Source: a virus. From it: a DNA stretch of 37,004 nucleotides. The notes beneath the pieces were generated by a model. The model did no database searches. It was not told the DNA's origin and saw only the letters and a program-made list of their open reading frames with translations. Position 1 is the first letter of the stretch, and each line of letters starts with the position of its first letter. The DNA lies in IMG/VR virus record IMGVR_UViG_3300042946_000686, positions 1 to 37,004 of that record. One strand, written 5' to 3'. The translations under genes and the position numbers were made by a program. Positions 1-37,004 of this stretch are shown here, piece by piece.

Positions 1-106
1 GCGCCGCGAGTTCTTCGAGCGCGGCATCGCCGCCGGGATGGACGCGTACTGCGGGGAGGTCGGCGACGCCGTCGCTGACCGCCTTCAGGAGGCGTTCACC
101 TCGTGA
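1..106 (+). CDS. C-terminal end of head-tail connector (second copy of the gene end at 36937)
   Basis: This is the last 34 codons and stop of the connector gene that is complete at 36473-36937. It is present here only because the contig was cut inside that gene. Its stop overlaps the GTG start of the next gene by 4 bases. Confidence 0.9.
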   Translation, partial: RREFFERGIAAGMDAYCGEVGDAVADRLQEAFTS

Positions 107-173
107 CGAGCACGGTGCTCGACCCGATCGCCGACGGCATCGTGGCAGTCGTCCAGACGCTGTCGCCGACCGT
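1..173. repeat. Terminal redundancy of the contig, left copy
   Basis: Bases 1-173 match 36832-37004 except at one position (G at 46, C at 36877). The difference is synonymous, since both codons encode alanine. The copy starts and ends inside genes and carries no special structure, so it is best read as an assembly overlap of a circular or circularly permuted genome, not a biological end repeat. The non-redundant length is 36,831 bp. Confidence 0.93.
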
Positions 174-531
174 CAAGGCCCGGAAGTGGGTGGTCCGCGA
201 CACGGACGCCAGGCCGGCCGCGGTCGTGGAACTGCCGACCGTCAACAGGACCGACGTCGACGCCAACGAGGACCACCTCGGCGAGTACGACTGGCGGTCC
301 GAGTGGCCGGTGTCGTTCTACTTCGACTTCACCGACACCGCGTTCGGGCAGGCGCAAGCGCTCGAGGTCGTCGAAAAGTTCGTGTCCGCGATCGACGCGG
401 ACCCGACGCTCGGCGGCACGGTGCAGGAGGCCAAGGTCGTGACCGCCGGGCCACCGCAGATCGAAGAAGGGTACGCGCGCCCGATGCTCGTGTACCCGAC
501 CCGCGTCGACGTTCTCGACTTCGTCGCATGA
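103..531 (+). CDS. Probable tail terminator / tail completion protein
   Basis: The product is 142 residues and starts at GTG 103, overlapping the preceding connector stop (GTGA). Size, acidic composition and position fit the tail terminator (gpU-like / minor tail component) of siphoviruses: it follows the two head-tail connectors and precedes the tail tube gene. This protein normally caps the finished tail tube and joins it to the head connector. The assignment rests on gene order, because I see no diagnostic motif. A second partial copy of its start lies at 36934-37004 because of the contig overlap. Confidence 0.6.
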   Translation: MTSTVLDPIADGIVAVVQTLSPTVKARKWVVRDTDARPAAVVELPTVNRTDVDANEDHLGEYDWRSEWPVSFYFDFTDTAFGQAQALEVVEKFVSAIDADPTLGGTVQEAKVVTAGPPQIEEGYARPMLVYPTRVDVLDFVA

Positions 532-556
532 CAACCACAACCTCAAGGAGAAACAA

Positions 557-919
557 GTGGCAAACAACAAGCGCCACGGCCTCCGCCTGACACTCGGCGG
601 GGCGCCAGCAACACCGCACACGCTCGCGGGCTTCCGCGGGTACTACCGACCAGACGTCCCGACGCCCGTCGGCCGTCCGGGAGACGTGATCGAGGACATC
701 GCCGAGGCGAAGGAGTTGGCCGCCAAGTGCGCCGACGTCGTCGAACTCGTCGAGATCCCGCAGTCGCAGGTCCAGCGCGCCGAGGCTCAGGCCGCGGCCG
801 ACGTCGAGGACGGGGCCGACGGCCTCGCCGCGGCACGACGCGACGGCAGGGCCTCAGACGACACGTCCCGGTTCGCCGACGAGCGCGACGCCGTGAAGAA
901 GGAGGAGTCCAATGCCTAA
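557..919 (+). CDS. Small tail-region protein of unknown function
   Basis: The product is 120 residues. The GTG at 557 is chosen because AAGGAG lies just upstream with good spacing. The N-terminal half has a compact segment rich in Gly and Pro (about residues 10-40). The C-terminal half is strongly charged and Ala/Asp/Arg rich, probably helical or disordered. Its end overlaps the tail tube gene start at 912. Proteins in this slot in actinophages are often annotated as minor structural or tail-associated proteins. I do not recognise a family. Confidence 0.65.
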   Translation: MANNKRHGLRLTLGGAPATPHTLAGFRGYYRPDVPTPVGRPGDVIEDIAEAKELAAKCADVVELVEIPQSQVQRAEAQAAADVEDGADGLAAARRDGRASDDTSRFADERDAVKKEESNA

Positions 920-1943
920 CGGCTACGCCCGCATCGCATACGAGGACACGCCGGGGAACGAGACCAACACCCCGACGCTGTCGACCAAAAAACTGTTCCC
1001 GCCGATCCAGAGCCTGTCGCCCAAGCCGGGCACGTCGCACCTGATGAGGGACGACGAGGTCAGGAACACCGACGAGCCGCTGGCCGTGATCCCCGAGGCG
1101 TACGCGCCGTCGTGGGACATGAGCTCGCGCGCTTACCCGGACACCCTCGCGTTCACGCTGGGGCTGGCGCTCGGCGCCCCCAGCACCACCGCTGGGGACG
1201 GCGCCATCACGGACCTCGCCGGGACCGCCGTGCCGACCGGGGCGTACCGCCACAGGTGGACCGCGCCGTTCGGGCCGACCGGACCGTCGCCGCGCTCGGC
1301 GCAGTTCGACGTCGCGTACAGCGACCAGTCGGTCTATTACAAGCTCAAGGGCGCCGGCGTGTCCGAGCTCGGGATCTCGAGCCCGGAGGAGGGCGGCGTC
1401 CAGCTGTCCGCGTCCGGCCCGTGCCTGTACATGGACCGCCAGAACGACCCGTCGCTGACGCCGTCGTACGAGTCCCTGTCGATCCGCCCGTTCACCCGGG
1501 GCAACCTGACGCTCCCGTCCAACCTGTCCGGGACCGGCACCACGGAGGACTTCACCGTGTCGATCAGCAACCCGATCGACGTCGTCCGGTCGCTGGGCAT
1601 CGCGTCCCGCTGGCCTGACGTCCTCGAGAAGGACGCCGAGGGGCCGATCGTCGTGTCCGGCGAGATCAGCAAGCGCCAGCTCGACGCTGACGACGTGGAC
1701 GCGCTCAAGAACGCCACCGGGTTCGCCCTGCGCGCGCAGTGGTCGTCCGACACGAACATCGGGGCGACGTCGTACCCGTACAAGTTCACGGTCAAGTGCG
1801 ACAACGCTCAGTACACCGACGGCGACCCGGACGGCCTCCAAAACCGCCGCCGGCACGGCCACTCGTTCATGTGGAAGTCCACCACGACCTCGACTGGGTC
1901 GACGACCGTGGAGGTCGTCAACGCCACCTCGTCGTACTCGTAG
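912..1943 (+). CDS. Major tail (tube) protein
   Basis: The product is 343 residues, starting at ATG 912 behind an AGGAGT SD. It lies between the tail-terminator-like gene and the tail chaperones, where siphoviruses keep the tail tube gene. Ser/Thr/Gly-rich beta-type sequence dominates, and the C-terminal Ser/Thr-rich tail looks like an exposed strand. Tube proteins polymerise into hexameric rings around the tape measure. Its stop (TAG 1941-1943) is directly followed by sequence encoding the conserved N-terminus of the DegT aminotransferase in the +1 frame. The function is inferred from position, length and composition. Confidence 0.72.
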   Translation: MPNGYARIAYEDTPGNETNTPTLSTKKLFPPIQSLSPKPGTSHLMRDDEVRNTDEPLAVIPEAYAPSWDMSSRAYPDTLAFTLGLALGAPSTTAGDGAITDLAGTAVPTGAYRHRWTAPFGPTGPSPRSAQFDVAYSDQSVYYKLKGAGVSELGISSPEEGGVQLSASGPCLYMDRQNDPSLTPSYESLSIRPFTRGNLTLPSNLSGTGTTEDFTVSISNPIDVVRSLGIASRWPDVLEKDAEGPIVVSGEISKRQLDADDVDALKNATGFALRAQWSSDTNIGATSYPYKFTVKCDNAQYTDGDPDGLQNRRRHGHSFMWKSTTTSTGSTTVEVVNATSSYS

Positions 1944-2004
1944 GACCCCGCTGTTCTCGCCCGTCGCCCCGTCGGGCGACGCGGCGCGGGCAGTCGAGCG
2001 CGTC

Positions 2005-2949
2005 ATGTCGTCCGGCGTGTACGTCGACGGCCCCGAGAGGGCCGCGTTCGAGTCCGAGTTCGCCGAGCACTGCGGCCGCCGTCACGCGGTCGGGGTGGGT
2101 TCCGGCACCGACGCCATCGCACTCGCGCTCGAGGCGATGGGCGTCACCGGCGAGGTGATCGTGCCCGCGCTGACGTTCGCCGCCACCGCTGCCGCGGTGG
2201 TTCGGGCCGGCGCGACACCCGTGTTCTGCGACGTCGGCCCGGAGTACACCGTCACCCAGTCGCGCGTCGACGCCGTCACGACGGCGGCGACCGACGGCGT
2301 CGTGCCGGTCCACCTGTTCGGGTCGCCGTGCGGCAGGATACGCCGCTCGCTCGTTCAGGACGCCGCTCAGGCGGCAGGGGCGTCCGACCTGCCGCCGGGT
2401 ACCGCCGCCTTCTCGTTCTACCCGTCCAAGAACCTCCCGTCGGCCGGCGACGCGGGCGCCGTCGTCACCGACGACCCGGAACTCGCCGCCCGGGTCAAAT
2501 CCATCGGGGACCACGGTCGGCTCGACGGCTCGCACGTCCGGGTCGGCACGACCTCCCGGCTGGACGAGGTCCAGGCCGCCGTCCTGCGGGTGAACTTGCG
2601 GATGCTCCCCGAGTGGTCGGCAAGACGGCGCGAGATCGCCGACGCGTACGACGACGTGCTCGGGTCCGCGGCCATGCCGCGCCCGCCCGGGTCGTGCCCG
2701 CACCTGTACGTGATCCGGCCGACCGACCGCGACGCGACCGCCGCCGCGATGTCCGACATGGGCGTCGATACCGGCGTGTACTACGCCACCCCACTCCACC
2801 ACCAGCCGGCGTTCGCCAGATGGGCCCGGGGACCGCTCCCCGTGGCCGAGCAGGCGTCGGAGACCATGCTGTGCCTGCCGATCGGCCCCGCCATGACCGA
2901 CCAGCAGGTCGAGACCGTACAACGAGCGATACAGGAGGCGATGACGTGA
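2005..2949 (+). CDS. DegT/DnrJ/EryC1-family PLP sugar aminotransferase (N-terminus may begin at CTG 1951)
   Basis: This is a pyridoxal-phosphate sugar aminotransferase of the kind that converts a keto-sugar nucleotide to the amino sugar. Family landmarks are clear, counted from ATG 2005: the GSGTDAIALAL helix (32-42), the HLFGSPCG segment (103-110), the PLP-interacting Asp in QDAAQAAGA (Asp119), and the Schiff-base lysine in SFYPSKNLPSAGDAG (Lys142). Family members usually start about 18-20 residues earlier with a PLFxPxxP-type strand. The in-frame codons 1951-2004 encode exactly such a segment (LFSPVAPSGDAA) but contain no ATG, GTG or TTG. A CTG at 1951 has AGGA five bases upstream, whereas ATG 2005 has no clear SD. 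Starting at CTG would give 332 residues instead of 314. It sits between tail tube and tail chaperone genes, so it would be made with virion proteins. It probably works with the oxidoreductase, acetyltransferase and glycosyltransferase at 28.1-30.2 kb. Confidence 0.88.
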   Translation: MSSGVYVDGPERAAFESEFAEHCGRRHAVGVGSGTDAIALALEAMGVTGEVIVPALTFAATAAAVVRAGATPVFCDVGPEYTVTQSRVDAVTTAATDGVVPVHLFGSPCGRIRRSLVQDAAQAAGASDLPPGTAAFSFYPSKNLPSAGDAGAVVTDDPELAARVKSIGDHGRLDGSHVRVGTTSRLDEVQAAVLRVNLRMLPEWSARRREIADAYDDVLGSAAMPRPPGSCPHLYVIRPTDRDATAAAMSDMGVDTGVYYATPLHHQPAFARWARGPLPVAEQASETMLCLPIGPAMTDQQVETVQRAIQEAMT

Positions 2950-3311
2950 AAATAGGGCTCAGGGCGTACAACCCGGTCGACGTGGACCTCGGCGGTGCCG
3001 AGTACCAGACCGTCGACCTGCCGCAGTCCGCGGCCAAGCGGTTCCAAGAGCTGATGGACGAGATGTCGTCGATCGGCGACACCGACGAGGACGAGCAGCG
3101 CGCCGTCGACTACATGCTCGAGGGTTTCGACCTGATCTTGTCGCCGTCCGCCGACGGCACGCCGAAGGCGTCCGTGGTGCTGCGCGAGGGGATCGACTCC
3201 GGCGGCGTCACGCCGCGGCAGTTCATCTCGCTGTGGACCGACGTCCTGTCGGCCATCGAGCAGGCGAACGGGACCGACGAGGTGGAGGGGGCGGTCGACC
3301 GCCCTACTTGA
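2946..3311 (+). CDS. Tail assembly chaperone, short form (gpG-like)
   Basis: The product is 121 residues from GTG 2946, overlapping the aminotransferase stop by 4 bases. It is acidic and helical in its second half. It precedes a second frame that has no start of its own and then the tape measure gene, which is the canonical lambda G / G-T arrangement. These chaperones coat the tape measure during tail assembly and are absent from the virion. The short form ends at TGA 3309-3311. Confidence 0.82.
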   Translation: MKIGLRAYNPVDVDLGGAEYQTVDLPQSAAKRFQELMDEMSSIGDTDEDEQRAVDYMLEGFDLILSPSADGTPKASVVLREGIDSGGVTPRQFISLWTDVLSAIEQANGTDEVEGAVDRPT

Positions 3312-3508
3312 CCGAGCAGGACGAGTTCGAGTTGTACCTGCTCAGGCGATTCTTCAACTACGACGAGACGGAGGCCCAACACGTCATCCCCGCATGGTAC
3401 CGAGATCTGCTGCTGCGCCAACTGGTCAAGCACGAGACCGGCGAGGGCGCCAGCCCGAATAGCGGGAACGCGTTCGACGCGGTCCCCGAGGCCCTCCGTG
3501 GGCTGTGA
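2946..3508 (+). CDS. Tail assembly chaperone, long form made by -1 frameshift (gpGT-like)
   Basis: Slipping -1 on the G run at 3287-3291 joins 115 codons of the short form to a second frame running from 3290 to the stop at 3508, giving about 187 residues. The downstream frame encodes a conserved-looking charged segment (LTEQDEFELYLLRRFF) and has no SD or good start. The ATG at 3233 in that frame would encode a Gly/Arg-rich junk N-terminus. Low-level production of such a fusion is conserved in siphoviruses. The reading is structural inference, not measured. Confidence 0.78.
3285..3293 (+). promoter_or_regulatory. Programmed -1 ribosomal frameshift site
   Basis: The 0-frame codons are GAG GGG GCG. 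A tRNA on GGG (3288-3290) can re-pair perfectly with GGG one base back (3287-3289), after which the -1 frame reads GGC GGT CGA and enters the downstream chaperone frame. The 0-frame stop is at 3309. Confidence 0.7.
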
Positions 3509-3534
3509 ACCCGCCCGGAAGGGGCGGTTGACGC

Positions 3535-5496
3535 GTGGCTAGGGGCAAGCGCGTCACGATCCCGATCGAGCTCGACGCGTCCGGCCTTCGCCGCGGCGCG
3601 AACGACGCGACCCGCGCGCTGAAGAAGTTCGACAACGACGGCACGAGGGCGATCCGCGGCGTCGACGACGCGACGACCCGCCTGTCGGGCAACTTCCGCC
3701 GCGCCGCCCGGTACGCCGCCGGGGCCGCCGCCGCGTACGTGTCCATCGACCAAGCGAGGGCGGCCGTCGAGACGACGGTCGAACTCGGCAAGGGCACGCT
3801 GCTGCTCAGTCGCAACCTCGGCCTGTCGACCAAGACCGCGTCGTCATTCGCCGCCGTCGCCAAGGCCCGCGGCGCCGACGTCAAGGCCCTGTCCATGTCG
3901 TTCGCGTCCTTGTCGCGGAACGTCGAGTCGGCCAAGTCCGGCAGCGAGGCGTCCATTGACACCTTCAAGGGGCTGGGGATCACCGTCCGCGACCTAAACA
4001 CGCTGAGCCCCGACCAGCTCATGTCGCGGATCGCCGCCGGCGTGGAGGACATGGGGACCGGCTTCGAGCGGATGAACGTCCAGAGGACCCTGTTCGGCCG
4101 CGGGTGGCAAACGATCTCGGGTCTGCTCCGCGAGGGGCCGGAAGCCCTGAAGGACAACCTCCGCGAGGCGACCAACCTCGGCGCGGCGTTCGACGACTTG
4201 TCCCTGTCCAAGATCGAGGGCCTCATCGGCGCCCAGCGTCGGCTGAAGCTCGCCCAGATGGGCCTGCAGATCAGTTTCACCCAGATCATCGCCCCCGCCG
4301 TCGAGGACGCCGCGGACGAGCTCGCCAGGATGTCGCGGATCCTCCGCAACCCGAACCTGTCCAACACCGAGAAGTTCGACCGCATCGGCGACGCCATCAG
4401 GAACAAGATCACCAAGGTCATCCCCCCGGTCGTCCGCCAGATCGGCAGGATGGCGCCCGACATCGCCAAGGCGCTCGTCCAAGGCTTCCTGCAGGCGCCG
4501 ATCTGGGGCCAGTTCCTGATCGGGGCGTGGGTCGCCAAGAAGTTCCCGATGGGCGCGTTCGGTGCCGCTGGCAAGACCGCTGGGACCAAGTTCGCCACCG
4601 CGTTCATCGCCGGGACGATCTTGTTCCTCAATAACAACCAGCCCGCCATCGAGAACTGGATAAAGAAGAACCTGCCGTTCGTGTGGAAGATCATGTCGGG
4701 CCTGCCGGACCCCGAGTTGTTCGCGCGGGGCGGCACCGTCCCGGGCACCGGATCGGGCGACACCGTCCCAGCGATGCTCGAGCCGGGGGAGTTCGTCGTC
4801 AACCGACGAGCCGTCCGGGCCATCGGCGAGGACACCCTTCGCAAGGTCAACGACTCCGTGCCGCGGTTCGCCGACGGCGGCATGGTGGGACGCGCCGCGA
4901 CCGCCGGGTCGTCAACGCTCGGGAGCGGGCTGTCGGCCCTCGAGATCGCGCTGGCGACCGCGCAGTTGACGCCCGACACGACCGACGACGTCGCGGCCGC
5001 CACGAAGTTGAGGGACTACTGGCGGTCACGCTCGACGAAACTCCGCGACCTGTTCGTGGTCAAGCCGCGGAATGTCCACGGCAAGAAGGGGACGGGCGAC
5101 TACTTCGGGCTGCTGCCGTTCCAATGGCTTCAGGCGCAGAAGTTCCTCCGCACCACCGGCAAGAAGCCGCTCAAGCCGAAGGAGATCAGCGCCGCGCGCG
5201 ACCGCGCCCGCGAGGCCGCCCGTGGCGAGTTGCTGGCCGCGCTCCAATCGCAGTCGTCGTACGAGTCCATGATCTCGTCGTCGTCCGAGTCCGACGGCAC
5301 GGCCGACCTGCTGCGAGCGCAGAACGAACTCCTCGCCCAGCAGGCGGCTGACCGCCAGGCCATGCTCAACGTGTCGCAGTCCCAGTACGGCGTGCTCGTT
5401 CAGGCGCTGGCCGCGGCCGTGTCCGGCCACATCGGCGGCAAGGTCGGGCTGGGATCGCAGGCGCCATCGGTGGCCGGAAGGCTGGCGGCGTACTGA
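3535..5496 (+). CDS. Tape measure protein
   Basis: The product is 653 residues, starting at GTG 3535 with GGAAGGGG upstream. It determines tail length and is ejected during infection. N-terminal residues 1-110 are helical and Ala/Arg/Asp rich. Around residues 320-365 there is a hydrophobic segment with transmembrane potential. Near residues 400-425 there is the GGTVPGTGSGDTVPAMLEPGEFVV-type motif often seen in tape measures of Gram-positive phages (positions 4731-4800). The C-terminus is helical, with Gln/Ala-rich coiled-coil-like sequence (about 590-640). At the usual roughly 1.5 angstrom per residue the tail would be near 100 nm. It directly follows the chaperone genes. Confidence 0.9.
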   Translation: MARGKRVTIPIELDASGLRRGANDATRALKKFDNDGTRAIRGVDDATTRLSGNFRRAARYAAGAAAAYVSIDQARAAVETTVELGKGTLLLSRNLGLSTKTASSFAAVAKARGADVKALSMSFASLSRNVESAKSGSEASIDTFKGLGITVRDLNTLSPDQLMSRIAAGVEDMGTGFERMNVQRTLFGRGWQTISGLLREGPEALKDNLREATNLGAAFDDLSLSKIEGLIGAQRRLKLAQMGLQISFTQIIAPAVEDAADELARMSRILRNPNLSNTEKFDRIGDAIRNKITKVIPPVVRQIGRMAPDIAKALVQGFLQAPIWGQFLIGAWVAKKFPMGAFGAAGKTAGTKFATAFIAGTILFLNNNQPAIENWIKKNLPFVWKIMSGLPDPELFARGGTVPGTGSGDTVPAMLEPGEFVVNRRAVRAIGEDTLRKVNDSVPRFADGGMVGRAATAGSSTLGSGLSALEIALATAQLTPDTTDDVAAATKLRDYWRSRSTKLRDLFVVKPRNVHGKKGTGDYFGLLPFQWLQAQKFLRTTGKKPLKPKEISAARDRAREAARGELLAALQSQSSYESMISSSSESDGTADLLRAQNELLAQQAADRQAMLNVSQSQYGVLVQALAAAVSGHIGGKVGLGSQAPSVAGRLAAY

Positions 5497-8111
5497 TGCC
5501 GGGCGAACGACTGATCCTCAACCCGGTCAGCGAGTCGTCGGCGAACGCGCCGCTTGAGCTCGTGGGGCCGGACGGCTCGCCGGACTGGGGGACGCTGCTG
5601 ATCTCGCACGACTACGGCGCGCCGCCGCGGATGCCGCAGTACGCCGGATCGTCCGACACCGAGGGCGACCCGCTCGCGTCGACGCGGTACGCCAACAGGG
5701 TCATCACGGTCCAAGTCCGCGTGCTTGAGCCGTCGCAGGCCGCCGGGACCAACCTGGCGACCAACCCGCGGTGCGCCTCGGGCACGACCGGGTGGACGAA
5801 CAGCGGCATGGCGTCGATCGGTCGGGTGGTGCTCGACCAGACGTCGACGCCCGTGGGACTGCAGGGCGCCGAGACCGCGCTGGAGTCCGTCGGCAACTCG
5901 GACGGGGACGTCGCGTACCTGTCGGCGTCCGCCACGTCCGGCCAGACGTACGCGTTCTCCGCGTGGGTGTACCTCAGCGCGTCCACCGCGACGGGCGTCA
6001 AGCTGACCGCGAGGAATGCCTCGGGGACGCTCAAAGCGTCGTCGTCCAACGTGACCGCGACCGGTTCGTGGTCCCGGCTGTCGCTGACCGTGACCGCGGA
6101 CTCGACCGCCACGTGGCGGTTCGGGGTCGAGCAGGTGGGCGCGGGCGCCACGACGTCTTACGCGACGATGGCGATGATCCAGAACTCGTCGTCGGTCGAG
6201 CCGTACTTCGACGGCGACACGCCCGGGTGCGACTGGTCTGGGACGCGCCACGACTCGTCGTCGACGAGGCGCGCGTCCGGCGGTCCGCGGTTCCTCGCCG
6301 CGCTGGACGACGTCCAGACCACGGTCGACCGCATCGTCCGCGAAGGCGGCACCCTGAAGCGCGTCCCGCCCGGCGGGAAGCCGATCGTGTTCGACGTCCT
6401 CGACGCGCAGGTTGACATCCCGCAGGGGAACGCGTTCATCAGTCGACGCCGCGCCGACATCACCTTGACGCTCACCGCCAAGCCGTTCTGGCGACGCGGC
6501 GAGTGGATCCAGCTGGCGGACAACACCGAAACGTCCGCCCCGTACATGTCGTTCACCCACACGGGCATCCAAGGCGAGGTCCCCGCGTTCGGGAAGCTCA
6601 TGGTCGACGAGGATCAGGCGCAGACCCAGCGCTGGCTCGCGTGGGGCATTGAGTCGCGCCGCTACTCGTCGGCGGCCACCGCCGGCGTGTTCTACGAGGC
6701 CGAGGGCCGCACGCTCAAGGGCAACTCGGCGATCGTCACCGTGACCGGGGCGTCCGGCGGCGCGTCCAACAACGCGATCCGCGACACCGACCTCGTCCCG
6801 ACGTACCAGCAGATCCTGTCGACTCAGGCCACCGGCGGGGGCGACCACCTGTCGCACGTCGGCAAGTGGCGCGTGTTCGCGCGCGTCCAGTCGGCCAGCG
6901 CGAACACCGGGACCGTGTCCATGCGCCTCGAGTGGGGCCAGGGCGACTTCCGTCGGTCCAGTCAGAACGACCCGGTCGGCCCGGTGGCCGCGGGGAACTG
7001 GGAACTCGTCGACCTCGGCGTCGTCACCATCGACCCCGTCTCCCAAGGTACCCAGCGGTGGGAGGGTCGCCTCCTCGCCAAGTCAACGTCCCCGGGCGAC
7101 GAACTCGCGGTCGACTACCTGTGGCTGTGCCCAGTCGACGACGGGTCCGGCGAGATCACCGCCAAGCCCGAAGTGTCGACGTCGTACAGCAAAATCGTCG
7201 GCTACGACCTCTTTAACCAGACCGCGGGCGCCCTCAGCGGCAAGACCGCGAACATCGGCGGCAACTGGTCGTCCACGGGCGACGCCACCGACTTCTCGGT
7301 CGTCGCCGGGACGACGAACGCCGTCCAGCGCTCCGAGGTGTCCGACGCCGCCAACACGGGGCGGTACGCCTACCTCGCCACTACGGCCTACGCCGCGTCG
7401 TCGGTGTCCGTCGACATAATCACCACCAGCGCGAGCACCGGCACCTTGAAGCGCGGCGTCATGCTGCGGTTCGTCGACGCCAACAACTGGCTGATGGCAC
7501 GCGTGGAGGACCTCGGGTTCGGAGTGAGCACCCTTCGCGTCGTCAAGCGGGTCGGCGGTACCATCACCACGCTGTCGTCGTCGTCCAACTTCTTCGTGAG
7601 CAACAACACGACGTACAACGTGTCGCTGTCGGCCGACGCCTCTGGGAACTGGGTGGCCGCGGCCAAGCTCGGGACGTCGACCCTCGCGTCGCTGTCGGGC
7701 ACCGACACGGTGCTGGCGACCGGGAACGCGCTGGACGACGGCTACGGCGGGTTCTACGACGAGCAAACCAGCGCGTCCGTGTTCACGCGGACGTACGACA
7801 ACTTCATCCTTGAGCAGACCGCCTCCACGGACGCCAAGGACGACGCCGCCCTGTTCGCCTCGCAGTCTTGCGAGATCCGCTACGACGGCGTGGTCCGCGA
7901 GGACTCCTCCGGCGTCGTGTGGTCGTCCCCGGGCAAGTACGAGGGCGACCTGCTGTACGTCCCGATCGCCGGGCGCGACGACAGGTCGGTCCGGTTCACG
8001 TTAAAGGCCGCGAGGTACGGACCGGGCGACGGCGCCGACACCGCGTTCGACGACATCTCCGCGCGGCTGTCTTACCAGCCCCGCGGGATCACGACCCCCG
8101 ACCCGTCGTAG
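5496..8111 (+). CDS. Distal tail / minor tail protein with carbohydrate-binding-like modules
   Basis: The product is 871 residues. Its ATG shares one base with the tape measure stop. The N-terminal part (about 1-85) and a segment near 290-330 resemble the distal-tail-type scaffold (PPGGKP, a VFDVLDAQVDIPQGN-like strand, and a KPFWRRGEW-type motif). A module at about 86-245 begins with the NLATNPRC...GTTGW signature of CBM4/9-type jelly-roll domains. A second beta-rich region at about 570-775 looks like a concanavalin/LamG-type sandwich, ending in a YDNFILEQ-like strand. The protein therefore probably sits at the tail tip and binds host or surface glycans. The module boundaries are my estimate. 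Confidence 0.78.
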   Translation: MPGERLILNPVSESSANAPLELVGPDGSPDWGTLLISHDYGAPPRMPQYAGSSDTEGDPLASTRYANRVITVQVRVLEPSQAAGTNLATNPRCASGTTGWTNSGMASIGRVVLDQTSTPVGLQGAETALESVGNSDGDVAYLSASATSGQTYAFSAWVYLSASTATGVKLTARNASGTLKASSSNVTATGSWSRLSLTVTADSTATWRFGVEQVGAGATTSYATMAMIQNSSSVEPYFDGDTPGCDWSGTRHDSSSTRRASGGPRFLAALDDVQTTVDRIVREGGTLKRVPPGGKPIVFDVLDAQVDIPQGNAFISRRRADITLTLTAKPFWRRGEWIQLADNTETSAPYMSFTHTGIQGEVPAFGKLMVDEDQAQTQRWLAWGIESRRYSSAATAGVFYEAEGRTLKGNSAIVTVTGASGGASNNAIRDTDLVPTYQQILSTQATGGGDHLSHVGKWRVFARVQSASANTGTVSMRLEWGQGDFRRSSQNDPVGPVAAGNWELVDLGVVTIDPVSQGTQRWEGRLLAKSTSPGDELAVDYLWLCPVDDGSGEITAKPEVSTSYSKIVGYDLFNQTAGALSGKTANIGGNWSSTGDATDFSVVAGTTNAVQRSEVSDAANTGRYAYLATTAYAASSVSVDIITTSASTGTLKRGVMLRFVDANNWLMARVEDLGFGVSTLRVVKRVGGTITTLSSSSNFFVSNNTTYNVSLSADASGNWVAAAKLGTSTLASLSGTDTVLATGNALDDGYGGFYDEQTSASVFTRTYDNFILEQTASTDAKDDAALFASQSCEIRYDGVVREDSSGVVWSSPGKYEGDLLYVPIAGRDDRSVRFTLKAARYGPGDGADTAFDDISARLSYQPRGITTPDPS

Positions 8112-9812
8112 ATGGACCCGGCGCTCGAGCACAGGACCCGACTGGGCGTCGTCGTCACGGACGGCAGGGGGTATTCCCAGCGGTGGGGCGCCGACGACCC
8201 GGACGCCGACAACGTGCCGACGCGGATGTCGTTCAGCACGTCGATCCCGGGCGGGTTCAAGGACTGCAACGTGACGCTCCCCCGCCAGATCACCGAGGAC
8301 TACCCCGACCTGTCGCTGCTGGCCGACGTCAAGGTCGCCGGGCCTGGCGGCCAGACCGCGTGGGAGGGCAGGGTCGCCCAACTCCCGCGCAGTCACGGCG
8401 ACGCGAAGGCGATCACGGTGGGGTCCGTCGGGTGGTCGGCGCACCTGCGCGACGACGCGTCGTTCCGCGAGGTGTACGTCGACCGGGACCTCGCAAGGTG
8501 GGGTCCGTCCAGTTCCTACCGCAAACTGCTCCTCATCGGCGGGTTCTCGCAGAACGTGACCGACTCGTCGACCAACCCAGACACGTCGTCTGGGGCGCCC
8601 GCGCTGTACACGTCGATCGACGGCGCGTGGGGATCGGGTGCCGCGCAGATCGCCGAGGCCACCTACGACGCGGGCGACGGCGTGACCATCGGGTCCGTGT
8701 ACTACGCGTGGTCGCAGGCGCTGCAGGGACCGGTGTGGAACGACGCCACGTACGGGTCCAACTGGTCGTGGACCGTCGCGGTCGGGACCGACGACACGTT
8801 CACCGCGCTGGACGTCACGGCCAACCTCAGGGCAGCGGGCCCGGGGACCGGCACGCTGTCGTCGACCACGACGACCCGTCGGTTCGCCAAGGTCGCGCTG
8901 TCGTACCTCACGTCGCCGGGCGGCGTCCCCGGCAAGCTGAACCCGATCGCGTGGACGTGCCTCGCCGTGTACGGGAACCACGGCCTGACCAAACGCGGGG
9001 CCGACTCGGCCACCGGCGCGCGCGGGTTCTACGCGTCCGACGTCATCGCGGACGTGGTCGCCCGGGCCGCGCCGCTTGTGAACTTCACGACCGGGTCGGA
9101 TGGTTCCATTGAGAACTCGTTCTTCGTGATCCCGCAGCTGTCCCTCAACGACCCGGTCACGGCCGAGGACGCGATCCTCGCGGCCAACGCGTACCACCTG
9201 TGGGAGTGGGGCGTGTACGACGAGCGCACCTTTTTCTGGCGCCAGCCCGACCCCGACCGTCTCGTGTACGAGGCCCGACTGTCGGACGGCGCGTCGGTCG
9301 AGCTCGAGGGCCAGCAGGCCGAGACGTCGTACAACGGCGTCGTCGTCAAGTACAAGGACCCGTCCGGCCAGACCGCCACGGTCGGACCGCCCGGGTCTGG
9401 CTCGTCCAGCACGGACGCGTCGCTGGCCGACACGTCCGACACGAACCCCGTCAACGCCGCGGGCGTGCCGCGCCGCTGGGCGGTCCTCGACATCTCGCAG
9501 ACCACCACCGCCGCCGGGGCGATCCAACTCGGGGCCACGTGGCTCGCGGAGCAGGCGCTGCCCGCCCGGCGCGGCCAGCTGACGCTGACGGGCGAGGTCG
9601 AGCACCCGACCGAGGGGCGCGTCCCCGTGTGGCGGGTGCGCGCTGGGGATCACATCCGCATCGCGGACTTCCCAGCCGACGTGGCGCGCCGCATCATTGA
9701 GACCGACTACGACCACGAGACGCGCACCATCACCTTGTCGCTGGACAACCGCGCGTTTAAGCTCGAGGCGATACTTGAGCGGCTCGGCGTGTCGCTGGTG
9801 GGGGTGATCTAA
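8112..9812 (+). CDS. Tail tip / minor tail protein
   Basis: The product is 566 residues, starting at ATG 8112 immediately after the preceding TAG. It is mostly beta-type sequence with an N-terminal segment typical of hub-like minor tail proteins (about residues 1-120, with [12 protein letters not shown]). A Ser/Gly/Asp-rich linker lies around 420-440, and a C-terminal OB- or barrel-like stretch ([16 protein letters not shown], about 510-525) resembles that of tail hub or siphovirus Gp37/ReqiPepy6-like proteins. Its position between the carbohydrate-binding tail protein and a small possible fibre protein supports a baseplate role. No enzymatic motif is evident. Confidence 0.7.
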
Positions 9813-10106
9813 GTGGCGAAACTGCTCACCGAGAGCGGGTTCCTGTACGACATCGCGTACGGCACGACCAACGTGTCGGTGTCGGCCTCGGCCGCCGGGA
9901 CCCAGACCGTGAACATCGCGTGGGGGAACTACGCCCCGACCGCGGTCGTCGCGTCGCCCTCCGACGGGTCCAACTACGCGGCCCAGACCAACACGTACAC
10001 GACTTCGGGCGGCGACGGCCGGTTCACCATCCGCGTCCGCCATATCGACAACACCTCCCAGACGACGACGGTCACGGTGGCGTGGATCGCCATGAGGACC
10101 GTCTAG
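9813..10106 (+). CDS. Small beta-rich tail-end protein
   Basis: The product is 97 residues from GTG 9813, directly after the TAA of the preceding gene. It is almost entirely Thr/Ser/Val-rich beta sequence with no helix-forming stretch, as in small receptor-binding tips or virion decoration proteins. It is the last apparent structural gene before the lysis block. The role is inferred from composition and location only. Confidence 0.6.
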   Translation: MAKLLTESGFLYDIAYGTTNVSVSASAAGTQTVNIAWGNYAPTAVVASPSDGSNYAAQTNTYTTSGGDGRFTIRVRHIDNTSQTTTVTVAWIAMRTV

Positions 10107-10141
10107 CGCCGGGATCGACTACGACTACGAGAGAACAATGG

Positions 10142-10342
10142 ATGACAACAACCAACAACGACAACTCCAAGCAAAGGCGCCTCCCGGAATGGCTGGGGGC
10201 GTTCATCCTCGTGGCGCTGACCGGAACGGCCATTTGGGACCAGATAACGACTGGTTCAGTGGACCGCTTCCTGGCTTCGGCGCTCGTCACGACCGCCGCA
10301 GCCCTGCTCGGCGTAAGGCTGGACAAATGGTTCAGGAACTGA
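10142..10342 (+). CDS. Probable holin-like membrane protein
   Basis: The product is 66 residues, starting at ATG 10142. An alternative ATG at 10138 is in another frame and encodes non-membrane sequence. The N-terminus is polar (residues 1-15). Two hydrophobic segments follow (about 18-33 and 42-58), separated by a short polar turn, and the protein ends with a basic Lys-Trp-Phe-Arg tail. The size, topology and position directly before two cell-wall hydrolases fit a holin. Family membership cannot be named from sequence alone. Confidence 0.65.
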   Translation: MTTTNNDNSKQRRLPEWLGAFILVALTGTAIWDQITTGSVDRFLASALVTTAAALLGVRLDKWFRN

Positions 10343-10413
10343 TCGCCCACAGGTGCGCGACGATCGGGACCCTCATCGGGGTCGCCGTGTCGTTCTTCGC
10401 ATTCTGGGCCTGA
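10327..10413 (+). CDS. Single-span membrane peptide in the lysis block
   Basis: The product is 28 residues and overlaps the holin-like gene by 16 bases in another frame. After nine polar residues there is one hydrophobic span (ATIGTLIGVAVSFFAFWA) running to the C-terminus. It could be a second holin component or antiholin, but such tiny reading frames can be fortuitous. The membrane character and placement are the only support. Confidence 0.4.
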   Translation: MVQELIAHRCATIGTLIGVAVSFFAFWA

Positions 10414-10432
10414 CAACGAACGGAGGACACGA

Positions 10433-10792
10433 ATGAGCAAGAAATCGAAGCGCCGGGGAGTGTTCCCTCGCGGGGAGCGCACCCAGACCACTTACACGTA
10501 CGCCCGCAGGATCGCGGACAAGTTCGGCCTCCGCATAACGTCGATCTACCGATCGCCCGAGCACAACGCCGCCATCGGCGGCGCGCCGAACTCGTACCAC
10601 ACCCGCGGTCTGGCGGTCGATCTCGTCCCCGCCGACGGGAACTGGTCGCGGCTCGACAAGGTCGTGCTGTGGGTGCGGCTGCGGTTCTCGGGCAGGTTCG
10701 CCGAGGTGCTGTGGCGGACGACGGGCCACTACGACCACCTCCACATCGCGTTCCGCCCCGGGCGGGCCAGGCCCAGCCGGAAAGTCATCTGA
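10433..10792 (+). CDS. Endolysin: M15-family peptidase (D-Ala-D-Ala / L-Ala-D-Glu type)
   Basis: The product is 119 residues, with ATG 10433 preceded by GGAGG at good spacing. The zinc-peptidase motif SYHTRGLAVDL gives His56 and Asp63, and HYDHLHIAF supplies the third ligand (His104) and catalytic region (100-107). These are the hallmarks of Peptidase M15 enzymes that cut peptidoglycan stem peptides. There is no signal peptide, so export would need the holin. Its stop overlaps the amidase start, giving a two-enzyme lysis cassette. Confidence 0.85.
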   Translation: MSKKSKRRGVFPRGERTQTTYTYARRIADKFGLRITSIYRSPEHNAAIGGAPNSYHTRGLAVDLVPADGNWSRLDKVVLWVRLRFSGRFAEVLWRTTGHYDHLHIAFRPGRARPSRKVI

Positions 10793-11382
10793 TGGCGGTC
10801 CCCCGTCGACTGAGGCCGAACGTCGTCGTCCGCGAGGACAGCCCGAACGCGTCGCAGCGCTCGCCGGGCGGGATCCGCCTGATCGTCGTCCACAGCACCG
10901 AGTCGCACAACCGACCGGGACCGTCCGACCTCGAGTCGATCGCCAACTGGTTCTCGCGGCCAGAGGCGCAGTCGTCGTCGCACGTGTGCACCGACGCCGA
11001 CGGCAACAGCGCCCGGTTCGTGCCCGACCGACTGAAGGCGTGGCATTGCGCGGGGTACAACTCGGCGTCGCTGGGCGTCGAGCAGATCGGGTACGCCGCG
11101 GCCGGGTGGCTGAAGTGGCGCCAGAACGACCTCGAGCTGTGGGAGACCGCCCGCTGGATCGCCGAGTGGTCTATCCGCCACGACATCCCGATCAGGCGTG
11201 GGATCGTCGCCAACGGGTCGGTGATCCGTTCGGGGGTCGTCAAGCACTCGCAGCTGGGGGCCATCGGGGGGAACCACGGCGACCCGGGCCGGTACCCGTT
11301 GACGCTCGTCCTCCACCGAGCGCGCGCCATCCGACGGGCGCGCCGCCGCAGACTTCGCACAACGGGCCGCAAGGCCCACTGA
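10792..11382 (+). CDS. Endolysin: N-acetylmuramoyl-L-alanine amidase (Amidase_2 / PGRP fold)
   Basis: The product is 196 residues. ATG 10792 shares one base with the M15 stop. The zinc ligands of this fold can be placed as His34 in IVVHSTE, His152 in KHSQLG and Asp164 in NHGDPG. The GVEQIG segment (95-100) carries the usual helix residue. The enzyme would cleave the bond between muramic acid and the stem peptide. The C-terminal 25 residues are very Arg-rich and may bind the polyanionic wall or membrane. There is no secretion signal. Pairing of a peptidase and an amidase as separate genes is notable. Confidence 0.88.
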   Translation: MAVPRRLRPNVVVREDSPNASQRSPGGIRLIVVHSTESHNRPGPSDLESIANWFSRPEAQSSSHVCTDADGNSARFVPDRLKAWHCAGYNSASLGVEQIGYAAAGWLKWRQNDLELWETARWIAEWSIRHDIPIRRGIVANGSVIRSGVVKHSQLGAIGGNHGDPGRYPLTLVLHRARAIRRARRRRLRTTGRKAH

Positions 11383-11397
11383 CAAAGGAGGAACGGC

Positions 11398-11556
11398 ATG
11401 GACAAGGTGAACCAGTACAGGAAGGCCATCGTGGCCGTCGTCGGCGCGGTCGTAGCCGTGCTCGCGGCGTTCGGGGTGGTCGTCGACAGCGGGGTGTCGC
11501 AGGCCGTCGTGGCCGTCGCCACCGCCGCCTTCGTCTACCTCGTGCCCAACGGGTAG
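11398..11556 (+). CDS. Small membrane protein, second holin candidate
   Basis: The product is 52 residues, with AAAGGAGGAAC before ATG 11398, a near-perfect SD. The N-terminus is charged (MDKVNQYRK), and two Val/Ala-rich hydrophobic spans follow (about 10-27 and 33-49), ending Val-Pro-Asn-Gly. This layout is common among short phage membrane proteins placed after endolysins in actinophages and annotated as holins. Together with the gene at 10142 the phage would have two candidates. Confidence 0.7.
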   Translation: MDKVNQYRKAIVAVVGAVVAVLAAFGVVVDSGVSQAVVAVATAAFVYLVPNG

Positions 11557-11578
11557 CGACAAGGGGATCGGGCGCCAC

Positions 11579-11896
11579 GTGCCCAACAACAACGCCCGCC
11601 GGGGCGCGCAGAGGGAACGGCAGTTGAAGGCCGCCTACGAGGCCCGGGGGTGGCGCGTCGTGCGCGCCGCCGGGTCCAAGGGCGCCGCCGACCTCGTGTG
11701 CGGGAAGGCGGGATACATGACTCAGGCCGTCCAGCTCAAGTCTGGGCGGTCGCAGTGGCCGAGCCCGCGCGAACGCGCGGCGCTCGACGAGTTCGCAAGG
11801 GCGGCCGGGTGGCTGCCGATCATCGTGTGGTGGCCGCCGGATCGCCAGGGGCCGCGATACCTACCGAGGGAGGTGTGGCCGGATGGGAGCGCGTAA
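11579..11896 (+). CDS. Holliday-junction-resolvase-like nuclease
   Basis: The product is 105 residues from GTG 11579. The pattern NARRGAQRERQLKAAYEARGWRVVRAAGSKGAADLVC...QAVQLKSG matches the small PD-(D/E)xK resolvase/VRR-Nuc-like fold: an early Glu (Glu13), the GAADLV core aspartate (Asp37), and a downstream Q-x-K (Gln51-Lys53) in the place of the E-x-K pair. Such enzymes trim branched DNA before packaging. It overlaps the next gene by 14 bases. The replacement of the canonical Glu by Gln in the E-x-K strand is worth noting. Function is inferred from the motif pattern. Confidence 0.6.
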   Translation: MPNNNARRGAQRERQLKAAYEARGWRVVRAAGSKGAADLVCGKAGYMTQAVQLKSGRSQWPSPRERAALDEFARAAGWLPIIVWWPPDRQGPRYLPREVWPDGSA

Positions 11897-13124
11897 GAGG
11901 TACGAGTACCCGCCAGACCACGAGCTGATCGTCATGGTCAACGAGAAGGGGTCGTCCGCCGTCGCCGACGAGCTCGGCGTGTCCCGCGGGGCAGTCGACA
12001 ATCAGGTCCGCCGCATCAGACGGCGCCGTGCCGAGGTGTCGCCGCCCGGGGTGTCGACCGACGGGTTCATCACCACCGTCGCGTCCGACCCGGCCGACCA
12101 GCCGCCCGCGCCGTGGAAGCCGGAGTCGCTGCTTCAGGCGCACGGCCTGGACCCGGACGAGTGGGTGATCCTGCGGGTCCGTGCGAACCGATGGGGCGAG
12201 CCGGACGCCCCGAACCACCAGCTGCGGGTGGAGTGCGCCCCGAAGGCCGGGATCGTGTCGGTCCCGGACCCGACCGAGTGGACGCCGCCGCCCAAGCCCA
12301 AGAAGCGGCGCCCGACCAATAATGACCCGGCGAAGGTCGTCGTGTGCGGCGACCACCACGCCCCCCACCACGACCGCACGCTCCACCGCCTGTTCTGCGA
12401 ATGGCTGGCCGACGAGCGCCCCGACGAGGGGGTGCTTCTCGGCGACCTGATCGACGCGACCACCGTGTCGCGGCACCGCCCCCGCGACGGGTGGGACCAA
12501 GACCTCAACACGGGACTGCGCGCGGCGTTCGAGATCCTGATGGACTACCGCCACGCGTCGCCCGACACCCGGTGGACGCTACTGCCGGGGAACCACGACA
12601 GCAGGATCCAGTATGCGGTGATCGACAACGTCCGGGGACTCCACGGCATCCGAGCCGCCGACGACGACGTCCCGGCGCTGTCGCTGCGGCGGCTGCTGCA
12701 CCTCGACGAGCTCGGGATCGCGTTCGCCGCGGACCACGACGCCGACTGGGACACCGCCCGCGCGGTCATCTCGCGGCGCCTCGTCGCGCGGCACGGGGTG
12801 TCGACGTCCAAGAACGCGACCCAGGTGCTGCTTTCCAAGTTGGCGTCCACGTCCACCATCCAAGGGCACTCTCACAGGCTCGGCGTGGACTACAGGACCG
12901 AGCACGACGAGATCGACCTCGAGGCCCCGACGTCGACGCGGATGGGCGCCGAAGCGGGTTGCATGGCGCAGATCAGCGACGGCCTCGGGTACACGGTCCA
13001 GCCCGACTGGCAGCAGGGGGCGCTGCTCAACTGGGTGTACCCCGACGGGGACTTCCTGACCGCGCCGATCGTGTACGTGCCAGGCCGGCTGCTGGCGCCG
13101 AACGGGCGCCGCTACGAGGCCTAA
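11883..13124 (+). CDS. Calcineurin-like metallophosphoesterase with N-terminal HTH segment
   Basis: The product is 413 residues. The metallophosphoesterase core is complete: GDHHAPHH (156-163), GDLID (187-191), GNHD (236-239) and GHSHR (328-332), which together bind two metal ions. The first 50 residues resemble an HTH (SSAVADELGVSRGAVDNQVRR) and precede a Pro-rich linker. Phage enzymes of this family are thought to act as phosphodiesterases or nucleases on DNA or nucleotides. An N-terminal HTH would direct it to DNA. It is the last rightward gene before the terminator. Confidence 0.85.
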   Translation: MGARKRYEYPPDHELIVMVNEKGSSAVADELGVSRGAVDNQVRRIRRRRAEVSPPGVSTDGFITTVASDPADQPPAPWKPESLLQAHGLDPDEWVILRVRANRWGEPDAPNHQLRVECAPKAGIVSVPDPTEWTPPPKPKKRRPTNNDPAKVVVCGDHHAPHHDRTLHRLFCEWLADERPDEGVLLGDLIDATTVSRHRPRDGWDQDLNTGLRAAFEILMDYRHASPDTRWTLLPGNHDSRIQYAVIDNVRGLHGIRAADDDVPALSLRRLLHLDELGIAFAADHDADWDTARAVISRRLVARHGVSTSKNATQVLLSKLASTSTIQGHSHRLGVDYRTEHDEIDLEAPTSTRMGAEAGCMAQISDGLGYTVQPDWQQGALLNWVYPDGDFLTAPIVYVPGRLLAPNGRRYEA

Positions 13125-13131
13125 ACAACCG

Positions 13132-13171
13132 ACCCCTCCGACGCCGTACGAATAAACGGCGCCGAAGGGGT
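13132..13171. terminator. Bidirectional hairpin terminator between convergent blocks
   Basis: The arms 13132-13147 and 13156-13171 pair at 14 of 16 positions around the A-rich 8-base loop ACGAATAA. The hairpin lies 8 bases past the stop of the metallophosphoesterase and just beyond the end of the leftward block. No U run follows on either side, as is common in high-GC genomes. Confidence 0.75.
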
Positions 13172-13175
13172 GCGG

Positions 13176-13367
13176 CTACCCACGGAGGATCTTGTGGACG
13201 GTCACGCGACTGATGCCCGCGACCTTGGCGATGTCGGACTTCGACATGCCGTCGCGGACCGCGTCCCGCACCGCGTCGGCCAGCGCCCCGGCCGCCGCCA
13301 CCTGCGCGTCGGCCGCGCGCCTTGACGCGTCACCAGTCCGCTTCAGGCGGGTCTCGATCCGCGTCAT
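13176..13367 (-). CDS. Small HTH DNA-binding protein
   Basis: The product is 63 residues. The start at 13367 overlaps the upstream gene's stop by ATGA. The C-terminal half is a clear resolvase/homeodomain-like HTH (GMSKSDIAKVAGISRVTVHKILRG, positions 40-63, which lies at 13176-13250). The N-terminal half is Ala/Arg-rich and helical, perhaps for dimerisation. It is last in the leftward operon and could regulate that operon or the divergent early promoters. A direct role as a lysogeny repressor is not supported by size or context. Confidence 0.75.
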   Translation of the reverse strand: MTRIETRLKRTGDASRRAADAQVAAAGALADAVRDAVRDGMSKSDIAKVAGISRVTVHKILRG

Positions 13368-13630
13368 GCCGAGTTCCCGTCCAAGTACATCACCGACACG
13401 GCGAGCAACCAGTCGTACCCCGCGCTCTTCGCCTCGGCCATGTACTGATCCACCACCTCGGTCGGGTTCCCGACGGCCCGCAGCTCGCGGGCCACGAACC
13501 CGATCACCGAGAACGCGTTCCCGTCGATCCCGACCATGTCGGACGACGACGCCTTCGGTTTCACCCACCCGTCGGGCACGCCGCCGGACTTGACGCCGTC
13601 GGCCGTCACGACCACGCGTCGGCCCGTCAT
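13364..13630 (-). CDS. Small protein of unknown function
   Basis: The product is 88 residues, starting at ATG 13630, with 4-base overlaps on both sides. The N-terminal part is a short beta-like stretch (RRVVVTADG). The C-terminal part is a helical segment with Tyr/Trp and a hydrophobic patch (YDWLLAVSVMYLDG). I recognise no family. The tight overlaps indicate translation coupling with both neighbours. Confidence 0.65.
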   Translation of the reverse strand: MTGRRVVVTADGVKSGGVPDGWVKPKASSSDMVGIDGNAFSVIGFVARELRAVGNPTEVVDQYMAEAKSAGYDWLLAVSVMYLDGNSA

Positions 13631-13923
13631 CCCTCGCTCCCGTTCCGCACGTGAGCGTGGAACACGTCCCACGACCTCCGCCAGAGGTCGCAGTGCGCGT
13701 CGTTGGTCACGTCGACCTCCACCGCCGCGACCTGTCGGATGGCCTCGGCCATCACGACGTTGGCGTCGCAGAAGTCGTGGCTCGGGCACCCCGTCACCGA
13801 GCCGGGCTGCTCCTTCACGCGACGGATCACCTCCCGCCACTCGTCATCGTCCAACCACCCCTTCAGCAGCGTGGCGAACACGTTGGCGATCCCGTTCGGG
13901 TCCGCGTCGATTTTGGTCGTCAT
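13627..13923 (-). CDS. Small acidic protein of unknown function
   Basis: There are two in-frame ATGs. The one at 13929 is only one base from the AAAGGAG at 13931-13937, while the one at 13923 has 7-base spacing and is preferred, giving 98 residues. The sequence is helical and Trp/Asp rich (WLDDDEW, CDLWRRSWDVFHAHV), with three cysteines. It is the first gene behind hairpin/promoter cassette A. The function is unknown. Confidence 0.65.
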   Translation of the reverse strand: MTTKIDADPNGIANVFATLLKGWLDDDEWREVIRRVKEQPGSVTGCPSHDFCDANVVMAEAIRQVAAVEVDVTNDAHCDLWRRSWDVFHAHVRNGSEG

Positions 13924-13942
13924 CGTCATACTCCTTTCGTGC

Positions 13943-14005
13943 GACTATGGCTCGTCAGCGACGGTTCGTCACGCCGTCGGACAGCCGCCACGGATCGGCG
14001 GCTGT
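13943..14005 (-). promoter_or_regulatory. Hairpin-promoter cassette A (leftward)
   Basis: Reading leftward, this holds a 9-bp perfect hairpin (arms 13981-13989 and 13997-14005), then GTGACG, 17 bases, and CATAGT as -35 and -10 candidates. The 18 bases 13943-13960 are identical to 14726-14743 in cassette B, and the hairpins differ in sequence but not in position. It likely ends transcription of the gene at 14015 and restarts it for the three genes below. Confidence 0.65.
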
Positions 14006-14014
14006 TTCGCCCCA

Positions 14015-14380
14015 CTACGCGCGGCCCACCCCCAACCAGTCGCGGGCATCCGCGAAGTCGTCGGGGTCGTACCCGCACGTGGACAGCACGGGCGGCGCGT
14101 CGGCGATGCCGTACGCTTCCGTGAACGGCAGGTCCAGCGACCCGTACCCGTGGAGCGTCAACGCCACCTTGCGGTCCACGACGACCTCGAGGTGGTAGCC
14201 GTCGGGGAACTTCGACAGGAACACGTACCCCGTGGGAACGACCGCGCACCAGTGGTCGGTCCCGAGCCGTTCCCACCCCTTGCCGAACCCACACCTGCCG
14301 TACGCTTCCACCATGTCGACGAGCGGCATGTCCACCCGCTCGCCGCCCTTCGGGATGCCCCACTCGCTCGTGCCCGTCAC
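14015..14380 (-). CDS. Protein of unknown function
   Basis: The product is 121 residues from GTG 14380, which overlaps the stop of the upstream gene by 4 bases (GTGA). The sequence mixes aromatic and Gly-rich segments (YGRCGFGKGWERLGTDHWCAVVPTGY) with a central beta-hairpin-like stretch and an acidic C-terminus (YDPDDFADARDW). Three cysteines are not arranged as a recognised metal site. No family is recognised. It ends just before hairpin/promoter cassette A. Confidence 0.65.
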   Translation of the reverse strand: MTGTSEWGIPKGGERVDMPLVDMVEAYGRCGFGKGWERLGTDHWCAVVPTGYVFLSKFPDGYHLEVVVDRKVALTLHGYGSLDLPFTEAYGIADAPPVLSTCGYDPDDFADARDWLGVGRA

Positions 14381-14703
14381 GACGACACCTTGACGCGGCG
14401 ATCCTTGGCCGCGCGCTTGACGGCCTTGTAGGCCTGGCGGCCGATGAGCCCGGACACCCGTCCGAACGGGTCGAACGCGGGCGCGTACCGCTTGGTCCCG
14501 AACTGCTGGACCGCTTCGGCCATCTCGAGCGCTTGGTTGGCGGTCATCGTGACCGTCACCGTGACCGCCGTGTTGTGGACGAGCCGCGGGTGATCGCCCG
14601 CCCATTCGTAGGCGCCCTGACGCCACCACGACGCGCCGTCCACCCTGTTGTCCTTGAGCTCGTCCTCGCACAACGCGATGTACTGGTTGTTGTCCTCGTT
14701 CAT
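14377..14703 (-). CDS. Protein of unknown function
   Basis: The product is 108 residues. ATG 14703 is preferred over 14721 because GGAAGGGG sits 8 bases upstream of it. The N-terminus is acidic. The middle has a Thr/Val repeat-like strand (TAVTVTVTMT), and the C-terminus is strongly basic (Arg/Lys-rich, ending KVSS), so nucleic-acid binding is possible. It is the first gene after cassette B. No family is recognised. Confidence 0.65.
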   Translation of the reverse strand: MNEDNNQYIALCEDELKDNRVDGASWWRQGAYEWAGDHPRLVHNTAVTVTVTMTANQALEMAEAVQQFGTKRYAPAFDPFGRVSGLIGRQAYKAVKRAAKDRRVKVSS

Positions 14704-14725
14704 CGTTGGTTCCCCTTCCATTCGT

Positions 14726-14789
14726 GACTATGGCTCGTCAGCGCGGGGTCGTCACGCCCGCGGACACGGGGGCAGCGACGCCCCCGTGT
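14726..14789 (-). promoter_or_regulatory. Hairpin-promoter cassette B (leftward)
   Basis: It has the same architecture as cassette A: a 10-bp perfect hairpin (arms 14764-14773 and 14780-14789), then leftward GTGACG, a 17-base spacer and CATAGT. The 18 bases 14726-14743 match cassette A exactly. Repetition of both the promoter words and the hairpin position, with divergent hairpin sequence, argues for selection. Confidence 0.65.
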
Positions 14790-14795
14790 TTCGCC

Positions 14796-15335
14796 TTACG
14801 CGCGGTCGAACACCCGCGCGTCCGCCTTGCCGATGGGCGTCAACTTGCGCCCCTTGCGCTCCAGCCGCGCGACGTCGCCCTCGTGGGCGGCGTAGTGGAC
14901 GTGGTCGCCGTCCACCTCGAGGATCGTGACGCGCGTGTTCATCAGGTACGCGGGGCTGACCGTCTCGTTGAAGGCCGCCTCGCACCCCTCGGTGAGGGGC
15001 CACCCGCGGTCGACGTTCGGGTTGACTGGCACCCGCAGTCCGTCCTCCGTCGCTTCGACTTCCACGTGGTCGCCGCTCTGCCAGTCGGCGAGGGCCGTGG
15101 ACAACCCGCGGAGGTCCTTCATCCACCCGTCCACCCATTCGTTCGTCGTACCGTACCGACGGACCGCGACCATCCGCAGCACCTCCTTGACGGACTTGGG
15201 GGCGAGGTCGGCGACCATGCCGTCCATCGTCGTCCCAGACCCGTCGGCGTACCGCAGGCAGCCGTCGTCCACCATCAGCAGGTCGGACCCCCTGATGTTG
15301 TCCTTGTCCGCGTCGTTCTTGATGAGTACCTTCAT
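14796..15335 (-). CDS. Protein of unknown function
   Basis: The product is 179 residues with AAAGGAG seven bases before ATG 15335. The N-terminus forms a likely beta-hairpin (KVLIKND, LLMVDDGCLRYADG). A helical middle contains KSVKEVLRMVAVRR and a Trp-rich segment. The C-terminal 60 residues read like a small beta barrel (VTILEVDGDHVHYAAHEGDVARLERKG). I recognise no family. Confidence 0.68.
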   Translation of the reverse strand: MKVLIKNDADKDNIRGSDLLMVDDGCLRYADGSGTTMDGMVADLAPKSVKEVLRMVAVRRYGTTNEWVDGWMKDLRGLSTALADWQSGDHVEVEATEDGLRVPVNPNVDRGWPLTEGCEAAFNETVSPAYLMNTRVTILEVDGDHVHYAAHEGDVARLERKGRKLTPIGKADARVFDRA

Positions 15336-15364
15336 GTCATGCTCCTTTCGTTGGTTGGTTGGTA

Positions 15365-16033
15365 TCAGCCGAAGTCTTGCGACTCGGTCACGGTGCCGTC
15401 GGCGGCGAACACGGTCACCTCGAGGCCCAGCTCGCCGTTCAGGGCGTTGTACGCGAACGCCACCGACACCTTGCCGTCGGTCGGCGCCGCGAACCCGTCG
15501 CCGCGGCGGATCGACTCAAGGCCGTCCGCGTCAACCCACGCTTCGTCGTACGCGTTGGCCTGAGCGCGGATCGCGTTGACCTGCTCGTCGGTGATCCCGT
15601 CGAACATAGCGCGAAGGTCGCGCACGTGGAACGGGTGGTTGAGCGAGTCGGGCGCCACGCGGACGACGTCCAAGTGCGCCTCGTTGAGCAGGTAGTCGTG
15701 CGCCCAGATGATCTCGTTGTCCCACTCGTCGACGATCTCGTCGTCGTCGGAGACGGGGTCGTCCATCTTGACGTCCAAACTCGTCCCCGTGACGTACGAC
15801 CCGTCGTTCTTGGTTGCGGGTACGTAGGTCACGACCCCCGTGGCGCCCGCTTCGACGATGAACATCGGGAACCGCTCCACCGACCGCCTGAGGCGGACGC
15901 GGTCGCCCACTTTCAGCTCGCGGATCACCGTGTGGTCGACCTTCGGCGACGCGCCGCATTCGCCGCAGTGGTGCTCGCCCGGGGCGATGGGCGCCCCGCA
16001 CAAGCAGATGTTGGTTTCGTTGACTTCGTTCAT
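15365..16033 (-). CDS. Zinc-ribbon protein with SH3-like segment
   Basis: The product is 222 residues. ATG 16033 has AAGGGGG six bases upstream. Residues 9-27 carry two Cys pairs (CLCG and CGECG) forming a zinc ribbon. A KOW/SH3-like barrel follows (KVGDRVRLRRS...AGATGVVTYV, about 40-75), then an acidic Asp/Glu run and a mixed C-terminal domain. It is the first gene of the leftward block and is transcribed out of the repeat-rich divergent region. A role in binding nucleic acid or RNA polymerase is possible but unproven. Confidence 0.7.
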   Translation of the reverse strand: MNEVNETNICLCGAPIAPGEHHCGECGASPKVDHTVIRELKVGDRVRLRRSVERFPMFIVEAGATGVVTYVPATKNDGSYVTGTSLDVKMDDPVSDDDEIVDEWDNEIIWAHDYLLNEAHLDVVRVAPDSLNHPFHVRDLRAMFDGITDEQVNAIRAQANAYDEAWVDADGLESIRRGDGFAAPTDGKVSVAFAYNALNGELGLEVTVFAADGTVTESQDFG

Positions 16034-16287
16034 GTGATGCCCCCTTGCTTCGTGGTTGACTTGTGAGCCCACTTTACACGAACCGCGGACGGAAGTGGTG
16101 ACATGTGCCCGATGCCCACAGCCCGATGCCCCGCGGGACGACGTTCCCACGCGTGGACACGCCCCGACATGTGCGCGTAAGGACCCCGCCATGCCCGCAG
16201 GACGCGTTCAGCGGGCGTTCAGCGGGTCGCTACCCCCGCCGCGTGTGATCCGACACGTCGGGGTCGTCCTGTACGCTTCGCGGCCAC
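16034..16287. promoter_or_regulatory. Divergent intergenic region with clustered repeats
   Basis: This 254-base gap between leftward and rightward blocks holds no convincing gene. It contains a perfect tandem CGTTCAGCGGG (16205-16215, 16216-16226), a spaced direct repeat CCCGATGCCC (16108-16117, 16122-16131), GACATGTGC twice (16100, 16166), and a palindrome CCGAC-AC-GTCGG (16250-16261). Leftward TAAAGT near 16063-16068 is a -10 candidate. It is probably the divergent promoter/operator control region. Confidence 0.6.
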
Positions 16288-16590
16288 TTGACGACCCGAT
16301 CTTTCCACGCCCGAACGGAGGACACCATCGCGGCGAGATGCTGCCGAGACTGCAACACGGACTTCCCGCTCACCGCCTCGCGGTGCCTGCTGTGCGGCGG
16401 GCGGTTGAGGTTCGACGTGGACGGGTCGCCGATGCCCCACGACGAGTTCTCGAGGTTGCGACGGGCGGTCGCCTTCGAGCGGTACTACGAGCAGCGCGAG
16501 CGTGACCGGGTCCGCCGTGGCGACCCGTCGCCGGAAGAACTCGGCCGCGCCGATGCCGCCGCCGAACGCGAAGGCCGTTCTGGTGACTGA
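16288..16590 (+). CDS. Zinc-ribbon protein, first gene of the early block
   Basis: The frame is open from TTG 16288 (100 residues). However, the only good SD (GGAG at 16317-16320) is 6 bases before an ATC at 16327, so translation may start there and give 87 residues. Two Cys pairs (CCRDC and CLLCGG) about 15 residues apart form a zinc ribbon right after that point. The rest is helical and charged. A protein of this type as the first early gene could be a transcription regulator. The role is unknown. Confidence 0.6.
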   Translation: MTTRSFHARTEDTIAARCCRDCNTDFPLTASRCLLCGGRLRFDVDGSPMPHDEFSRLRRAVAFERYYEQRERDRVRRGDPSPEELGRADAAAEREGRSGD

Positions 16591-16903
16591 TCGGTGGGTT
16601 CTCGACGCGGTCCAGTCCGGCGGACGGGAGTACGGGGTCGACCTCGCGTCGGCCGCCCAGTTCGCTCGTCGGGTGTCCGACGCCGTCGCCAGGCCGGTCG
16701 ACCCGACCGACCCCCGGTCGGCGTTGGTCGCCGCGGCGGCCATGACCGTCCGCGAGATCGCAGACGTGGACCGACTGGTCGGGGCGGGTTCGCTCGACGC
16801 GGACCGGGGCCATGCCGCCAAGGTGGTCGCCATCCGTTCCATCGGCGCTATGGCCGCGGCGTGGGTCGCGTCTGCCGTCGCGTCCAAAGCCGTCGGATCG
16901 TGA
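16583..16903 (+). CDS. Small helical protein of unknown function
   Basis: The product is 106 residues from GTG 16583, overlapping the upstream stop by 8 bases. The sequence is Ala/Val/Asp rich and mostly helical, and ends in a long amphipathic or hydrophobic helix (AAAWVASAVASKAVGS). The frame extends further upstream, but that extension overlaps the zinc-ribbon gene and looks like out-of-frame translation. No family is recognised. Confidence 0.6.
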   Translation: MTDRWVLDAVQSGGREYGVDLASAAQFARRVSDAVARPVDPTDPRSALVAAAAMTVREIADVDRLVGAGSLDADRGHAAKVVAIRSIGAMAAAWVASAVASKAVGS

Positions 16904-16965
16904 CCGAGCGACTTTCCGTCCGAGACATCCAATAAGCTTTTCCGCCTGATGAAGGGGACCCCCGA

Positions 16966-17070
16966 GTGACCGAGACATTGGTGAACGCCGTCGTCGGCGG
17001 ATTGGTCGCTGTCCCGGCCGCGTTGTGGTGCGATTACCTCCGTCGTCGGTTCCACCGGGGGCGCCGATGA
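16966..17070 (+). CDS. Small single-span membrane peptide
   Basis: The product is 34 residues from GTG 16966 with AAGGGG upstream. One hydrophobic span (about 5-21) is followed by a very basic tail (YLRRRFHRGRR), as expected for an N-out or positive-inside microprotein. It overlaps the next gene by ATGA, which supports translation. Its function is unknown. Confidence 0.5.
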   Translation: MTETLVNAVVGGLVAVPAALWCDYLRRRFHRGRR

Positions 17071-17285
17071 CTTTCAGACTTGCCACTCAAAGCGCTGGGG
17101 CGGTTCATGGGGTGACGCCCGACGCGCGTGGCGGCGACGGGGCGGATGGGAGGCTGGACCGCCCGTCGTCGCCCGATCTTGTCCCGATCCTCGAGTTCGC
17201 CATCGCTGCCTCGCAGCGGATCGCGGCGATCGACGAGGCCATCGGACCACCCCCGAAAGTCAACGAGCAAGGAGGCATGGAATGA
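17067..17285 (+). CDS. Small protein of unknown function
   Basis: The product is 72 residues from ATG 17067 (ATGA overlap with the microprotein) and ends with an ATGA overlap into the SSB-like gene. The N-terminal half is Gly/Asp rich and probably disordered. The C-terminal half has one helix (LVPILEFAIAASQRIAAIDEAIG). It may be a small partner of SSB, but only adjacency suggests this. Confidence 0.55.
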   Translation: MTFRLATQSAGAVHGVTPDARGGDGADGRLDRPSSPDLVPILEFAIAASQRIAAIDEAIGPPPKVNEQGGME

Positions 17286-17797
17286 CCGACGAGAACGGGT
17301 CCCACGGGACCTACACCGTGACCGACGCCGAGGTCGTGAAGGAGGAGGTCGGCAAGTACGGCCTCAACGTGGTCAAGGCCACGTTCACCAAGGGCGGCAA
17401 GTCCGCGTCCGCCGAATGGATGCAGAAGCCCGAGACCGCGCTGCCGACCGACGGGTCCACGCTGACGGGGACGATCACGTCGTCGGACTACGGCCTCAAG
17501 TTCCGCAAGGACAAGCCCGCCGCGTACGGCGGCGGCGGCGGCGGTTCCTACGGCAAGTCGCCCGAGGAGCGCGAGTCGATCGTGCGGCAGGTCTCGGCCA
17601 AGTGCGCGACGGACCTAGCGGTCGCCATGATCCAGAAGGACATGGTTCAGTCGGAGGTCGACGCCATGCGCGTCCTCGCCGAGCAGACCGAGGCGATCTT
17701 CGCGGTGATAATCAAGGCCGCGACGGCGGACAAGCCCGCGGGCGACACGTCGGACGCGACCCCCGCCAAGGCCGACGGCGACGACATCCCTTTCTGA
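17282..17797 (+). CDS. ssb: Single-stranded DNA-binding protein
   Basis: The product is 171 residues. The N-terminal half (about 10-80) reads as an OB-fold-like barrel. A Gly run (84-89) follows, then a helical segment, then an acidic tail ending DGDDIPF, the typical SSB C-terminal peptide that recruits partner proteins. It coats ssDNA during replication and recombination. It sits upstream of the exonuclease and replication genes, with 4-base overlap at its start and 1-base overlap at its end. The fold call is by pattern. The C-terminal peptide is the strongest evidence. Confidence 0.75.
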   Translation: MTDENGSHGTYTVTDAEVVKEEVGKYGLNVVKATFTKGGKSASAEWMQKPETALPTDGSTLTGTITSSDYGLKFRKDKPAAYGGGGGGSYGKSPEERESIVRQVSAKCATDLAVAMIQKDMVQSEVDAMRVLAEQTEAIFAVIIKAATADKPAGDTSDATPAKADGDDIPF

Positions 17798-17919
17798 TGC
17801 TGCCGCCCGAGGTGGACTCGCCCAACCTGACGGAGGCCGAGCGGGACGTGCTCGTCGCGTTCCACGAGGCGTTCGTCGCCACCGGCGACGCCGTGTGGGA
17901 GGTGGACGGTGTCGGGTGA
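17797..17919 (+). CDS. Microprotein of unknown function
   Basis: The product is 40 residues. ATG 17797 shares one base with the SSB stop. It is acidic and helical (LTEAERDVLVAFHEAFVATGDAVWEV). The coupling to SSB and to the next frame is the main support for expression. Confidence 0.5.
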   Translation: MLPPEVDSPNLTEAERDVLVAFHEAFVATGDAVWEVDGVG

Positions 17920-18007
17920 TCTCGGCGAAGTCGTGAAGACGGTGGAGATCGACGCCCCGACCACGGTCCCAGCGCCCGTCGTCACGCCGAACGGTGGCAG
18001 GGCGTGA
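17909..18007 (+). CDS. Microprotein of unknown function
   Basis: The product is 32 residues from GTG 17909, overlapping the preceding frame by 11 bases and the next gene by GTGA. It is Pro/Val/Thr rich and probably unstructured. It may serve only to keep ribosomes coupled between the flanking genes. Confidence 0.4.
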   Translation: MSGDLGEVVKTVEIDAPTTVPAPVVTPNGGRA

Positions 18008-18564
18008 CCGCGTTCCCGCTCGTGGGGTATCGGTTGTGGGCCGTCAACGACGCCTGCGGCGACATCACTGGCATCACGGACGACGCGCCGTGGCCGGTCG
18101 ACGGCCCGATGGTCGCCCACAAGTCCCCAGCTGACACCGACCCCGAATACGCCCCGATCCAGCCGGGGATCCACGGGTACTACCGGTTCCACCACGGTCG
18201 GGACTTCCGACTCGACGACTCGTTCATGCTCTGGTACCGGATAGAACGGATAAAGCGGCGCCTGACGGGCACCCCGGGCGGGCACTGGGTGGCCGGGGCG
18301 TTCATCGGGTGGGGGTCGCAGGTCGTCCTCCACGAGTTCGGGTTCAGGTGCGAGCGCGCCTTGCCGCTGGCGTTGTTCTACCGACCGGGGCAGGGCGACA
18401 TGGCACGGTCCAAGGTCCACGGGGGCGACCCGTTCGCCCCGCCGCGCGGCATCGTCGACATCGCCGACTCGTACGGCATCCACTTGTTCGACTCGGTCGC
18501 CGACATCGTCGCCTACGCCGAGGAATGGGGCGCCGGCCCGTCTCGCTGGGGGATGGCGTTGTGA
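18004..18564 (+). CDS. Conserved-looking protein of unknown function
   Basis: The product is 186 residues from GTG 18004 (GTGA overlap). It opens with a hydrophobic beta strand and Trp (LVGYRLWAV) and contains a GIHGYYRFHHGRDF segment and a WVAGAFIGWGSQVVLHEFGFRCERALPLALFY core. It ends with a helix (SVADIVAYAEEWG). Such proteins with a W-G-x-V-x-x-H-x-x-G-x-R core are frequent in actinophage early regions and have no assigned role. I cannot name an activity. Confidence 0.7.
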   Translation: MTAFPLVGYRLWAVNDACGDITGITDDAPWPVDGPMVAHKSPADTDPEYAPIQPGIHGYYRFHHGRDFRLDDSFMLWYRIERIKRRLTGTPGGHWVAGAFIGWGSQVVLHEFGFRCERALPLALFYRPGQGDMARSKVHGGDPFAPPRGIVDIADSYGIHLFDSVADIVAYAEEWGAGPSRWGMAL

Positions 18565-19379
18565 AGCGCGTGTCGCTGGTGCCGCCAGATCGGCACAAGG
18601 GGAACGGCCAGCCCAAGATCGACGGCAAGTTCTACACGCGAGCGTCGTCGCTCGCCAAGTTCCTCGAGGATCAGGGCGGCCTCATCACGTGGCAGGCCAA
18701 GATGGCGATGATGGGCGTGGCCCGGTCCGACGAGCTGCGCGCGTTGGCGGCGACCACCGACGAGTCGTCCCGCGAGTGGTACGACCTCGTCAAGCGGGCA
18801 TCCGAACTCGGTGGCGCCACGTCGGGTCGTGACATCGGGACCGTCATACACACCGCCACCGAGGCCATCGACCTCGGCGAGGACGCCTCGAACGTGCCCG
18901 ACGACATCCGACGCGACGCCGAGGCGTACCGCGACGCGTGCCGCGACGCCGGGCTTGAGCCGATCGCGGGCGAGATCTTCGTGGTCAACGACGAGTTCGG
19001 CACCGCCGGGTCGTTCGACCGCCTCGTCATGTGCCCAGACGGCCGGACTCGGATCCTCGACGTCAAGACCGTGAAGTCGACCAAGACCGCCGCCGACGCC
19101 GCCAAGTGGACGGGCCTGGCGTGGTCCGTGCAGACGGCCGTGTACCAGTCGGCGGTCCCGTTCTGCGCTGAGCGCGGGCGCCTGACGTGGGACGACATCG
19201 GCGTCCCCGGGCCCGCCGACGACGCCGCGATCGTGGTCGTCGTCCCGCGCGGGACCGGCACCGCGTCGCTGGTCGACGTGGACTTGTCGCTCGGACGCCA
19301 GCTCGCGGGCCTCGCCTGCCACGTCCGGGACGCGCGCAAGTTGAAGCCGGCGACGGCGAGGGAGTCAGACGACGAGTGA
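18561..19379 (+). CDS. RecB/Cas4-like PD-(D/E)xK exonuclease
   Basis: The product is 272 residues from GTG 18561 (GTGA overlap). Catalytic landmarks run in order: His97 in GTVIHTATE, Glu138, Asp153 in GSFDRLV, Asp167-x-Lys169 in ILDVKT, and the QTAVYQ box (Gln191, Tyr195) typical of RecB/AddB/Cas4 nucleases. The enzyme probably degrades one DNA strand to create recombination substrates, alongside the SSB encoded just upstream. No four-cysteine iron-sulphur cluster is apparent. No separate annealing protein is evident. Confidence 0.85.
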   Translation: MKRVSLVPPDRHKGNGQPKIDGKFYTRASSLAKFLEDQGGLITWQAKMAMMGVARSDELRALAATTDESSREWYDLVKRASELGGATSGRDIGTVIHTATEAIDLGEDASNVPDDIRRDAEAYRDACRDAGLEPIAGEIFVVNDEFGTAGSFDRLVMCPDGRTRILDVKTVKSTKTAADAAKWTGLAWSVQTAVYQSAVPFCAERGRLTWDDIGVPGPADDAAIVVVVPRGTGTASLVDVDLSLGRQLAGLACHVRDARKLKPATARESDDE

Positions 19380-19399
19380 CGGAAGGGGAAGGGGAAGGC

Positions 19400-19801
19400 A
19401 TGAGCGACATCAGGTTCACCGCCAAGTACCTCGAGGCGCGGCGGTTCATAAAGTGGATGGAACAGCAGCACGACGACGTGACGGCCGTGATCGGGCGGTG
19501 CGGCGGCGACCGTTGGTCCCGTCGGTGGTACCACTGGCGCGAAGAGTGCTTCGACGGGCTGATCGACGTGAACAAGGTGGACGAGTTCCTCATCGACGTG
19601 TTCGGGGGGTCGCTGCTGTTGTGCGACGTGCCCGACGACTGCTTCAGCACCCGCGTCCGTCGCCACTTCAGCGACCGTTCCGCGGTGCGCGACGAAGCCG
19701 TGGCGATGGTCGACGCCGGGGCCTCGGTCCGCGACGCGGCGACCAAGTTCGGGATCTCGGTGGACACCGTCCGCAAGTGGCGCCGGAGCACCGCCGCGTG
19801 A
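19400..19801 (+). CDS. HTH protein
   Basis: The product is 133 residues. ATG 19400 follows a purine-rich leader with three overlapping SD-like words (GGAAGGGGAAGGGGAAGG, 19381-19398). The N-terminal 85 residues are Trp/Arg/Asp rich with three cysteines. The C-terminal 45 residues are an HTH (VAMVDAGASVRDAATKFGIS...VRKWRR) like that of IS630-type or Cro-like regulators. It probably binds DNA as a phage regulator. No transposase catalytic domain is present. Confidence 0.72.
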   Translation: MSDIRFTAKYLEARRFIKWMEQQHDDVTAVIGRCGGDRWSRRWYHWREECFDGLIDVNKVDEFLIDVFGGSLLLCDVPDDCFSTRVRRHFSDRSAVRDEAVAMVDAGASVRDAATKFGISVDTVRKWRRSTAA

Positions 19802-20004
19802 CGACCGACGGACGCCATTCGGGCGACCGATGGGAAGTGCCACAGCCGACGCCTGACCCGGTCGTGCTGTGGTTGTGCCGCACCTGCGGGTCGTGGCAGA
19901 AGTACGCGGGACCGTGCGACAACGGGTGCGGGCACCTTACGGTCAAGCGCGAATACCGACCCGCGGCCCCCGAGCCGGACGCGCCGTACGGGGGGTCCGA
20001 GTGA
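19798..20004 (+). CDS. Small zinc-ribbon protein
   Basis: The product is 68 residues from GTG 19798 (GTGA overlap at both ends). Cys pairs CRTC and CDNGC about 14 residues apart make a zinc ribbon. Termini are Pro-rich and probably disordered. The function is unknown. Confidence 0.6.
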   Translation: MTTDGRHSGDRWEVPQPTPDPVVLWLCRTCGSWQKYAGPCDNGCGHLTVKREYRPAAPEPDAPYGGSE

Positions 20005-20366
20005 CCGAGCGGCGGATCGTGTCCAGCACCGGCGGCATGAAGGGCCGCAAGGACCAACGTCTCGAACTCATACCGCCGCGGGCGCTGCTGGCGCTCGGCG
20101 AGGTGTACGCCGCCGGGGCGGACAAGTACGAGGACCACAACTACCTGAAGGGGTACGACTGGTCGCTGGCGTACGGTGCGCTCCAGCGCCACGCGAACCT
20201 GTGGGCCGCTGGCGAGTCGTTCGACGACGAGACGACCAAGCACCACCTTCTACACGCGGCATGGCATTGCCTGACGCTGTGGACGTTCGAGACCGAAAGC
20301 ATCGGCAACGATGACCGCGTCGGGCACGCGGTCGAAAGGGGGACTGACCTATGGCGGCGCAAGTGA
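20001..20366 (+). CDS. dATP/dGTP diphosphohydrolase-like protein (MazZ/DUF5664 type)
   Basis: The product is 121 residues from GTG 20001. The pattern KDQRLELIPPRALLALGEVYAAGADKYEDHNYLKGYDWSLAYGALQRHANLWAAGE...HHLLHAAWHCLTL (20053-20286) matches the N-terminal dATP/dGTP diphosphohydrolase family, related to MazG, which in cyanophage S-2L removes dATP and dGTP during 2-aminoadenine genome synthesis. Acidic residues in the AGADKYED segment and the downstream HHLLHAAWH helix would form the metal site. No PurZ or DNA polymerase is encoded here, so the role may be general nucleotide-pool control. Confidence 0.78.
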   Translation: MTERRIVSSTGGMKGRKDQRLELIPPRALLALGEVYAAGADKYEDHNYLKGYDWSLAYGALQRHANLWAAGESFDDETTKHHLLHAAWHCLTLWTFETESIGNDDRVGHAVERGTDLWRRK

Positions 20367-20431
20367 TGCTGGCATTGGCGGCGACGGGTTTCGTCGCGGC
20401 GATCATGTACGCGATCGGGGGCCGAGGATGA
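20351..20431 (+). CDS. Single-span membrane microprotein
   Basis: The product is 26 residues, almost wholly one hydrophobic helix, ending in a short Gly-Arg tail. It overlaps the upstream gene by 16 bases and the next by ATGA. It is one of several tiny membrane peptides in this genome. Expression is plausible but unproven. Confidence 0.4.
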   Translation: MAAQVMLALAATGFVAAIMYAIGGRG

Positions 20432-20829
20432 GCGAGATCCGACTCGACACACCGCACGGGTGCCGCGACGAACTCCAGCGGTGCGCCAACGGGATCGCCC
20501 AGCTGATACCCGAGCTGACCAAGGCGATCCGCCACGAGACCGAGGTGCAGGTCCAGTGCGAACTCGCGGAGGCCATCGCCACCGTCGAGATCGCCGACGC
20601 CTTGCCCAAGATCACGGCGACCGAGATGAAGGCCCGGGTCGTCAAGCGGTTGTCGGATGACCCCGACGGCGTCCGCGCGGTCCGGCTGCTGGCGACTGCG
20701 GGCGTCACGGCGCTGAACGCGAGGATGAGGGCACTCGAGAAGCGGCTCAGCGCCGCCCAGTCGGCACTGAACGACCATAGGAACGAAGAGCGCAGCGCCG
20801 GGTTCGTCAACGCGGGGACCCGGCCGTGA
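20428..20829 (+). CDS. Coiled-coil protein of unknown function
   Basis: The product is 133 residues from ATG 20428, joined by ATGA and GTGA overlaps on its two sides. It is highly helical with few glycines. Heptad-like spacing runs through residues 12-45 and again through 88-118 (ALNARMRALEKRLSAAQSALNDH). It immediately precedes the ABC-ATPase/GNAT gene and could be its partner, by adjacency only. Confidence 0.65.
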   Translation: MSEIRLDTPHGCRDELQRCANGIAQLIPELTKAIRHETEVQVQCELAEAIATVEIADALPKITATEMKARVVKRLSDDPDGVRAVRLLATAGVTALNARMRALEKRLSAAQSALNDHRNEERSAGFVNAGTRP

Positions 20830-22016
20830 AGGCGTTCCAGCAGTCGGACGGGGACATGGCGCTGCCGTTCGACGACCAGTGGCTGCCCCTGACGCCGTCG
20901 TCCAAGGTGTTCACGTCCACGGTGGAGGTCGACGACCTGACCGCCGCGGCCGTGGTGCCGTTCGACTACGAGTTCACCGGGTCCACCGAGTTCACGCCCG
21001 CCGCCATCCCCAACCTGCCGGACGAGTTCGGCATCGGCGCCATCGTGGGCGCCTCTGGGACCGGCAAGTCGTCGCTCCTCGCCGAGTTCGGCACCCCCGA
21101 GGAGCCGTCGTGGGACCGCGACATGTCGGTCGCGTCGCACTTCGCGGACGCCGACGACGCGGCCGCCAGGCTGACCGCTGTCGGCTTGTCGTCCATCCCG
21201 ACGTGGTGCAAGCCGTACCACGTGCTGTCGAACGGCGAGCAGTTCCGGGCCGACCTTGCCCGGTCGATCGGCGAGCGCGCACTGCTGGACGAGTTTACGT
21301 CCGTCGTCGACCGGAACGTGGCGCAGGCCGCGTCCAAGTCCTTGAGGCGGTGGGTCGACCAGCACGGCACCCGTGGCGTCGTCGTGGCGAGCTGCCACCG
21401 CGACGTGCTGCCGTGGCTGAAGCCGGACTGGGTGATCGACACCGACGCGCAGGCGTACGCGCTCAACCCGAGGGGGTGCCTTCAACGACCCCAGCTGGTG
21501 GTCGACGTACGCGCGACCGATACACGACTCTGGCGATACTTCGCTCCGCATCACTACATGACGGCCGACATCGTGGCATCGTCGCAGTGCTTCGTCGCGT
21601 CGATCGGCGACCAGTTGTGCGGGTTCGTGGCGATCCTGCCGTTCACCAACGGCAACCTCAAGAACGCGTTCCGCACCCATCGGATCGTGGTGCTGCCGGA
21701 CTTCCAAGGGTTCGGGATCGGCCCGCGCCTGCACGACTGGGTGGGGGCGTACTACGCGTCGACCAACCGCACCGTGTACATCAAGACCATCCACCCCCGG
21801 TTCGGGTCGTACCTCGAGCGGTCGGACGTGTGGGAGCCGACCCTGTCGAACCTCAAGAAGCACGACTTCGGCGACAATGCGCTGTACGAGAACCACCGCG
21901 GCGACCGCTTGGCGTTCTCGTACCGGTACAAGGTCGACCCGGTCCACCGCCTGCGGACCGACGCCGACCGGGCCGCGTCGGCGGCCCAGATGGACATGCT
22001 CGGGGGCACGGCGTGA
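20826..22016 (+). CDS. ABC-type ATPase fused to a GNAT acyltransferase domain
   Basis: The product is 396 residues from GTG 20826. The N-terminal ATPase has Walker A GASGTGKSS (75-83), an ABC signature LSNGEQ (134-139), Walker B ALLDEF (152-157) and an H-loop SCHRD (189-193), with no transmembrane segment. From about 221 a GNAT fold follows, with the acetyl-CoA motif VVLPDFQGFGIGPRL (288-302). A soluble ABC ATPase coupled to GNAT is reminiscent of DNA-modifying systems, because phage Mu Mom is a GNAT-fold enzyme that alters adenine. It could instead acylate RNA, protein or a small molecule. It lies between replication and nucleotide-pool genes. The domain assignment is strong; the substrate is unknown. 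Confidence 0.85.
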   Translation: MKAFQQSDGDMALPFDDQWLPLTPSSKVFTSTVEVDDLTAAAVVPFDYEFTGSTEFTPAAIPNLPDEFGIGAIVGASGTGKSSLLAEFGTPEEPSWDRDMSVASHFADADDAAARLTAVGLSSIPTWCKPYHVLSNGEQFRADLARSIGERALLDEFTSVVDRNVAQAASKSLRRWVDQHGTRGVVVASCHRDVLPWLKPDWVIDTDAQAYALNPRGCLQRPQLVVDVRATDTRLWRYFAPHHYMTADIVASSQCFVASIGDQLCGFVAILPFTNGNLKNAFRTHRIVVLPDFQGFGIGPRLHDWVGAYYASTNRTVYIKTIHPRFGSYLERSDVWEPTLSNLKKHDFGDNALYENHRGDRLAFSYRYKVDPVHRLRTDADRAASAAQMDMLGGTA

Positions 22017-22762
22017 GGTGGTTCGCGTTCGACAACACGTACCTGTCCGACGACAAGATCGAGGCCATCGGCGAGGAGTTCGGCCCGCTGGGGCCGCTGG
22101 TGGGGGTGGCGCTGCTGTCCCGGGCCGCCGTGATCTACGAGAAGGGGCGGGTGTCGGGGACGTACCGCGACCTCGCCCACGACTGCTACTGCGACGACGA
22201 CCGGGACGCGGTCCGGGCGGTGGTTTCGCGTCTGGTCGAGCTCGGGTTCATGGAGCAGGTGTCGGGCGACGAGCGCCGCTACGACTGCCGGATCGTCGGG
22301 TGGGAGCGCTGGCAGAACCGCAAGCGCAAGGCCGACCAGAGAGCGCGAGCAGCCGTCGGATCCTCGGATGACGGCGACATTGTCCCGACGTGTCCTCCGG
22401 TGTCCTCCGATGTCCCCAACAGAACAGAACAGAACAGAACAAGTAAGGCGACGAAGTCGGCCGCGACGGCCGACGTGCAGGCGGTGTTCGACGCGTGGGT
22501 GGATGCCACGGGGAGGTCGCAGACCAAGTTGACGGGCCAGCGCCGCCAGCTGATCCAGCGCCGCCTCGCGGACTACGGGGTGGACGACCTCATCGACGCC
22601 GTCCGGGGGATCGGGGCGTCGGCGTTCCACCGCGGGGACAACGATCGCGGCAAGCGGTACAACGACATCGAGCTGGCGCTCCGCGACGCCGCCCACATCG
22701 AGCGGTTCCGCGACGAGTTCAGGGGCCAGGCCGTGGTCAAGTCGGAGAACGCGTTCCTGTGA
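22013..22762 (+). CDS. Winged-helix replication initiator-like protein
   Basis: The product is 249 residues from GTG 22013 (GTGA overlap). The N-terminal domain (1-105) looks like the winged helix of phage replication initiators or replisome organisers (GPLGPLVGVALLSRAAVIYEKGRVSG..., LVELGFMEQ, WERWQNRK). Residues about 123-150 are a polar linker encoded by the repeat-rich DNA at 22381-22440. The C-terminal domain (about 155-245) is helical, like DnaD/phage O-type helicase-loading regions. The adjacent DnaB-like helicase and TOPRIM primase genes fit. A lambda O-like function, with the origin inside the gene, is my inference. Confidence 0.72.
   Translation: MRWFAFDNTYLSDDKIEAIGEEFGPLGPLVGVALLSRAAVIYEKGRVSGTYRDLAHDCYCDDDRDAVRAVVSRLVELGFMEQVSGDERRYDCRIVGWERWQNRKRKADQRARAAVGSSDDGDIVPTCPPVSSDVPNRTEQNRTSKATKSAATADVQAVFDAWVDATGRSQTKLTGQRRQLIQRRLADYGVDDLIDAVRGIGASAFHRGDNDRGKRYNDIELALRDAAHIERFRDEFRGQAVVKSENAFL
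22381..22440 (+). other. Candidate replication origin: four 10-bp iterons plus A-rich AACAG repeat
   Basis: Four tandem 10-base units each begin TGTCC (22381, 22391, 22401, 22411). They run directly into AACAG repeated four times plus AAC (22418-22440), about 39% GC against roughly 65-70% around it. The array lies inside the initiator gene between its two domains, like the lambda origin within gene O. The repeats are seen; origin function is inferred. Confidence 0.55.
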
Positions 22763-23724
22763 GCGGGTCGTCGCTGTGGAACGAGCGGCGCCGCGCGCTG
22801 TTGCTGGCAGCCGACGCGCTCGAGGCCCGGTCGTCCGAGAAGTGGGCGCAGGCCGACGACCTGCTGTTCTCGGTGCGGTCGGTGCGGACCGACAGGGCCG
22901 AGGTCCTCCGCCGGGAGGACGCCGCCGACCGAATACGGGCGATGCTGGACGAGGACGCGGCCGAGACGTTCCCGCTCCCGTTCCCGAAACTGAACGAGTG
23001 CCTGCTGGGCGGGCTGCGCCGCGGGCAGATCGCCGTCATCGCGGCCGACCCGGCGCACGGGAAGTCGATCCTCGTCGACCAGATACTCGAGCACTGCGCG
23101 GCCGCGGGCGCGTCGTGCCACCTGATGCTCAACGAGATGCAGCCCGCCGACCGCACGGCCCGGTGGATCCAGCGCAGGACCAAGATCGCGGAGGAGCGCG
23201 TCCTCGCGCGCGCGCTGTCCGACGACGAGCGGTCGCGCGTGGTCGCGGAGGCCGCCACGTTCCCGTTCGACATGACCCAGATCGCGGGCGAGACGTTCCG
23301 CGACGTCGCCGACCGCATACGCGAGGCCCGGGCCGACGTCGTGGCGATCGACTTGCTGTCGAGGTTCGACTACCGCGAGGAGCGCGAGTTGCGGCTCGGC
23401 ATGACCACGCTCGCGGACGCCGCGCACACGTCCAACGGGGGCCGCGGGTGCGCGTTGATCCTCGCCCACCACCTCAACGAGAAGCGGGTGGCCGACAACG
23501 GCGCCCGCCGCACCCCGTCCCTGACCGACATCCGAGACTCCGGCTCGGTCAAGAACTTCTCGGACGTGGTGATGTTCCTCAACAGGGAGCACGACTCGGA
23601 CGAGCCGACGAAACTGCTTTCCACGGCGGACTTCTACGCGGTCAAGGTGCGGGCCGGGCGCCCCGGCGGCGTCAAGGTCCGCCTGTCGCCGGTCGACCTG
23701 TCGTTCCACGAGGTCCAGTCGTGA
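22759..23724 (+). CDS. DnaB-like replicative helicase (RecA-fold ATPase)
   Basis: The product is 321 residues from GTG 22759. Walker A is ADPAHGKS (96-103), Walker B is VVAIDLL (194-200), and the LILAHHLNEKR segment with a downstream Ser/Arg-rich motif (DIRDSGSVKNFSDVVMFL) matches the RecA-like core of DnaB-type helicases. The 75-residue N-terminal part is shorter than the usual DnaB N-terminal domain, as in other minimal phage helicases. It would unwind DNA at the origin inside the preceding initiator gene, with the TOPRIM primase downstream. Confidence 0.85.
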   Translation: MSGSSLWNERRRALLLAADALEARSSEKWAQADDLLFSVRSVRTDRAEVLRREDAADRIRAMLDEDAAETFPLPFPKLNECLLGGLRRGQIAVIAADPAHGKSILVDQILEHCAAAGASCHLMLNEMQPADRTARWIQRRTKIAEERVLARALSDDERSRVVAEAATFPFDMTQIAGETFRDVADRIREARADVVAIDLLSRFDYREERELRLGMTTLADAAHTSNGGRGCALILAHHLNEKRVADNGARRTPSLTDIRDSGSVKNFSDVVMFLNREHDSDEPTKLLSTADFYAVKVRAGRPGGVKVRLSPVDLSFHEVQS

Positions 23725-23798
23725 TCGGCCGAGAGAGCGTCCGCGTCGTGGTGGACAATCCCGCGATGGTGATGGTCCCGACAGGGGGGTCGGCGTGA
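23721..23798 (+). CDS. Microprotein of unknown function
   Basis: The product is 25 residues from GTG 23721, with GTGA overlaps at both ends. It is Val/Met rich. It may act only as a translational bridge between the helicase and primase genes. Confidence 0.35.
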   Translation: MIGRESVRVVVDNPAMVMVPTGGSA

Positions 23799-24436
23799 CG
23801 ACTGCCGCCCGCGAATACCTAGCCGACCACGCGGTCGACTTCTCGATCGCCGCCGAGGCCGGCGTGACGGCAGACGAGCGCGAGCTCGTGTACCCGTACG
23901 TGACGCCCGACGGCCAGCCGTACGAGCGCCGCCGCTCGTTCGCCGACGGGATCACCCGCCAGCCGAAGGGCATGGAGCTGTCGTTGTGGTGGCCGCTGGG
24001 CCACGCGCTGGGCCTTCCGGCCATACTGTGCGAGGGCGAGGCCGACACGCTCGCCGCCGCGTCGGTCGTGGTCGACAGCGATCACCCGGCGCTTCGGCTG
24101 CTGTGCCCCGTGGGCGTGCCGGGCGCTTCGTTCCCGGCTTCCCGGGCCGCGGACCAACTCGGCAGCAGCGCGCCCGTGTACTTGGTCATGGACGGCGACG
24201 ACGCCGGACGGGCGTCCGCGCGCAGGATCGCCGTCGAACTCCAGCGCCGCGGCGTGACGTCGGTGGTGTGCGACGTGGGGGACGGCTGCGACCTGTCCGA
24301 CAGGCTGGCCGCCATGCCGCCAGACGACCGCGAGTCGTGGCTGGCGAACCTGCTCATGGACCACGAGGCCCTCCTCGACGAGGGGTCCGGCGACATGATG
24401 GTCGTCGACGACGTCCGGGGGAGGCTGGGAGCGTGA
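23795..24436 (+). CDS. TOPRIM-domain primase-like protein
   Basis: The product is 213 residues from GTG 23795 (GTGA overlap). TOPRIM residues are evident: the CEGEADTLAA glutamate (Glu80/82), the VYLVMDGDDAGR motif (Asp133, Asp135) and the supporting Gly. A short N-terminal segment (1-70) resembles the DnaG catalytic-core lead-in without a zinc-binding domain. It is probably the primase partner of the adjacent DnaB-like helicase, made as a separate protein rather than a fusion. There is no separate RNA polymerase-like domain. Confidence 0.8.
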   Translation: MTTAAREYLADHAVDFSIAAEAGVTADERELVYPYVTPDGQPYERRRSFADGITRQPKGMELSLWWPLGHALGLPAILCEGEADTLAAASVVVDSDHPALRLLCPVGVPGASFPASRAADQLGSSAPVYLVMDGDDAGRASARRIAVELQRRGVTSVVCDVGDGCDLSDRLAAMPPDDRESWLANLLMDHEALLDEGSGDMMVVDDVRGRLGA

Positions 24437-24747
24437 CCGACTGCTGGTTCGCGCACCTCGGCGGCTGCGACTTCCGACCCGACGGGCGCCCCGACATGGC
24501 GCACCTGATACCGAAGCAGCGACTGAAGAAGGCCGGTATCCGACGCCCGGAGGCGCTGAACGACCCGCGCGTCGTGAGGCCCATGTGCCGGAAGCACCAC
24601 CACCAGTTCGACAACGGGTTCATCACAGTGACGCGCCTCGAGATCCCGCGGGAGACCGAGGAGTACGCGAGGCAGCCCGACCCCAAGTTCCACCCGGACG
24701 TCGACGTGACGTGGTCGCTCGACCGAGACTACGGGGTGGAAGATTGA
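24433..24747 (+). CDS. HNH-like endonuclease or DNA-processing protein
   Basis: The product is 104 residues from GTG 24433. An HNH-type arrangement can be seen: an early Cys, the AHLIP helix start, [11 protein letters not shown], then [10 protein letters not shown]. This is shaped like beta-beta-alpha metal nucleases, and the spacing fits small phage HNH/NinG-type proteins. A long acidic C-terminus follows. Homing, branch cleavage and recombination support are all possible. Confidence 0.65.
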
Positions 24748-24830
24748 CCGACGGGTGCTCGGAGTGCGGCGGCCACACGGTCGACATCGCAGACGGGCAG
24801 CTGTGCCCGTCGTGCGGGGTGGTGTTGTGA
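24744..24830 (+). CDS. Mini zinc-ribbon protein
   Basis: The product is 28 residues from TTG 24744 (overlap TTGA). Two Cys pairs, CSECG and CPSCG, 14 residues apart, form a minimal zinc ribbon and little else. The GTGA overlap with the next gene supports translation. Its role is unknown. Confidence 0.5.
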
Positions 24831-25081
24831 TTGTCGGGTCGCTCTTCTCGGGAGTCGGCGGGTTCGACCTCGGACTCGAGCGCGCCGGGCACTCCATCGC
24901 GTTCCAGTGCGAGGTCATCGAGTACCGACGGCGCGTCCTCCGACGGCACTGGCCGGACACCCACATATACGAGGACGTCCGACACGTCGCCGTCGACGGA
25001 GACCGGCTGCCCGACGCCGTGACGGTCCACGTCCCCGAATGGATAGGCCGACGCCTCGCCGAGTTCGGGGGCGAGTCGTGA
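24827..25081 (+). pseudogene. Internally deleted C5-cytosine DNA methyltransferase remnant
   Basis: The product is 84 residues from GTG 24827. Residues 1-55 are the N-terminus of a C5-methyltransferase: motif [18 protein letters not shown] and the following [19 protein letters not shown] strands. Residues 64-78 ([15 protein letters not shown]) match the C-terminal motif X end of such enzymes. The PCQ and ENV catalytic motifs and the target-recognition domain are missing, so it cannot methylate DNA. The deletion kept the frame and both NTGA overlaps. It may still bind S-adenosylmethionine or may simply be decaying. Confidence 0.75.
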
Positions 25082-25593
25082 TCGGCCCGACCGTGTTGGC
25101 GGTCGCGCTCGTGATGGCGGTCCCGCACCCGTCCCCGAGCCCGTCCCCGACCGTGCCGGACGACTGCCGTCGGGCCGTGACGTCGGCAGACCACCGCGGT
25201 TGGACTTCGAAGCTCGACGACCGCCACTACGAGATCCCGCGGTGGGCCAAGGCCAAGCACAGGCGAAGCGTGCGGTGCGCGGCGTCACCCGCCGGGCGGG
25301 CAGCGATGAGGCGTCAATGGGCGCGCGCCAAGCGCCGAGTGCCCGTCCCCAACGCCGAGGTCTGGATCAGGATCGGACTGTGCGAGCAACCCGGACCCGG
25401 CCGTTGGGGGATCCACTGGTCGTTCGGCCCAGCGACCTACGAGGGCGGCCTCGGGTTTTACGCGGGCACGTGGGACTCCTACAAGCCGCGCGGCTACCCC
25501 TCCAGCGCCGCGTACGCGACATGGCGGCAGCAGATGACCACCGCGAACCGGGTCATGCGGGCCGTCGGCATAACGGCGTGGGGGTGCGCGTGA
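25078..25593 (+). CDS. Secreted Rpf-like transglycosylase
   Basis: The product is 171 residues from GTG 25078. Residues 1-25 resemble a signal peptide (hydrophobic core then Pro/Ser). About 94-165 align by pattern with the resuscitation-promoting-factor fold: the catalytic Glu103 in [16 protein letters not shown], then [15 protein letters not shown] and a helix-rich end ANRVMRAVG. This muramidase-type domain is characteristic of Actinobacteria. Located in the early block, not the lysis block, it could act in DNA entry or wall remodelling. The host inference leans on this gene. Confidence 0.78.
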
Positions 25594-25682
25594 ACGACGA
25601 CGAGTTCGCCGGGTTCGTGTTCGCCGCGATCATCAGCACGGCGCTGCTCATCGCCGTCGCGTTCGGTCTGGGGGTCGTGTGA
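25590..25682 (+). CDS. Single-span membrane microprotein
   Basis: The product is 30 residues from GTG 25590, with a short acidic N-terminus and one hydrophobic helix (FVFAAIISTALLIAVAFGLGVV) reaching the end. Coupled by GTG overlap to the Rpf-like gene, it could be its membrane partner. This is inference from adjacency. Confidence 0.5.
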   Translation: MNDDEFAGFVFAAIISTALLIAVAFGLGVV

Positions 25683-25759
25683 CAAGTTTCCAAGTCTTAC
25701 AAGGCGACGTCGTCGACCGACTCGCAGACGTGAAGAATAAAAGCGTCCAAGCGGCATGA
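25679..25759 (+). pseudogene. N-terminal fragment of a replaced DNA methyltransferase
   Basis: The 26 codons from GTG 25679 encode FQVLQGDVVDRLADVKNKSVQ, the classic N-terminus of N4/N6-type methyltransferases (…GD…D.L…SVQ… leading to the SPPY/DPPY motif). The frame stops just before that motif, ending in an ATGA overlap with the intact methyltransferase, which begins with an equivalent segment (QLLIGDCYEQMKTLDEGSVD). It looks like a scar from replacement of an older methyltransferase. Confidence 0.65.
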
Positions 25760-27030
25760 GGCAACGCCAACTCCTGATCGGTGATTGTTACGAGCAAATG
25801 AAGACCTTGGACGAGGGAAGCGTGGACGCCATCGTCACCGACCCGCCCTACGGCCTGTCCGCCGAGCCTGACATGGCAGAAGTGCTCCGCCACTGGCTGG
25901 CAGGTGACGACTACGAGCACCGCGGCAGCGGCTTCATGGGCAAGTCGTGGGACTCCTTCGTCCCCGGCCCGAAGGTCTGGGAGGAGGCATACCGAGTGTT
26001 GAAGCCTGGAGGACACCTCGTGGCCTTCTTCGGCTCTAGGACCTACGACCTCGGAGCCATCGCCATCCGGCTGGCAGGCTTCCACGTCAGGGACCAGTTG
26101 CAGTGGCTCTACGGCTCAGGCTTCCCTAAGTCGCGCAACCTTGACGGCGAATGGAACGGCTGGGGCACCGCCCTCAAACCCGCTCACGAGCCGATAGTCC
26201 TAGCCCGCAAACCGCTAGACGGCACAGTTGCCGAGAATGTCCACACCCACGGAACCGGAGCGCTCAACATCGACGGTTGCCGGGTGGTGCACTGTTCCGA
26301 AGAAGATCTGGCAACTTCGCTATCGAAAAATCCCGGGCGCGCAAGCACTGTCACGAGTAACACCTACGGAAAAAACAGACCGCAACAATCTGTCAACACA
26401 TCAGGCCGCTGGCCCGCGAACCTAATCCTCAACGAAGCCGCTGGTGAAATGCTGGACGGGCAAAGTGGGATTAGCAGCGGAACCGAAAGACGAGGCTTTC
26501 CGGGTGGCAGCACCTTTGGAGGCGGAAAAATGAAGGCCGATCAGGGTCAATGGTTTGGCGATACAGGCGGTGCCTCCCGCTTCTTCTACTGCCCCAAAAC
26601 CTCCAAGGCCGAGCGGAACGCGGGGGTCGAGAACCGGGCCCCTCAGCGAAGTAACTATCGACCGAACGACGATTCCGAAAAGAACACGATTCGGGAACGC
26701 CTGCACAACTCTCGGGAACGGGCGAACCACCACCCGACGGTCAAGCCGATCGACCTCATGCGGTGGCTGGTCCGACTCGTCACCCCACCCAACGGCACCG
26801 TCCTCGACCCGTTCACGGGCTCAGGCTCTACGGGGTGTGCGGCCATCTTGGAGGACTGTGACTTCATCGGCATCGAGCAGGACCCTGATTACGCGGATAT
26901 CGCCAGTGCCCGCATTGAGTGGTGGAGCACCTTCGACTCAGGAACCTCAACCGAGGCAGCCCTAGAAACTGGCTCAACTGAGTCCAAAAGCAGAGACGCT
27001 GGGCAACTGGCCATTGGGGATGTCTTGTGA
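25756..27030 (+). CDS. DNA methyltransferase, DPPY type (probable adenine-N6, beta-class order)
   Basis: The product is 424 residues from ATG 25756. The catalytic DPPY (29-32) comes first and the S-adenosylmethionine motif DPFTGSGSTG (351-360) comes late, the order of beta-class enzymes such as CcrM. The intervening region (about 140-320) carries target recognition. DPPY favours adenine-N6 over cytosine-N4. GC is visibly lower than in neighbours; 26341-26400 is near 47% GC. That and the adjacent broken methyltransferases suggest recent acquisition. The enzyme probably protects phage DNA from host restriction. Confidence 0.9.
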   Translation: MRQRQLLIGDCYEQMKTLDEGSVDAIVTDPPYGLSAEPDMAEVLRHWLAGDDYEHRGSGFMGKSWDSFVPGPKVWEEAYRVLKPGGHLVAFFGSRTYDLGAIAIRLAGFHVRDQLQWLYGSGFPKSRNLDGEWNGWGTALKPAHEPIVLARKPLDGTVAENVHTHGTGALNIDGCRVVHCSEEDLATSLSKNPGRASTVTSNTYGKNRPQQSVNTSGRWPANLILNEAAGEMLDGQSGISSGTERRGFPGGSTFGGGKMKADQGQWFGDTGGASRFFYCPKTSKAERNAGVENRAPQRSNYRPNDDSEKNTIRERLHNSRERANHHPTVKPIDLMRWLVRLVTPPNGTVLDPFTGSGSTGCAAILEDCDFIGIEQDPDYADIASARIEWWSTFDSGTSTEAALETGSTESKSRDAGQLAIGDVL

Positions 27031-27272
27031 GCCGCCGCAAGACCGCCCAACGAGGCCCAGCCAAGAAGGCCGAGCCGGAGTCCAACCGCTTGTGGCTCAT
27101 CGTCAATCGGTCGACCGGTCGCCCGACCATCGGGTGCGACAACGCGTCGTGCCGCGGGATCAGGCTGGAGTACCGAGCGCGCAGGATCGCCGACCAGCTG
27201 GCAATCGACGCCGACGTGGTGCTGCGCCACGAGTTCTACGGTGAACCCGACCCGGACGCCGTGGATGAGTGA
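27027..27272 (+). CDS. Small basic protein of unknown function
   Basis: The product is 81 residues from GTG 27027 (GTGA overlap with the methyltransferase). It has a basic, Lys/Arg-rich N-terminus, a strand-turn segment (LWLIVNRSTGRPTIGC), one Cys pair (GCDNASC) and a helical, acidic C-terminus. It may bind DNA. No family is recognised. Confidence 0.6.
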   Translation: MSRRKTAQRGPAKKAEPESNRLWLIVNRSTGRPTIGCDNASCRGIRLEYRARRIADQLAIDADVVLRHEFYGEPDPDAVDE

Positions 27273-27870
27273 CCGCGCGCTCGACAACCGCGTGGCGCGG
27301 ATCCTGACCAAGTTGCAGATGGTGTCCGACGCGTCGTCCGCGTCCATCGTGTCCAACGACGGCGGGGGGTCGTCCAAGCCCGAGTCGTCCCCGCCACCCG
27401 GCGCCAGGCCCGACCGCGACCGCGACAAGCCCCCGCCCAAGGACCGGAGCCTGTTCGAGTGGTACGCGTGGCAGTTCGCCAGATCGCGGTCGGAGGAGAG
27501 GACCCGGCTGCTGTGCTACCTCGCCGAGCGCGACCACGCGCGACTGCGCAGCCGATCCCCTTCGCCGCGCGGCCGCACCGGTCCCGAGGACGAGCCCGCC
27601 GCCATGCGCCGGATCGTCGAGTGGTACGAGGGCGTGGACGCGTTGGAAGTGGCCGTGCTCGAGGACGTGTCGGTCCAGCACGTCCACAAGGCGCGGCGAG
27701 TCCACAAGCGGGTGGCGATCGACGGCCGTCGCCGACCCGAGTGGTCAGACTGGAGCGATGACGTACGCGAGGCCGCGGTGGCGCGGCGTCGCCACACGGG
27801 GGCGTCGCAGCACGAGGTCGCCGACGACCTCGGGGTGTCGCGCCGCACCGTCCAGAGGTACTGGCGGTGA
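27265..27870 (+). CDS. Two-HTH regulator candidate
   Basis: The product is 201 residues. ATG 27265 overlaps the previous gene by 8 bases; an in-frame GTG at 27241 is less likely. A disordered Ser/Pro/Asp region (residues 30-60) precedes a helical domain and then two HTH-like segments. One is around 124-150 (IVEWYEGVDALEVAVLEDVSVQHVHKA). The clearer one, at the end, is SQHEVADDLGVSRRTVQRYWR. It is the last gene before the tRNA/promoter region opening the late arm, so it may activate late transcription. This is inferred from domain and position. Confidence 0.62.
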   Translation: MSDRALDNRVARILTKLQMVSDASSASIVSNDGGGSSKPESSPPPGARPDRDRDKPPPKDRSLFEWYAWQFARSRSEERTRLLCYLAERDHARLRSRSPSPRGRTGPEDEPAAMRRIVEWYEGVDALEVAVLEDVSVQHVHKARRVHKRVAIDGRRRPEWSDWSDDVREAAVARRRHTGASQHEVADDLGVSRRTVQRYWR

Positions 27871-27901
27871 ACGGCTTGGCCGACGATCCGTCCGGCGCCA
27901 A

Positions 27902-27910
27902 TGGTACGAT
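27902..27910 (+). promoter_or_regulatory. Candidate extended -10 promoter for tRNA and late arm
   Basis: TGGTACGAT fits an extended -10 (TG-n-TACGAT). It lies about 90 bases before the tRNA-like gene, in the only gene-free stretch (27871-28093) near the early-to-late boundary. No good -35 is visible, which extended -10 promoters tolerate. Confidence 0.45.
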
Positions 27911-27999
27911 GCGCCTCCTAGATCGTCACGATGGCATACGTGCCACGACGACCTACCCGCTGACGTCCGGCCACCCCCTTCGCCGCGCACGCCAGCATG

Positions 28000-28070
28000 A
28001 GCGCCGCGGAGTAAAGGCAGCTCGCCGAGCACACCACTCGGAGAAGCGGGTTCAAGTCCCGCCGGCGCCA
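28000..28070 (+). tRNA. tRNA-like gene, nominal anticodon CAC (Val), with degenerate signature bases
   Basis: All four arms fold: acceptor 28000-28006 with 28063-28069 (six pairs, with A-C at the first), D-arm 28009-28023, anticodon stem CCGAG/CTCGG (28025-28041) around CACACCA, and T-arm GCGGG-TTCAAGT-CCCGC (28046-28062). The conserved A14, G18, G19, A21 and TTCAAGT are present. However, position 8 is C, position 33 is A rather than U, position 37 is C and the first acceptor pair is mismatched. CCA is not encoded. It may be decaying or specialised. Confidence 0.6.
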
Positions 28071-28093
28071 TCACAGCAGCGCGGAGGTCCATC

Positions 28094-28498
28094 GTGATCC
28101 ACGAGACCGCCGTCATCGGATCACCGCCCGAGGTCCGCGAATGGTCCGAGGGCCACGAGTGCTTCGACCCGGTCATCGGCGACGAGGTCAGGATAAGCGC
28201 GTTCGTCACCGTCGACGCGGGTTTCTGCCAGCCCACCCGGGTCGGCGACGGTTCGTTCCTGATGGCTCACGTCCACGTCGGCCACGACTGCAGCATCGGC
28301 CGCCGTGTCGAGATCGCAGCGGGCGCCACGCTCGCGGGTCACGTGACCGTTGGCGACGACGCCAAGATCGGCGTCGGCGCGTCGATCAGGCCGTACGTGT
28401 CGATCGGCGTTGGGGCCAGGATCGGCGCCGGGGCCGTGGTGATCGACGACGTCCCAGCGCACGCCGTCGCGTACGGGTGCCCAGCGAGGCCCCGATGA
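28094..28498 (+). CDS. Left-handed beta-helix (hexapeptide) acyltransferase
   Basis: The product is 134 residues. GTG 28094 has GGAGG six bases upstream. Hexapeptide repeats run through most of the protein (for example IGDEVRISAFVTV, VGDGSFLMAHVHVGHDCSIG, IAAGATLAGHVTVGDDAKIGVGASI). The catalytic-type His lies within HVHVGHDC. The YGCPARP ending is typical of sugar O/N-acetyltransferases. It is shorter than WlbB/FdtC-type enzymes. It is translationally coupled to a glycosyltransferase and oxidoreductase, so it probably N-acetylates the amino sugar made by the DegT enzyme. Confidence 0.85.
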   Translation: MIHETAVIGSPPEVREWSEGHECFDPVIGDEVRISAFVTVDAGFCQPTRVGDGSFLMAHVHVGHDCSIGRRVEIAAGATLAGHVTVGDDAKIGVGASIRPYVSIGVGARIGAGAVVIDDVPAHAVAYGCPARPR

Positions 28499-29400
28499 GG
28501 GTGGTGGCGCTGATGTCGTGGTACCAAGAGTCCCCGGTGTGGCTGGCCGCCTCGGTCGCGGCAGCCGCCAAGGCGTGCGACCACGTGGTCGCGGTCGACG
28601 GGGCGTACTTCCTCTTCCCGGGCGGGCGACCGAGGTCCGGCTCCGAGCAGGCCGCCGTCATCCAAGAGGTCGCCCACGCCCACGGCATGGGGTCGACCGT
28701 CCACACCCCCGACACCACGTGGGAGGGGAACGAGGTGGAGAAGCGCGCTGCGATGTTCAGACTCGCCGAGACCGTCACCGACGAGGACGACTGGTACTTC
28801 GTGATCGACGCCGACGTGGTGGTCGACGCGGTGCCCGACGACTTTCGGTCGCGCCTGTCGGACACCGACTGCGACACCGCGGAGGTCGGGTTCTGGGAGC
28901 GCGACGACGTGTTCGCCGACCCCGCCAAGGCAGCCGCGGCCCGCAGCATGGACTGGCCGACCAGCGAGTTCCCCGTCCGAGCGCTGTACCGGGCCGTCCG
29001 AGGGCTGACCGTGGTCGACAACCACTACACGTACGTCACCCCCGACGGCCGCACCATGTGGGGCAACAGGCCCCACGAGCTGGAACCGGCGCTTGACATG
29101 ACGGATCTCCGGTGCGAGCACAGGACGAACTTCCGCGACCTCAGCCGGCGCAACATGGCGCGCGACTATTACAAGCGCCGAGACGCGCTCGGCATCGAGT
29201 CCGACACGTGCGGCTTCTGCGGACGCCGCGGGTCGCACGTGATCCCGTACGACTGGCAGCCCGACGGCGACGCGCTGTCGGCGACCAGCGTCGCGGTGTG
29301 CGACGACTGCCTCCCCGACGCGAAGCGCCGTTCCGACGATCAGGTGCGAGCGCTCGGCCGCGACCCGGCTGGCCTCGAGTACGAGGGACCAACATCGTGA
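28495..29400 (+). CDS. GT-A type glycosyltransferase with C-terminal zinc ribbon
   Basis: The product is 301 residues from ATG 28495 (ATGA overlap). The N-terminal part starts like actinophage glycosyltransferases (MSWYQESPVWLAASV, HVVAVDGAYFLFPGGRPRS), with a metal-binding DAD (Asp105-Asp107) in YFVIDADVVVD. A zinc ribbon (CGFCGRR ... CDDC) lies near residues 238-275. It would transfer a sugar from a nucleotide donor. Neighbouring sugar-modifying enzymes suggest the donor is an unusual amino sugar; the acceptor is unknown. Virion proteins or DNA are candidates. Confidence 0.83.
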   Translation: MRVVALMSWYQESPVWLAASVAAAAKACDHVVAVDGAYFLFPGGRPRSGSEQAAVIQEVAHAHGMGSTVHTPDTTWEGNEVEKRAAMFRLAETVTDEDDWYFVIDADVVVDAVPDDFRSRLSDTDCDTAEVGFWERDDVFADPAKAAAARSMDWPTSEFPVRALYRAVRGLTVVDNHYTYVTPDGRTMWGNRPHELEPALDMTDLRCEHRTNFRDLSRRNMARDYYKRRDALGIESDTCGFCGRRGSHVIPYDWQPDGDALSATSVAVCDDCLPDAKRRSDDQVRALGRDPAGLEYEGPTS

Positions 29401-30488
29401 ACATCGCCGTCGTCGGCCTCGGCGTGATGGGCCAGAACCACGCCCGCGTCCTGCGCGCGATGGGGCACGACGTGACCACGGTCGACCCGGCCGGTCACGC
29501 CGACCACACCTCGCTCGCAGGCACCGAACGCGACGACGTCGTGATCGCCACGCCGGCGTCCGACATCCACCGCACGTTCGACGCCGCGGTCAACGACGGG
29601 CGCCGCGTGCTCATGGTCGAGAAGCCGATGGCCGCCGACATGTCGTGCGCGATCGCCATCGCCGACCAGCACCCGGACATGGCCGTCGGGTACGTCGAGC
29701 GCCACAACCCGGCCGTCCGCGCGATGGCCGACAACCTGTACCGGATCGGCGACATCGTCGACTTCAGGTTCGAGCGGCTCGGCCCGGCAGCACGCCACGA
29801 CGTCGACCCGGCCATCGACCTCGCCACCCACGACATCGACCTCGTGAACCACTTCGGCATCGACGCGACCCCGTTGTCGCACCACAACGACGGGGCGCAC
29901 CTCAACGCGCTGTTCGACCTGGGCACCATCCGGGCATCCCACGCCCACCCGACCAAGCGCCGCACGATCCGACTGGTCGGCACCGACGGCGAGCTGTCGT
30001 GCGACCTACGTCGGCAGCGCGTCGTGTTCGTGTACGCCAACGGGTGGACCGACTTGTCGCCACCGGTCGAGGAGCCGCTCGTCGCCATGTGGCGCGCGAT
30101 CCTCGGCGACGGCCCGCACGCCACCGCGACCGACGCCGTCCGAACGCTGGCGACCGCCACCACCTTATGCCACACGCCACCACGTGCATCGACTGCGGCG
30201 CACTCGTCCCGGCCGGTACCCGCTGCCACGGGTGCCAGGCCCGACGCGACGCCACCCGCAACAGGGACACCCGCGCGTACCGAACGCCCCGATGGCGACG
30301 CGCCCGCGCCGCCGTCGTCCGCCACGGCTGCCACGTGTGCGGGACCACCACCGGGCGGATCGTCGCCCACCACATCGTCCCCCGCGAGGCAGGCGGACCC
30401 GACACCACCGACAACCTCGTCGCACTGTGCCACGGGCACCACGAGCTCGTCGAGGCCCACACCCGACGGGGCACCCCGCACCCGATAG
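29397..30488 (+). CDS. Gfo/Idh/MocA-family sugar oxidoreductase with probable stop-loss extension
   Basis: The product is 363 residues from GTG 29397 (GTGA overlap). The NAD-binding fold has GLGVMG (7-12), the catalytic-type EKP (75-77) and the D-x-x-x-H motif in DLATHDID (Asp141, His145). It resembles WlbA-type enzymes that oxidise UDP-sugars at C3 before amination. Codons 1-257 look genuine. From codon 258 the frame runs 320 bases into the HNH gene and encodes Pro/Ser/Thr-rich sequence with no fold. The TGC at 30168-30170 stands where an ATGA overlap would place TGA. The original protein probably ended at residue 257. Confidence 0.8.
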   Translation: MNIAVVGLGVMGQNHARVLRAMGHDVTTVDPAGHADHTSLAGTERDDVVIATPASDIHRTFDAAVNDGRRVLMVEKPMAADMSCAIAIADQHPDMAVGYVERHNPAVRAMADNLYRIGDIVDFRFERLGPAARHDVDPAIDLATHDIDLVNHFGIDATPLSHHNDGAHLNALFDLGTIRASHAHPTKRRTIRLVGTDGELSCDLRRQRVVFVYANGWTDLSPPVEEPLVAMWRAILGDGPHATATDAVRTLATATTLCHTPPRASTAAHSSRPVPAATGARPDATPPATGTPARTERPDGDAPAPPSSATAATCAGPPPGGSSPTTSSPARQADPTPPTTSSHCATGTTSSSRPTPDGAPRTR

Positions 30489-30526
30489 CCGCCGCCGTTG
30501 ACCGCCACCGCCGCACCGGTACGTGA
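30167..30526 (+). CDS. HNH endonuclease linked to terminase
   Basis: The product is 119 residues from ATG 30167. It has an N-terminal zinc ribbon (CIDCG...CHGC) and a complete HNH motif (CHVCG ... AHHIVPREAGGPDTTDNLVALCHGHHELVEAH). HNH proteins just upstream of the large terminase are required for DNA cleavage in several siphoviruses, probably in making the genome ends. The 97-base gap after it holds an inverted repeat and is a cos candidate. The first 107 codons share DNA with the oxidoreductase's extended frame. Confidence 0.85.
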   Translation: MPHATTCIDCGALVPAGTRCHGCQARRDATRNRDTRAYRTPRWRRARAAVVRHGCHVCGTTTGRIVAHHIVPREAGGPDTTDNLVALCHGHHELVEAHTRRGTPHPIAAAVDRHRRTGT

Positions 30527-30552
30527 TCGTCGCCCCCGCATGAAGGGGGGGG

Positions 30553-30626
30553 AGGTTCACGCGTGCGCGCAGGACACTATCCGCGCCACCACGCTTTCCA
30601 AAAAAACCGCTTCTGGGCGTGAACCT
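30553..30626. repeat. Terminase-proximal inverted repeat, possible cos region
   Basis: AGGTTCACGC (30553-30562) and GCGTGAACCT (30617-30626) are perfect 10-bp inverted repeats. They bracket a G8 run (30545-30552, just outside) and an A7 run (30600-30606). The right arm ends on the first base of the TerL start codon. The gap between HNH and TerL is a common place for cos. The alternative role is hairpin control of TerL translation. Confidence 0.5.
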
Positions 30627-32077
30627 TGACCAAGACCGCCGAGATCCCGAGACTCGACGAGCTGGGGCTTCCGACTGACCGACTCGACGGCGCGCTTGCC
30701 GGCGTCGACGAGTTCGAGCGGTTCTGCGCCAGACTGGAGACCACCGAGGGCGACGCCATGTCGCTCGAGCCGTTCCAGCGCCTCATCGTCGCGGCCTACT
30801 TCGCCGGGATGTCCGAGGTGCTGGCACTGATCCCCAAGGGGAACGGTAAGACCGTCCTCCTCGCGGCGATCGCCGTCCACCACCTTACCACGACGAACGC
30901 CGCCGAGGCGTACATCGGCGCGTCGTCCGCCGCGCAGGCGCAGAAGATGTACCGCGAGGCGTCCCGGTTCGCCCGACAGGTCGATCTGCTGCCGTTCCCC
31001 GGGTACATGGAGATCCGCGTCGACAAGGACCCGGCGTTCGGGTACCTGCGGGTGCTCGCGTCGGACAAGGCCGACCGCGGGTCGCTCGAGGGCATCGGCC
31101 CGACCCTCGGTCTGGTCGACGAGCTCCACGCGCACGTCAACGACGCCCTGTACGCCGCGATCCACGGCGCGCTCCACAAGCGCGACGGCCGGATGCTGAC
31201 CATCTCCACCGCCGGGTCGGACGAGGACTCGGTCCTCGGTCGCATCCGCGCGAAGGCGCTGGAACTGCCCAGCGTGACCCGGTCGGACTCGCTGACCATC
31301 GCCCGCGACGACTCGTTCGCCATGTTCGAGTGGGCCGCGTCCGAGGGCGCCGACCTAGACGACATCTCGGTCGTCGCGGACGCCAACCCAGCGTCGTTCG
31401 TCACCGAGGCCAAGTTGCGACGAATAAAGGCGTCCCCGTCCATGACGGCGACGCGGTGGGCGCGGTACCACGCGAACGTGTGGACCCCCGCCGCCGACCA
31501 ATGGCTGCCGCCGGGCACGTGGGACGCGTGCTTCGAAGACGGCGCCGACATCCCCGAGGGCTCCGACGTCGTCGTCGGGGTCGACGTCGGGATAAAGAAG
31601 GACTCGTCCGCCGTCGTGTGGATGCACAAGCGTTCGGACGAGCGGATCGTGGTCAAGGCGACCGTGTTCGCCCCTCAGGGCGACGGGCCTCTGGACCTGT
31701 CGAAGCTCGAGGGCGCGATCCGCGACCTCGCCGACAGGTACCGCGTGATGTCCGTGTCGTACGACCGGTGGTCGTTCGAGCGGTCGGCGCAGATGCTGTC
31801 CGACGAGGGCCTGCTCATGGTCGACTTCCCGATGACCAACGAGCGCACCGTCCCGGCGTCGACCAGGCTGTACGAGGCGATCCAGCAGCACCGCGTCGTC
31901 CACGACGGCGATCCGGTGCTCGCCGCCCACGTCAAGGCCGGCGCGACGAGGGACACCGAGCGCGGATGGCGACTCGCCAAGGGCAAGGCCAAGCGGCCCA
32001 TCGACGCCCTGATCGCCATGCTGATCGCGTTCCCGCAGGCCGACCAGTCAACCACAGGAGGAGGCTTCGAATGGTGA
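30626..32077 (+). CDS. terL: Terminase large subunit
   Basis: The product is 483 residues. TTG 30626 follows no strong SD. The ATPase has a Walker A-like IPKGNGKT (69-76) and Walker B LGLVDE (161-166). The nuclease domain carries GVDVGIKKDSS (Asp320, Asp326) plus later acidic residues. It cuts and pumps DNA into the prohead. No separate small-terminase gene is recognised upstream; the HNH protein may assist cleavage. Its end overlaps the next small gene by 7 bases. Confidence 0.93.
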   Translation: MTKTAEIPRLDELGLPTDRLDGALAGVDEFERFCARLETTEGDAMSLEPFQRLIVAAYFAGMSEVLALIPKGNGKTVLLAAIAVHHLTTTNAAEAYIGASSAAQAQKMYREASRFARQVDLLPFPGYMEIRVDKDPAFGYLRVLASDKADRGSLEGIGPTLGLVDELHAHVNDALYAAIHGALHKRDGRMLTISTAGSDEDSVLGRIRAKALELPSVTRSDSLTIARDDSFAMFEWAASEGADLDDISVVADANPASFVTEAKLRRIKASPSMTATRWARYHANVWTPAADQWLPPGTWDACFEDGADIPEGSDVVVGVDVGIKKDSSAVVWMHKRSDERIVVKATVFAPQGDGPLDLSKLEGAIRDLADRYRVMSVSYDRWSFERSAQMLSDEGLLMVDFPMTNERTVPASTRLYEAIQQHRVVHDGDPVLAAHVKAGATRDTERGWRLAKGKAKRPIDALIAMLIAFPQADQSTTGGGFEW

Positions 32078-32274
32078 GGCGCAGCAAGTCCGTCCGCTTC
32101 CACTTCAAGGACCGGGTGACGTCCGTAGAGGGCGTGCTGGTCCGCACCACCCGCCACGACTACATCGTGGAGGTCCCCAAGATCGTCGAAGGCCCCGACC
32201 AGACCGTCACGGTCACGGGACCGCTCGAGATCCCCAAGTCCAACGTGCTGTTTAAGCAGGTGATCGACGCGTGA
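32071..32274 (+). CDS. Small beta-rich head protein of unknown function
   Basis: The product is 67 residues from ATG 32071 with AGGAGGAGG upstream. It alternates charged and hydrophobic residues in short strands (FHFKDRVTSVEGVLV, DYIVEVPKIVEG). It lies between TerL and portal with GTGA overlap into portal. No family is recognised. Small genes at this position are common in actinophages. Confidence 0.6.
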   Translation: MVRRSKSVRFHFKDRVTSVEGVLVRTTRHDYIVEVPKIVEGPDQTVTVTGPLEIPKSNVLFKQVIDA

Positions 32275-33515
32275 TACTCGCAACTCCAAAGGGCAACCGG
32301 GCGGCGTTCCAAGCCGCCTTCGACTCGTCGCTGCCGATCCCCCGCGCCTCGCAGGGGTCCAGCGGGTCGTACTCGTTCTCGCGCCGTCGCGTGGAGATGT
32401 CCGACGCCATCGGCGTCCCGGCGTTCTCCCGCGGGGTGCGGCTGATCTGCGACACCGCGGCCGGGTTCCCGATCTCGGTGTACCGCGGGTCGGGTGTCGA
32501 CAGGCAGCCGATGCCTGACAGCCCGCAGGCCGCGCTCATGCGGTCCCCGGGCGGGCGCGAGTTCACCGCCCAGCAGGTGTGGTCCTACGCGTTCGCGTCC
32601 ATGCTCCGAGGCGGCGCGTACCTCGTGAAGGTCAAGAACTCGGACGGGTCCGTCGCGCAGCTGCTGCCGATCGACCCGCGGCTGGTATCGCCCAAATACA
32701 AGGACGGCACCCTGCTGTTCGACCTCAAGGACAAGCCGAACGGCCGCGTCAAACGTCGGGTCGGCCGCGAGACGATCTTGTACGCCGCCGGGGTGCTCGT
32801 CGACCACCCGGCGATCGGCGTGTCCATCGTTGAGGCCTTCAGGAATGAAATCGGCACCCAACTGTCGCGGCAGGAGTTCGAGGGCCGCTACCTCGCCAAC
32901 GACGGCTTCCCCGGCGTCGTGCTGCGGCACGAGTCCAACGTCACGAAGGAGCAGCGCGACGAACTGCGCGACAGTTTCGAGGCGCGCCACGTCGGCGCGT
33001 CAAACGCCGGCAGGCCAGCCGTCCTGTGGGGCGGGTGGGAGCTCGAGCGGCTGTCGATGACCATGACGGACGCCCAGTTCATCGAGTCCCAGCGCTTCGG
33101 CGTGCAGGAGGTCGGTCGGATGCTCGGGATCCCGCCGGGCCTGCTGAACGACCCCGACGACCGCGGCAGCCTGTCGATCGAGCAGGAGAACATGCGGTTC
33201 CTCCAGTACGGGCTGGAACCGTGGATGACGCGCCTCGAGCAGTCGCTGTCGACCGACTCGGACCTGTTCCCCGACCCCGAGTGGACGGTCGAGTTCGACC
33301 CCGCCAGGCTCCTCCGAGCCGACATCAAGAACCGCTTCGACGCCTACCGCCTCGCGCGGCAGGGCGGCTGGATCACCGCCAACGAGATCAGGACCGTGGA
33401 GGGGTACGCCCCGGTCGACGGCGGCGACGAGATCCAGCAGACACCAGTCGGAGGCGCGCCGAACGACGCGCCGTCCGTCACCACTTCCAACCAAGCAAGG
33501 AGACCAATCGGATGA
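32271..33515 (+). CDS. Portal protein (HK97 family)
   Basis: The product is 414 residues from GTG 32271. Portal features include the N-terminal VPAFSRGVRLICDTAAGFPISVY strand-helix and the FEGRYLANDGFPGVVL stem-region segment. The GMLGIPPGLL-like FGVQEVGRMLGIPPGLLNDPDD (279-300) is typical of HK97-type portals, as is the QYGLEPWMTRLEQSL helix. Twelve copies form the ring through which DNA enters. The next genes, protease and capsid, complete the head module. Confidence 0.92.
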   Translation: MILATPKGNRAAFQAAFDSSLPIPRASQGSSGSYSFSRRRVEMSDAIGVPAFSRGVRLICDTAAGFPISVYRGSGVDRQPMPDSPQAALMRSPGGREFTAQQVWSYAFASMLRGGAYLVKVKNSDGSVAQLLPIDPRLVSPKYKDGTLLFDLKDKPNGRVKRRVGRETILYAAGVLVDHPAIGVSIVEAFRNEIGTQLSRQEFEGRYLANDGFPGVVLRHESNVTKEQRDELRDSFEARHVGASNAGRPAVLWGGWELERLSMTMTDAQFIESQRFGVQEVGRMLGIPPGLLNDPDDRGSLSIEQENMRFLQYGLEPWMTRLEQSLSTDSDLFPDPEWTVEFDPARLLRADIKNRFDAYRLARQGGWITANEIRTVEGYAPVDGGDEIQQTPVGGAPNDAPSVTTSNQARRPIG

Positions 33516-34243
33516 CACCCGTCCACTTCACATTCCCGCTCACCATCGAGAAGTTCGCAGTCTCGGGGCAGGAGGGCGGCGGTCGGTTCCTCCGCGGCCA
33601 CGCCGCGGTGTTCGGCCGCAAGTCCCACGACCTCGGGGGGTTCAGGACCGAGATCGCGCCGAGCGCGTTCGCGTCGGTGCTGGACACCGCCCCGGACGTC
33701 CACCTCGTCTGGGACCACGACACGAGGTACGTGCTCGCCCGGACGACCAACAAGACCCTCGAGTTGAGGGAGGACCCGTACGGCCTCCACGTGTGGGCTT
33801 CGCTCGCCCCGACGTCATACGCCGACGACCTCGCGGTTCTCATGGAGCGCGGGGACGTCGACCAGATGTCGTTCGCCTGCGACATCGGCGCCGACACGTG
33901 GACCCAGACCGGCGAGGGCGACGACGCCGAGATCACCCGGACGATCACCGAGGTGTCCGGCCTGTACGACGTCACGGTGTGCGCTCAGGGCGCGTTCCCG
34001 CAGACGAACTCACAACTTCAAGCAGACCTTGCCTCAGCGATAGAGGCCGGCCGCGTTCAGATGGAACGGGCCGACGGCGCCGCTCAGCATGACGAGGACG
34101 CCGACACCGCCGCCCCGGAAGCGGGGGACGGTGTGGAAGTCGCGCCCCAAGAGGGGGCGGGCGACCTGATCGCCGCCAAGCACGACGTCCGTCGACGCGT
34201 GGCGAAGTTCCAGCACCCAACGCACAAGGAGGACAACCAGTAA
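33512..34243 (+). CDS. Prohead protease (HK97 / S78-like)
   Basis: The product is 243 residues from ATG 33512 (ATGA overlap with portal). The core segment GRFLRGHAAVFGRKSHDLGGFRTEIAPSAF and the VHLVWDHD...LARTTNKTLEL region (catalytic His in WDHD; Ser in MSFAC) match HK97-family prohead proteases. The last 70 residues are an acidic, disordered tail that may serve as a scaffold-like or self-processing segment. It cleaves the capsid protein's N-terminal delta region during maturation. Confidence 0.88.
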   Translation: MTPVHFTFPLTIEKFAVSGQEGGGRFLRGHAAVFGRKSHDLGGFRTEIAPSAFASVLDTAPDVHLVWDHDTRYVLARTTNKTLELREDPYGLHVWASLAPTSYADDLAVLMERGDVDQMSFACDIGADTWTQTGEGDDAEITRTITEVSGLYDVTVCAQGAFPQTNSQLQADLASAIEAGRVQMERADGAAQHDEDADTAAPEAGDGVEVAPQEGAGDLIAAKHDVRRRVAKFQHPTHKEDNQ

Positions 34244-35580
34244 TGGAGTCCCTAGAAACCGTGCGCGAGGAGTACAGCAAGGCAGTGGACGAGCTCCACG
34301 CCGCAGCCGAGGCCGTCGAGTCGTTCGACGCCGACGCCGCGCAGGACGAGGCCGACTTCGGCCTCGACGAGCTCAAGTCCAAGTTCGACGAGGCGGAGGC
34401 CAAGGCCACCGAGCTCAAGGACAAGGTCGAGCTGTACGAGCGCACACAGAAGGCCCGCGAGGTCGCCATCCCGGACGTGTCCGAGGACAGCGACGTGGCG
34501 GTCAAGTCAGAAGCCCTGACCTATACCAAGGACAGCGGCAACAGCATCTTCCGCGACATGTACCGGTCCACCGTGTCCGGCGACGTCGCGGCGCAGGAGC
34601 GCCTCTCTCGCCACAGTCGCGAGATGGCCGAGCGGTCCCAGTTCGACCTGTCGAGCACCGACAGCGCCGGCGGGTACCTCGTGGCGCCGCTGTACCTGCA
34701 GGAGGAGTTCGTGGACTACGCCCGGGCCGGATCCGTCGTCGCTGACGTGATCGGTGCCCGCCCGCTGCCCCCGAACACCGACACCGTGAACATCCCCACC
34801 CAAGACGGCGGGACAGCGGTCGCAACCCAGTCCGACAACGGGGCGGTCCAAGAGACCGACGCCACGTTCTCGACGCTGGCTGCCGACGTCAAGACCGTCG
34901 CCGGGATGCAGGACGTGTCGCAGCAGTTGCTCGACCGTTCCGTTCCGGGGATCGACGGCGTCATCTACGGCGATCTGACGAGGGCCCTCGCGGTCTCGTA
35001 CGACACCGCTGTCATCAACAGCAGCACCGCGAACAACAAGGGGCTGTTGCAGGTCACCGGGATCAACTCCGTGACGTACACGGACGGGTCCCCGACCGCC
35101 TCGGAGTGCCTGCCCAAGATCGCCGACGCGATCCAGCAGATCGCCACGGGCATCTACGCCCCGGCGACTGCGGTGTTCATGCACCCCCGCCGCTGGGCGT
35201 TCTTCCTCGCGGCTCAGGACAGCAGCAACCGTCCGCTCATCTCGCCCGTCGCGCCGAGCAACTCGCCCGGCACGTTCGGCGGCAACGCCGCGGAGGGCGC
35301 GGTCGGCTCCATTCAGGGGCTGCCCGTGTACACCGACGCGAACATCCCGACCAACCTCGGCTCGGGCACCAACGAGGACAGGATCATCGTGGCATCGGTC
35401 CCTGACCTCTACATCTGGGCCGACCAGTCCGGCCCGTACCTCGAGACGTTCCGCGACGTGGGCTCCGGCACACTGACCGTTCGCCTCAGGCTCCACCAGT
35501 ACTGGGCACAGGCGCACGCCCGCCGTCCGAAGGCCATCTCGGTCATCAGCGGCACCGGCCTCGCCACTCCGTCGTTCTGA
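34243..35580 (+). CDS. Major capsid protein (HK97 fold) with N-terminal delta domain
   Basis: The product is 445 residues. Its ATG overlaps the protease stop by one base. Residues 1-90 are a charged coiled-coil delta domain that scaffolds assembly and is normally cut off. From about 120 the fold follows the HK97 order: N-arm and E-loop (LSSTDSAGGYLVAPLYLQEEF), P domain, and A domain with GLPVYTDANIPTNLG and the final IWADQSGPYLETFRDVGSGTL strand. It forms the icosahedral shell. The gene is followed by a strong hairpin. Confidence 0.93.
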   Translation: MESLETVREEYSKAVDELHAAAEAVESFDADAAQDEADFGLDELKSKFDEAEAKATELKDKVELYERTQKAREVAIPDVSEDSDVAVKSEALTYTKDSGNSIFRDMYRSTVSGDVAAQERLSRHSREMAERSQFDLSSTDSAGGYLVAPLYLQEEFVDYARAGSVVADVIGARPLPPNTDTVNIPTQDGGTAVATQSDNGAVQETDATFSTLAADVKTVAGMQDVSQQLLDRSVPGIDGVIYGDLTRALAVSYDTAVINSSTANNKGLLQVTGINSVTYTDGSPTASECLPKIADAIQQIATGIYAPATAVFMHPRRWAFFLAAQDSSNRPLISPVAPSNSPGTFGGNAAEGAVGSIQGLPVYTDANIPTNLGSGTNEDRIIVASVPDLYIWADQSGPYLETFRDVGSGTLTVRLRLHQYWAQAHARRPKAISVISGTGLATPSF

Positions 35581-35604
35581 TCGACGGCAGCATGACGTCG
35601 ACCA

Positions 35605-35630
35605 CCCGTCGGGCCTGGCGGCCCGGCGGG
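35605..35630 (+). terminator. Strong hairpin after the capsid gene
   Basis: An 11-bp stem with one G-U pair (35605-35615 with 35620-35630) closes a 4-base loop 25 bases past the capsid stop. No U run follows. It probably attenuates transcription or stabilises capsid mRNA, a common device for making more capsid than connectors. Confidence 0.6.
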
Positions 35631-35673
35631 GGGATCGGCTCCCGAACTTAGACCAACCGACACGGAGGGCACG

Positions 35674-35880
35674 ATGTCCAAGAACTCAACCGACGAGCAG
35701 AACGACGCGACCATCGCCGCCCTGACGGCCGAGCTCGTCCACTACGAGCGCCACGGCATGGACGACCGGGCCGATCAGGTCCGCGCCGAGCTGGGCCGAC
35801 TGGCCGCCGACGCCGCGCCGCCCGCCAAGCGCGCGTCCAAGCGCGCGTCCAAGTCGCGCAAGAAGTCGACCAGCCTCTGA
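35674..35880 (+). CDS. Small protein with basic C-terminal tail
   Basis: The product is 68 residues from ATG 35674 with GGAGGG upstream. The N-terminal 45 residues are an acidic amphipathic helix. The last 20 are repeats of Ala-Lys-Arg-Ala-Ser, like histone H1 tails, suggesting DNA or capsid-interior contact. It may be a head decoration or DNA-binding accessory protein. Its ATGA-type overlap links it to the connector gene. Confidence 0.6.
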   Translation: MSKNSTDEQNDATIAALTAELVHYERHGMDDRADQVRAELGRLAADAAPPAKRASKRASKSRKKSTSL

Positions 35881-36476
35881 TGGCTACCCAAGACCTGACC
35901 ACGCTCAACGCCGTCCGGCGGTTCCTGCAGAAGTCCGCCACGGACACGGCGCAGGACGCCCTGATCGAGGACCTCATCACCCACGCGTCCGACGCGATCA
36001 TGCGGTACTGCCAGCGGGAGTTCAAGACGACCACGACCGGGTCGACCGCTCGGTCGTTCGAGTACAGGGGCGGGGGTTTCCTCGACCTGTCGCCGTTCGA
36101 CGCCCGCACCATCACCCAGATCCGTCTTGACACGGACGAGGCCACGCCGACGACGCTCCAGACCGACGAGTGGCGCGCGTACCCCGTCCACAAGCCCCAC
36201 GGCGTGTACAGCGCCGTCCGACTTGACCCGGGCATCGCGTTCTCGCGGTCCCGGTGGGAGTACCGCGTCTGCGAGGTCACCGGCACGTGGGGCTTCGCCG
36301 CGGTCCCGAACGACGTCGTGCAGGCGACGATCATCACGGTCAGCAACTGGCTGAAGCTCGAGGCGACCGCGTACGAGTCCGTCCTGTCGACCGACGAGCA
36401 GTCGCTCGACCGGCCCGCTGGGATCCCGTCCAAGGCCCAGATGCTCGTGAAGCCGTTCGTGAGGTCGTCCACGTGA
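35880..36476 (+). CDS. Head-tail adaptor / connector protein (gp6-like)
   Basis: The product is 198 residues from ATG 35880. The opening NAVRRFLQKSATDTAQDALIEDLITHASDAIMRYCQREF is the helical signature of phage head-tail connector proteins that extend the portal ring. Beta-rich sequence and a C-terminal helix follow. It sits right after the capsid and precedes the gp10-like protein, in the usual siphovirus order. Confidence 0.85.
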   Translation: MATQDLTTLNAVRRFLQKSATDTAQDALIEDLITHASDAIMRYCQREFKTTTTGSTARSFEYRGGGFLDLSPFDARTITQIRLDTDEATPTTLQTDEWRAYPVHKPHGVYSAVRLDPGIAFSRSRWEYRVCEVTGTWGFAAVPNDVVQATIITVSNWLKLEATAYESVLSTDEQSLDRPAGIPSKAQMLVKPFVRSST

Positions 36477-36937
36477 GCGGCGTCGAGATCGACACCTCCG
36501 ACGTCGACCGCGTCATCATGGACATCCGCGAGTTCCGTAACACTTACTACCGCGCGGTCAAGGGCGGGCTGAAGGACGCCGCCGAGAAGACCATCGTCCC
36601 CGAGATCCAGCGTCGGGCCGTGCCCCAGCGGTACCGGTTCCTCATAACCGCCAAGGCCCGAGGCGTCGGCACCGTCGTCCTCACGACCAAGGGGGCGCTC
36701 ATGCCCGGGCGGATCCTCGGGATGCACAACTACGGCGGCCGTCTGGCGCGCCCGATGTACCCCAAGAAGGCCCGCGCCATCTACACCCGGTTCGGGCCGA
36801 AGGGCGCGCTGAAGGGCGAGACCAAAGTCCCGCGCCGCGAGTTCTTCGAGCGCGGCATCGCCGCCGGGATGGACGCCTACTGCGGGGAGGTCGGCGACGC
36901 CGTCGCTGACCGCCTTCAGGAGGCGTTCACCTCGTGA
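36473..36937 (+). CDS. Head-tail connector / tail completion protein (HK97 gp10-like)
   Basis: The product is 154 residues from GTG 36473 (GTGA overlap). A charged helix (GLKDAAEKTIVPEIQRRAVP) is followed by a beta segment and a GGRLARPMYPKKARAI stretch common in HK97 gp10-type proteins. It likely docks the finished tail to the head. Its C-terminal 34 codons recur at 1-106 because of the contig overlap. Confidence 0.75.
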   Translation: MSGVEIDTSDVDRVIMDIREFRNTYYRAVKGGLKDAAEKTIVPEIQRRAVPQRYRFLITAKARGVGTVVLTTKGALMPGRILGMHNYGGRLARPMYPKKARAIYTRFGPKGALKGETKVPRREFFERGIAAGMDAYCGEVGDAVADRLQEAFTS

Positions 36938-37004
36938 CGAGCACGGTGCTCGACCCGATCGCCGACGGCATCGTGGCAGTCGTCCAGACGCTGTCGCCGA
37001 CCGT
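36832..37004. repeat. Terminal redundancy of the contig, right copy
   Basis: Right-hand copy of bases 1-173, differing only at 36877 (C here, G at 46). It contains the end of the connector gene and the first 71 bases (36934-37004) of the tail-terminator-like gene, which is complete at 103-531. Confidence 0.93.

Follow-up and report, generated by a model that had tools for sequence, protein, structure and literature searches.

What might a virus do with a dehydrogenase, an aminotransferase, an acyltransferase and a glycosyltransferase encoded among its late structural genes? The question is raised by the virus record IMGVR_UViG_3300042946_000686, whose 37,004 bases, the whole stretch of DNA analysed, are referred to here as the window. 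The answer favoured below, to which an even chance is given, is that the four genes form a virion-glycosylation module in an actinophage-like genome and that a nucleotide-sugar pathway leading to a 3-acylamino sugar has been added to this module. The label actinophage-like is a putative one, based on the relatives of the glycosyltransferase. The features that the argument needs are the following:

912 to 1943, plus strand: tail tube protein (PF18906, E 3.4e-8)
2005 to 2949, plus strand: DegT/DnrJ/EryC1/StrS aminotransferase (DegT), 314 aa from ATG (PF01041, E 3.1e-75)
3535 to 5496: tape measure, within the tail genes at the window start
28094 to 28498, plus strand: LbH (hexapeptide) acyltransferase, 134 aa, GTG start (PF00132, E 3.1e-19)
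28495 to 29400, plus strand: GT-A glycosyltransferase (GT), 301 aa (phrog_7009, E 6.2e-52)
29397 to about 30173, plus strand: Gfo/Idh NAD-dependent dehydrogenase (Gfo; PF01408, 26.5 bits, cut-off 24)
30167 to 30526, plus strand: HNH endonuclease (PF01844, E 1.5e-6), overlapping the open Gfo frame
30626 to 32077, plus strand: terminase large subunit, the next gene downstream (PF20441, E 5.6e-16; phrog_9, E 3e-71)

The positions and enzyme classes that a sequence-only reading had assigned to the four genes were borne out by Pfam and PHROG matches in protein-family scans of selected window genes and, for GT, by the GT-A fold of its AlphaFold model. That reading had also placed three of them together upstream of the terminase, and LbH, GT and Gfo are indeed linked by successive overlaps of 4 bp (LbH/GT and GT/Gfo; ATGA, GTGA), with only the HNH gene between this cassette and the terminase. 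DegT, said to follow the tail tube gene, lies directly behind it, and the tail chaperone gene, starting at 2946, overlaps DegT by 4 bp. In four relatives the chaperone begins 0–30 bp after the tube, and this adjacency indicates that DegT is an insertion in the window.

By linear coordinates DegT and the cassette are 26 kb apart. The ends of the window, positions 1–173 and 36832–37004, form a direct repeat of 173 bp (172/173 identical), and therefore the window is probably a complete genome of about 36.8 kb, with either terminal redundancy or a circular assembly behind it; the same repeat means that, if the record is circular, the distance shrinks to about 9 kb. The repeat is present although IMG/VR gives no end repeats for records classed as linear. 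Portal, protease, capsid and connector genes extend from 32271 to near the window end, and the late gene order resumes at the window start with the tail genes. Just 5′ of LbH, a tRNA-like element on the plus strand (28000–28070) reached 38.9 bits in Rfam (gathering threshold 29); ARAGORN reported no tRNA there despite this match, and the element may be degenerate. HNH genes also occur in relatives, at 16–390 in L001, 5866–6237 in L003, 1731–2102 in L004 and 9197–9547 in L005, and their position around the cassette varies, as that of mobile elements would.

The first step of the suspected pathway falls to Gfo. Its best profile match is GnnA (E 8e-21), and GnnA of Acidithiobacillus (PDB 7bvj) is also its best fold match (Z 29.4), tied with further Gfo/Idh enzymes, among them a 1,5-anhydrofructose reductase (Z 28.9). 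The lysine of the EKP motif (K76) and the histidine of the D-x-x-x-H-D motif (H145) are invariant in 15 homologues. The profile of UDP-GlcNAc 3-dehydrogenase (NF040723) also matches (E 1.2e-21), and membership was rejected since its 77.6 bits fall far under the curated cut-off of 450. Gfo is predicted to oxidise a nucleotide sugar at C3, UDP-GlcNAc being the likeliest one. Like the window module, the GnnA/GnnB system does not need oxidation at C6; it supplies lipid A, whereas the window enzyme is partnered with a GT of the phage late region, and Gfo is only 23% identical to GnnA in the structural alignment. A PF01408 profile search of the window returned no Gfo match at the threshold used, though hmmscan matched, and profiles built from the phage Gfo replaced PF01408 in the Gfo searches. 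The reading frame has no stop at 30170 and stays open to 30488, about 105 codons past the homologous end and into the HNH gene, which is read in another frame; insertion of the HNH gene may have removed the Gfo stop codon.

The second step would belong to DegT, which scores 254 bits against PF01041 (gathering threshold 19.8) and whose in-frame homology starts about five codons upstream of its ATG. Its Schiff-base lysine, K142 in SFYPSKNL, aligns with those of DesV, QdtB and WbpE, which, together with 7b0d, are its best PDB matches (DesV as 2oga). DesV, QdtB and WbpE, which are C3 aminotransferases, scored 196–154 bits, against 116 bits or less for perosamine and ArnB-type enzymes, which act at C4. 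By similarity, DegT is thus nearer to the 3-ketosugar than to the C4-specific aminotransferases, with a putative 3-keto-sugar activity.

The third enzyme, LbH, combines hexapeptide repeats with a conserved histidine in a catalytic motif, which places it among the hexapeptide acyltransferases. Its closest PDB match is LpxA, followed by perosamine, pilin and PglD-type N-acetyltransferases. His64, invariant in eight phage homologues, falls in the alignment on the HDC motif that contains the catalytic histidine of LpxA. LpxA itself (TIGR01852) was rejected as an assignment, at 97.8 bits against a cut-off of 231 and with no C-terminal helical domain, as the protein, 134 aa long, has nothing beyond its LbH domain. 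The NeuD/PglB/VioB sugar acetyltransferases (TIGR03570) were not reached either (92.8 bits against 160.8); that match spans model positions 105–202 only, and the N-terminal part is absent.

The three classes recall the three-step chemistry established for WbpB, WbpE and WbpD (WlbA, WlbC and WlbB) on the way to UDP-GlcNAc3NAcA (PMC10622841). The window set would provide the same three reaction types, those of a 3-dehydrogenase, a 3-aminotransferase and an N-acyltransferase. The systems differ in that the Wbp pathway begins with C6 oxidation by WbpA, that WlbB is a more distant relative of the window LbH than LpxA and the PglD-type enzymes are, and that the window genes are split over two sites.

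Do the four genes, then, belong together? Comparison of related phages had been proposed as a check, and a scan of viral contigs for GT yielded 53 loci, in most of which GT lies 3′ of the portal gene with none of the other three. Gfo and GT occur together in the window and in L001–L005, L021, L063, L069, L078, L079 and L080; three more viral Gfo relatives completed the scan (L075–L077), and these lie in LbH-DegT-Gfo clusters that have no GT of the window type; L288 contains a similar cluster. The Gfo homologues of L063, L078, L079 and L080 match mainly in the N-terminal half, for about 160 residues. Between Gfo and GT, L063 also encodes a product of at most 395 aa (8519–9706) that is ATP-grasp-like by eye and may be another sugar-tailoring enzyme. 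Of the 28 best LbH loci, 22 also contain GT, and LbH typically lies a short way 5′ of it. Records of 48 kb (L004) and 43.5 kb (L069) carry LbH, GT and Gfo with DegT absent. DegT (PF01041) was found in only three of 32 GT records, the window, L005 and L021, each time with Gfo and LbH (hypergeometric p 0.004 for this restriction among the 32 records, a value that ignores relatedness and incomplete contigs). Both L005 and L021 have the four genes in one contiguous block, DegT-LbH-GT-Gfo, 5′ of the terminase.

The dependence among the genes is thus nested, not absent: GT alone, LbH with GT, GT with Gfo, and all four. The genes do occur apart, yet in this ordered manner, with DegT only where Gfo and LbH are present. 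The idea of an oxidise, aminate and acylate pathway retains its enzyme classes, their order and the bond between the genes, visible in the L005/L021 block and in cellular genomes, where 64 of the 80 loci of the nearest Gfo homologues have a co-oriented DegT within 1.5 kb. A separate search of actinobacterial Gfo loci found DegT nearby in 18 of 30. By these two counts, what the Gfo subfamily produces is linked to amination. The further idea that the set is self-contained has to be given up, with GT mostly alone, LbH and GT found without Gfo or DegT, and LbH, GT and Gfo without DegT.

The same distribution also speaks against the favoured reading. Of those 28 best LbH loci, 19 hold LbH and GT with neither Gfo nor DegT, as do L039 and L046, so the LbH substrate there cannot be the product of these two enzymes. 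Several phages have Gfo and no DegT; in them the pathway would stop at a keto sugar unless amination is supplied by the host. Two layers could explain this pattern: LbH would be the partner of GT, O- or N-acylating the transferred glycan or a host-made sugar, and Gfo and DegT would be separate, later additions altering the sugar in some phages. The LpxA-type enzymes, the closest solved relatives of LbH, are O-acyltransferases, a point in favour of this explanation. It is nevertheless rather unlikely in our estimate, as DegT stands beside a GT of the window type solely with LbH and Gfo, and lies directly 5′ of LbH in L005 and L021, as expected if an amine is the substrate of LbH.

Phylogenies bear on how the set was assembled. 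The Gfo copies of the phages group into a single clade, with an SH-aLRT of 97 when 50 other rows are included and of 99 with fewer rows; bacterial and archaeal Gfo of many phyla were checked as sources and the phage copies stayed apart, with an Actinomycetes MAG (L120) as the nearest single row. A single origin of the three phage DegT genes, which a 27-row tree had given as one clade (SH-aLRT 98), was broken by better sampling: the addition of actinobacterial homologues, up to 49% identical, splits the window DegT from those of L005 and L021, and one phage clade is not rejected in the enlarged tree (AU p 0.325). As far as these trees indicate, DegT may have been recruited twice, independently. 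A second independent recruitment into a phage with Gfo, LbH and GT would, if true, be strong functional evidence.

The remaining question is what receives the sugar. GT has no match in Pfam; its phrog_7009 'glycosyltransferase' match covers positions 1–226 of the 242 of the model, and with the GT-A fold (pLDDT 90.7) and its DxD metal motif, whose D105 and D107 are invariant in 26 homologues, it belongs to that family. The nearest folds in VIA-align are ThuS (Z 16.1) and SunS (Z 14.9), both peptide S-glycosyltransferases. They share with GT the GT-A fold and act on peptides; they differ in their low identity to it (9–15%) and in the C-terminal module of GT (residues 227–301), for which no relative was identified. 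The module is zinc-finger-like, with four cysteines (C239, C242, C269 and C272) invariant in the six closest homologues, and these 75 residues are confined to close relatives.

The GT family is known from mycobacteriophages. Over 225 residues GT is 39–43% identical to glycosyltransferases of mycobacteriophages (cluster J, such as Baka), and these matches stop at residue 225. In Baka a GT of the same family lies between capsid and connector genes, so that both systems have a phage-encoded GT among structural genes; unlike in the window, the GT cluster of Baka has none of these sugar-synthesis genes in the stretch read. No homologue of the window Gfo was detectable among INPHARED phages, and no mycobacteriophage was among the DegT or LbH matches. 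The C-termini of capsid and tail-tube proteins of mycobacteriophages are reported to be glycosylated (Freeman 2023, cited in PMC12619734 and PMC11600133). In the window, the C-terminus of the tail tube protein is Ser/Thr-rich and ends in STTTSTGSTTVEVVNATSSYS, a feature common to relatives, which makes this end a plausible candidate O-glycosylation region. A search for GT in 396 actinobacterial genomes gave four matches only, all weak beside the phage copies, and for this reason no prophage host was identified.

Two other acceptors deserve weighing. The module might alter the host surface, by superinfection exclusion or an altered receptor, and leave the virion untouched. Nucleotide-amino-sugar genes usually serve surface polysaccharides, and the closest cellular Gfo loci hold DegT too and sometimes LbH. 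We nonetheless regard a host-surface role as quite improbable: Pfam and PHROG matches among the proteins scanned included neither a flippase nor a glycosyltransferase of lipid-linked or polytopic type, the GT model looks soluble with no membrane segment noted, and the genes sit among late structural genes, with DegT coupled to the tail chaperone. GT might instead modify the bases of the phage DNA, as in hypermodified phages. An N6/N4 DNA methyltransferase gene was found upstream in the family scan, and PMC12619734 (citing Pyle 2024) describes phage glycosyltransferases that modify DNA. Such a role is highly improbable, as no base-hydroxylating or hydroxymethylating enzyme appeared among the proteins scanned, which cover part of the genome, and the best fold neighbours of GT act on peptides, teichoic acids and polysaccharides.

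In the virion-glycosylation reading, Gfo would act first, oxidising a host nucleotide sugar at C3, with UDP-GlcNAc as the most likely substrate. DegT would aminate the resulting 3-keto sugar, and LbH would acylate the amine so formed, with acetyl-CoA as the probable donor. The GT-A enzyme, in the cytosol, would then move the 3-acylamino sugar onto a phage protein. The tail tube or the capsid would be the likeliest acceptors because the late structural genes surround all four. A broader proposal, possible but on balance doubtful, is that small phages of about 37 kb build a complete 3-acylamino nucleotide-sugar pathway step by step (first GT, next LbH and/or Gfo, last DegT) and decorate their own virions with the product, DegT having been recruited independently in two lineages and in one of them into the tail operon. 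Literature searches with partial journal coverage found no phage described with this combination of genes. Known glycosylation of phage virions has been described mainly via glycosyltransferases, and a phage making a sugar that its host does not make would, if true, control its own glycan chemistry. The nested series of GT alone, LbH with GT, GT with Gfo, and all four genes provides a natural test set for the contribution of each enzyme.
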